In this document: positions 1 through 64,000 of the stretch, piece by piece
Position numbering within the stretch: the stretch's first letter is position 1
Layout: every line of letters begins with the position of its first letter
NCBI RefSeq assembly: GCF_037975245.1
Contig: NC_092569.1
Span: 28,994,668 to 29,058,667, forward strand
DNA from: Apostichopus japonicus
Taxonomy: Eukaryota; Echinodermata; Holothuroidea; Aspidochirotida; Stichopodidae
DNA length: 64,000 nucleotides
Reading direction: 5' to 3'
Notes under the pieces: generated by a model
Told to the model about the DNA's origin: nothing
What the model saw: the letters and a program-made list of their open reading frames with translations, nothing else
The model's database searches: none
Made by a program: the position numbers and the translations under genes

Positions 1-960
1 GAAACAATTCAGACTGAATGTTCTACCACCGACTAATTACGATGGACGTTTAAGGGATGAGGGCGGTCACTTTATACGCATGCCGCACGATAGCAGGGCA
101 GTGTGTCACTGTTAAACGTTATTATTTCGCATATAGGTTTGCAGGGCCGCGGCGCTAACGTTGGGAGCTTTATAAGCCCTCTCACGAAAGTACCAGTTTT
201 ACTTCATCCCAATCCATCCTACGTGATTCTATAACAAATGCCGGCAAATTTTTCCCGTTCTGTAAACTTAAGGTAGAAAACACAAACCTTTTCGTACTTA
301 GTAAGTTCATACACAACGCAACTGACGACAACAGACTAGCCTATAACAATGTATCATATGCAGCGCGACCTTCTATTGATGCTTCGTGTTGTTCTTGTTC
401 AATACTTATGACGGCATATGCCTATAACTGTACCTATTGCCATAATGGAATAATTAGCGTCTGAATCGCTGGGGGTTTCCCGAAAAAATCACTGGGTTAT
501 TTTCTTCCGAAACCGTGACAAGTTGGTACTATAACTTTTTATGTAAACGTTTACGTTAAGTGGTTGCCATGTATAGGCCCTGTATACATGATGAGTCCAG
601 GTCCATAGCCAGAAATTCTAAGTTGGAGGAGAAACGTATGGCAGGCCATCTGTAGCAGATATAGGCATCACCATTTACCAATTTAGATGGGTATATGTCA
701 GTTTAAATTGAAGAAACTCCAGTTGAAATAGAATAATACCAGTTTACTGCAACATATAAACCAATTAAAATGGACGTTATATTTAAAATATTAAGTCTTT
801 TCGTCCTCGTGACCCTTTGAAAACGTTCCGGCATAATTTCACTCGTTATGAACTGAATTTATAAGCCAGGGTAATTCTCTGTAATACGTATACGGTATTA
901 ATGCTATAGTTCCATTACAAAAACTACAATTTCTGCTGAATAGTGCTATAGCAGAATTAT
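1..960. other. No gene recognised
   Basis: AT-rich sequence with no frame longer than about 60 codons. The LINE remnant begins at its right end, so part of this may be its upstream degenerate body. Confidence 0.4.
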
Positions 961-964
961 TGAC

Positions 965-1110
965 GGCCGTGGAAGAAGGAATCATGGTGTCTCTATCATT
1001 ATAAAGAGTTGCACTGGCTCCCTGTGAAAGATCGTATTTACTTTAAAATCATGTTGTTTGTCTATAAATGTATCACCTTTAATTGTTACTATAGAGCATT
1101 TGCCTTGAGA
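965..1110 (+). mobile_element. LINE reverse-transcriptase C-terminal remnant
   Basis: Reads GRRNHGVSIII, then in another frame KELHWLPVKDRIYFKIMLFV, matching the conserved LHWLPV-x-RI-x-FKI motif near the end of non-LTR (CR1/jockey-type) reverse transcriptases. One frameshift and stops soon after show it is dead. No further domains were seen. Confidence 0.7.
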
Positions 1111-1335
1111 GGTCCGAAGCATTAAAATTTCCTTCTTATATCCTTATCCGCATGACCAACAAAATTGATGGCTTCTGCGGTCACCTAAACCACTCGTTCC
1201 TTTGTAAAAGCGTTGGATTTTATTAGTAAATTTAATATGTTAATTATTGTCGTGGTATACTTGTTTGTTTCTCACCAACCTATACGTGGGCGTGTCTATA
1301 TCATCTCGGTATAGACATAAGGTGATCTACACCAA

Positions 1336-1337
<2 letters not shown>

Positions 1338-1398
<61 letters not shown>
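1338..1398. repeat. (TA)n microsatellite
   Basis: About 61 bases of uninterrupted TA, abutting a MITE-like element on its right that has a sister copy next to the (TA)n at 19349. Confidence 0.97.
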
Positions 1399-1401
<3 letters not shown>

Positions 1402-1500
1402 TGGTATATTTGTTTACTTCAACGCATGATAGCTGGGACTTAGGTTTACTTCGGGGATAGGTTTACCTGACACCAGGTAAACCTAAGTCTAGGGTCTTCT
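1399..1500. mobile_element. MITE-like element adjacent to (TA)n, copy A
   Basis: After the TA tract comes TTGGTATATTTGTTTACTTC, then an inverted pair ACTTAGGTTTAC and GTAAACCTAAGT. The same words appear in opposite orientation at 19147-19348, again beside a long TA tract, so this is a repeat family. Confidence 0.55.
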
Positions 1501-2360
1501 TGTTCAATCAATTTCACTTCCTTTGAGGAATGATTATTTCGAGTTAAGAGAAAACCTCATAAACCTTTCAATTCCGAAGTTACAAAAAAAAAATCGTTCA
1601 TTTAAAGGGTAAAATTTCCCCTCAAAAGTGGAGGTAATTCCGAAGGGTATATAACAGAATTACGAACATGGTATATATGTTGATCCCAACTTTACACATC
1701 GATTTTGACCAAATGCGGCTATATATAGTTCCGAAACTTAAAGGTTCCTCTAATTACACTGAAATCTTCGTAATTGTACTTTTTCTTCCATTAATTTGGG
1801 ATATTTAAGAAAATAAGAGTTTCTATTTTAACTGGCAAATTTACACGTAACGAAACAACGCCCCCACACATAAGCAGTTCTTTCTGTGTTCGGTGGCAGG
1901 GCAGTCGATCGGATCGTATCGTTGCTACTATCCCAATAGCCTACATTCAACGTTACTGTATGTGGCCTAGCCATGTAGTCTACAAAGGAAAGTGCCGCAG
2001 GTTACCGTAAACGTTGCCCATTTGAAGTTGGCTTTTGGACTTTGGTGCAGTATATGCATTGTAAGTAAATTCCTTAAAAGTGTTCCGGATATATTAATAA
2101 CATTTAGAGTAAATACCTTCATGCTGAACACAAATAAATTAAGACCATGGTTAGAGTTAGAGTAGACTAGCCTAGGCCTAACGTTAGCCCTAAATTGGAC
2201 CTATCAGTATTACTGGCTATGGTAAATCACAGCTGCCTGCAACTGCCTTTGCTGATACTCGGAATATAAATGTGATACATAAATTAAAGTATATACTTGT
2301 AACAGACTGGTCAACCTACACATTTTGCAGCCTGCTGATCTTCCAGATCTTTTAAAGTAA

Positions 2361-2778
2361 AGGCTTAATAATTGACGCACCTCCAAATATTACTAGGCCT
2401 AGGCTACTAGGCTAGTACTACTATTACTGTATACTAGCCTACTACTACTGTAGCTAGTACTAGCAACTATACAGCAGGCAACCATAACTTTTTGCAGCCA
2501 AGCAGAGTTATATATTTCATGAGTTTGAATCCATTTCAGGTATTTGCTGATCAAATTGTTTCTGTGCATGTTTTGGGGCATTTGGAAATCTTACTCCCTA
2601 AAAATAACCAAAATTACCTCAATATAATACCACTAATCTCTGGGACCTGACCTTTCTGAAGTTAGAGGCTCAGAGCATAGCAAACAGCATCCAAAGATAA
2701 TGGATGTTTACTTAGGCCTTCACTACAGTAAGCTCATCGACAGATGTGTCAATTTAGGAGTATGAAAGAACTTGCATT
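2361..2778. mobile_element. Truncated copy of the 17.8-kb MITE-like element
   Basis: Starts AGGCTTAATAATTGACGCAC and follows the 17798 copy to about GGAGTATGAAAGAACTTG, then diverges and lacks the right terminus. A TAGGCCTAGGCTACTAGGC-rich stretch is inserted near the left end. Confidence 0.75.
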
Positions 2779-5700
2779 CGTGCGATGCAATTTTGAACCA
2801 TTTCACGAAATATAAATCTTTGGGTATGTCTCAATCTCTCTGACATCAAATAAGGCAGTCAGAAAGTCACAACTCCACAAAAACAGATACACAAGCAAAT
2901 GGAACACTACAGTAAAAGAAAGGGCCTGACAGATTCCATAAACGAGTTACAAAAGTAAAAAATGTGAAAACGTTTGCCGTCTCAGTACAATATTCATCCC
3001 CACAATATTCTCTATATGTGTTAGTGTGCATCACTAAGCCCTGTGCGTACAGTAGTAGTGGTGTGTCATTGGTTCTGATTCAGAGAACTAAGTCACACAG
3101 GGCCTCAGTGTAGCAGTGTACAACAATTTTTTGTACTGTAACATGAGTTTTTTCCCCCTGCACCTATGGGATGAATCGTGGCTGAAGGTAAACAATTGAG
3201 TATTCATTTTAGAATAACAACGCAATCATGGCTAAGTAATTTAGGCATTTTGATATTAACGTTATGATGTGGGTAGTGTTAATAGTGCTGAAGTAATAGC
3301 TTGATCAAAAGTATTCCTCAAAGTCCCACAATGCCTTCACAGGGTGACCTACTGTACAGTCACTTGAGCACTTAGGAGTTTTTGCAAAAAGAGCAAATTC
3401 CTTGTCCAAAATTGCTAGGTTTGATCCAGTTTTACAGAGTCCCATAACAAAAAAACACAGTCTGTGATATATCAATGGAAAAGTGTAAAGATTCAATGTA
3501 ACATATTTGAAAGGATTAGAGTATGTTGAAAAACCACCAGCTATGCATTTTAAGGAAATAAACAGTACCTCATTGAACCTTGCATTGTGTTCACACTAAT
3601 GAGTTATGAAATTGTTATCAGTGTCTTCATCATTAAAAGCTATTAATTAGGTTGATCAATGGTCTCACATATTAGTGCAATCACAGAGGTTAAATTTCAA
3701 TCAGGTTATAATGCCAAGGGAATCCAGACCTACTTCATAAAAAATTAAAAAAAATTCATGGCTCCTATAAAAATCATTCATGATAAAAACCAGCATACAT
3801 ACAGTATGTGCAACTAAAGTAGTTTCATATTGGGTATCATGTCCAAATAAAAGCTCTTGATTGTATTCAGTTTGCATACTTTTAAAAATGACCATCTGTG
3901 TGCAGTAATTTGGTGTTAGTAAGTAACATGAAAATGCACAAGACTAATGTTCAACAGGCACTAGATAGTTCTCATGTCCATAGCACAAACCAGGGAGTTG
4001 TTCCATTACAACTCCCTGCACGAACAGGCTATTATGATCAGAGTTGTTATGGAACAAATAAAACTCCCTTGTATGATGTTAGAACTGTACTGTGTGACAA
4101 AACACTTATATGCATACATGTGGTAACATGTTGCTATGATCCGATACTAGCTGGTTGGGTGTATAAATAGATCACCATTATGCAAACTGCACTGCACATG
4201 GTTTCCATTATGTAATAAGTTTCATTTTATGAATTTGTCAATCTGACATGTATGCTACTGTATATGTGTAGGCTGCATGTACAACTTATTGTATCTTAAT
4301 AATATACGGCAAAAAACTATTGAGAACTGTCATAAACAACATTTTCAAAGTGACAGTTGGGGATCTAAAAAGACCACTGAAAGCCTTCTGTAGCGATATA
4401 ACATGATACTAAACATTATATATCTCTGCAAGCTAGTGTACCCTGCTTTGAGACGCATGGTTTAAATAAGGTTTTCACAAGTTTGCCCTGTTGACCCAAC
4501 CACTGGCCTAGACATACCAATAAATAGATCTATCCATGCTTCAAATTTTAGTTTTCACAATTTGACCATTTTTACCTAAATTACCTTTGACCTTCACCAA
4601 AAACAATAGGCTTCTTGTACTTGTGATGCATCTATACATATATACTGTACCAACTATGAGATCTGTCCAATAAAGCTTACTGTCATGAGAAACTGTGTTT
4701 ACAAGCTAGGATCACAAACACAGTACTCCTACCAATGCACACGCACACATATGCCATCGTGAGTGGAAAGTTTCAACATCATTGAAACCAAACATTAAAA
4801 ATGAACTCAGTCATAATGCCAAAGTCTGTGTACACGAGTAGTCCTGAGCTTAAACCCCAAATGATACGTTGAGGGACTAAATGTACCGGTATACATAGTC
4901 TAGGGTGCATGCAATTTTTTAGTAAATGAACTGCATGCGGGATGAGGCATTGAACCATGCATGAATACTCAGTCAATCTCTTGAAGTGATTGCATGCTAA
5001 ATTCCTGGGTACAACTTACATACCAAATAATAGATCAATATTCAAACTTAGTAGTGTGGTATTTTTCTCAATTGTTGCATATGCGGTTTCCATGAAAAAA
5101 GTGATAGCTAAATTAACTAAACTGACATGAATATTGGACAACATGTACACTAAGTATTGACATCAAATAGGGAACTGCACTGTCAAGACTTCCACTTGCA
5201 ATTTATGAAACAATTATCTGGACTTATTTATGTTCATTCTCTTGTCAGAAAAGATGGCTCAAATTTGGCACAATTGGAGGAATGCATGAATGCAGAATGA
5301 GAACACCACAGCAGATATGCTCCACTTTATTGCAAGAAGTACAGGGCTGCAATTTCAAGGTCGACACAGGATATCAAAATACTGTAACTTTGAGCTGCTG
5401 GTTCATGCTGACCATGGGATGCAGAGAGAAATGGCTTATATGGAAATAAGGAGCTCCCACAAGCATATATTGCAAACATCCCAGTTGTCTTTAATATTCA
5501 GTAAGTATTGACTGTGAGATATATTTTAAATCCCTATGACCTGAAGTTAGTTTTCTAAAGTCTTCCCTTTAATATCCTCTAAATCTGATCAACACACACT
5601 ATACATAATATAAATTTACTGTACTAAGTTTCAACACGAACAAAGATGATGAAAATTTGCTGTTTAGTTTCAAAAACTGTAAACAACTGTATACAACGGC

Positions 5701-6409
5701 TAACAAAGTAATGTAAGAAAGACTTTCCACTTCCCACCAAGTCCACTGCCAAACCTTTTGGTTTACTTTGCTACTTCCACCATCATAGAATGTTATCCGA
5801 ATTGAAATGACTTTATGTGTAGTCTTTGAAAACCAAATGTACTGTAAATCTGTCATCTGGCAGGCTGGAATGAATTGTAGGTAGGATTGTGAAGCAAAGA
5901 CTTGAGGTGTTAACACACCATCACATTTTAACCTTGATTATGATGTGTTTATTTGTACCTTTTGCAACAATGTCAATATCAAAATGTGAGGCTTTAAAAA
6001 AATATTTACATGGAATGTACTTCAGTGAAACTTTGACATATGATTGAAATGTTGTTTTGGTTCATTGTAGGTTAACGAGAGCTGATGGAATTTCTCCACA
6101 AGAGAAGGAAGTACTGTCATCAATAAAATCTGCAGACAGAAGAATATTTTTACTGAAGATCAAAATTTTCAATGAAAGGAAAGGCTTTCGATTAAAATTG
6201 GACAAACAACTTCTGTAGATATAATGAGGACTAGATTTATATGTCATTGCTTGGAGCCAGGTACGGTGCATTCTATGAGTTTGAATTTTTCTTTTTAGTT
6301 TCTGGACAGGTATATGACATGCAGCATACAAATTAAAATTTGTTAATGAATTTTCTTCCTTTACAGCATCATAAAATTCATTATTAATAATCCATTTATA
6401 CAAATTCTT
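2779..6409. other. No gene recognised
   Basis: Unique-looking AT-rich DNA with frames of at most about 110 codons that show no family motif and no good splice-site pairing. The only structure noted is the hairpin at 3991. Confidence 0.4.
3991..4018. other. Perfect 11-bp hairpin
   Basis: CAGGGAGTTGT, a 6-base loop TCCATT, then ACAACTCCCTG. There is no T-run or gene beside it and no function is assigned. Confidence 0.5.
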
Positions 6410-6980
6410 ATGTTGCTGTATTTGAGAATAATTTTCGTTAGTAAAACAAAGATTTTAATCATATTCATTGCATTAACTATTATTCATGTAACTCCCTTAC
6501 TTCACTGTATCAAATAAAACATTGTTTCACCAATCCATTATTCCAGTTGTTATACTGCTGGGAGGGGAGACACCAAGGTCTTTTAATACTTCAGTTACCC
6601 AATTAATGCTAACTAGATGCTCAATAATGCTTCCCACAATGGGGATGTTGGGTCTAGCAAACCTTAAGTCTAGTGGACCCTCAATGTAATGGGCATCCTC
6701 CCCCCCCCATGTTGGTACTGCATGTGGTATACTTTTGTTAGTGAAACTAAGAGTTTCATCCTAGTCATTACATTGAGGGATGCTCTTTATTAAACTCCTT
6801 TACTTCACTGCAGCGTATTGGTAATCAACTATTCTAGTTGTAATGTTGCTAGTACTGTATTTGAGAATCCTTTTGTTAGTGAAACGAAGAGTTTAATGCT
6901 ATCCATTACATTTAGGAGTACTCTCTAAGTGTCTACCTTCACAACATCATATCATAAATTATTAACAATCCATTATCTCT
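6410..6980. repeat. Degenerate direct repeat, three copies
   Basis: TTTGAGAAT, TTTTGTTAGTGAAACnAAGA and TCATTACATT words recur near 6420, 6735 and 6855, each followed by CTTTACTTCACTG-like text or its remnant. Confidence 0.5.
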
Positions 6981-6984
6981 TTAT

Positions 6985-7100
6985 ATTTATGGCAGAGCTG
7001 TAGTCGAGTCCAATTACCCAGAGCCCGATCCAAGTCCGAGTCCATCTTGTCTGAGCCAAATACAAGACCCCTCAAGTCCGAGCCGACTCCAGATACCAAA
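6985..7100. repeat. GAGTCCGAGTC-type low-complexity segment
   Basis: Repeated AGTCCGAG, GAGCCCGATCC and GAGCCGACTCC words over about 100 bp. Possibly a remnant of a dispersed repeat. Confidence 0.4.
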
Positions 7101-10094
7101 GATCACCTTTGGTAAAAATTCTTGAACTGTTATAATAATTATGCACCCAGGAGGAAATTTACCTCATGCTATAATTTTTTCGGACCAGATAAGTGGCAGC
7201 AAGCTTTTCCTGGTTCATAAATGTTCAGCCCGGGCGCTCAACTTTCAAACCATGCAGGGAGAGGCAAAATCATATTCAAACCACGACCACCGCCAGGTTA
7301 GAACCTGCTTGTGAGAACCCTGCTCTACTAAAAGTGAAATTCTAGTTACATTTAGGATTGCTCATTAAGATTTTCAAATCATCATCATTGTCATGGTTGC
7401 TACTTTTTCTGATGTCATCATCATTTGTGAATTATTGTGATTGTTGCCATGTAGAAGGAAGAAATGTTAGCTAATAGTTATTATACCATATGTTCTTGGT
7501 CTCTAAATTGTTTACGCTGAGGTCAGTATGAACAGAAGTGTTTATAATAGTTTTCCTTTCTGTTAAAGTATTTTCTGAATCATTTCATTAATTTTATATT
7601 TATACTGGAATTTTCAGTAGGTGTTGGCCTCATTGAGGGTCAAGGCTACTCAAGGTCAGTAGAGTAACATAGAGCATCTAACTCAACAAGGAAAAGTTGG
7701 TAGTCATATGTAGTGCATATAGGTTTCTGACATTGAGTACTATTCTATAAACAGTATAGCAGAAGCCCATGTGAGATAACTAGATATCTGAATCTGAAAG
7801 CCATGTTAATATGATAGTTCAATATTGGAATGATGAATGGAAGTTTGTATGCAGGTGTATCATGTGCTGAGCTCTTAGCCAAGTCAAAGGTTATTTGAGG
7901 CCAATATAGGTAAAATCTGAAAACCTTCATGATCCCATACTATCTAGTATCTGACTAGTAGCTGCTTTAATAGCTGAATCTTAGGGCAATTAATATATTT
8001 ATCAGAACAAGTAATGTACCTCAAAAGACTTCTTAAGCTCTTTTGAGCCCCATTCAATATTTCAGTGTATTAACTTCATCATTCTTTTAACAAATTTACT
8101 CCAAATTGCTAGTTTCATGTTCTGGCAATGAACCTTTGTCATATCATGTTGCATGAGTGCTGTAACTGGTTTACAAGCTTGCAAAAGTCTTAAAAGGAGG
8201 ATAGGGTGTTGGGATAAATAGTTCAAAATAATATTAACAAAATTGTACCATATTTTGCTTTTCTTTTTTCCCATATGTTGCCACTGCTTGAATAAGACTA
8301 GTTGATAGGACTTTTTGTGAGCTCCACCTTTGACAACAAGGTACAGTAGACTTCAACTGCATCTTGTTGGCAACATCCTAGGAAAGTTTCAATAAACACA
8401 GATGTTTCTATAAATGAGGAATCTGATGAACATTCCAATACTGCAAGTCTTTATTGGACATTTCAGCAGGAGGCAATAACCAATTCTGCTATCGTTACAT
8501 ACTGTAGGTCCTTCATAAAATGCCACTTAAAGAACTGTATTACTTCCTTGGAAGGTGAATTTTATTGTCAAATACAACATCTGTCAAATATTTAGTTTCC
8601 CAACCTGTCCAACACCTCCCCCCCCCACCCCTCCATTTATCCCGAGTAGAAACTGGGACAGAACATTTTTTTGTGGGAAACAAGGATAAATAATGTTGTT
8701 TGAGGTATCGAGCATTTATCTATATGTCCCTTTCGAAACTAGATAGGAGGAAGTAGCAAACAATGCAAGGAAAACATGAAGTTCAAGTGGATGCTTTAAT
8801 TGCTTTTACCCAAAACATTGCTATATTCATTGATAAATATAATCCACTTCAAATTCAGTACCGTTATACAACATGCAAAAGAGTTATGATATTGATGTAC
8901 TTTCTGAATTTAGACCATTGCAGGTGAACAAGTTTAACATTGGTTTTTAATTTGACTGTATGTAGAAAACACCGGTTACATAATGAACCTCAGATACAAT
9001 GTCGTGCAAATGCATATTACTGCTAGGAGCTGTTTAACAAACAGTGAAAGAAAAATTTATTACTTGACTATTAAAAGATTCGCAGAACTCCACTCCTTCA
9101 ACAATATTTACAGTGGTGCAGACTTCAAAGCAGTGCAAGGGCAACAACTGTCTATCTCTTTAAGAAATTTCCAAGTGCTTTCATTTCTAGCATTTGCATA
9201 TGTTCAAAAGAAAAATGACAAATTAAAAGATGTGGTCTTTTCAACATGTTACCACATCTCCCCCCCCCCCCCTCTCTCCCCCATCAAAAAAGTATTGCAT
9301 GTACAGCAGTAACCCTTTTTGTACATGTGCAATATATGGGGCAGAGCCTTATTCATGACTTGACCAAGCCCTTTATCCATTTGAATAGCACAAGTTATGT
9401 CAGTGGTATTCACATCAATGCCTCATTGAAAATGTGCCTCATGGTGAATTTTCTAGCTGATAGCATGAATGTGAATGAGCTGAAGTTGTTGAAGTTGCTT
9501 TGTTTATATATTTCTGAAAGTAACATGAAATTTCATATTGATTTTTAATGAAAATATTTGCATTTATCAGTAATAAACAGAAAGAAGACATAATGATTTC
9601 TGCTAAAGTGTCTTATCTCTGCCTCTTATGTTACAAATGTGTTCATTGGTTGGTCCTTGTACTTCGAACATATTGCTCCCTAACTTAGCAAACCCATATT
9701 CGATCTGAAGATGCTAATTCAGACAGCTTACTGTTCTAGCAAGTTCTCGACCAATTATATTGATGAATTTGCATCTGGATGAATTTGCACTGGATGAATT
9801 TGAATCATGCCAACTATGTAAGGAGCCATTTCTTTTAACCTTGCAAGACTGTGCGAAAAATATATCATTCATTGGTCTGCATGGTATCGAATCTCCATGA
9901 TGACCACTCATGAACGACCCTTCGACCGCGGACCGGCAGTAGGCTATAGTTGCTGAAAAACCTGACGTGACATAGCGCATAGGCCGAGATATGTCATGAT
10001 ATTTCAAAGCAACTTACCAGATTGTCTTTTTTCTTCTATTTCTCTAAACTATTTGATGACCATATCAAGACATGGGGATCTCAAAATAAAGGAT
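7101..10094. other. No gene recognised
   Basis: AT-rich, with poly-C runs near 8615 and 9261. Frames near 8983-9548 and 9714-10007 are about 100 codons but resemble nothing known and lack flanking splice sites. Confidence 0.4.
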
Positions 10095-10306
10095 GCTGTG
10101 AAACTTTAGAGCAGCTTACAAGGCCTGGGAAGTGTTATTTCCAACGATCTAGGAGGTCTTTATAGCTGAAAATTTCCCGTATGTTGAGCGCCAACCCATA
10201 TGGTGGCACTCCACTCAGGTAGTAACAAGACGCCCTCCCAGAAATTGTTCAAGCCCCCCCCCAAGCGCCCACCCCCTCCACTGGAACAATCCTGGCTACG
10301 TCACTG
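10095..10306. mobile_element. Degenerate copy of the 51.6-kb hAT-like MITE family
   Basis: Shares CTTACAAGGCCTGGGAAGTG and TGGTGGC-type words with 51731-51840 and ends in CCTGGCTACGTCACTG. The left terminus is not clear. Confidence 0.6.
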
Positions 10307-10504
10307 CATGTACCACAGGTTTATCTGGTATCAAAGTGAAAGCGGCTTTCCACAAGAATAAAGAAAGCATATCTACATTTTTGTGCAACACCTACACAAC
10401 TCAATCCCCACGCAAACAAGACTACCTACGTATAGTTTTCCTTGAGGATTCCAATAATTCCTGCAATTTCCTACCAATAACATATGGAAAGTCACTCCTG
10501 TTAT

Positions 10505-10879
10505 CGTGGCGGAGCTAGGGGTATTGGTAAGAGGGGTGAGAATGGTCTGTATGGGCGCTTTCGACTTTATCTAAGCGGAGCGCCACCACAGGTTGGCGCA
10601 GAGCGTACAGAAATCTTTTGAGTAAAGATACTCCCTATATGGCCGGAAATGACCCTTTCCGGGCCTTGCTAATTTGCAGATAAACGAAGAATAAATAGGT
10701 GTCATCGCCAACAAACTGTGACAAATGTCAATAGGTAGATGAGAGCGCCATAAAAAAGTCAATACTCGCGAATAAGTAAAATAAGTGATCAATAGCTGAA
10801 AAGGGCGCCAGCAGTCCATATTAGTCCGTTTAGGGGGGGGGGGCATCCGCCCCCTGACTGTATTGACGCTCCGCCACTG
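10505..10879. mobile_element. GTGGCGGAGC-type MITE, copy 1
   Basis: Starts GTGGCGGAGCTAGGG and ends GCTCCGCCACTG. It shares CGCCACCACAGGTTGGCGCA and GTACAGAAATCTTTTGAG with the copy at 12599-12938. It contains a G-run near the right end. The first bases of the left terminus are altered (ATCGTGG). Confidence 0.8.
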
Positions 10880-11849
10880 TTGGGAGCTCAGTGTAGGAAG
10901 AGAAGGGGGGAGAGGGAGGGTATTTTTTAACGGTTTGGGTGAGCGTCTGCAATGATTCGTAATGACATGTTATCACAAGCGTTCAACATGCTCAAATAAA
11001 AAGAATGAATGAGGAGGAATTCATATCACTTTTCAATCATTTTTTGAAACAAATTGAGCGAATTGATCGCTAGTAATCTTGAAATTGGTTTTACCACGGT
11101 CATTGTCATGTTTCTCATATGTACCTTTCTCATATAAAAGAATTCTGTACGTAATGTTATCAGAAATACTTTAAAAATGACACCAAAGAGATTAAAAATT
11201 CTTTTCGAATTTGTTAATAATATTGTCTTTTAAGAGACACCGTAGACACGTTGCTCGGTTGGGTTTACTGCAATAGTGGCAAATGGAGACCAATATCCGC
11301 ACTTAGTGGACCTAATGTTATAGTCGTGCACTGACCTTGAACAGAGGGGCCTACCGTGAAAACGTACGGAAAATTCATCCTTTTATATCTCAGCGAGACA
11401 ATTCCACTGGATACAATAATACGACTCAAAAGTCCTTAGATGTGGTTATCATAACAATCACAATAAAAGATATGTATGAAAAGCAGAACAAAGATATGAT
11501 GGAAACTCAAATGTGGACCAAAAAACGATGTCCCTACGGATGCCGTTTAGTGACATTTACATAATTTGTGTGTAGTAGGTTCCGTAGCTCTTTTGTGGAA
11601 AAACTTTGTAATATGCTTAAAGTTGGTAGTTCATCCATGCTTTAGATTAATGAGAGACATAGATCATCACGTTTTATGAGGAGGGAGGCTATTTTTAAAA
11701 ATCTGGGTAATAGGTACTGTAAAGCTTTTCTTGGAGAAAGCTTGGAATAGGCGGATAAGGAAGAAAGTTTCGAGTTCCTTCCACGCATTAGATAAATGAG
11801 GGACCTAGTTCATCACGCTTTGCGAGGATATCTCATATATTAGGTGTAA
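10880..11849. other. No gene recognised
   Basis: Short duplicated phrases (TTAGATTAATGAGAGACATA near 11643 and TTAGATAAATGAGGGACCTA near 11788) suggest an old direct repeat. No coding signal. Confidence 0.4.
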
Positions 11850-12560
11850 GAGAAGCGGTGATTGTAAGGAAGGGAAGGGGAGAATGGGGGGGGGGGTAAA
11901 TGATGTTACCAGGGGACCTAATAATTTGTCCTCAATGAGATTTAAAAAATTCATTAATGTAAGTAAATTTCATTACTGCCTGCTCTCGCCGATTTCTTTT
12001 AACCCTATAGAGCGGAGTGTGTGAGGTGAAGAAGGGTAGGGCAGGATGGGGGAGGGATGATAAATGACGATGTAACCAGGGGGCTAATAATTCGTTCAAT
12101 AAGAGATTTGAAAATATATATATATATATATGTAAGTTAATATTATTACTGCCTGCTCCCATTGATTTCTTTCAAACCTAAGTTACGCTTATCGGAAGAC
12201 TATACGCCGATAATACAATTCTTTAACAAGGAGATGCTTCTAATTTATTAAACTGTGTAACTTTCACTAATCTATTTGGAAAAAAATATGCTTTTAAGTT
12301 GAAAGACTCAGTAAGGATCAATTAAGTAGAACAAGGATCGTTGCGTGCTGCGTGTAACGATGAAGTTTCCTACATTGGGATGGAAGAGTATCAGGGAGTG
12401 TAAGATTGAGTGGGAAGTTAAATGACGGTGTAACTGAGAAATAAAAAAAATCTAAGTGATAAAATCATTATTGCTTGCTCTTTGCTGATTTAACATTAGA
12501 ATAAGTTTCTCTAATCATTAGATATTCCTTTAACATACGAGGTTCGGTTGGGGAAGGGGG
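11850..12560. repeat. Degenerate 150-300-bp tandem repeat, about 3 copies
   Basis: Each copy has a G-run, TAAATGA(C)GATGTAACCAGGGG-like text, then ATTACTGCCTGCTC and TGATTTCTTT-like text (about 11890-12005, 12050-12175, 12420-12495). Copies are well diverged. Confidence 0.6.
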
Positions 12561-12598
12561 GGGGGGTACTAGACGTATTGACGGGGAAGAAGATTGGG

Positions 12599-12938
12599 AG
12601 CCAGTGGCGGAGCTAGGGATATTGGTCAGAGGGGCGAGAAAGGTCAGTACAGGCGCTTTCGACTTTATCTAAGCGGAGCGCCACCACAGGTTGGCGCAGA
12701 GCGTACAGAAATCTTTTGAGTAAAGATACTCCCTATATCGCCGGAAATGACCCTTTAGGTATAGGTGTCATCGCCAACAAAATGTGACAAATGTCAATAG
12801 GTAGATGAGAGCGCAATAAAAAAGTAAATAAATCGCGAATAAGTAAAAAGTGTTGAATAGCTGAAAAGGGCGCCAGCTTCCCATTTGAGTCCGCCCCCCC
12901 CCCCCCCGCCTGACTGTATGGACGCTCCGCCACTGGCT
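12599..12938. mobile_element. GTGGCGGAGC-type MITE, copy 2
   Basis: Perfect 15-bp inverted ends AGCCAGTGGCGGAGC and GCTCCGCCACTGGCT. The interior is nearly identical to copy 1 for about 300 bp apart from a deletion after ATGACCCTT. No coding frame. No clear target duplication was seen. Confidence 0.82.
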
Positions 12939-13094
12939 GCCTGTTATGACATTAGAAACAAATACTGATATGAGATGAGTGTGGTATATACCTACTGGCG
13001 ACTGATAACAGTATTATAGTGCATGTTCTAGCCTTTTGACATCGTATGAATCTAGCAGACAACGTACAGGTACCGTCTGGTACCATTATCCGTT

Positions 13095-14010
13095 TTGAGT
13101 GATATTTAGGGGTTCTAGGACAAAATCCCCCGGACAAAATCCCCCCAGACAATATCCCACTGACCCATACAAAGCCTGCCTGCAACAACCAGCGATGGCC
13201 CAGGTGTGACAGTCAAGGCATGGGACATTGCACTGGTTAGGGTACCGTTCAGGGGATTGGTCAGGGTACTAGTGAGGGTACTGGCGAGTGTAACTGTGAG
13301 GGCTCCTGTTAGGGTACCTGTGAGGGTACCGGTCAAGGTACTGGTCATGTGACTGGTCAGGGTACCGGTCATCATACTGGTCACTCTACCAGTCAGGGTT
13401 CCACTCAGTGTACTGGTTAGGGTACTGGTCAGGATACTGGTCAGGGGACTGGTCCGGAGTTCATTGAGGGTAATTGCAAGGCTACCTGTTAGTGTGGCCA
13501 TGGGATATAGCTCCATGTTGTGACATTTAAGGGACCGGTCAAGGTACTGGTCAAATTACTGTTTATTGTACCAGTACTTGTAAGGGTACGTGTCAGATTA
13601 TGTGTCAGGGTGCCTTTCAGGATACCAGTTGGGATACCGGTCGAGGTACCGGCCGGGGTACAGTCCAGGGTACTGGTCAGGGAGGAGCACCGGTGGGGGT
13701 AACTGTCAGGCTCACTATTAAGGTACCGGTCGGGGTATGGTCGGAGTACTGGTCCGGGAACCACTGAGAGTACCAATGGAAATACTGGTGAGGGTACCGG
13801 ATGACGGTACTGGATGACGATACCGGGGACCGGGATGACGCATTTTTGTAAAGAATTGATGGGATTATTTATAGCTTGGGGAGATTTTGGCTTGGGTGGA
13901 TTTTGTCCTAGGGGGATTTTGTCCAGGGGGATTTTGGCTCTGGGGGAATTTGTCCTAGGGGGACTTTGTCTGGGGGATTTTGTCCTGTCACCCTATTTAG
14001 GTATTAGTAT
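13095..14010. mobile_element. Foldback-like element with minisatellite core
   Basis: The left arm has three GGACAAAATCCCCC-type units (13118-13160); the right arm has about seven GGGGGATTTTGTCC units (13895-13990), so the arms are inverted relative to one another. Between them lies about 600 bp of 10-12-bp units such as GGTACTGGTCAG and GGTACCGGTCA. Tandemly repeated inverted arms resemble foldback elements, but no transposase was seen. Confidence 0.65.
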
Positions 14011-17000
14011 TGGACCAAAAACAGTATTAATGTCGGCACAAAACAAACGTTAAAGAAAGCTCAAATGTTGTTTGTCCATCTCTAACATCCCTGGTGGAAC
14101 CATGGAAATATTTGAAAATTGTCAGCACTGTGGCAAGTCCCCAGACATTTTGATATGTTACCATTATAGTTAACAAATTGGGTAAGCCTGTTCAGGGAAT
14201 GATGATAAGCAGCCCCTCCACTTTTATGTTTTGACAAAATACTATACACTCAAAGCCAGATTTTTAAAGCAAAAAAATTATGGCTCAGGAACTAATGGTA
14301 TACTGGCAGTTTTGAACTAAAATCGACAGTGAATATTACATGAATTTCATCAGAACATAATTTAAGTAATGTATAAATGCATGCGCAGTTGCAATTGTTC
14401 ACTGTATGTTTATTTTTTCTTCACTCCTCAGAGGAATACTGCTACAAACAGTCAAACAACAAACAATTTTCAATTGATCAGGAATACAACAGAAAGTGTC
14501 CCTTTCTGTACACTACTGTACAGTATACTGTGTTGCTGACTCAAAACATAAACAGAGATAGAGGCAGTGAATGTCATTGCTTAAAATTCATCAAAAATTG
14601 TTGACGATTTGCTTTTTTAAACTTCTACCCAGAAATCTGGCTTATTACCAAACACATACAGTAGTGGAGATTAGCATGATATTAAAAGACGAGACACAAT
14701 AAAAATTGTACAATCATATTCAAGCAGTTGATTGTAATTTCAATCCCAGTTTATATTTTCCACAAGATTTATTTCACATAAACCAGGATACTTGCACTAT
14801 TACATTACCTCAATTTACTGACCTCTCTCATACATGAGAAACATTTTGGGAACTAACTTATACCTCAAGTATTTATCTAGACTAACCAGTATAGGCTGTA
14901 CAGTATCTAATACCGTAACCAATGCAAATTACCACAATATCATGGAGTTTCCATGCTTGGAGGGACAAAAGTATACACAATACCCCTGGATTGCACAATT
15001 TCATACCTATAGTTACAAATGTTGTGGTTTTACAGTATGTTTCATTGGGCTGCACTAGGTTTCCATGACATTGGTGCTAGTTGCATGTGCCTTTGCTGTA
15101 TTCACTCCCCTCAATTTTGAGGGGAAATAATTTAATTTTGTTTAAAGAATAAACTGGTTCTTGGTGTAACAAAAGACCACAAGCTTTCAGTAATTAAGTC
15201 AGGCCTAACATTGTAAACTTTTCCCATAGCATAACCCCTGAAGCCCACTTGTAGAATTGTGAAACTGTGGTTCAGGGACAATGCAGTGTACCCCTGGAGA
15301 TTTTGAGGGATAAAAGTTTGAAAGATTTTTATAATAGTAATCTGCTTAACAAATACCCTTAGTCCTGCACAAGTATCTGTGTGGTGGTTGTTGAAAATTA
15401 CTGTACTATGGCTTGCTGATCTTGCTTGGAATACAAAATTAAAACATCTTAAAACATGAGAAATGCATTTAAGAACAGTTAAAGCAAGGTAAGGCAGCAA
15501 AATATCCAGTAACCTCAACACTTAAGCATCAGGACCACTTCAGTTGTATAACAAGTTCCATGTTCTTGACAAGCAGCTGCAAATGTTCCCTAATACTTAC
15601 AAAAGCATGTAGTGCCACAATGTCACCAAACTAAAATATTTCAAGAAGTACATTGCAAAAGAATGAGTCCATTTATACAGTTAAATATGTAGAAGACTTC
15701 CCATGAAGACTGGTCTGCATTCTCTTGGTTCTGTCTGCTTGAAGCTTATACTATTAATTTCCTCTATCTTTTATATGGTGTAACAGTGTAACATATCCTG
15801 GAACTAGTTAGTTTTCTGTTACTGCTACTACATTACTGTGCCAATCCAACAACTATTCCCAGCAACTTCCTAACTCCATTGAAAGATGTGCTGTGTCCCA
15901 GAGGATATACATGAGATGTGTGAATCTACTTCGCGATTTACAGGACATACTTTTGCTTTGCTTGGCATCGGCTTCTATGCAAGCTTTTAATTGATAAGCC
16001 CAACAAGGAGCTACTGTATACCACTATGTACAGCATGATGAAAAGCTTGGTTGATGATTGTATTCACCCCACTGTAAACTGTGTGATAATCTTGCCTGGC
16101 ATTTCTAATTAGAGCATATCCTTTGCTGTATTAGCCTGTAGATCTATCCATCTGTTGGTACAAAAAGAAAAGCTTTCTCTTAAAGATATGCTGATTTGGT
16201 CCCAATTATAGCACGCGCAATATAGCTTGGAATGTTTTGCGATTACCGAATAGACCTCACACTCTACAAATGAAGAAAACAATGAACTGCTTTACAAAAC
16301 TAAATCTCCTGTAATTCAGCCAATATTTTAATCATCTCACAACCTTTCATATATTACTATTTTCACTGTAAATTTCAATTCGTTTATCCATCCCATTTTG
16401 GGCCCATTAATTCTTGATTCATCTTGCCTTGTATACAACATTACACATTTTATTTATGCAGCCATGCATTCAATTGGAGCTGAAACAGCTCCCTACCATA
16501 GCAAGTGCTTTTAAAAGTTGCAAGTCATTCAAGCTTTACCAATTGTAAAGATTTCAAAATTTAAATATGCATGTACATTTTATGTGGACCTAGCCTGACA
16601 ATTTGGTGTTGTCTTGCATTGACCTTTAAGATTAAAAACCAGTGAGTGGATATAGCTCTAGTGTAGTTAAATACTATGGAGATAGAGGAAAAGATACCAC
16701 CACATTAACCAGATCATACAAAAGTTTTCATCCCTTCTGATTGTTTCTTTCTTCATTCCATAACTTTGGAATAAATTACCTCAGATGTTACTCGTATTTG
16801 AGATAATAGAGTCCTATGGTATCAAGTTTATGCGATGTCAAACCTACAGAATATTAACTTACATTTTGGTTAATTCAGAAAATATCTTCCATTTTGCTGT
16901 CAATGATGCAGTAGGTCACCACATCAGTCTGTCCCAGACGGCATCTGTGCTCTAGCTATGATTGCTGTCGTTCCAACATTGACTTTTTCACTGCATGGCA

Positions 17001-17797
17001 GCTACAGTACATCGTACAGTGTTATTCCCTTGGATAGTGGGCTGTTGTCATTCATCTTGAGATTGAGAATGTTGATCATCAAATTTGTCTGAGAAAACAT
17101 TAACAGTGCCAATCAAATAAATATCAAATGGTCAGAGTGTAGATGTGCATTATTTCAATTTTTATTGTACACTTCTCTCCAATATATTTTGGGCCAATAC
17201 AGAGCTCAGATCTTAAACACTGAATATTGCACATTTAGTCAACTTGGTATTACTTATGGATCTAAATAGACTTAACAAAATGACTTACAGTATATGCAAG
17301 GGAGGGGATAGAAGGCTTTATCAAATTTTTGTGTTATATAGATTTTTGGAGGATGGTAACTTTTAATTAGGTGCACTCAGCTTTTGTAATAGTTACATTA
17401 TGGAAATGTACTGACTCAATAACCTTTTGGATGCATGGCATTGTTATTTTGTACAAATTTTGGCTAGTTATAAATAAGACACTTGAAACACAATGCATCA
17501 CTTGAGAGACTTAGATTAAAGGTATTCTGCATTGGCCCAAATTTGATGCTGGATTTTCTAGTATTATATCCTTTAACTGTTTTTATTGATACCCTCACTG
17601 GGATATTCAGACATCTTACAGTACAGTGGTGTCTAGAATGTCTGAGAATATTTTGGAGAGTAAAGACTTCCAAGAACTTTTTGAAAAGTTCTAGCAATTA
17701 TAGCATCTTTTATTCAATACAGGCTACTTGTAAGTTACATTTGCATGGTGACTTCAGTCTATAATAATCTAGGCATAGCTACTGTACAGTATAGTAA
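14011..17797. other. No gene recognised
   Basis: AT-rich unique sequence. The longest minus-strand frame (15521-15132, 129 codons) has no recognisable motif. It could include introns or 3' UTR of the unidentified minus-strand gene that may start at 20124. Confidence 0.35.
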
Positions 17798-18383
17798 AGG
17801 CTTCATAATTGACGCACCCCCGTAATTGACGCACCTTAAATTATTACTAGCAACGATACAGCAGGCCACCTAAACTTTTTTGCAGCCAAACAGAATTACA
17901 TATTTCATGAGTTTGAATCCATTTGAGGTATTTGCTGACCAAATTGTGGTATTTTTTAAGCTTTTAACACCCTCCCCCCAGTTTTGCACATTTTTTGGCC
18001 ATTTGGAAATCTTACACCCTTAAAATACCCAACATTACCTCAATATGAGAACATTACTCTCTGGGACATGACCTGTGAGAGCTTAGAGGCTCAGAGCATA
18101 GCAAACAGCATCTAAAGTCAATGGATGTATACCAAGGCCTACACTACAGTTAGCTTATCGACGAATGTGTCAATTTAGGGGTATGAAAGAACTTGACACG
18201 GCAGACATTTTGTGGTCAAATTCTGCTCAATTGTACGGTGCATAAGCACAGAACCTTAAATATTTTGAGATTAGAACATTTCTGAGGAACTACACATATG
18301 AAAAACACATACAGTTGAGTAATTTGGATTTTTCCTTGATAGATATCATTGATCAAATCCTTAAGTGCGTCAATTATAAGCCT
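17798..18383. mobile_element. MITE-like element, 586 bp
   Basis: Left end AGGCTTCATAATTGACGCAC and right end GTGCGTCAATTATAAGCCT are inverted repeats apart from a one-base indel. The interior matches 2361-2778, including CATGAGTTTGAATCCATTT and AGAGGCTCAGAGCATAGCAA. Confidence 0.75.
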
Positions 18384-18784
18384 ACCATGCTACAGTATCT
18401 GGTCATGATTAGGGCAATGTACAGTAACATAATTGTCCAGCAAAATCTAAGGCCATATATGATACATACATGCACAGTAGGCTAAGAAGTTAAGCTGACC
18501 TACTTGAAATCTAATTTCTCTGGCAGTTGGTATTAATTTGTAGCTCAAACTACAGACCAGTTTACCCTTGACCCAATGCTAAGGTAGTGTTAGGACTTGG
18601 ACTATGGCCCTAGGCTACAGCCGAACGTAGGCTAGGCCTTACAAGTTTTAGGCTAGAAGCTAGTCTAGACTATAGTATTGAAATATGGGTATGAACAAAT
18701 AACGTGAAGCTGTATGCAACAACGTTACAATATCAACGTTATTAATATCACCAAACTTTATTGACTAATCTCATGGACCTTACC

Positions 18785-18960
18785 TGAAGTTGTTGGTGAG
18801 ACGTTTTCGTTTTAACGGTACTTTTTTAAAAAAAAGTCAACAAGGAAAGAACCTGGGCACTAAAACCAAACTACCCGGCGAACGACTGACCCGATCTCAA
18901 GCCCAGTCCCCTTGCATCGAGAGGAAACAGATACTACACATCATCTTATATTAGCCGAAA
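18785..18960 (-). other. Possible non-coding or short exon ending at a GTAAGG donor
   Basis: On the minus strand CTTCAG is followed by GTAAGG at about 18790-18785, a good 5' splice site. The preceding bases lack a long frame. They could be a 5' UTR exon of an unidentified leftward gene, or the second exon of the signal-peptide gene starting at 20124: a T-run then AAAAAAG at about 18827 could act as a poor acceptor and keeps frame. Evidence is splice-site quality only. Confidence 0.2.
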
Positions 18961-19146
18961 CTGTTATTGGGTTGCATGCAATGCAGCCGACGGGTATGCT
19001 TTAGCGTTAGCCCTGGCGTATACAGTGTACACAGTGTAGAGCGTATACACTGAATACAGGCTACTGCCGCTGTCAAGAAAACTACGGATGCCTGTACGTC
19101 AGGTCAACTTATATACCAACTGGGGGATATACTTTGAGAGCAAGAC

Positions 19147-19507
<361 letters not shown>

Positions 19508-20057
19508 CCCACTGTGACTTCGCCAATGTTTGGAGGCTTTTGAGGCTTAAGCAAGTTAGTCTATATGGAAAGAGGTGGGGAGCGAGAGGGGGTATATTAC
19601 TAAAGATCCTTAATGTGACTGGGATGTCAGTGGCTCATTATAAACTAGCATTGTGATACTAAAGCTACAATGACATAATTAACCTATACTTAAAACTAAC
19701 GACTACGTCTCCCAAGGTTCAAACCCAATCATACCAATGCGCAATTAAGGGCAATCATATATCACACGCATAGATAGTAAAGGTAATGATAATCACCCTA
19801 GAAAAATAAAAATCAGTGCTCCTTTAGATCCAAAGGAATGTTTTTTCCCCCCCTCCAATTTTGAAGAACAAAGCACCCTCCCTAACTTATTATCTCATGA
19901 ACGGCAAATAATAGCGCCACTTTAGCCTCTTATGTCGGCCTATAGCCTACCCCAAACCTGAATCTGGCCTAAATTAAGTATCATCGCCTGTGCATGGTAA
20001 CAGTTATAAAAGACAGGTGACATGGAAAACAGCGAAAAGTTAACCAACTATACTTAC

Positions 20058-20124
20058 CCTCGCAACTAATAACGCTTGCGAATAGGAGCAATACCGATAC
20101 CAGTAACGTATTAAACGTCGCCAT
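20058..20124 (-). CDS. Putative first exon with signal peptide, gene unidentified
   Basis: An ATG at 20124 opens 22 codons starting MATFNTLLVSVLLLFASVIS. This is a classic signal peptide: a short polar start, a 10-residue hydrophobic core, then small residues before a Cys. The frame runs straight into a near-perfect 5' splice site (GAGG, then GTAAGTATA) in phase 1. If real, it is the first coding exon of a secreted or membrane protein whose later exons lie to the left. I could not recognise any of them; a weak candidate is 18826-18793, which ends in CTTCAG then GTAAGG. The gene is not named. A chance ORF plus chance donor remains possible. Confidence 0.4.
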
Positions 20125-22089
20125 GATTTCCGTCTCTATAATTAGGCTAGTTATTGCTGTGTTAGCCTACGTGTTAGCATTATCTTTACATATTAGCGTA
20201 AGTGAAGCGTACCTTCCACGATGCAGCACCAATATAACTTACTCTCTGCATAGGCAGTTAACGCAATGTCAGAACAAAGGACTATTTCTAAAACGAAGGT
20301 ATAGGCATACTAAACTACGAAAGCATGGCACAACTTTGAATTACTTGAAAAGTTCGAATAAAAAGGGTATTGTAAATTTTTCAACGTATGATAATTGAAT
20401 TATAAAGATCTTTATAATTATTGTTCTATGGTCCTTTACAGTGAGATTCACTGACAGTGAGACACTGTAGATTTAATATTTCATCTACTACGGCATTTGT
20501 AATGTATGAAACCTGTTAGGGAGGGAAGGAAGGAGGGGCAGTGGCGGCCCTACCCGGATCCGAGAGCCCCAAGTTTTAGGGGCCTCACTAGTACCAATAG
20601 CCTGCTAACCCAATGCGATATTTCGTATACTTGTGTGGTCACTGATTCAAAGTTTGTACCAATTCTATGTGCTTTTATCCTTAAGAAAGCAGACTGTAAT
20701 TAAATGAAAATTCTCTAAACCACACAGCGCATCCAGGTGTAACAAAATGAACCAGTATGAATCAGTGTACAAATACACAGTTCAAAATTTCGACTTCTTT
20801 AGAAGAGCGGATGCGATCAAGAGTCGTAAAGGTATATAAATCCACTTTATTATCACGGTTAGGCTTCATTGTAGGAATATATCCAATATCTAGTGCCTTG
20901 AACGTGAACAAAAGGACATTCTTCTTTCCAATATATCCTTCACAGTGGCAAACAATTCCTATGGATATTTCCTATGTGTATTACCTATGGATATTTCCTG
21001 TGTATTTCCTATGGACATTTCCCACTGAGGGGGTGGATAATTGGGTGATATACGAAACCATGTAATGCATATATAAAGTTTAGTACATAGCCAGCTTACT
21101 GCCCTAAAAGCTCAGTGAAAATAACACCGTTCTATGCAATTTTCAAATTAATCATCATTATTTTTATTGGGTTACCTGTCATTAAACATTTTGAGCTGAA
21201 TAAATTTCGCCAGTTTTAGAGAGTCCGTAGATTCTACACACTTCAATCAAACTTTGAAAGTACTGCCCAACAGATCATGCGCCAATCAAATTTCTGTTTT
21301 GTTTACGACCGTTAGGCCTAGGACTTACTTTCACTTTCGTGGCTAGCCTGTGTTAGGTCCATTCTCTTGAAAAGTATCTTTCTTTCGGTCTTACCGATGT
21401 AGCTTGCGAAGTTGTGTCATTTCCTTCCATTGCAAGGAATAAACAGATATTCTTCCCAGACGTTTCCATCGTGAAATTGGGTAAAAAATGTGGACGATAC
21501 GAGTAGCCTATATGGAGGTTACATTTGTGAAATGAACATGCTGATATGGGCGGTCGCAGTGCTTTTAGGGTAAATCGTTTGCGCCATAAGGGCAACAGAA
21601 AATAATTTTTTCATTCGATTGCGACAGTGTTTCTCCATTAAACCCACCTGGTCACCTGTATTGAAATTTTAACAGAAACAAAACAAAAACATCTGAAGAG
21701 ATAAATTTTTATTTTATTTAAACAACCTTCAAGTCACATCAATATTTTTTAACTGTAAAATATTGTAATACATTCCCTATAAAGTTTAAGGCAACCACTT
21801 AAAATATTAAGGGTGAATATTTACAAGAAAATCTTGACCATATCTATTATTTCAAGTATACTTTGCCAACCATTTCAGAACCTAAGGTGAGACAAATTGT
21901 AATCACATGGGCACTTTCTTCTATTTACTTAAAAATCGATAAACATTTCAAATACATACAATAAAACAACTGGTTCACCTTAAATGATTACAGCCACACC
22001 TCTCTCATTAAAGATGGGCAGCTCTTAAAATGGGCTAAGCAAATCTTTAGGTTCAAACTTATCATAACTATATAATGATAAAATCGAAC

Positions 22090-22174
22090 ATATATATATA
22101 TATATATATTTCGAATTCCGGTGGAGGCTGGAAGTTTTTTCACTATTCTAAATTTTCCAACTCATTACGTTTTC

Positions 22175-22269
<95 letters not shown>
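22090..22269. repeat. Two (TA)n tracts flanking a 70-bp unique spacer
   Basis: TA runs at about 22090-22110 and 22178-22269; the second is broken by AAATTA. They lie in the 3' flank of LMBRD1. Confidence 0.95.
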
Positions 22270-22272
<3 letters not shown>

Positions 22273-22643
22273 GCAGATCTGTAGCATGAGTTTTATCCAT
22301 ATTTTTGGGTTGTGGGGGTGGGGTGGGGTGTTGGCACAAATACTGGCTGTCTGTACTGAGGAGAGTCTAAGTGGGGGGCCATACACTCACCTGTAAATAA
22401 TTGTTGTTTGCATAAGAGGGCTTAGATACAAAATCATGATATCTTTTTAACTACATTTCTGTGGTACAAGCTTTTCCTTTCTTAGTGCATGCTGTTAAAA
22501 CTAAAGCCATTTGGAAGAAAATCTATGGAAAAAAATACATGTTTGGTAGTTTAGATAGTTGACGACAATTACAATGGACCCTCCAGAGAAATAGTAAACT
22601 GCTGCTTAAAAATGTACCAAATTCATCACTTTTTGCTCATTAA

Positions 22644-22649
22644 TTTATT
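22644..22649 (-). terminator. LMBRD1: Possible LMBRD1 polyadenylation signal
   Basis: An AATAAA on the minus strand lies about 525 bases past the LMBRD1 stop. It is the nearest canonical hexamer I found. The region is AT-rich, so a chance match is quite possible. Confidence 0.3.
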
Positions 22650-23174
22650 AATTTTTTTAATCAAATTTAGAAATTTCTCTGTACACATCCGAACTTCAAA
22701 GCAATAAAAAGTGGCAAGTATAGGAAAGTTAATTACCCCTGCAGAGATACTAAGTACCTGGTGTGTCCTAGGTACATTACATGGTGCAAAAGAACAATCT
22801 TACATGAAATATTATTATATATGTATTCATATTAACACTGTAGGTATAATTTGTAGATGTTCTTGATGGTTGTAACAAAGTCTTATCTTTAACACCATCT
22901 AACACTCTTCTCGACATATTGACAAAATTCTTCATCCAAATTGAAACTTGGTATGTGTTGTTTGGAAACCTTGAACCTTCAAATTTTTACAAGTAAATAC
23001 AAGATATTTCTTGAGATATAAATATAAAACACTAATGATAAACAAAATAAAATAAAATAAATAAAACGAAACAATGCATGCTGGTGATTTTCTTTTGTGA
23101 AGTTGAAAATGTTTTGTTTCAGACACAGTAGGCTTCTTTCAAAATGTGAACCATTGCCTGGCTTGTAGGGACAT

Positions 23175-26100
23175 CTACGGCTGCACTAACTCGTCATCAC
23201 TATCATCCAAGTCTGATGAATCAACAGCGCCCTCAATAGACGAGGTCGGTTTCTTCAAAATGGCCACCACGATGGAAATGACCACAAACTGAAATGTTGC
23301 AAAGAGAAAAAAAAGAAACCAGAGACAATTATATTGACATGTTACAGCATTCCTTGCAAGTTTGTGAAACTAATCTTAGGTTGACAAAATTCAAGCCTCT
23401 GAAGAAGGCTATTGTGAATGACTAACCCTTCAAGAAGTGAATTTAGTGAATCCTCAAATGCTTCAGTCATCTCCCCCTGCACTCCATTGCCTCCCGATAT
23501 TGCAAACTGTACCTAATGCCAACTAATAGCATGCACCTGCCCAGACTATGCTCCTAGGCCAGGCCTGACCAGTAAGTAATTTCCCTCGAGCTGCTGCAAG
23601 GCCGTAAATTCACACATAGCCATATAAGAGGCGAAGTATAACCAGGTATACTTATGGTGAACCAACCATCAAGTGACAAACGGCTACCTAACCTAGGCTA
23701 TAGTAAACAGCACAAGAGGCATGCATGCCTATACAGTAACAACACAGGGCAATATAACAGAGAGGTCCTATCTCTATGACAGCAGATAGGAGACACAGAG
23801 AGAGATTGCTACCACATGGCATCAACTTATGTGCTAGGTCACTGTGAGGTCAACCTAATTAGCATGGACCATACCAAATATGCATGGACCATACCAAAAT
23901 CCAGATGAGGTTGTGCAAAATTGCTATGTTTTGAATGGTTTGGGCCACTACACCTCTCCTAAAGTGGGAACAAATTATTCCTTTCAAAAGTAAATCAAAA
24001 TTCTGTGGATTGGATTGAAAGCACTACTGTTAAGTACTCACAGCCATAAAGAGCCATGTGGTCCAGTAGTAACAGGCACCAAAGAACCAAAAGTTGAGAG
24101 TAAAAGTGGCCAAAAGAGCTGTTGTCACCGTAAAAATACATTCTGCAGGTTTAAACGAAAAAAATGTCTATCTTTGATAGATGGACTTCTCATGTACACA
24201 TAGAAAGAGATGTTGACAGTTAACCATAAAAGCTTGCATCTATGAAGTAATAGATTCAAGGCCTTCATCGATGACCCTAAATTACACTACCTCTCATCTC
24301 ATGGAGATTATAAATTATATGTTAAACCCACTCATACTGGAATGTAAGCTGTTGCCTTTCTCATCGCTAATTTTGTCCATATTAAGAGTGATTTTGACCA
24401 AGCGCAATTACGTTTGAGAATTTCGGAGATGTACCTGTACTGTACTGTTGAAATGGTGGTTCATGTTTAAGGTCATTAACATTTAAACCAAGAAAAAACT
24501 GTGCTTGTAAAGTGGAAAACATTGCTTTTCAACCTGATGAAATATCATACATATAAATTTGTAAAAAAAGATATTACAGTCTTTGTTGAATAAACTGTGT
24601 CTACATTGATGAATGACAAAACAACATTGAGGTCAGAGAAAACAACTTTGAGGTCAGAGAAAACAACCGTGAGGTCAGAAAAACAACCTTGAGGTCAGTC
24701 AAAAACAAGAAAACAATTCATTGAAAGCTATTAACTCACGAACTGACTGAACACCATTTTTGAAAAGCGACATTTAAACACCACAGAGTACTGTGACAGG
24801 CTGACCTTTCTATGCTTGTTAGGAAATGATTCAATAATTATCATAATTCATAATTAATCATAATTAAAGCCACAGAGCACTGGCAGGCCACCACCCTTCA
24901 CAAAAAGTAGTCAAGCAAGCAGAGCAGACATTAGATTTTTTCCCAAATCTTTTGTTTTGATTTTCAAAGAATGATAAGATACATTTCTTCGATAAACTGC
25001 AAGTGATTCCAGTTAAAAATATCATGATATGGTTGCTCGTTTATATTATCTCTGGTTTATATTAAAGGGTACTACAGGGTTTTAAGGGGTATAAGGTAGC
25101 TATCCCGTATCAATTGTAGTATGTTTAGTTTAGCTGTGATTTATATTGAAGGGTAGTAGTACCGTAGTGAAGGGTATTCAAGGGTATGACAGGGTTTTAA
25201 GGGGTATGAGGTAGCTATCCCGTATCATTGTAGTATGTTTAGTTTATCTATGATTTATATGGAAGGGTATTACAGGGTATTAAAGGGTATGACAGGGTTT
25301 TAAAGGGGTATAAGGGCAGCCATCTGTCATCATGATATTGTAATATGTTTAGTTTATCTGTGATTTATATGGAAGGGTAGTACAGGGTATTAAAGGGTAT
25401 GACAGGGTTTTAAGGGGTATGAGGTAGCTATCCTGTATCATTGTAGTATGTTTAGTTTATCTATGATTTATATGGAAGGGTATTACAGGGTATTAAAGGG
25501 TATGACAGGGTTTTAAAGGGGTATAAGGGCAGCCATCTGGCATCATGATATTGTAGTATGTTTAGTATAACTGTGATTTATATTGAAGGGTAGTACAGGG
25601 TAGTACAGGGTATGACAGGGTTTTAAAGGGGTTTAAGGGCAGCAATCTGGCATGAACATATTGTAGTATGTTTATTTTATCTGTGATTTATATTGAAGGG
25701 TAGTACAGGGTATTTAAGGGAATGACAGGGGTTTAAGGTATAAGGGCAGCCATCTGTCATCATGATATTGTAGTATGTTTAGTTTAGCTGTGATTTATAT
25801 TAAATGGTTTGAAGGGTACTGAAAGGGTATGAAAGGGGTATAAGAGCAGCCATGCAGTAGTTTGTGTCTTTATAAATGTCATTTTGAAGGTAGGCATTGA
25901 ATGATATTCACCCTGGACAATTGTAATGTATGTTCATTTCATATAACATTTACACTGGCAGTCTAGGTGAGAGATAAACAGGTGGATTTGTACTTACCAT
26001 CCCCAGCCTCAATGGTACATTGTATAGCATGAGATCCATTCTATGATGCAAAAATAGTAAATATATAATGTACTTTCACTTGACTGCCAAGTATTGCTAT

Positions 26101-29100
26101 ATATAAATATATATATATATAATGAATATTGGCCACCATTATATGTGATATATATATATATATAATATATATTTTTAATATATTTATCATATATATACAA
26201 GAAAATACAAGAAAAAGGCAAAATAGATTTCCTAAATGCTAAATTTGTCAATTTTTAGCATTATCATATGTCATGCTTGTCTATAAATTGTGATGAAATA
26301 AGTTTAATGTTTCATCTGAGTTTCAATATCTATTCGATTAATTTAAGTTACAGACAATTATCAGAAAGCCATTAATGCTTATATATACCTGGAGAAAGAA
26401 CGAAAACCTCTCCCTCCCTCCAAAGCATCTCTGATAGGTTGTATTGATTCTTAGCAACTTAAAAAATATCAAAAAAGAACCTAAGACTTAGAACCTACAC
26501 TAAAAGTAACATGCAAAGGCAAGGTCTGAACAGAATGTGGTGGCGCTAGACCAGTAAAATTACTACTATTAAAATCAAAATCAAAATAAAACTGTGAGCA
26601 AACTGCTTATCCACTAGAGAGCCCTGTGTAAGAGAATGTGTAAAAGTAAGTTGGCCTGACGTTTCGATCCTAGCAGGATCTTGTTCAAAGGCTAAATGAC
26701 AAGTAACAGTAACAGTAACAGAAGGGACAAAAACACGCACAGAATACAGACAAGTTAATGAGCATGGTGAACACAAAGAGATAGATGTAAGGGGATTAGT
26801 AGACAAGGGATGGAGAGCAGAAAGATCCTATTAAAATCCTACAGGATAGGAAGAGATGGGGAGGCAATGGTAAAGCACCAGCATTACCTTAATTGGTCAT
26901 GTGTGGTTGCTTTTAAAGCAGCATTTTGCGTTTTGTCGCCGTTTTCCATTTTTTTGACAAGTCCATCAAGTTTTTTACATATATCAATCACAAAACAGCA
27001 AACTACGATAATGGCCAAGTTTTTCCCCTGCCAAAAGCATTAACTGGCGAGTAATTAAGGACATTTGCAGATAATGAGAAAAGTGTCCACCGACAAATTA
27101 CACATAATCACATACAGTTCCCCCAACCCACTAGTTTGAATTCAACCAATCAGAGATGCAGGTTAAGTTATGAGCCGTTGCTAAAAATAGATTCAAAACT
27201 TTGAGTTGGTAACTTGGTACAACCAGCGAGCTTGACTCTAACAGCTCCCTGGTACAACTGCCATAGACAATCTACACAAATCAAGCATGGTGTTGTATTA
27301 CGTATTGGCCAATGATGTTCGTAGCTTTTAAATATTCATATTATGGGCAAGGTTTATTTCTTCGAGAAAAACAACATTGAAATGTGTAAATTTTTCGACT
27401 TTTTCGCCACCATTTGAAGTAAGATTTGAATGGATAAGCTAGTTATGTATGTCGTTATGGTATCGTGGAATCAGTGAGGTTGAGAAAAACCATAGAAAAG
27501 GACGCAAAATGCTGCTTTAAGAGGATAAACCAGACCGAGCATTATCACTACGGCAAAATCTCTGGATTGATTTCACACAAAAATGATACCGTTTAGCAAT
27601 GTCACTGCATTTTGCTGTTAGTTTTACAGGTTTACTTGAATTGTCATGGCAGTATGAGCAACAAGCCTTTATTATAAAGAAAAGAAAAAAAAACAAATGA
27701 AGAAAGGAAAGTGCCAAAAATGGAAAAGCAGCCAAGACAATAGTAGGACGGGTGCTTACCACAGAATATTTCTGATTTCCAAAAGACAGATAATCGGGGG
27801 CCAGGGAGTACATCATAATGTTAAGAGCCATCAGTATGTACATCATAAACATACACATGAACAGAACTCCCTGAGCTTTGGTACGGTGTGGTCTAATCTT
27901 ATACATCTGTATGACATTGCGAGGAAAAGATCAAAATAAAAGAGAGAAAAGTGTTTGAGAGAGATATCTTGTAGCGAGAAAGCAAAGAGAAAGGGTACTT
28001 ATTGACGATTAAAATACGGGCACAAGACATCAATTAGGGGATTACCAATCTCTTTATTGCTTTATTATGGGATAACCAATTTATATGGCTATTTTATCGC
28101 CTGTAAATTTTGATCTAGAAGCAAGGGAGGGATATTAATGGGTTTAAAGGGAAAAAGGGAAAAATATCATAAGGAAATTCTTCTTCCTGACTAGCACTTT
28201 AATAGCAGAAGTTACTTCTTAAACAAGGAACTGTAGGGAAACCTGTTTGACAACCTCGCTGAAAGTATACAAAATGAACAATTTTGAAAGGTTTTTCTTT
28301 AAAAAAAAAAACAGAAGAGAGGTAACATAGACCCAAAATTAATCCACCCATACAGGATAAACTGTGCATCATTTTAACACAGGAGAAAGCTACATCTGAA
28401 ATTCCATCTCTAAGCGCATTTTGAAACTTGTTAAAAACAAAGACAACGTTGGTAACGTGTGCCCTCCTCTGTCTAAATACAATGTAATAGCTTCTACTAG
28501 ACAGAGTTTACTATCAAAGAGAAAATATATGAAACCAGTATAGGAGGACCAACACCATTACTGTTAGGGGGGGGGGGGTATCAAATGTTATGTCATCCAG
28601 GGGAAAGGGAAGAGGCAACACATCTTCCCTCTACCCTTTTGAGGAATTTTGGTCAAATGAAGGGTTGCTTCGATAGATGTAATATGGTGCTATATTTTGC
28701 CACTTTTCTAACAACTTTGAAGAATTTTCAACTTTGTATTGTGCTTTGATGTGTTTAATATATATTAATGTATTATGTACTGTAACCAAATCATATTTAT
28801 TTGTAATATTTGTGTCTGTTAGAGGGGAAGGGCTGAGCCCCATCCCATTCCCCTTTGCATTTATTCTGGAGGGTTTGAAACCCCTCCAAACTTTGAAGTA
28901 TACATTGTTGCACTTTCGGAATAAATAAGGGGTTAATCAACGGTCTAGCGTGCGTTACTCATAGGATTAATGCACGATCAGGGGATAATGCAAGCGATGC
29001 ACAAGGGCAGAGCCTGAGTGCATCCAGCGATAGCATTAACACCCGGAGTGCATTAATCATGTGAGTAACGCACGCTAGACCGTTGATTAACCCCGTTCAT

Positions 29101-32100
29101 TCATACACTACCATTTGTGTGGGGGAAAAATCATAAAACAAAACATTTTTGGTTACATATAACAAAAGATTTATTAAAGTGATGCCCCATAATTTTACCG
29201 TGCGTTACTCACAGGATTAACCACGGTCAGCTGACCTGAATGGACCAATAGGATTTAGGAATCTTTACTAAGTATGAATGAACAATGGATTAAACACCAC
29301 AGAAGGGTGAAATCTTCATTTACAAACTTCATTTTAAAGACCTCAAGCTGGCTTGAACAATTAGGGTTTATACAAAGTTGTATGAAAGAGGGCTCAGTAA
29401 ATATTTCAAACTCTGTTTTCTTCTGCTTTTACCCTCAGACAGCAGAACCAGATCCCGATCTTTCTGATACCGGCCATAGATGCCCACATGAAAAACATCA
29501 GGATGGAAAGAAAGATGATAAAATCCATGGGAAATATCTGTCAACAAATAAACAATCAACAACTAAATAAATAAATAAATAAATAAATAAATGGTCTCTG
29601 TGTCACAATACAGTACATATCAAGCAGACAACACTAAAGAATGGAACATAATATGCAACATAGCATGTGAATCTTAAATACAGATACATCATTATTGAGT
29701 GGCTTTGACAAGAAGTATCATATTTTATTTTCGGTATGCCTATTGATATATAAATGCATGATCATATTAAAAAAATCCATATCTAACCATAATATGAAAC
29801 TATAGCAACATTCCTTTTTTTTATTTATTTTTTTTTACTTTTCTTGACTTTTGGTAAAGTCTAGGACCTCTTGTCCATCTTACTATTCAATAACAGGAAT
29901 TACATCATCAAATTATCATAATATATTTTATACTTATAAATTATAATTTATTTAATAATTAATATAATTAATAATAATAGTAATCATTTATTTATTTAAA
30001 GTGCTCAATATCAATATAAACAATAGGTAACAGGAAAGTAAATCAAATTGTGAAATTTAGGCTAGAATGAAAAACAAAAACCAATCTAAAGAAAAGACAA
30101 TGACCTCAAACAAAAGTAACGCCCAGGAGAAAATTTAAATAATGATATGCAAATGAGGTCAGATGAGAAACTGTTTACCTCTTGTGATAACACCAGAATG
30201 ATGTCCAATGGATTTGGAAGCACTCTCTTCGACAACATATACCCTGTCTTTGGACCGGAAGAATGCATAGCTCTATCCAGGCTGTACGAAACAGAGATAG
30301 TGCAATATCACCTTGAGACTTTAAAACTGGTTTGGATATTTAATATTCATATATCAAATATATGCAAACTCCCCAAAATGTATATATTATTTTTCTTTCC
30401 AGTCACTCATTAAAAATCCTTCGTTTTCGGTGGATTTATAGCTGGTGGAAAACATTGCTAGACTGAGTATGATAAGGTCTGGCAGATGACATTTGTATGG
30501 ATAGTTTTGAAAACCTACTCTCGGGCAGTGTGTTGCCAACATGCGCGATTTATGCAAATGAAATGACTATGAAGCCGATCAATGCTTAAAATGCAAAACC
30601 ACTAAATGTGGGAATTCAATTTAAATTCCTTGCAACTAGAACAAAAATGGTTTCAATAGCAGGTTTTACGCTTATAAATACTAAAACATAAAAGCTGTAA
30701 TGACAGTCCCTGATTCTTGAAGTGAACACACATCCATCGTAATATGTATTTTAGTATATTATTATAACAATTTAATTCAAACATTTCCATTTCACCAAGA
30801 CCAGATTTAACCTTCTTATAACCCATACTTTAGCCCTATCCTTTGGGAAAGACAACATCTCTACAAGTTTGATATCTTTAACCTTTTTTTCACCACCCTC
30901 ATAAGCTTAAGATTACCATGTCCCTAACCCCTCCTCCCCCACCTACACCCTCATGTCATCTTTCTGGGGAAACACATGATTTTGAAGTGTATCTATGTGG
31001 AAAAAGAACCACATTTTACATGAAATAGTTCCTTCTCTACATGAAATCAGACCGTTTACAGGAATGTCACTATTGACAATTTCACCTTCCATGCTCGATT
31101 TGAAATAGTCGAGAGTACAACTTTGTTGGATTACCTAAATATCTGAACACTTTTTCTTTTGTCTTTCTAAATTTTGTTAATATACTGTCACATTCAGACA
31201 AGGCTACCAAAAAAAAGGACATGTCCAGGAATGTCTGGAATTATGGTAACCATCTATTGGAAAACAGTGTAGAATGACACTAAAGGACATTTATGGCTAG
31301 AACAAGTGACCAGTGACCTCTGGATTACAACCAGTGACCTCTGGATTACAACCAGTGATTTCTGGATTACAACCAGTGACCTCTGGATTACAACCAGTGA
31401 CCTCTGGATTACAACCAGTGACCTCTGGATTACAACCAGTGACCTGTGGATTACAACCAGTGACCTCTGGATTACAACCCAGTGACCTCTGGATTACACC
31501 CAGTGACCTCTGGATTACAACCAGTGACCTCTGGATTACAACCAGTGACCTCTGGATTACAACCAGTGACCTCTGGATCTCTAGAGGTCACCGGTTCGCA
31601 GCCTGTCCTAACCGATACATTTCTTTGCTCCATATTCCCTTAACCTTTCCCAGCCGGTTGTCCATAATTCCGTTAATTATATCTTCAAAAAAAAAGAAGA
31701 AAAGAAAAATGACCTGGTCAGAAAGAGGGAGAGCACAATCAGCAGGTCGACTGTCAGCAAAGTCACTGCCACGATCACCCTGAAAGGCCACCAAAGAAGG
31801 GAACACTTGTGAAGGAAACCCCTTTGGTGGTCATCACGGATAGCCACGAGTCTTTCTTCACTTTGCTGGATCAACAACTCCTCATCTTCCAGGTCGTCCT
31901 GTCTGTTGCGATAACTGCTGGCCGTTGTTCTTCTTTCACTGTACTGCAACAGTCAAACCGATAAACGATACGATACGATTCATCGAAATTCAATGAAAAA
32001 AAAACAGGTGGTTTATGGATTAGAAAAGCTGTCAGACTAATACTCATTAATTACAATATATTTAATTTACTAGTACGGTCTTGCCTTTCCTCGTGTTTAT

Positions 32101-35100
32101 TTTTTCTGTAAACAAAATTTTACTTTTTTGTTTTTAAATCAAGTATTAAAATTAACAACAGAAAACTGATTCGAAAAGGATCATCTTGCGTCTGTCATGC
32201 TCATGGTAAACACTGGCTGCTGTTCTCCCTTACTGTCACTCTACTGTCACTTTGGCTTTACTGCAACTTACATTTTATATACATGAGATTTACTCATAAA
32301 CTTCAATGAAAACAGGTTCATAGATGAGAAGATTGCCAAACTTTCTCAAACATAAAAAAAAAAAAAAGAGAGCAAAAAAGGCGGGAGCACCTTCTTATAT
32401 ACATGTGTCTTGGTTAATTATAACTAACGTTTCATATTTATGTTTTTTTTTTTATCAAGTATTAATAAACAACAGAAAACTGACAAGGGAAATTTATAAA
32501 TATAACTGGGTCAAATTCCTCAAACCAACTTTTTGTATCCTGAGAAGTTAACATAATATTGGTTTAAAGTAATGGAAACCTAAGAGAGAGAGGAAGTAAG
32601 GTATTCTAGATTCTTCCTAGTTATTTTTAAATTTTTTTTTTCCATCTCATTTATTCAAAATTTGTGATTAGGTGGTAAACAACAATAATCATGGTTATTC
32701 TTTACAAAAGAATTATAATTGTATAAATAATACAGTATAGGGATAATGGATACGAAAAACGTTAACCTTGCATAGAATAGTTCTTCTTTGATATTGTTAG
32801 TGATTTTGAAATTTAAGATGTGTCAAAACAGAATGTGTTAACAGGTACGGTTTTGTACTCATAAAACAAAAATTGTACTATGCATTCTCACATCAGAAAC
32901 ACTGTGCTCTCTGTACTAGGGCCACGACCAATACTGAACGGGTGCTTTTGAGAGACAAGCTACTTCAGACAGGTTTCAGGAGTGTTTCATTGACCATTTT
33001 GTGTACAATTGTTAAAATTGTTTGTGGAGAAAAAGAAATAAAACAAATCCTTCAGATTTGTACTTGTCAAAATGTTGACCAAAGAATTGATTTTGTGCAA
33101 TTTGGAAAAAGTAAAAAAAAAAAAGTAAAAAAAAAATAAGGAAAGGGGTGTTCCTTTGGGAACCAAGTAATTACCAAGAATTTGTTGGTTTGTGGGTAAT
33201 TGGTTAAACTGCACTGACCTTTGGCAAGCAGCCACTCATCGAACAAGGCAAACACAAGCCTAGCGTGAATATTACTCAAAGTCACAATAAATACAAGATC
33301 AACTGCAATATTAATTATATGCATAATTATGCATGCAATTCTGCACAGTTTATATTTAATATGATAATCTCTTGCTGCATAACTATTAACCAAACAGGGT
33401 TAAATCTGTCACTGTATTTCTTTCTAACTAAACTACCTCCCATATCCCCTCGCCCCCACCCCCATCCCTCTCCATTCCATCTCTGTTTAGTTGTTTAAGT
33501 AGTGAGGATTACTCTTCTACAGTGAATGAATACCGGTTAAAGTAAGGATTCAGTCAGCTTTCAACTATGTTGCCCTCTGCTTGCACATAAAGCTCAGAAT
33601 CAAATGAAAATAAATGAATTTCCAAAGCAGAACTTTTTTGCATTCAGTCAAAAAGTTTCTACCAAACATCAACAGAACCAATTCTCAAAAAAAAAGGAAA
33701 AAGAAGAAAACTACTTAAGACACTTTCTAGAAATTTCAAAGTAATGAACAAATATTGACGAGCAAATAAATACCTTTCCTAGTTGCTTCTAAACCAAATC
33801 TACAGCCCACTAATTTTTTTATCTCTTTCATTTTCATTTTTCAACTATGACACATGGAAATTGCTGACTAGAAACTTGAACAATTTCAACCTTTAACTTC
33901 ACTTTTTGAAATGGAACTTTAAATGAAAATCACTGTAGGGCAAAAACATAATTTTCGATAAATTGTACTAGGACTAAAGCCGTCCATCCCACAATTAAAT
34001 CTGGAAAAAAGGTCTGCATTGTTATGGTAAAGGAAACATTGGAAACATAAAGGAAACATAAAGGAAAACATAAAGGAAACATTGTCATTTTCAGAGAATG
34101 CTAACAGTTGCATTCCATTCAAATAATTCAGTTACTCACCCTTCTCTCCAGGCGTCTCCTTTGTTCCTCATTTCTCTCCCGGCGTGACCTCATCTCTCTC
34201 AACTCTTCCTCTGTGTCACGCTTACCCCGAAGCATATCAATAGGTATTATGATCATTCCGTACGACTGGAGGTATAAATAAGACAAAAGGGGAAAAAAAT
34301 TGAAAAAAAAAGAACAAAAAAAGGCAGTTAGCTTTGTGATTCCTTGCAATACAATTTGCTCAAAACTCAATATAAGTATCCGACTAATGTAGAGTAAGTG
34401 AGTTAAATTTATCCAAGAATTATAAAGTGAAACAAAGAACAACATTTGTAGCAATCCCTTGTGGGCATCAACCATGTCATTCACTCATATGAAGGAACCC
34501 CGAGGCCCTCACATAAGTGCCCCCCCCCCCCGATACTTCCCGGTTTCCTGGTGGGCCAGTTCGCCCATAACCCTTCTTGGAGTCGAAGCATTTTGTCATT
34601 TCTCACAGTTTTGCACTGGACGTCAAAGGAGAAAAAGGAATTTCCGGGAGTGACTTTCTTTATATACAATAAACAGGTAAGACAAATTGATTTGTTAAAA
34701 TTGAAATTAGACTAAGGCTTGCATCGGCCAATACTATTAATAACTATTTTATTTTTCTCCCATAAACTCATAAATTAAAAAAAAAAAATCTGTTTATTTT
34801 GCCTGGAAACAGCATCAGAGGCTTAGCTGTACATGACTGACGGTATGACATAATTCATGAACTAAATATCCCACAGCATAACGTTATTATTTTCTGACCG
34901 ACAATCAGTAGCACTTCCTTACTGTGTATATGACAATGGCCAACATGCCCACCAAGGTAACAAAGCTGATGAGGAAGTACAGAGCATTTTCACCTCCTGT
35001 TGAAAAAAGGCAAAAAGGAAAGTGTAAAATTAAAAAAATTAAAAATTAGAATATGTGGTTAAATGAATATTGCATTTTCATGACAGGCATTTAAGGAAAA

Positions 35101-38100
35101 ATGAAGAGTGCAAATAGGGTAATGAGAGTGGTGGGAGGTTGGGGGGGGGAGGGGGGTGGGTAATTACATAATTCTCCCTGGGTAATGCTCTTTTTCAACT
35201 GCAGTGCTTGGTATTTTCAGTCTGAAGAATATACCATTACCGATGAGGGTATGAAGTTTAATACTGTATTACTATAAGTAAACATTTAAAATAATGTACA
35301 GGGTTTAAGACCTTTTTGTACAGAAGATTGTATATACTGTATTGTCAACTTTAAATGAAAACTCATAGAACTTGAATTCAGGACTCCAAAGCCTGTTTTC
35401 TCTGTTAGGTAACACAGCACATCGTGGTTATTTAACGAGGGTTTCACGTACTACTTTCTCCGATCTCTTTGATCAGGTGCTGGAATTCCTCCCAGGCAGA
35501 ACCACCTGATTTAGCCGATGAAGAATCGGGAATGAATGCTCTGAAAAGACACATAGTACAGTATGTAAAATATGGAGCAACCCACATTAGTTCACTTTTA
35601 ATATGCATGATTTCAATATCAGAAAAAAAGGTATACAGTATATTGCTTTGATTGTATTATAAACCAACCTTTAGTGACTTTGTATCCAGGGTAATATTGT
35701 TGTTTACTGTCGGGAAACACTTTTAATACATTCTAAAGATTTAGTTAATGGGATGGATTATTCAGACGTGTAGCCAGGAATTTGCCAAGGGAGGGGCGAA
35801 ACTGTAGATTCGGCATTGCAAACTATCTAAGCGTAGCGCCACCATGGTTGGCGCGAAGCGTACAAGAACATTTTGGCTGAAAATGACATATTTGTCAATG
35901 ACGTTCGTAGTGTTTACAGTAAATATTCATATTATGGGCGAGGTTTATTGGGATCCCAACGGAAAATATCTTGGAGAAAAACAAAGTTGCAAATTTTTTC
36001 GACTTTTATGCCACCATTTGAAGTAAGATTTAAATAGATAAGCTAGTTGTGTATGTCGTTATGGCATAGTGGAGTCAGTGAGGTTGAGAAAAATTATAGA
36101 AAGGACGCAAAATGCTGCTTCAAGTTAAAAAACAAAAGCATTAACAAACATATCAAAACCAACTAAATACAATCCACTCTAAATAGCAATACAGGTATTC
36201 TCCATTCTTTGCAGCCTAGAGGTCACTGCCATTCTGTAATAACCAAGGCATTTCATTTACAGTAATGATAACAAGTTTTTCTCTTACGGTAAGTGCATAT
36301 CATTTTCAATGTGACAAGAAAATAATCCAAGGTTAAATTAAATGTACATATCAGATTTCAATGAAAACAAAAAGCAATTCTTTTCCCTACGTTTTAACCT
36401 CTTATTCCTTTTTTATGTTTATATGTTAGTACTTTAATACAGCTTTTCATGGCACAAATATTGCAAGACTGCCGTGGTAAAGATATTTTTAAATGTGCAA
36501 CATAATGAAGTAGGATCATGATACTATCACACCTCCTACATAGTATGGCTCAAAATCCTAAATGTTTTATCAAGGAAAAGTTTGGAAAGCTTAAAGTCCT
36601 TAACTATCTTAACTTGACAAGAAAAAAGGTTTGCTACCTACCCAACAAGTAACAAGGTGACAGCAAAACCAACAAAGCACGCAGTAAACTTTGAGGCCTG
36701 AAAAAGTCTCTGATCAAAAAAAGAAAAGAAAAAGAAAGATTCGTTCATATAAGTGTAAGACTAGTTTGTATACCTTTTTGCATATCAGTAAAGCTGACAG
36801 AAATATCCCCAAAGAGAAAGCTTTGTTCATATTAGTGTAAGACTAGTTTGTATATCGGTCTGCATATCAGTAAAGCTGACAGAAATATCCCCAAAGAGAA
36901 AGCTTCGTTCATATAAGTGTAAAACTAGTTTGTATACCGGTCTGCATATCAGTAAAGCTAATAGATATATCCCCAAAGAGAAAGCTTCGTTCATATAAGT
37001 GTAAGACTAGTCTGTATACCGGTCTGCATATCAGTAAAGCTGTCAGAAATATCCCCAAAGAGAAAGCTTTGTTCATATAAGTGTAAGACTAGTTTGTAAA
37101 CCTGTCTCCATATCAGTAAAGCTGACAGGAATATCCCCAAAGAGAAAGCTTCCTTCATATAAGTGTAAGACTAGTTTGTAAACCTGTCTCCATATCAGTA
37201 AAGCTGACAGGAATATAGCCCCTCAAAAAAGGAGCTTTTTTTCAAACATAGGTCAGTTATGTCATTATGACTGCATACAGTAGACCTGCACATGTACCTT
37301 TTAAGATATATCTAGATAAGAATTCACTGCACCCTGTTCGGTTTGCTAATATTGGCTAGAGATATATGATACTTCGGTTTGGCTGCAGAGCAATAGAATT
37401 TGTTGAAAATATATTTATAAAGGAATATGAAAAAAAGAGAGAGCAGACTGCTACATTTGAACGTGGGGCAACTATAAATGATTGTCTTGGAATGACGGAA
37501 CATAGAAGAAATACTCACAGATTTTAGAGTTATGTCTTCATCCTCTTCTTCGTAGAAGAATATTGCAAACGGAATGACCAGAAACAGGAAAGCTATAATC
37601 AAGCTGTACAGGACTGAATACGACAAGACAATGAGTCAATTAGCATAATAATCTAGCATGAATTGTAAAACCAACTCATAAAGGGTGGATGAGAGAAGCA
37701 TTCTGCATGCAATAATAGGGTGGACCTCTCTGTTAAATGCATCTCCTATAACCATAATAATAATAGCCTGACATAGCAAACTATGGGATGGGTCCTGTGA
37801 TGAGCAATTTGAGGGGAAAGTGGAGGGGGATGGGGATAGGGAGTTACAAGCAAATGAAAGGGGAAATTAAAACATACTGTAGATACCGCAACAGGTCACA
37901 AGTTTGTAACAGGACCATTGCCAAATTGGGGCACAGGGGGAGCTTCTGTTTATTGGTTTTTTTTTTTCCTTCTGTACATTTAAGTTAACTGCCTCCTTTG
38001 TAAAACTTGCTTTGTGAAATGGCTCTTATATAGTACTGTACCTCCTTGTAGGACAAACACAATTAAACTGAAACTGAAAATACAGTCTACACTGTATATT

Positions 38101-41100
38101 GCACTATCAGTTCACACAACAATACTCAGAGAGCTCTCAAGGGAAATGGATATATTATTCAATAGAACATCAACTCACTGTAGTATGTATACAAGATGGC
38201 TGTCTCCACTTTAGCTCTGGTTTCATTGTTACTTGCCCATTCCTGGCGACAAAATTAAGTAACGAAATATCAATACATTTAAAATTTCATACAGTTGGCA
38301 CACTGCCATGCATTGTATGTATGCAAATTAAGACTGAAATTTTGTATAAGGGTAATAAGTGATTGACCCTTTCCTTTCATGTATATACTGTACTTATATA
38401 GATATAATTGAAATTAAAGTGAGTTGGAAAATCCAGAACAGTGAAAAAATTCCAGACACCACCGAGATTCGAACCCGGGCCTCCCACTTTATATGTCAAC
38501 ACCATACTACATATATAGATAGTTTAATAGAAAAATATTTTCTTTTTTTGGCTGTATTCTTTAATTCTGCTCTTCAAACAGATATGATTTTATATAATAT
38601 AATATAATATAATATAATATAATATGATATACTGTACATACTATAAAATATATATTATAAACAATGATTTATATTTATATACAAATATTTATATACAATA
38701 TATACAATACAAAAATATTTATATACAAATATATATATTGTATACAAATATATATATACAAATATATACAAATTTATATACAAATTTATACACAAATATA
38801 TACAAATATTTATATTTATATACAAAAAACAAAATAAATATATATCAAAACAAATATATATATAATATAAAATATAAAAAAATTTAATATGTGGACAGTA
38901 TCATACCTTGAATTCTCCATCAGGGTCTTTCATGTACGAAACAACAAAGATGTCGACTGGAATCAGGGCCAGTGCTCCCAGCGTCACCATCAGTGAAATG
39001 ACACCTGTAATATAAGGGGTTACCTTCCGTAAGAGTTGAATTATTTTATTATTACGACGTTATTTATATAGCGCATAATCCACAAGTTCTATGCGCTTTA
39101 CAATTAACCCTTGTCATAGGTACAGTAACTTGTCACACCTACACACCAAAGTGTGCACAATTCAAACAATCTCTCCTGGGGCACAACAGTGCACCACAGC
39201 CACGTGTCCCCTGGGGGACTTCCCATAGGGTGCAGCCACAAACCGGGCGCACACAACTATATTTACAAGTCACCTCGCAAGTCCCCATTTATACAACTGG
39301 GTGAAGAGAGGCAATGGAGGTGCCTTGCCCAAGGACACAACGCAATGATCTGGCCAGGGCTCGAACCTGTAATCCTTAGATCACAAGTCCACTGCCTTAA
39401 CCACTTGACCACAATGCCCCGAATTAAAACAGATCATAAATGATACCATTGTCTGATTGATCATCATGAAAACTAAAGGCACCAATTTTACTGAGTCATA
39501 AATGGTGCAATTTAATACCACCCTGCAAAGTTAATGACTTTTAGGCAGGCTTCGTTGTGGACCTTTTGTCACAAATTTCCAACTATCGCATCTTATGTAA
39601 TTACCTCAAAACTGTAAGATTAAAACAAATCAAATTATAAGGCACCTTCCAAAACAAGAATATGCTTCTTTTAACAACAATGATTTTTATTTTCTATTAC
39701 TATTCAAGGGACACAAACCAAAATCATCATCTTTGGATTTTACTGTAAGTACTATATATATGACAAAGATGTCTGTGAACTCCCCCCCCCCCTACAGTGT
39801 AGGGCCCATTGATATAAACAATGGTCAAGGATACAATATAGGGTCAATTGATATAACCACTGATCAAGGCTACAGTGTAGGGCCCATTGATATCACCACT
39901 GATCAAGGCTACAGTGTAGGGCCCATTGATATTACCAATGATCAAGGCTACAGTGTAGGGCCCATTGATATAGCCACTGACCTATTTCATTCAAATAGGC
40001 CTAGATATCATATCCCAAATTTCCTACGAGCTCTCATTGTCCCCCTCCATATTGTAATATACGGAAAATGTCATTTATCATCAACGACTTATAAAAAGAC
40101 TAAATACAATTTGTCAGCTTCAACGATCGTTAGAGAATAGGCCTAGTGTCACAGAATATGCACATATGCATACCGTTCATTGTGCAAAACGTTCAGTGAC
40201 CTGTACTGCACAGTGCATCTTATGAGTATATACTGTACAGTAGTGGTTACTGTTTGTGAGTCGTACAAAGGGCAATAACTTATGATAGCCGAATACAATT
40301 TGAATATGTAACTGAACAGATTTAAATGCATGCAAAGAGAGGTTTTATTGTTTGTGACATTGAGGGTTTTTATAGTTTTTGAAGATTTTTCATTTTTTTT
40401 TATTATCATTAACATATTTTTTGGTGATTTCCTTGTTGAACTCATCATTGACTTCTCTAGCACTGGCGTGTAAATTGGTCTGGACTTTTTTGACCAGTAG
40501 GTATAGTTCTAGACATATTGTGCAGTGCAATCATTATTTACAGTAGCTAATGGACAGCAGTTTGTTCAATGTTGGTAGAATCAAAGTTTGAATTGCATGG
40601 AAGCTAGCAAGAATCAAAGATAGTTGCAGCTCTCCAAAATCTGTAAATAAATTTTCAAAAGTATGGAAAATCCCTGTGACCAGGTGACCCACTCTTGGGG
40701 TCACACACTCCACAGTTTGCGGGCAATTGCCCTAGGGTATAGTTAAACACAAACGTGAACTACTGTACACACCAGTGGTTGTGGAACTACAGACACTGCT
40801 TCTCTTGTTGCGATAATACCGGATGTAGAATGTTGACAAAATTCCAGATACCTGAAATAAAAGGAAAAAATTGTTTAAAATTGTGTTTATTTAGTAAATT
40901 TGAGCCCAATTTTACATGGATAATCATGCATGCACAGGTATGATGTATGGTCTTTCAGTAGAAATTCCCTGCCATGTAAAATTCTTTTGGTATGGGTCTA
41001 GGGCAGGGTTGTCCAACCTTTTGCAGAGGAGGGCCACATGGAATGATTATGATGAAGGAGGGGGCCACATGAACCCTACGCTCGATCTTTTGCCCGAAGC

Positions 41101-43298
41101 CCAAGGCAACAAAATGTGAGCACTGCGCGCGGAGCGCACTGATTTATTTTCCTTCCTGATAAAACAGATGAATAAAGTACAGCCGCCCCCCCCCCCCTCC
41201 TCCGCTGAGAGTGTCACACAAACTGACCTGTATGCAGTTTTTTGGACCAAGAAGGTTCGAATGATTGATTATATAGCTTCAAATTGTTATCAATAAATCT
41301 GCTCACTTAAATTTCGCACCGTACAGCATCTCTGGCGGGCCGGACGCAACCTTGCGGCGGGCCAGACTGTGGCCCGCGGGCCGTAGGTTGGACAACCCTG
41401 GTCTAGGGTTACAATATTTCCTTCCTTGAAAAGTGGGACACTAAGTCCCTCCATCCACATTGAAGGGATTGGATTTCAAGAGCACTACACTATAGTAGAG
41501 TTGCTTTTCCTGCCCAAGATTAAATATGACGTACACATGGTAAATTCTTAATATGCCAACTTTATATGCCAAATTCACACTTATGGTATCACCTTCTATT
41601 AGTGTGACAATTTTCAGGATTTTGAACTTGACATGTATTTGAGGAATGACGAACACATAGATTATGTTGTAAGTCAAGGCGTCAAGCTTATGTACAATAC
41701 ATTTTGATGAGTTGTCAACTGGGTACTGTACATCCCGTTTTGTTGTTCATGATGTTAAAGCCCAAATTTGTAAATTTACCCTATTTGCAAAATTGGATAA
41801 TTTATGCTGTTTTACAAGTTGGTCAGCAGCAAAGTCAATTATGATACAGACAAGAAGTTTGCCAGTATAATTTGTTAGCCAGCCCTCATTATCCAAGTTA
41901 TTTAGCCTGGTGTTGAAGTCACCTAGCATATGGAAGCAAGGTTGCCTGTTAGTTCTATGTTAAGACATGATTTTGTTTAGTTGATCCCAGACTAAAAAAT
42001 ATACATGTGCTCAATTTGAGCATCTGAGTCCCTATACCATGAGGGAGTCAACATAGTGCTTAACCCATTTATAAAAAACTCAGCCCGTACAGATTCGGAT
42101 CCTCCAGAAAGATCTGAAGGCTCTTGAATCCTGGGCTACACTTTGGGACATGAAATTCAATCCCTCTATATGCCTCATGATGATATAAAGCGTAGCGGGC
42201 AAAATCTGTCTTTTTTTATGCCATATACTGTATACAATCAAACATTGGGGTGCGTCACAGCGCAACCTTACAATATCTTGGTATCCTGTTTAGTGACAAT
42301 TTATCTTTCTCTACACATATTGATAGGATATGCTCTAGGACCAGCAGAACCCTTGGCTTCCAGAATAGGAATTTGTGCTCTTGCCCACCAGAATTGCGTG
42401 AATTGGCTATGTGTCATTCTACTTTTAAATATGCAGCATATGGCAATCCAGTGTCACTGAGACCTTAAAGACTTTGAAATGGGAACCCCTCATAGAAGGA
42501 AAACGGCCAGACTCATGCTTTTATATCAAATTATTAATATCCTAGTTGCAGTCCCAAACGAGACTAATCCCTTCTTGAAACCAGGGAGGCATGGCCGATA
42601 TACTAAAATTATACATAATCATCGTGCTTTTCAGTATAGTTTCTATCCTAGGATTAAAAGACTAGAATAAGCAATCATTGGATGTTAAGGAGAGCCCTAG
42701 TCTTGAGGTGATTCCCGAGAGCCGTTTTTAACGAGTACTTAACAGAAACAGAAGCCCTCTACAGTCAGACAACAAATTCATACAGCCCGCCCAGAAACAC
42801 TGAGCTAAAAACCACAGATTACAGCCCACCAACACAATAAATATAAACACCCCAGACAAAAGGCCAGAGAATCCCACAAATTATGGAAAGTAGCCGAACA
42901 GAAAAAGGAAAGAAAGGAATCAATAAAAACCTGTCCGACCAGCTTGATGCAACCTCTCTTTATTCTGTACACGTACATCATAGGCATAGGCTAGGAGATT
43001 TTTTGCTGGATTCTGAGGCCTTTTGAAATTTATTCTAATATTGAACTGTACCAATAGAAAACAGTTTTGTACTAGGCTATCTGTAGCTTAACGTTAGGCT
43101 AAATTTGGCTTACAGTTATTGTAAGCAGTACAATACAGTATTCTCGGAGTCGGAGCATTGCACCTACACTAAGTAACGTTAGGCCTAACTTATGCTCCCT
43201 CACAAATCCAAAATTGCAGCAACCCTAACCTGACTTACCAAAAGTACAATTGCGAATCCTCCCCATCCCACTACGGGAAGTAAAGAAGGAATTGCCAT
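23175..43298 (-). CDS. LMBRD1: LMBD1, lysosomal cobalamin transport escort protein (complete, 16 coding exons)
   Basis: Exons, 5' to 3' on the minus strand: 43298-43239, 40851-40773, 39004-38907, 38242-38179, 37613-37519, 36697-36642, 35540-35452, 34996-34923, 34265-34140, 31943-31714, 30281-30179, 29537-29433, 27906-27760, 26040-25998, 24142-24042, 23288-23175. All joins keep frame and use GT-AG, giving 527 residues (human about 540). Family: a multi-pass lysosomal membrane protein that works with ABCD4 to export vitamin B12 from lysosomes; it was also described as an insulin-receptor endocytosis adaptor. Matches to the human protein from memory include PVDIFVVSYMK, FFYEEEDED, SMAGIRKIGIW, MYKIRPHRT, MYSLAPDY, FWFFGACYYW and an acidic tail SDLDDSDDELVQP. 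Hydrophobic segments recur throughout; the long hydrophilic, Arg/Glu-rich loop lies in exons 9-10. An NET sequon sits in exon 4. The first ATG has MAIPSLLPVVGWGGF, like the human N-terminus. Exon 10 uses a weak donor, GTCATT. Confidence 0.96.
24620..24712. repeat. About 24-bp minisatellite, 4 copies
   Basis: Unit resembles GAGGTCAGAGAAAACAAC with a few variable bases. It lies in LMBRD1 intron 14. Confidence 0.8.
25040..25865. repeat. 103-113-bp tandem repeat, 7-8 copies, in LMBRD1 intron 14
   Basis: The phrase TGATTTATAT recurs at about 25137, 25251, 25361, 25464, 25574, 25684 and 25791. Each unit carries several AGGGTAT submotifs and TTGTAGTATGTTTAGTTTA. It is a two-level repeat: short AGGGTA words inside a 110-bp higher-order unit. 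Confidence 0.92.
26610..26770. repeat. Dispersed-repeat-like segment
   Basis: GGCCTGACGTTTCGATCCTAGCAGGATC contains a short palindrome GATCCTAGCAGGATC followed by repeated GTAACA. It looks like the end of a dispersed element, but no second copy was found here. A similar-style hairpin (GTCCTTTTTGGAC then TCATCAGG) is at about 43481. Confidence 0.35.
26913..27520. mobile_element. TTAA-flanked (piggyBac-like) MITE, 608 bp including both TTAA, in LMBRD1 intron 13
   Basis: TTAA at 26913-26916 and 27517-27520 flank perfect inverted ends AGCAGCATTTTGCG and CGCAAAATGCTGCT. TTAA duplication is typical of piggyBac-type elements. No transposase ORF. The right half recurs at about 35891-36121. Confidence 0.8.
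28929..29094. mobile_element. Palindromic MITE with 33-bp perfect inverted repeats
   Basis: The left arm 28929-28961 begins GGGGTTAATCAACGGTCTAG; the right arm 29062-29094 is its exact reverse complement. The whole element is only 166 bp, so most of it can fold into a hairpin. A partial relative (CCGTGCGTTACTCACAGG) lies at about 29198. It is in LMBRD1 intron 12. Confidence 0.85.
31304..31579. repeat. 21-bp minisatellite, about 13 copies, in LMBRD1 intron 10
   Basis: Unit is CAGTGACCTCTGGATTACAA plus C. A one-base gain in the middle shifts the frame of the artificial ORF it creates. The array ends in a short palindrome, GACCTCTGGATCTCTAGAGG then TC. Confidence 0.95.
35764..36121. mobile_element. 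Chimeric repeat: hAT-MITE end joined to TTAA-MITE end
   Basis: 35764-35890 matches, inverted, the right half of the 51608-51900 MITE (GTGTAGCCAGGAATTTGCCA, TAAGCGTAGCGCCACCATGG). From about 35891 it matches the right part of the 26913-27520 element (CATATTATGGGCGAGGTTTA, ending ACGCAAAATGCTGCTTCAA). It lies in LMBRD1 intron 6. Confidence 0.7.
36735..37215. repeat. 82-bp tandem repeat, 6 copies, in LMBRD1 intron 5
   Basis: Copies begin near 36741, 36824, 36905, 36986, 37068 and 37150. Each has TTCATATAAGTGTAAGACTA, CATATCAGTAAAGCTGACAG and ATATCCCCAAAGAGAAAGCT. Copies are highly alike, suggesting recent expansion. Confidence 0.92.
38440..38500 (-). mobile_element. Possible SINE fragment with B box
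   Basis: The minus strand has GGCCCGGGTTCGAATCTCGG, a good Pol III B box, but no matching A box. It lies in LMBRD1 intron 3. Confidence 0.35.
38585..38882. repeat. AT-rich low-complexity block in LMBRD1 intron 3
   Basis: Starts with repeated TATAA then TACAAATATATA-type words for about 300 bp, ending only about 25 bases from exon 3 (38907). It creates an artificial Tyr/Ile/Asn-rich ORF. Confidence 0.9.
39045..39420 (-). mobile_element. tRNA-derived SINE (minus orientation), in LMBRD1 intron 2
   Basis: Read on the minus strand from 39420: GGGGCATTGTGGTCAAGTGG, with an A box (TGGTCAAGTGGTTAAGG) and a B box (GGTTCGAGCCC), then a body with CCTTGGGCAAGGCAC and a tail CGCTATATAAATAACG. The head resembles a tRNA but the sequence continues for about 300 bp, so it is a SINE and not a tRNA gene. 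A second copy is at 59540-59866. Confidence 0.85.
39795..39985. repeat. 39-bp minisatellite in LMBRD1 intron 2
   Basis: About five units of TACAGTGTAGGGCCCATTGA plus TATcACCACTGATCAAGG lie between LMBRD1 exons 2 and 3. The unit length keeps a plus-strand frame open (PIDITTDQGYSVG blocks), which is an artefact. Confidence 0.9.
41004..41400. mobile_element. hAT-like non-autonomous DNA transposon, 397 bp
   Basis: Perfect 16-bp terminal inverted repeats start CAGGGTTGTCCAACCT. Identical 8-bp duplications GTCTAGGG flank it at 40996-41003 and 41401-41408. An 8-bp target duplication with CAGGG termini is diagnostic of hAT. No transposase frame is present. It lies in LMBRD1 intron 1, upstream of the minus-strand exon 2 (40851). 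Confidence 0.9.
41747..41960 (-). mobile_element. Possible LINE endonuclease fragment (GDFN motif)
   Basis: Minus-strand frame reads CFHMLGDFNTRLNNLDNEGW, resembling the LGDFN motif of LINE AP-endonuclease domains. Only about 60 residues are open. It faces away from the RT fragment at 42080, so it is either a separate insertion or an inverted piece. Confidence 0.45.
42080..42680 (+). mobile_element. Degenerate LINE ORF2 3' portion (CR1/jockey-like)
   Basis: Shifted frames give LQKDLKALESWATLWDMKFN, then YLGILFSDNLSFSTHIDRIC with TLGFQNRNL and CPPELRELA, then ARLMLLYQIINILVAV and FQYSFYPRIK. This is the usual order at the C-terminal end of non-LTR reverse transcriptases: post-catalytic domain, thumb, then LMLLYKI and YSFFPR motifs. 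The YADD catalytic region is absent and at least two frameshifts are present. It lies in LMBRD1 intron 1. Confidence 0.82.
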
Positions 43299-43724
43299 AT
43301 TTATGACCGTCTAAATGAAATGACTTTCAAGTGTGTGTAATTTGACGAGATTCAGACCTGTTTTGCGAAATTTTGATTGTAGGGTGCACGCAACTCTCGA
43401 AACCGCCTCATTTTGACCATGAGATTACCTAGTTAGAGTAGCCACAGTTTACCTACTCAATTCCACTTCACGACCGCTTTCGTCCTTTTTGGACTCATCA
43501 GGCGAAGGTGGGAATAGACCCCCCCCCTACCCCTTCCTTGCAGACGACAATAGTCCCTCCATTATTTAGGTTACAAAGAATGTATGTATGTATTTTAGGA
43601 ACTCGTGAAGCCATCATTGGTTTATCAAAGCCACAAGCTGACCGAAGTCAGTCTCTTAGATTCATATTTACCGTCCATGATTATGAATTGTCAACAACTC
43701 TGTAACTGGACGACATCCATTAAT

Positions 43725-43815
43725 CTTGGAGTGACTCAAACTCGGGACCTTATGATTGAAAGGCACCGGCGTTAACCCATCAACCGGCGTTAACCACTGA
43801 GCTAACACTCCAAGA
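43725..43815 (-). mobile_element. tRNA-like SINE head or tRNA pseudogene
   Basis: The minus strand reads GTTAGCTCAGTGGTTAACG (A box) and GAGTTTGAGTC (degenerate B box). A duplication of the CGCCGGTTGA-containing segment disrupts the fold. It lies just upstream of LMBRD1 exon 1, within the putative 5' UTR intron. Confidence 0.55.
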
Positions 43816-43945
43816 ATATTCCTAGTATATTTGGGGCATAGTCAAACCAAAAAGACGTTAACAAAATGGAATGAAACGATAACCGTCATCATAGCTAATG
43901 TGACAAAACCAAAGATTGTAACTATAAGTTTAAGCATTGCCTTAC

Positions 43946-44150
43946 CTGTAGAAGACTTTTATGAATTCAATTGCTTAGTTTAGCAATGTGAAATCCCATC
44001 GACCAGCCCACCATGTATGTGGTCCAGCTTTGTTAAATATTTAAGTTCAGTTCGAACAAAAACATCCACCGACCTGAAACGTATAAACTGATGGTGCTGT
44101 ACAGTGTCTGATCAGAAGAATAACTAAGGCATTAGTGTAGCCTACCGAAG
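43946..44150 (-). other. LMBRD1: Candidate LMBRD1 5' UTR exon; 3' boundary only is supported
   Basis: Minus-strand sequence shows CTTCTACAG followed by GTAAGGC, a strong donor with the exon ending at 43946. A matching acceptor, TTCATTTAG, lies just upstream of the LMBRD1 start codon, so the coding exon would begin at 43310 with 12 nt of 5' UTR. Together they suggest a 5' UTR intron of about 635 bp. The upstream limit given here is arbitrary. Confidence 0.35.
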
Positions 44151-45006
44151 CTTTGGGTGTAAGCGGGCGAGTTACTAGCATGCGCCTATTACAAGCCCCA
44201 CAAATCATAAAAGAAATGTGGTCTCTTAGTCTAGTAACTTAGAACTTCGCACTAGCTAAACACTACCCATCACTTGATAGCTGACAAGTTTGACATTCAT
44301 GGCACCGTCAATTTTCTGTATGACCATGTAGATTTTTTGCTATGAAAGCCTAAGTTTTCCATCACTTTTAAACAGACCTCTTTACTCAGTAGCAAACAAT
44401 TTCCTACAACTGTTCCTGGGAGGCCTTAAGTGGTCTAAAATTGCATGATGCATCAACCCAATTTTTGCACCTTTCATTCATGCTTTTCAACATTCAAGCC
44501 ACAGACCCCAATTGATATAGACTCTAATAGGAGTATAATTCATGATGTATTTTTTAGAAAGTGAATGACAGGAATTTCTTAATTTCAGCGATGATCCACT
44601 GAAAAGTAGACGATTTATCCCTCTTTGGCAATTAAATTGGCAAGCTGTTATTTGAGCATTTGGTTTGGAGCAAGACATTACCCAAAATTGGTTGGATACA
44701 TATGTACCAAATTTTAATTAATATTTACCCCTCTTTTAGAGTTTGATGGTTAGGCAATTTACCAAGTGGAACATATTTCAATCTGGGTTTTTTTGTGTAT
44801 GTGTGTAAATTAAAAGTTTTAACATCATATTTGCTGATTAAATTCAGTTTGAACAATCATATTCGTTCGAATGGATAAAGTCAGGATAACCAGATGATGC
44901 ACAACATGACAGTTTAATATGCAACTAGAATTGATATGAACACAAAACGAGTAAACGAGGATCAAAGAAATCAAAGCGCAACATGGAAACACAAGTTGGT
45001 GTCAAT

Positions 45007-45012
45007 TTTATT
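45007..45012 (-). terminator. MRPL15: Likely MRPL15 polyadenylation signal AATAAA
   Basis: The plus strand reads TTTATT, so the minus strand has AATAAA, 285 bases past the MRPL15 stop codon. The position and the lack of a closer canonical hexamer make it the best candidate. Confidence 0.55.
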
Positions 45013-45296
45013 CTCCAGGAAGTTGCAGAGGAGACAGCAGTAATTATGATGAAAAATGTTATTTCAAAAAATGGATCAATATCCAAGACAATGGTATTGC
45101 ATTACAACTGACCCCTCCCCCCCCCCAGCTCCTATCCCCGGGTATGTGCCTGACCTCGGATTCTCAGGAGAATCTACAGTTAAGTTTGTACTCGAAACTT
45201 TACATGCAGCATGAAAGCAATTCTCTTCCAGTTCTCCAACACTTCCATTTCTAGTCCATGGAGTTAATAGCAACTTTAAAACCAAATTACACATTT

Positions 45297-48200
45297 TCAC
45301 GCCCTGTAAAACTCTTGTAACTCTGCATCGACCGGTTTAAGCACAGCTCTGTCTGTCAAGTTGATGATCCAACCGGGTTGTAATCCAAAGAATATTTGGC
45401 GAGGGTCTTTTCTTAACCGGTGAAGGGCTCGCCGGGAGCCCTTCGTGAGATCCGGAAGTTCGTATCCAAACTTTTGGGCTAATAGTAATCTGTCTTCTTT
45501 GATTTGGTTCGGATCTGACAAGTAGCCTCTCTTAGAAGGATCTGTGTACATATCGACCAGATCCTTGGGGGGTAAAAGTCTTTTAGGAATAGGCTGGCCT
45601 CTCCTGAAGAACTGCAATGGGTGTGAGAGAATATCCAAGCTCTGTGGGTCATAGTATCCGAGACTTATCGTTCCCCCGCTCCGCTCTACGGCCGCGATGG
45701 ATAATTCAGATGTCCACTGTACTTCTAAATTGACAGGGGCAACAAACTTATCAGCACCCTGTGAATGAAGACAGTATTGCAATAATTAGCCTTATTTGAT
45801 ATATATGAATATTACCATCTTGGACACTTGCTTACGGTCATGATAGAACCTCAGAAATTCAAAAACGGTAGCAAATTTGCAAATTCGGTTTACGCTTTGC
45901 ACAGTTACTACTTCTCGCCAAAACAACGATTTCATATTTATGATGTTTTGACATGATGGTTGCAAGTGTGCACAAACGGCAACTTTCAGATTGATTTCCA
46001 TTTTGAGAAAAAGGAGTACGGTATGTGTGCAGACTATGTGTGCAGACCCTATGTTTTACCAATTTTCAATGTGTGTTAGTCGTCAATGTGATATCCCTCC
46101 TGCAGTTTAGTCACCATGTACACTACAGTATGTTTCTGTATTTGCAAGCAAAAAAATTTCATGATATGAAAGAGAGAGAGTAAAAATATCAAAACATTAA
46201 GACTAGAGCATCTCCAGAAATGATCGATAATATTTAACTGCTTGCCACTCTCTCTATTACTCCATTTGAAATGTTGCTAGAAATGGCAAAGGATCATCAA
46301 GATACTAAACTGAATTATCACAAATTCACTGAGCAACTTATCGGCCACTGAAATTTATGTACTGAAGTGAACTTTATGGTGAAAGTTTACAAGAATATTG
46401 AACTATTACTACTAGTTTAGTTGAACAAATCTAGATTTCAAATGAATATGTTTTGGATGTTACTTTCTTTCTACATATCATTTTGTCCATGAACCATGGT
46501 TGCATACAGTGCAGGCTTCCACTTAGTACTATGGTACACAGTACTTGAAGAGGAAACCATGGTTGCATACAGTGCAGGCTTCCACTTAGTACTATGGTAC
46601 ACAGTACTTGAAGAGGAAACCATGGTTGCATACAGTGCAGGCTTCCACTTAGTACTATGGTACACAGTACTTGAAGAGGAAACCATGGTTGCATACAGTG
46701 CAGGCTTCCACTTAGTACTATGGTACACAGTACTTGAAGAGGAAACCATGGTTGCATACAGTACAAACTTCCACTTAGTACTATGGTACACAGTACTTGA
46801 AGAGGAAACCATGGTTGCATACAGTGCAGGCTTCCACTTAGTACTATGGTACACAGTATTGAAGAGGAAACCATGGTTGCATACAGTGCAGGCTTCCACT
46901 TAGTACTATGGTACACAGTATTGAAGAGGAAACCATGGTTGCATACAGTGCAGGCTTCCACTTAGTACTATGGTACACAGTATTGAAGAGGAAACCATGG
47001 TTGCATACAGTGCAGGCTTCCACTTAGTACTATGGTACACAGTACTTGAAGAGGAAACCATGGTTGCATACAGTACAGGCTTCCACTTAGTACTATGGTA
47101 CACAGAACTTGAAAGGAAAACTTCTGTGAGACAACAGGTTTGGCTTACACTTTGGCAATACCACTTTACCTCATCTGTTAGGTGTATCCCATAAACTCTA
47201 TCGAATACATTGATTCGCACAGCCCCAGCATGTACAAAAGAGGTGACATCAATGGGCTCTTCTGGGTCGATTCGGCCCATGTCAATTAAATGTTGCAACT
47301 TCTCCAGGGAGACAGGTAAGTACTGTCTTCTTGTGCTGAGGATAGAGAAAAGCAAAGAGGGGTGTAACATCTAATAATAGAAACAGTACATACATAGCCA
47401 TGTACACAATTACAAAGTTACCTTGACATTGTAAATACTTTTTGGAAATACCAGACAATTTTGAACCAAAATGTACACTGCTAATTGTCATCAGGAACTA
47501 GAGTACTAGCGCTAACGGTGCTAAACCAAGCTTGAGGAGAGGAGTGTCCAGAGGGGGTATCATAACCAGGGCAGAAGTCTGGGGGCCAAGGAAAATGTGA
47601 TCATGAATATGCATTCTCATTTGCAAAATCGACTTACGGAAGAATTAACATATACTACTGTAAGGTAGGATTTTCGGGGACAGTCCCCAATTACAGTGTG
47701 CTGTCCTCGATGAACAAGTGTCCCCGAAAATGTCCCCGATTCGTCAAAATGTTCAGGAATTTCGAAAATATCCGACATAATTAGTAAAATAATTGCTAAA
47801 ACAAAACTTAGTCAAGTGTGCAGTCGCAGATTGGAACGGAACACAAATTTATGACACAAGCAACTCACAAGCTCTTAAGAACCATGTAAAGTAAGTGAAT
47901 TTCATCTAAGAAAAAGCTACATTTTTGAAAATAAAAGTGATTTAAAAAGTGCTTCTAAGTATCACCATTTTACATCTACTGTAAGCACCTTAGGCACTTG
48001 AAAATTTTGCAAAGAGGAAAGGGACACCCCTCCCCTTAAACCCCTACCCCATATCAGTCAAGCAATAAATGTCCCTGATTCCAGTCAGGAAAATATGGTC
48101 ACCTTATACTACAGAGTGCTGTACTTGTACCCGGGGGTCCCATCTGACTCTCTATGCTCCTGTGTGAATTTGACAGCCTTGAACTGATTATTATTGTAAT

Positions 48201-51138
48201 GCACAAACATTGGTGGTTTTGAAGATAACAATGACTTCAATGTGTGGTAAGATTTTATTTGTTGTAAAATGTTACAGCAAGATAGTTATTTGGTGTTTCT
48301 TTTTGATTTTTCATAACCAATATGTTGTAATTTTAACTATATTTCTTTTATTCCACAAAAACATTTGCCGTATCATATGGCCAGACGAGGTCCATTTGCA
48401 ACTCCAGCAGCAAAACCCATTTGGGTCATTCCATATCAAATCACCAAATTTTGGGGTATGTTGTAGTTCGACATCTTTGAAAAATTCCCAAATTTATTGT
48501 ATGAGTGGACCACCATAAAATAAGCATATTCTGAAAATTTCAGTTGCATTGCTTTACAATTGGCCGATTTAAAATTAAAACTAACACTAATATACACACT
48601 GTACATATACAATTGGTTGAATTAAAAGACTTTACTATAGAATTAATTTCAACCAGTACATAGATGTATGTACAGTACAAAACTGTACTGGGTGTACATG
48701 TACAGTGTGTTAGTGTTGTTTTAACATAGTCTTCTGGCACTCATGGCACTCCGTACATATACACTCAGTACAGTGTATGTACTGTACACACTGTACATAC
48801 ATATGTGTGTACTGGTTGAAATTCATTTTATAAGTCTTCTAATTAAATGAATTCAACCAGGAGCAGACAAGTACATTGCAAATAGTATTTTGTTATATGA
48901 AATTAAAAACTGCACATTATTGAACTGAATGACCTTGAAGTACAGTACAATACCCAGGCTCAAAACACATGGAACATCAAAACAAGCAAAAACGTTTTTT
49001 GTAAAAATCCCAAACTTTGAGGATTTTTCATTTCAAAATAAGGCAAAACACCCTCCTGAAATTTTTTGCACAAACAGGGTGGTACTATATCTCTTCCAGA
49101 AAAAATTATCAATTTTTTTTAATTTGACGCGTTTTGAGTTATTGGCCGTCAAAAACGACCTCTTTTGTACATCGGAGCAACTTAACAACTTCATAAATTA
49201 ATATTGAGAACAGCTAGAACCCTGAAATTTGTTAATGTGTAAGAACTTTATACTTATTAATAAAGCATAAACCCTGACACCTCTAACATGGTTACTTTGG
49301 TAAAAAATTGGCATCAAAACCCCTACCTCATGCTGAATCACAGCATAAAATAGCAACTTTAGAGTTGCACAACTTGCAAACATATTCTAGGAAAGCATTG
49401 TAATCATTATTTTGTAATATTTGTACTAGACATAATAACCTCTGAAAGAATCAAGTACCCTGAAGCAATGGTTTAGGAGCAATTCATCACTCAAAATAGC
49501 ACATTTTTTAGTGAAAAGTACAAAAATCAAATATTTTGACACTTTTAAGTTGACCTAACTCCACAGGACAATATTTTTGTAGCCAAATTTTTTATTTTCC
49601 TGTTCTATGGGATAGACTCTTTAGGCATCTGTAATAGAAAGGTAGTAGAATGTTCAATTGCTGAGAAATGAGACCTCAAAAGTCAAGAAAATGCCAAAAT
49701 GCCATGGTGGCGACAAATTGCGGAATTTCAAAGTGTGATAAATCGGCCGATTGTAAAGCAATGCAACTGAAATTTTCAGAATATGCTTATTTTATGGTGG
49801 TCCAATCATACAATAAATTTGGGAATTTTTGGAAAGGGTGCAGCAACAGCCATCCGTGATTTGACACGGAATGACCCATTTGTCTCCTGGTGTACACTCC
49901 AAGTATGTAACTTTAGCCAAATGTGAATTGTTAATAAGACATATTTTTTTAACTTGACTTTCTTATTCTGACAATCAATTTTTCAAACCAGCTTACATGC
50001 AACAGAAGAAACACCACCATCATTAAAACACATCACAATCAGTACGAACCAGATACAGCTGTCATCTAACCACATCACGAAACTATATATCACTAGTTTG
50101 AGTTCTGTTGTCAGCAAAACATCAGATTCACTGCACGATTCATTATAAAGTATACGTACATTTTATTTGTATTGATACCTGTTTGGAGTTATAGTCTATC
50201 TATAGGTGTGATAGTCTGAGTAAATTAAAATATTGTGATTCATCATTTTGGCAGGTATGGCATATGATATTGGAAACAAAAATTGATTCATTGATACCGC
50301 CAATACCAGGTACTACAAAAACATTAGTGCTTTCCATTATATCTATAACCACAAGTCAAATGACTTTAAGATATGCTTACGCAAAGTTTTTGTAGAATGG
50401 AAACATAGGTATTCTCAAATAGAAAGGTGTCGTCCCTCCTTCATATCCAATAGGTGGTCTGGTATCGCGCTTACTTTTTCCACTCCTGCCCCTTCCACTT
50501 TCACCGCCTCTTGATCCACCTTGACCTCTTATCTTTTTCTATGATATGAAAAATATGACAAGAAAATTAGATAGAAATAGATCAAAGACTAAGCACATAG
50601 GTTAGACATTACTGACACAGAGCTGTAGACCCTAACTTAAGTTGTTACACAATATAAATTATAATTCTAAAAGACAGTTCACTTAAATACAATTTTCAAA
50701 GACAATTTTTGAGAGTGAGCCAACTGGCCAGAGCCATATTATGAGCCTAGTACAGTATATGGCTCTGAGTAGTACAAGAAGGTATGACAAAAAGCAATGG
50801 AATCCTACCTATCTTAATAATATTGCTTCTTTTCAGTCTGTATGGTAATTCAAACAAACATGGCCTTGCCATACTGATTTACAATCCGTAACCTACCCGA
50901 TCGAGGTTAGGACTAGGCCTAGGGAGTGAACTGCGTAACTTAGGCTACCGTATGCCTACAGTACAGGCTACAGTAAGTTAAATTAGACCTAGGCCTAACT
51001 TTGTTTATTACAACCAAAACTAAGCTAACGTTACAGTACTTGTTTTTTAGATCCGGGATTGTCTCTGATATTCACGAAAGAGACCCTAGGCATGCTTCGA
51101 ACCATCTCTAAAGCTTTTCGATTTCCCATTGACCCCAT
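45297..51138 (-). CDS. MRPL15: Mitochondrial ribosomal protein L15 (uL15m), complete, 4 coding exons
   Basis: Exons on the minus strand: 51138-51040, 50538-50381, 47335-47170, 45758-45297; the stop is TGA at 45299-45297. Spliced length is 294 residues (human 296). It is a component of the mitochondrial large ribosomal subunit, homologous to bacterial L15. Exon 1 has a short basic presequence-like start, then MPRVSF and NPGSKK. Exon 2 holds the basic Gly/Arg loop with GRGxxG and the L15 core GYEGGTTPFYLRIP. Exon 3 has YLPVSLEKLQHLIDMGRID and PIDVTS. Exon 4 has LEVQWTSELSIAA, YYDPQSLDI, FRRGQPIPKRLLPP, RGYLSDP and KDPRQIFFGLQPGW. Two in-frame ATGs open the frame (51138 and 51129); I chose the first, but the second would cost only three residues. 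Intron 3 contains a 63-bp minisatellite, and intron 2 a 1.46-kb inverted-repeat element. Confidence 0.96.
46495..47112. repeat. 63-bp minisatellite, about 10 copies, in MRPL15 intron 3
   Basis: Unit starts CCATGGTTGCATACAGTGC and includes CTTAGTACTATGGTACACAG. Some copies lose one base (62 bp). Because 63 is a multiple of 3, both strands show artificial ORFs with repeated 21-residue blocks; these are not genes. The array ends about 58 bp from MRPL15 exon 3. Confidence 0.95.
48422..49878. mobile_element. GGTCATTCC-ended long-inverted-repeat element, 1.46 kb
   Basis: Ends are TGGGTCATTCCATATCAAAT and a TTTGACACGGAATGACCCA counterpart. Inverted similarity extends about 140 bp inward: TAAGCATATTCTGAAAATTT on the left, and its complement AAATTTTCAGAATATGCTTA on the right. 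The interior matches 55773-56936 (GGCAAAACACCCTCCTGAAA). No long ORF. It lies in MRPL15 intron 2. Confidence 0.82.
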
Positions 51139-51607
51139 TGTTTACGAAACATGGACACCATTTGGTAGTTTGTAAGCAGTGTTAAACTCTAGTCTCTACT
51201 ACGTTGGGTCCGGTAGCACGGTTTGATGCATGTCTTCCAGATTGTGTGTAATGCCAAAACATGCATGACATGCTGAATAGATGTACACTACTCTAATTGT
51301 GGTGCGGTACCTAGTACTAGTGAAGGTGAGGTCACGTTTCAAGATAGCAGTCATAGAAAATGCTTGTCAGAAGCTAGCAGTCATAAAGAGCAGACAATAA
51401 CAGCGGATAATAATGATTAGGACACTATTGCATATCATGAGTGTACCGGCAAATTAATATTAAAAATATTAAACGTCCATTATTATCCATTATATATAAC
51501 TCGTGTTGTGGAGGAATTTCTGAGCCCATAATAGAAGTTTAAACCTTTCTCTTTCCTGAGGTATACGTCAACTCATCAGGTTAAGGCTATATAATGGCGG
51601 TTCATAA

Positions 51608-51900
51608 CAGGCGCGTAGCCAAGGGGGGGCCGGGGCGAAGGGGGCAGCCGCCCCCCTTGAGCATATTTTTTAATTTTTTTTTAATGTTTTTATGATATCG
51701 CTAGTATTTTCAAAAGAGAAAATGCTAAGATGCAACTTACAAGGCCTGGGAAGTGCCATTTCTAGCGATCTGGGAGGCATTTTCAGCCAAAATTTTCTTG
51801 TACGCTTCGTGCCAATCATGGTGGCGCTACGCTTAGATAGTTTGCAATGCCGAATCTACAGTTTCGCCCTTCCCGTGGCAAATTCCTGGCTACGCGCCTG
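51608..51900. mobile_element. hAT-like MITE, 293 bp
   Basis: Terminal inverted repeats of 14 bp, CAGGCGCGTAGCCA, with near-identical 8-bp flanks GTTCATAA (51600-51607) and GTTCATAT (51901-51908). Internal words AAGGCCTGGGAAGTG and TGGTGGCGCTACGCTTAGAT recur at 10100-10310 and 35764-35890. It lies between MRPL15 and CC2D1. Confidence 0.85.
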
Positions 51901-52177
51901 GTTCATATAAGAATCGTGATCCTATCTGATATAGCGTCGATAAATTGGTGAAGGGGACACAGACCCAAAAGTGGGGGTAGATTTTCTGAGGTGGGGTGGC
52001 CCCCCGGGGGGGTGGCTCAACCAGTCGGATCTATCAAAGATGGCGTCGCACGGACGCAGAATGACGTCAAACTACAAACTAGTGACTGCCATCAAAGCCT
52101 ATGACACATCAACAGTAGTCGTGAGACATTGGACGATATTGCCAGGACATGGCAACACTTATTTCAAAATCATATAA

Positions 52178-52330
52178 TAATAACAATAATAACAACAATG
52201 ACATCAACAACAACAACAACAGCAGCAACAACATAGCAACAACAGCAACAACAACAACAGCAACAACAGCAGCAGCAGCAACAACAGCAGCAGAAACAAC
52301 AACAGCAGCAGAAACAACACCAACATCATC
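52178..52330. repeat. CAA/CAG trinucleotide microsatellite
   Basis: A mixed run of AAC, AAT and AGC triplets. It opens frames of poly-Asn/Thr on one strand and poly-Leu/Val on the other; neither is a gene. Confidence 0.9.
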
Positions 52331-52834
52331 AGGAGGGATTAATAGAAATCGATGCAAACGGAATAGTAGAGTTAACTTCAGTTTGTAAGTTCGTCAAAAA
52401 CATCCAATTGAAAAAAAAAGCATAACCTTGTTGCGCGGCTCCCAAGTTACATCCAAAAAATGTACGATGTGCTTCAACTCAAGGGATCATATAAAAAAGC
52501 ACCCCTTTAGTGATATACCAATGATCCAAAATATATAATTATTATTCAAACCTATATATATACGCGGTTCCATTTGTCGTCTCCAACAACCTGCTATGAA
52601 ACGAATCTGGGTTCCCTCACTAAAAAGATCATGGACTTCTTTTGACCACTTCCTCTTTTCTTTAAGAGGAAGGTCTCATTTCTTCTCTTGTGCGTGCTAT
52701 TCCGGTGTCCACAATTCCTCTACTTTAATCTCATGTCAGGTCTCTTATATGTTGCCCATTGGCACGTTCGGCCTCTGTTGGGGTACGCGCTTGCGTCATA
52801 CAGTAGTATCATTTTCGCTATAGTGTCTGCTCTT

Positions 52835-52855
52835 AAATGGCTGCTAGTTTCAAGC
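52835..52855 (+). other. CC2D1: Possible alternative first exon or 5' UTR exon of CC2D1
   Basis: ATG followed by six codons (MAASFKP) leads directly into a strong donor, GTGAGT. The phase-0 end would splice in frame to CC2D1 exon 2 (QLGISLPG), bypassing the exon-1 start at 53056. It may instead be non-coding leader. Support is the splice site and frame only. Confidence 0.3.
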
Positions 52856-53055
52856 CGGTGAGTAACAACCTTGTGATTATGTAACGATTAAAAAGGTAAG
52901 TCTGTGTGCTGTTGACATTCTAGATATACCAAAAATAAAAAATCTACAGTATCATTGGCCCTATGTGATGACAACCAAGGAAACTCAGTTTCCGTCAAAT
53001 CTACCACGTCCTTCTTATTCCGTCATAGTGCTCTCTTAATGCTAGTGAAACAATC

Positions 53056-56000
53056 ATGTTTGGAAGAAAGAAGCAGAAAGATGTCCTCGATGAGAATGCT
53101 CAGAGTAAACTTGCCAAGGTAACACTTACTAATATTACTAGTTACAGTTATGTGAAGACTAGCCTTATGGCTACACCCTAGCATAGGCCTAGCCTATCTA
53201 TGTTAGTTTAGTAGGGGAAAAAAATGATCAGGAGGGACACTCAATTCCTCATCAAGGACCCTTTAGGAGAGAAAAAAAAAACTGAAGACATAAACACTCA
53301 GATCCGATTACAATGCTTAAAGTGCTTATCCAAAGCATTCGTAAACCCATTCACACTACAGTACTTTCCTTGCTTTCAAAATGCCTATAAGCACCTCCAG
53401 AGTTCAATAGAAATAAAATCCTTATCAAAATTTATGCCTCACCCCATCTCCCCCAATTTTTTAGTGTTATCATGTGCTAATATACACATTGGTTATTGTT
53501 AACCCTCAAGGTGCAATGTGTACAGTACTACAAATGTATTTGAAGACCAACTGTGCTATATATACATCCACCAAAGAGTAAATACAAATACTCCTACTAG
53601 GCCTAGGAGTAGTAGGACTAGCCTAGTCAAGTTAAGTCTTTAACTTATACTAGTTACTACTAGGCTAGGCTAGTTGCGAGACAGATAAACCAGGACAAGT
53701 CACTTCAAAATCTTCAATGTTGAAGCTCAGTGTCAACATGGACATCTTAAAGTTAAGCCATTGAAGTGCATGTGATCAGAGTTTATCTGTAGCCTGAACG
53801 TCACAAGATTGATCAACTGTGTGTGCTGTTGCCTTTTCATCTCATAGCAATTGGGAATCTCACTCCCAGGCATGGAAGACCTGGAAGAAACAGACGATGA
53901 TGACCCAGATGAAATGTTGGAGGCAGAGTTACTGGCTTTAATGGAAGAGGAAGCAGATAGCTCACCACCTCCATCTGGTCATTCTTGTAAGGGCTTGACA
54001 GCTTGTCTATAACATGTCGGTTTATTCGTCTTACATAAGTTTGCCTTAATTATCATTTACATTTATTTGCTCTTGGTTGTGAGCTTTATACCATTGAACA
54101 AGTTCTCTGATAACTCTTGCATGTTTCTTGGATCATTATCAGAATGTCAAACACATATTCTCTCAATTTCAGAGTCTATCTCAGGGGTCATTCCATGTCA
54201 TATCAACCAGTGGTCCCCAGGTGACCTCTTAGATTTTGATGAAACTTCATCATGTCCCAAATGAACACATACAAAAAAGTAAAATCATATATACTTCATG
54301 TCGTTTCGAGATACAGCACATTGAAACTTGGCCAAGACGGCCAATTTTTTTAAGTTCGCGATTTCCGTAAGAAGTGCCATTTGTGATATTTCCGACTTTG
54401 AAAGCTCATAACTCAGTCTTTGTACCTGGTAGAGAGCTCGAATTTAGTAATCGATCTTACTTCTTGCCAAAATTCATGAATCTGCACTCAATTTAGCTAT
54501 ATCTTCTTCATTTCTCTGGTTATGATCACCCAAAGTAGGCACTTTATTCAACTGAAAATGTTTTCAGAAAATTGGTTGATATGAGGCGGAATGACCCATC
54601 TTAGGAATACTCGGTTTTCAATTGTAAGAGGTTATTTGTGCATGTTAGGCCGTTTAGATCATTAATTTGGAATAGGCAGGTTATTATTGTTGTTAATTGC
54701 TAGTTTCCAAACATTTTACCAACCCTGTCGAGTCATACTGTAGCTTTGCAAATTTTGCCCTTGTTTCAGCTACTGTAAGACGAACACCTCAACGTTCTAT
54801 TCAAGGATATATCAATTTGTAGACAGTACAGAATTATACAAGTTTCATTTGGCAATTATTTCAAGGAAACTTAATCAGTCAAACAATGAACTGCATTGTT
54901 GTGTGGCTCTGGTGTCGAAAAAAGAAATCATTCTTGAAAATTAACCTTTTAAGTCATTTGCAAACAGTTTCTTTATCAGCATTGAACTATTCATTACAAA
55001 TTAGCAACAAGAAGTAAATAAATAATGATAATAATAATCGGGCAGTTTACTTTTTCAACCACGAACATGGGAGAAGCCCATAAGGGCTTACAAGTGGATT
55101 ACAGCTTTCACATTGGGTGGCTTCCAATACAACATTTTAATTCAAATTTGGAATCTTTTCAATTTACAAAGTCATTTCATATGGGAAAATTGTGGATTGC
55201 TCTTCGATGAAAAATCCACCATACAGTGGCCCAGCCGGGGATCGAACCATGAATCACCTGATTGCTAAGCCTCATTGCTTCAAATGCCACCGGCTTTATC
55301 CACTCAGCCACAGCACTGGTACCCTGAAACACAGGGTAGAGTAGTGCTGGAGTAGTCTTCATAGCATTTAAAACTATAATATTCAGCCTGGAATTAATTA
55401 TGTCTGGTATCTGAGTACTATGAACAGGGCAAAAGTTCTTTATAAATGCAATGATGCATACTGTAGTTACAGTTACTTTGTTTAGTATTTAGTACATCAG
55501 GACCTTTGTAGCTTAATGTTGTATGACACATGCATTATTTGAAAAAACTGCTATGTGAAGAATAAAATTGTTCTCTGAACTTGATTTTAGATTCATTTGT
55601 CTCATTTTTAACCAGCAAGGAAACAAGAAATGGAAATAGATGAAGCAGAGGATGATGAAGATATATTGGTAGGTGCTATTAATTATTAAATTCATGATTT
55701 TTCTTTGTTGTTTTTATTGTTTTGTTTTCGGTCTTGTCTTGAAGCCTTCCAGAGTTATACAAATATATTCTATGGGTCATTCCATGTCAAATCAGGGATG
55801 GCTGTTGCTGGACCCTCTCCAAAATCCCCCAAATTTATTTTGTATTCTTGGAACACCATGAAATAAGCATATTCTGAAATAAGCATATTCTGAAAATTTC
55901 AGTTGCATTCCTTCAAAAATGGCCAATTTATCACACTTTGAAATTTGGCAAATTGGCGCCACTGTGGCATTGCATAAATACATGTATATACATAATAAAT

Positions 56001-59000
56001 GTATATAGTATTTGCTTATATGACATTAAAGTCTGCACAGAACTGAATTGAATGACCTTGAAGGCTCACAAACATGTGGAACATCAAAACAGGCAAACTT
56101 TGAGGATATTTCATATAAGTATTTAAGGCAAAACACCCTCCTGAAATGTTTGTACATACAGGGTGGTACTATATCTCTTCCAGACAAAATAACAAATTTT
56201 TCAACACAACGTGTTTTGAGTTACTGGCTGTAAAAGACGACCTCTTTTGTACATCAGAGCAACTTAACAACCTCATAAATTAATACTGAGAAATGCTAGA
56301 ACCCTGATATTTGGTAATGTGTACTGAAAGAATACTTATAATTAAAGTACTAAACCCTCACATCTCTAAAATGATTACGTCGGTAAAAACTTGGCATCAA
56401 AACCCCTTCCTCATGCTGAATCGCAGCATGAAATAGCAACTTCAGAGCTGCAAAACTTGCAAATATATTACAGGAAAGCAAAAATGTGATAATATAAAAT
56501 ATCTTTAGTATTGTTTGTACTAGACATAATAACCTCTGAAAGAATCAAGTACCCTGCAGCAATGGTTTAGGAACAATTCATCACTAAAAAAAGCACATTG
56601 AAGTTCACTCCACAATGCAATGATTTATAGCCTTAATTTTTTATTTTCCATTTCTATTGTATAGACTCTATAGGCTTCTGTAATGGAAAGGTAGTAGGAT
56701 GTTTTATTGTTGAGAAATGATACCTCAAAAATCAAGAAAATGCCCAAATGCCACGGTGGCAACAAATTGCAGAATTTCAAGTTTGATAACTCTGCCAATT
56801 TTGAACCAATGCAACTGAAATTTTCAGAATATATGCTTCCTTCATGGTATTCCATGCATACAATTAATTTGGAATTTTTAAAAGATGTTGAAACTACAAC
56901 ATACTCCAAAATTTGGTGATTTGATGGAATGACCCATATCTTCATATTCAGAATTTGAAGAGAGAAAGAATGAGTTATGTTTTAAAACATCAAGTTTTGG
57001 TTTGGATTTATGACCGATTCATATTAATCAAATTTATTGCTTTAGGACAGTTGCGTGCATTGGCGTCTTTAAATGTTGTAATCCTATTTTGTACTAAATG
57101 TCTATTAAGTTATTGCAAAGTTTTGCTCTGAAAAAATTGTGAAAGATGTCAAAATTTGGTATTGCAAATGAATAGTAATACAATAGTTCACTAGCTACAA
57201 GTAGGCTAGAGAGTCCAGTTATGGTCACTCTTGAGGAATAATTTATTTTGTATTGTAAAGCATTGAATCAATGTGCCAGAAAATGAGCAATTTGCTACAT
57301 AAATTAAAATATATCAGTTTGGTATTGTACAAGGGACCAGGGTTGCCAGATCATCTACTGTATTTTGTAACTAGCCAAATTGGCCTCAAAATTGGGTGAG
57401 ATAATGTCAAATTTATAGGAATTTGCTAACATTATTTAATGACAGTTTACCTTGTGGGTAAGAAAGTTTGTGTGTAAGTAATTGTATCGTAATTGAGGGT
57501 GTCTTAAATGAAACATGGAGTAAAACATGATTAAAAATTGCCAATTAATATCCTTACATGCTGGTAGGCTCTGATGTGCAACTTTAAATGGGACTGAACA
57601 GCATAAAATAATTGAAATTAATGTTTCTTTGGGGAATTTAGCAATTTTTAGCTACCTGTACTGTACAACCTTTTTTTTTTTTTTTTTAAATTGGTAGACC
57701 ATTCAAATATATGCCTAAATTTGTCAACCCTGCACTGAACCATTTAACGCTTTATTCAGTATTTATATTCCATTGTCACTCCTGCTAAAATTTCAGAAAG
57801 GATCTTACTATCGGGATGAGAACATGAAACAATCTGTTTCTTCATGAGGCATTTAATTGGACATGACAAAATTGACAACAAACAAAAGGCAAATTCTTCA
57901 AAATATGAAGTGTAGTGAGCTTTCTGATCTAGTTATGTTGTCCTGTTGGGTCAAGCTTTGGGGATTACCAGCTGTCTACTGCTTGACCAAATGTAAGAAA
58001 ATGTAAGAAAACAAGTCTCGTGTCCGGAAACCGAAGAGAGTTTGGTATAGTAGATTCAGGTGCGACGAATACATCCACTCATGACACAGTCATGTCACAG
58101 ATCGTTGTTCAAATCTCAAAATTGACTTACTGTGTTCTTAACTTAAATGAAGAAGCTTGGATCTGATATTAACCTTATACCTAATTAATGGGTTGTACCA
58201 GTATGATTATTATTATAATTTACTATAAATTTGAATTTACCTGTATGTAACAACCAGTCAGTTGTATCATAACTAGTGGTTGTTCATACTGCATAACTTC
58301 AAAATAAAGTACTCAAGAATTCAATATTTTATTTTCAATAGGCGGAGCTTGCTGGAATTGAATCTCTGAAAGGTGACAGCCCGTCTCCCGAGCCGCCTCC
58401 CCCGGCATCAAAGCCAGGGGTGGTTAAACGAGAAGCGCCCCCATCCAAAGAAGAAACACATGTAGCTCCTCCGTCAAGACCGCCCGTGGCACAGCCTAGA
58501 AGCAATGTTTCCCAACCATTGAATATTCAACCTCTGGAACCAACCCCTGCTGTATCCCCGGCTCAAACAACAGTCGCCGGTGTCCATAGGCCTGCGCCGA
58601 TTCACAAGCCACCCGCCGTCCCCGAGACTCGTAAGCAGGAGGACCACCAGTCAACGTTTGTGCCAGCAGTAACGCATCAACCTCAGGTTGTGATTCCCCA
58701 GGGCAATGCCGGGGTCTACCCTAGACCGGACTACCCAGGATCTGATAGGATTATGGCGTCAGTCCCTAAACAGGTAAAACCCATTTCTTGCTGTAATATT
58801 AACTGAAGAAGAAAGGTACAGATTCGGTCATTTCGGTCATTCAGATTTCGGTCATTCAGATTTCGGTCATTCAGATTCGGTCACAAATAACAAGATATAT
58901 GCTTCATTAAACTTCCAAAGTTATGGTCTATCTTAAATCAGAATTGAAATTCATTTTGAAAGAATGTATCAATGGTTGGTGTAATGCTGTGTACAGTTAA

Positions 59001-61297
59001 AGATTTAGACTTTCTCCAACTTTCATTAGATATGATTTATAGCTAATATTTGTTTTGACTCAAAGTCAAACTTTGCAATCTAATGCAGTTCGCTTGATTC
59101 TTTCATCATATGTCATAAATTAACAGTAAAAACGTTAATATGAGTTGACGTTAAGTACGCCAACTACTATACATCACAATATACCCTTTCTTGATAACTA
59201 AGATTTTAATCTGTATGTTTTGCTCTTTGGTAATGAATATGGGTTTCAGCAAAGGGGATGATGTTTGTGGATATTACCCTTGCTTTGTTCCTCAAACGGA
59301 TAATTCATACAAGATCATTTCAATCAATCATTTTCACATTTCTGTGTACATATTGAATTTTTCTAGACCAAAATTTTTTCTCTTACAGCCAATAGGCCCC
59401 GGTGGTGTGACAACAATTATTGAATCTCGCATCAGAAATTACGAGACAGCTCTTTCGAATGCTCGTTTGAATCACCAAGATACAAAAGCAAGGCGATATG
59501 ACAGAGGATTGCAGGTGTGTAGTATCATCAATGATTTGATAATAATAATTAATAATTAACATTTCTTATATAGCGCAACTTACAATAAAGTCTCCCCGCG
59601 CTGTACTTAACCCTGGTCATTGATAACTTGTCAAACCTACACACCAAAGTGTGCACAATCCAAACAATCTCTCCTGGGGCACCACAGTGCACCACAGCCA
59701 CGTGTCCCCAGGGGGGACTTCCCATAGGGTGCAGCCACAAACCGGCACACGCAACTATATTTACAAGTCACCTCGCAAGTCCCCAGAAGAGAGGCAATGG
59801 AGATAAAGTGCCTTGCCCAAGGACACAACGCAATGATCTGGCCAGGTTTCAAACCTGTAATCCTGGAAGTGTTAATTGTGGTAGTAAGTTTATATGTCAA
59901 GATATGTCAGATTGTGAAGGACCTTATAGAACTGTGAGTGAGTGTACCCAATGATCTCTGCATGGTCATCCGCATGGTCAACGCTGAAGACTCTCTGATG
60001 TCCTGGTTCTGACTTTATTTTCGGACAAATTTAAAGGGTGTGAAGACTCGCGCAAAAAGAAATGTCTAAAGCCGGTAATCTGACCTAGTTTCGAATGAGG
60101 TGTAACAGAAGTGTTAGACACCACCATCGATCCCAGAAAATACACACACAGCTTGCTACCGTCAGTAATTAGACACTAGTGTACTTACAGCTGCGGTCAA
60201 TACCCACAGCACAGTGTACATATAATAGCAGCAATGGACATCTCAGGTCTAGATAAAAGATAACAAGGTATCACCTTTCATTACTGTACTGTCTGCATTT
60301 TGTCGCGACATGAACAAAACGTCACTTGCAAGCAACGGAAAGTTAACTTTTTCAGATGGCCGCACGGTTTGGGGCGAGTCTTCAATACCTTTAACTCGGT
60401 TGTTTTATACTGAGATGAAACTAACAATATTTTATTGCAAGGAATCGCAAAGCTTCTGGTTGAATTTTCTCTGGTTAATCATGATTTCTTTGCTCAATGT
60501 AATTTTTAAATCTTAGCCAAAAATTACGACTGAAGATGGGAAGAGTAGTTTAGCATAACTTTGCCCCCCAGTAAAGCAATCTGTTTTCGAACAGATAGTA
60601 ATCAATATGAAATCTACATGACACAGAATTGATTTAACGGTGATATCCTAAATATGTCATAACTTTATGATCACTTGGTACGAAGTATAGGAATGAGAAA
60701 GACAATAGTCTAAAGACAATACAAGCTCATTTGTCCAAAGAGAGTGAATTTACATTGTATGATCGGACTGCAAAGGCGTAGTGGTGTCATTTGTGATTTC
60801 AATGCAGTCCTTGGGATTTGTGATTTAAGGATATGTTAGATTATCTTGGTTTGAAAGATTAACTGTGAATTTGAACTTTGGCATTCTGTGATTGTCTTTA
60901 ACTAGTGCCTCACAAAGGGAGTAACTAAAAAATTAAGTTGAAAGCAATTATCATGAAGTTTATGACTTTGTTTATGGTATACAATTTTGACTTGTTTACA
61001 ATTATGTATAGATTCGTCCATGGGACTTAGTACTAATGTTCTGCTGTGCAATATTTGATGAATTATTTTCCAAGTCTTAAATGATAAAGTTCTTTCCCAT
61101 TTAACGTCGTCTTCTGACATCACCGTTGAAAATCTGCTTCTAACAACAGACACTTAAAGACCTTCATAAGAGAGCCAAAGCAGGACGGCGAGTTGATGAA
61201 TCAGAGGTCCCGCCAGAAGTGGCTGTAGGGATCAGCCAAGAAGTGGAAAGGCCACCAATGGATGCTACTACCACAGAACCCCAGACTACAGTCCCAG
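53056..61297 (+). CDS. CC2D1: CC2D1A/CC2D1B (Lgd) orthologue, 5' part; 3' end beyond window
   Basis: Exons: 53056-53118, 53848-53986, 55616-55668, 58342-58773, 59389-59514, 61150-61297 (the last ends in phase 1). This gives 320 residues before the window ends. Family: DM14- and C2-domain proteins (Drosophila Lethal giant discs) that bind ESCRT-III CHMP4/Shrub and modulate Notch trafficking; vertebrate CC2D1A was also described as a DRE-binding repressor. Exons 1-2 show an acidic stretch (MEDLEETDDDDPDEMLEAEL) like the N-terminus of human CC2D1A. Exon 3 continues it. Exon 4 (144 codons) is a Pro-rich linker. Exons 5-6 encode the first DM14 domain, including RIRNYETALSNARL, RRYDRGLQTLKDL and VDESEVPPEVAVG. 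The remaining DM14 repeats and the C2 domain should lie downstream. I cannot say whether it is the 1A, 1B or a pre-duplication gene; an invertebrate would usually have one. Exon 6 ends at the first donor of a 45-copy satellite. Confidence 0.93.
54185..54598. mobile_element. Short GGTCATTCC-ended element, 414 bp
   Basis: Left GGGGTCATTCCATGTCATAT and right ATATGAGGCGGAATGACCC are inverted. The interior differs from the two longer copies, so it may be a separate subfamily. It lies in CC2D1 intron 2. Confidence 0.7.
55022..55330 (-). mobile_element. tRNA-derived SINE, second family, in CC2D1 intron 2
   Basis: The minus strand reads GCTGTGGCTGAGTGGATAAA (A box) and GGTTCGATCCCCGGC (B box) with a long variable arm, as in Leu/Ser-type tRNAs. 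About 200 bp of body follows, ending in ATTATTATTATCATTATT. Confidence 0.8.
55773..56936. mobile_element. GGTCATTCC-ended long-inverted-repeat element, 1.16 kb
   Basis: Left TGGGTCATTCCATGTCAAAT, right GATTTGATGGAATGACCCA, with TA on both sides. The body matches the 48422 element through several hundred bases. It lies in CC2D1 intron 3. Confidence 0.82.
58832..58893. repeat. 16-17-bp minisatellite, about 4 copies
   Basis: TTCGGTCATTCAGAT units lie about 60 bp inside CC2D1 intron 4. Confidence 0.85.
59540..59866 (-). mobile_element. Second copy of the same SINE, head-truncated, in CC2D1 intron 5
   Basis: Shares ACACACCAAAGTGTGCACAA, TCTCTCCTGGGGCAC and AGTGCCTTGCCCAAGGACAC with 39120-39350. 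It lacks most of the tRNA-like head past the B box. The tail is AT-rich (AATAATAATTAATAATTAA). It begins about 26 bp after exon 5. Confidence 0.82.
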
Positions 61298-63873
61298 GTA
61301 AGCACCTAGAACCACAGAACCCCAGACTACAGTCCCAGGTAAGCATCTAGAACCACAGAACCCCAGACTACAGTCACAGGTAAGCACCTAGAACCATACT
61401 ATTGCTACTACCACAGAACCCAAGACTACAGTCCCAGGTAAGCACCTAGAACCATACTATTGCTCCTAACACAGAACCCCAGGCTACAGTCACAGGTAAG
61501 CACCTAGAACCATACTATTGCTACTACCATAGAACCCCAGACTACAGTCCCAGGTAAGTACCTAGAACCATACTATTGCTACTACCACAGAATCCCAGAC
61601 TACAGTCCCAGGTAAGCACCTAGAACCATACTATTGCTACTACCACAGAACCCCAGACTACAGTCCCAGGTAAGCACCTAGAACCATACTATTGCTACTA
61701 CCACAGAACCCCAGACTACAATCACAGGTAAGCACCTAGAACCATACTATTGCTACTACCACAGAACCCCAGACTACAATCACAGGTAAGCACCTAGAAC
61801 CATACTATTGTTACTACCACAGAACCCCAGGCTACAGTCCCAGGTAAGCACCTAGAACCATACTATTGCTACTACCACAGAACCCCAGACTACAATCACA
61901 GGTAAGCACCTAGAACCATACTATTGTTACTACCACAGAACCCCAGGCTACAATCACAGGTAAGCACCTAGAACCATACTATTGCTACTACCACAGAACC
62001 CCAAACTACAGTCACAGGTAAGCACCTAGAACCATACTATTGCTACTACCACAGAACCCCAGACTACAGTCACAGGTAAGCACCTAGAACCATACTATTG
62101 CTACTACCACAGAACCCCAGACTACAGTCACAGGTAAGCACCTAGAACCATACTATTGCTACTACCACAGAACCCCAGACTACAGTCCCAGGTAAGCACC
62201 TAGAACCATACTATTGCTACTGCCACAGAATCCCAGACTACAGTCCCAGGTAAGCACCTAGGACCATACTATTGCTACTACCACAGAACCCCAGACTACA
62301 GTCCCAGGTAAGCACCTAGAACCATACTATTGCTACTACCACAGAACCCCAGACTACAATCACAGGTAAGCACCTAGAACCATACTATTGCTACTACCAC
62401 AGAACCCCAGACTACAATCACAGGTAAGCACCTAGAACCATACTATTGTTACTACCACAGAACCCCAGGCTACAGTCCCAGGTAAGCACCTAGAACCATA
62501 CTATTGCTACTACCACAGAACCCCAGGCTACAGTCACAGGTAAGCACCTAGAACCGTACTATTGCTACTACCACAGAACCCCAGACTACAATCACAGGTA
62601 AGCACCTAGAACCGTACTATTGCTACTACCACAGAACCCCAGACTACAATCACAGGTAAGCACCTAGAACCGTACTATTGTTACTACCACAGAACCCCAG
62701 GCTACAGTCCCAGGTAAGCACCTAGAACCATACTATTGCTACTACCACAGAACAACAGACTACAATCACAGGTAACACCTAGAACCATACTATTGCTACT
62801 ACCACAGAACCCCAGACTACAATCACAGGTAAGCACCTAGAACCGTACTATTGTTACTAACACAGAATCCCAGGCTGCAGTCCCAGGTAAGCACCTAGTA
62901 CCGTACTATTGTTACTACCACAGAACCCCAGGCTACAGTCCCAGGTAAGCACCTAGAACCGTACTATTGTTACTACCACAGAACCCCAGGCTGCAGTCCC
63001 AGGTAAGCACCTAGAACCATACTATTGCTACTACCACAGAACCCCAGACTACAATCACAGGTAAGCACCTAGAACCGTACTATTGTTACTACCACAGAAC
63101 CCCAGGCTACAGTCCCAGGTAAGCACCTAGAACCATACTATTGCTACTACCACAGAACCCCAGACTACAATCACAGGTAAGCACCTAGAACCATACTATT
63201 GCTACTACCACAGAACCCCAGACTACAATCACAGGTAAGCACCTAGAACCGTACTATTGTTACTAACACAGAACCCCAGGCTACAGTCCCAGGTAAGCAC
63301 CTAGTACCATACTATTGTTACTACCACAGAACCCCAGGCTACAGTCCCAGGTAAGCACCTAGAACCGTACTATTGTTACTACCACAGAACCCCAGCCTGC
63401 AGTCCCAGGTAAGCACCTAGAACCATACTATTGTTACTACCACAGAACCACAGGCTACAGTCCCAGGTAAGCACCTAGAACCATACTATTGCTACTACCA
63501 CAGAACCCCAGACTACAGTCACAGGTAAGCACCTAGAACCATACTATTGTTACTACCACAGAACCACAGGCTACAGTCCCAGGTAAGCACCTAGAACCAT
63601 ACTATTGCTACTACCACAGAACCCCAGACTACAGTCCCAGGTAAGCACCTAGAACCATACTATTGCTACTACCACAGAACCCCAGACTACAATCACAGGT
63701 AAGCACCTAGAACCATACTATTGCTACTACCACAGAACCCCAGACTACAATCACAGGTAAGCACCTAGAACCATACTATTGTTACTACCACAGAACCCCA
63801 GGCTACAGTCCCAGGTAAGCACCTAGAACCATACTATTGCTACTACCACAGAACCCCAGACTACAATCACAGG
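61298..63873 (+). repeat. 58-bp tandem array, about 45 copies, each carrying a 5' splice site
   Basis: The array begins at the 3' end of CC2D1 exon 6 and fills the start of its last visible intron. The first two units are 41 bp, lacking a 17-bp block; the rest are about 58 bp. Each unit reads donor GTAAGC, ACCTAGAACC, a TACTATTGCTACTACC stretch, ACAG, then a 21-nt copy of the exon-6 tail ending in CAG before the next GTAAGC. Copies fall into subtypes: CAGTCCCAG, CAGTCACAG or CAATCACAG endings, and AGACTAC versus AGGCTAC. The unit is not a multiple of 3, so no long ORF exists. The array stops at about 63873. Confidence 0.95.
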
Positions 63874-64000
63874 TAAGCAGTGTTCGACTTATGGTCAAAA
63901 CATTGCATAGCAACAAATTTGGACAATTGCTATACAATATTTTTGTTGCATAGCAGTTCCCCAATATTGAATAGCAGTTTTGAAATTACCACAAAACGGA

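Follow-up and report, generated by a model that had tools for sequence, protein, structure and literature searches.

Introduction

A splice-donor minisatellite was reportedly described by Turri, Cuin and Porter in 1995 in the human gene IFI6 (6-16, G1P3). The IFI6 unit is 12 bp long and its alternative donors keep the reading frame. Two downstream units of the repeat are reported to be used as donors, giving rise to three mRNA species (PMC4526556). Arrays of dual-specific splice sites have been described in human UBC and VCX3A (Duan 2024, PMC10809524), human segmental duplications are reported to contain internal tandem repeats at their exon-intron boundaries (PMC2812944), and introns are reported to be gained when a segment with AGGT is duplicated in tandem (PMC4974935). 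Among the open papers listed in our searches, none was seen to describe several donor arrays in one genome.

Here we describe an array of donors in intron 6 of a CC2D1 gene and compare it with similar arrays at other exon ends of the same genome. The window, i.e. the whole stretch of DNA that was analysed, is 64,000 nucleotides long and corresponds to G000:C9:28994668-29058667 of a 671.6-Mb assembly, the genes of which point to an animal.

Results

The array and its host gene

The joined protein of the host gene matches the profile PF21528 (CC2D1A-B_DM14) in three DM14 stretches (E 5.9e-35), the domain expected of the CC2D1 (CC2D1A/B) family. The gene model runs to exon 9, with six exons in the window (Table 1) and three downstream, all in frame and with AG/GT borders. 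The phase-1 end of exon 6 is continued in frame by exon 7 (L009:2053-2168, beyond the window) with the whole array left out, so that no part of the array is required for the normal message.

The left edge of the array is the exact end of exon 6. From 61298 to 63873 we count 46 strong 5' splice sites (NAG|GTAA), exon 6's own donor and 45 repeats, with spacings of 41, 41 and then 58 bp (42 times) and a single 57-bp unit after 62772. The 58-bp unit consists exactly of the last 35 nt of exon 6 and the first 23 nt of intron 6, and the ancestral start of intron 6, GTAAGCACCTAGAACCATACTATTGGGATGG, is still present downstream, beyond a hAT-like element that borders the array. Thus, as in the IFI6 type, the unit contains a 5' splice site and its first copy is the exon end. 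A preliminary description of this DNA had already named the gene, given phase 1 for exon 6 and seen the exon/intron boundary copied in every unit, all of which we find again, and it had placed about 45 tandem 5' splice sites here, where the position holds and the count becomes 46.

Allowing up to 3 mismatches, CAGGTAAGCACCTAG occurs 44 times in the window versus a mean of 1.5 in 100 shuffles, and Tandem Repeats Finder gives 43.6 copies with 94% matches. When four units were searched against the 671.6-Mb assembly, skipping very common words and scoring the best candidates, all 15 matches fell at the CC2D1 locus. NAGGTAA is present in every unit and the spacing is without gap; in one unit the donor is changed to GTAACA. 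The 42 units of 58 bp fall into 23 distinct types, with one block of five unit types present twice and no regular higher-order period in the array. The breakpoints in the exon (GGA/TG/CTACT) and in the intron (CTAT/TG/GGATGG) have TG in common, which suggests that the array is the product of a simple tandem duplication. The 41-bp units would fit a 58-bp unit that lost the 17 bp between two ACCA motifs.

At the 63873 end of the array a 1,560-bp hAT-like element (L009:78-1637) is inserted in the last donor. Its inverted ends (CAGTGTTCGA...TCGAACACTG) lie between two copies of CAGGTAAG, so that the 8-bp target-site duplication is itself a copy of the donor, and a 47th CAGGTAAGCACCTAGAACCATACTATTG lies beyond the element. 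When 600 bp from its left end were searched, the genome offered 421 candidate places, of which the 40 scored are all 98-100% identical. Six element loci were examined, and in the three in which both ends were found (the array copy and two others) the 8-bp target-site duplications are perfect; in the other three the end patterns were not both found. Terminal inverted repeats with 8-bp duplications thus recur in several copies, and from the features of the hAT superfamily we take the element to be hAT-like. It is probably a young insertion that landed in the donor and copied it.

Table 1. Positions of the CC2D1 exons, the array and its border in the window, and of arrays at other exon ends
Feature	Position	Strand	Basis
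CC2D1 exon 1, coding, starts ATG	53056..53118	+	frame continuity, GT donor
CC2D1 exon 2	53848..53986	+	AG/GT, frame continuity
CC2D1 exon 3	55616..55668	+	AG/GT, frame continuity
CC2D1 exon 4	58342..58773	+	AG/GT, frame continuity
CC2D1 exon 5, start of first DM14 domain	59389..59514	+	PF21528 best stretch 240-295 of the joined protein
CC2D1 exon 6, end of first DM14 domain; last 35 nt are the exon part of the unit	61150..61297	+	frame continuity
Donor 1 (GTAAGC), presumed functional 5' splice site of intron 6	61298..61303	+	frame continuity into exon 7
Two 41-bp units	61298..61379	+	spacing; putative 17-bp deletion, from sequence
First of 45 copies of the 21-nt segment, candidate micro-exon (ACAG|...CAG|GTAAGC)	61318..61338	+	sequence
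42 units of 58 bp and one of 57 bp, each then NAG|GTAA	61380..63872	+	spacing, sequence
CAGGTAAG, last donor in the window and left copy of the 8-bp target-site duplication	63870..63877	+	sequence
Left end of hAT-like element	63878..64000	.	inverted end CAGTGTTCGA; element ends at L009:1637, outside the window
KRI1 array	L034:2411-3882 (G000:C2:28046500-28053500)		PF12936 across junction
HECTD3 array	L033:1984-4289 (G000:C2:2295000-2302500)	minus	HECTD3 chain 9r85_A across junction, E 8e-67
VPS39 array	L048:220-931 (G000:C8:23173500-23174700)		PF10366 across junction, E 3.2e-19
Glycine-rich gene array	L047:447-948 (G000:C17:904900-906400)		

Similar arrays at other exon ends

Similar arrays at other exon ends of the genome lay beyond the reach of the preliminary description. 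The assembly was scanned on both strands for three copies of a word 20-50 nt apart, with the pattern read backwards as the tool's control. The donor word CAGGTAAG gave 424 matches versus 218 backwards; the first 100 listed were all on C2, in five arrays, and among these matches two further exon ends were found, those of HECTD3 and KRI1. The nonamer CAGGTAAGT gave 61 matches (48 backwards) in six arrays, namely KRI1, VPS39, a glycine-rich gene on C17 and arrays on C9, C5 and C10; no clear exon was found at the C9 array and none was seen at the C5 and C10 arrays. With AAGGTAAGT there were 50 matches (38 backwards) in nine arrays. Two of these, C2:13555057 and C20:34765125, seem to lie at exon ends, C20:34765125 having only AAAG in common with the exon, and one is ambiguous (C21). 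The remaining six showed no clear exon by eye, and one of them, C5:9169090, has an open frame of 91 aa.

The KRI1 array starts exactly at the exon end and has 27 donors in 54-bp units of 31 nt exon and 23 nt intron, and that of HECTD3, which also starts at the exon end, has 47 donors in 49-bp units of 36 nt exon and 13 nt intron. In VPS39 the boundary is present in 12 copies with a unit length of 56 or 58 bp, and most copies read GTAAGT where the donor of the exon itself is GTAGGT. In the glycine-rich gene, for which no family match was obtained, a 56-bp unit supplies 9 donors and open frames lie on both sides. A PTP-like exon (NDYINASLVD|GTGAGT), the match of which to PF00102 is weak (E 0.19), is followed by a 91-bp unit with 7 donors (L035:90-724). 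Thus, including CC2D1, there are eight arrays at known or probable exon ends, and for four of these (CC2D1, KRI1, HECTD3 and VPS39) confirmation comes from the gene model or from a match to a protein family or structure that spans the junction.

Further observations were made along the way. The PTP-like array was found by accident, near a 13-bp array of 324 copies (L035:2548-6762). The consensus unit of the glycine-rich gene could hold an in-frame mini-exon of 30 nt after TTACAG. A 48-bp array on the minus strand (G000:C17:27219654-27220959) has in its unit both the acceptor-like TTCTCCCAATACTACAG and AAG|GTAAGT, with no clear exon upstream. Within the window, a 63-bp array (46492-47119) of 10 copies at 98% begins roughly 50 nt, as judged by eye, inside an intron of a minus-strand gene, which we take to resemble MRPL15, and a 39-bp array (39792-39980) lies in an open frame and would read as a repeated YSVGPIDITTDQG-like peptide.

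Chance, tolerance and the conservation of donors

As one long array yields many matches, the excess of donor words over the backwards pattern is weak. A scrambled nonamer, CAGATGAGT, the single word used as such a control, gave 125 matches versus 42 backwards and at least five arrays among the 100 places listed; the donor nonamer CAGGTAAGT with its six arrays is not commoner. Enrichment of donors in tandem arrays was therefore not supported, the scrambled word being at least as frequent. Among acceptor words, TTTTGCAGG gave 1 match in 1 array (315 matches backwards) and TTTTTCAGG 13 matches in 3 arrays (9 backwards), and none of the three arrays of which the flanks were read, leaving out one on C6, lay clearly at an exon start, two motifs being too few to claim an asymmetry between donors and acceptors. 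Chance together with tolerance suffices to explain the donor arrays, and in the simplest view the genome is rich in minisatellites, of which those that straddle a donor survive as the first donor still works.

The alternative that survives best is a regulatory one, in which the 45 spare donors would hold U1 snRNP and thereby tune the splicing of exon 6, give rise to frameshifted (NMD) messages or shield intron 6 from early polyadenylation. The donors of the array are strong, with a predicted U1 pairing of -11.0 kcal/mol versus -4.8 to -10.0 in 8 other scored donors of the gene, so that inner donors could compete with donor 1, and their use would cause a frameshift into a stop. The gapless presence of NAGGTAA in every unit points the same way, as does the lower variation of donor columns: over six arrays the donor nonamer has 3 variable columns versus 8.6 expected (P 0.012) and over four arrays P is 0.031, a result that is not secure, as both tests took standard-length units only, so that odd-length units with damaged donors fell outside the count (among them the CC2D1 unit with GTAACA and, in VPS39, four units of 58 bp, of which three have GTAGGT or GTAACT), and selection may yet keep donors intact. 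In the C9 array, which has no clear exon and lies outside this test, 2 of the 9 donor columns are variable. The idea is weakened by VPS39, in which one of the 12 copies has lost its GT (GGAAAG) and two have GTAACT, and by the fact that donor-bearing arrays are not favoured over the one scrambled control. We consider a decoy function unlikely.

The 21-nt segments

The preliminary description had read the copied exon tails as in-frame micro-exons of 21 nt. Splicing would then include some of these segments as a variable cassette, and EPQTTVP-like heptapeptides would follow the first DM14 domain. All 45 segments lie in frame between an acceptor-like AG and a donor, preceded by ACAG (ATAG in one case) and followed by CAG|GTAA, and, as had been stated from the copies read, they are free of stops and unchanged in length. 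The heptapeptides are indeed EPQTTVP-like; 12 different ones are encoded, more than the four listed before, including ESQTTVP, EPKTTVP, EQQTTIT and EPQPAVP. The tract upstream of the segment has 13 pyrimidines in 20, within the range of 8 to 18 in 8 real acceptors of CC2D1, so that the sequence by itself does not forbid use and the earlier objection that the tract is too weak is not clearly borne out.

Against this reading stands the variation of the segments. Among the 58-bp units (42 of the 45 units, the two of 41 bp and the one of 57 bp being omitted) pi is 0.097 in the 21-nt part versus 0.034 in the remaining 37 nt, with variable columns numbering 9 of 21 versus 8 of 37; the excess is matched in 4.8% of column shuffles, and 57 of 58 circular shifts give none larger. 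Ten distinct changes in the 21-nt part, sorted by hand, comprise 8 non-synonymous and 2 synonymous ones, where 44:17 are possible. Sequence constraint, as expected of micro-exons, was thus not found in these 42 units, the changes looking neutral, and the preservation of the 21-nt part that the earlier account implied does not hold; preserved coding segments were rejected. As only 2 of 63 single changes create a stop, the absence of stops (chance probability 0.72) is uninformative, and a single indel among the 37 other positions is unremarkable.

The frame itself is inherited. In five of the six arrays compared, CC2D1 included, there is an in-frame, stop-free mini-exon, because the piece copied into each unit is exon; a special in-frame design of the CC2D1 array was accordingly rejected as generic. 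Adjacent segments are separated by 37 nt (20 nt in the 41-bp units). Spliced human introns of 43, 49 and 56 nt have been reported (PMC4463651), and as the gaps are shorter than the 43-nt intron, inclusion of adjacent segments is unlikely in an animal, in agreement with the doubt previously raised about wholesale inclusion. Ciliates are reported to splice introns of about 25 bp (PMC5014332). Inclusion with skipped units would sidestep the short-intron limit. Taken together, splicing of the 21-nt segments into the message is very unlikely, and the micro-exon reading of the preliminary description is not supported.

Dual-specific sites and assembly

AG|GT is present at each unit junction, at 46 sites in all, as in the arrays of dual-specific sites of the UBC type. 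CAG|GTAAGC could then act as acceptor or donor, and intron 6 would be removed stepwise or with variable segments retained. AG|GTAA closes every unit, and the tandem AGGT arrays of UBC can be spliced in this way (PMC10809524). However, the tract before CAG|GT has only 10 pyrimidines in 20, though one real acceptor has 8, and the consensus unit when read through meets a stop after 60 nt, unlike the coding monomers of UBC. We give this possibility the same slight chance as the micro-exons. Long tandem arrays are hard to assemble, but the diversity of unit types, the clean insertion with its target-site duplication at the edge and the similar arrays at five further exon ends all speak against an artefact, and that the array was collapsed or inflated during assembly is scarcely credible.

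Discussion

Based on our data we propose that the array is a splice-donor minisatellite, a duplication of the exon boundary that grew into the intron, of which the first donor is used and the rest is nearly neutral. We regard this as probable, and the best fit among the three options of the preliminary description is a satellite that captured a donor. In this view 58 bp spanning the boundary of exon 6 and intron 6 would have been duplicated in tandem at the shared TG, and unequal exchange or slippage may have expanded them, always on the intron side, to about 45 units. Of these, two would have lost 17 bp, and the hAT-like element would later have landed in the last donor, copying CAGGTAAG. Donor 1 presumably still splices exon 6 to exon 7, U1 and the spliceosome most likely choosing the donor that bounds the coding exon. 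With donor 1 in use, the remaining donors would leave with the intron, rendering the array nearly neutral, whereas an inner donor, if occasionally used, would lengthen the message by at least 41 nt and bring in a frameshift or stop. The same process would have struck other genes, and such arrays may survive because they are tolerated where they lie, in the intron behind a working donor.

A further proposition is that minisatellites arise time and again from 5' splice sites in this genome (six genes at the least and probably eight, by a few donor words) and that their arrays are a lasting stock of intact donors and in-frame mini-exons that supplies alternative isoforms or new exons and introns, with selection keeping the donors intact. 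We find this doubtful as a whole. The CC2D1 array is a new and large example of a rare known kind, and its recurrence across genes is the part worth a proper count, as a genome with several donor arrays, the largest of 47 donors, turns a curiosity into a countable class. Such arrays are natural experiments on how the spliceosome chooses among dozens of near-identical, evenly spaced donors, with copy number as a built-in variable, and they show tandem duplication lengthening introns and planting in-frame mini-exons while the gene stays unbroken. They also carry a warning: in a donor array, segments flanked by AG and GT that are in frame and free of stops are to be expected from their descent and do not count as evidence of an exon.

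How does the array compare with the systems described? Like the intron gain by AGGT duplication, it has tandem duplication as the source of its splice-site copies; unlike it, an old intron has been lengthened and no new intron is seen. With the boundary repeats of human segmental duplications it shares the growth of a minisatellite at an exon-intron boundary, which can change splicing (PMC2812944), yet those repeats are short (units of 30 bp on average, four times), lie in recent paralogs and have new introns inferred from transcripts, whereas the arrays described here reach 47 donors, lie in conserved genes and are known from genomic sequence alone. UBC and VCX3A likewise have tandem AG|GT sites inside a repeat; there the repeats are coding and splicing has been shown for UBC, while those of CC2D1 are intronic. 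The closest precedent is IFI6, in which, as in CC2D1, a minisatellite on an exon end supplies many donors; the CC2D1 array differs from it in its 58-bp unit (1 mod 3), in inner donors that would shift the frame and in belonging to a genome where several genes carry such arrays.
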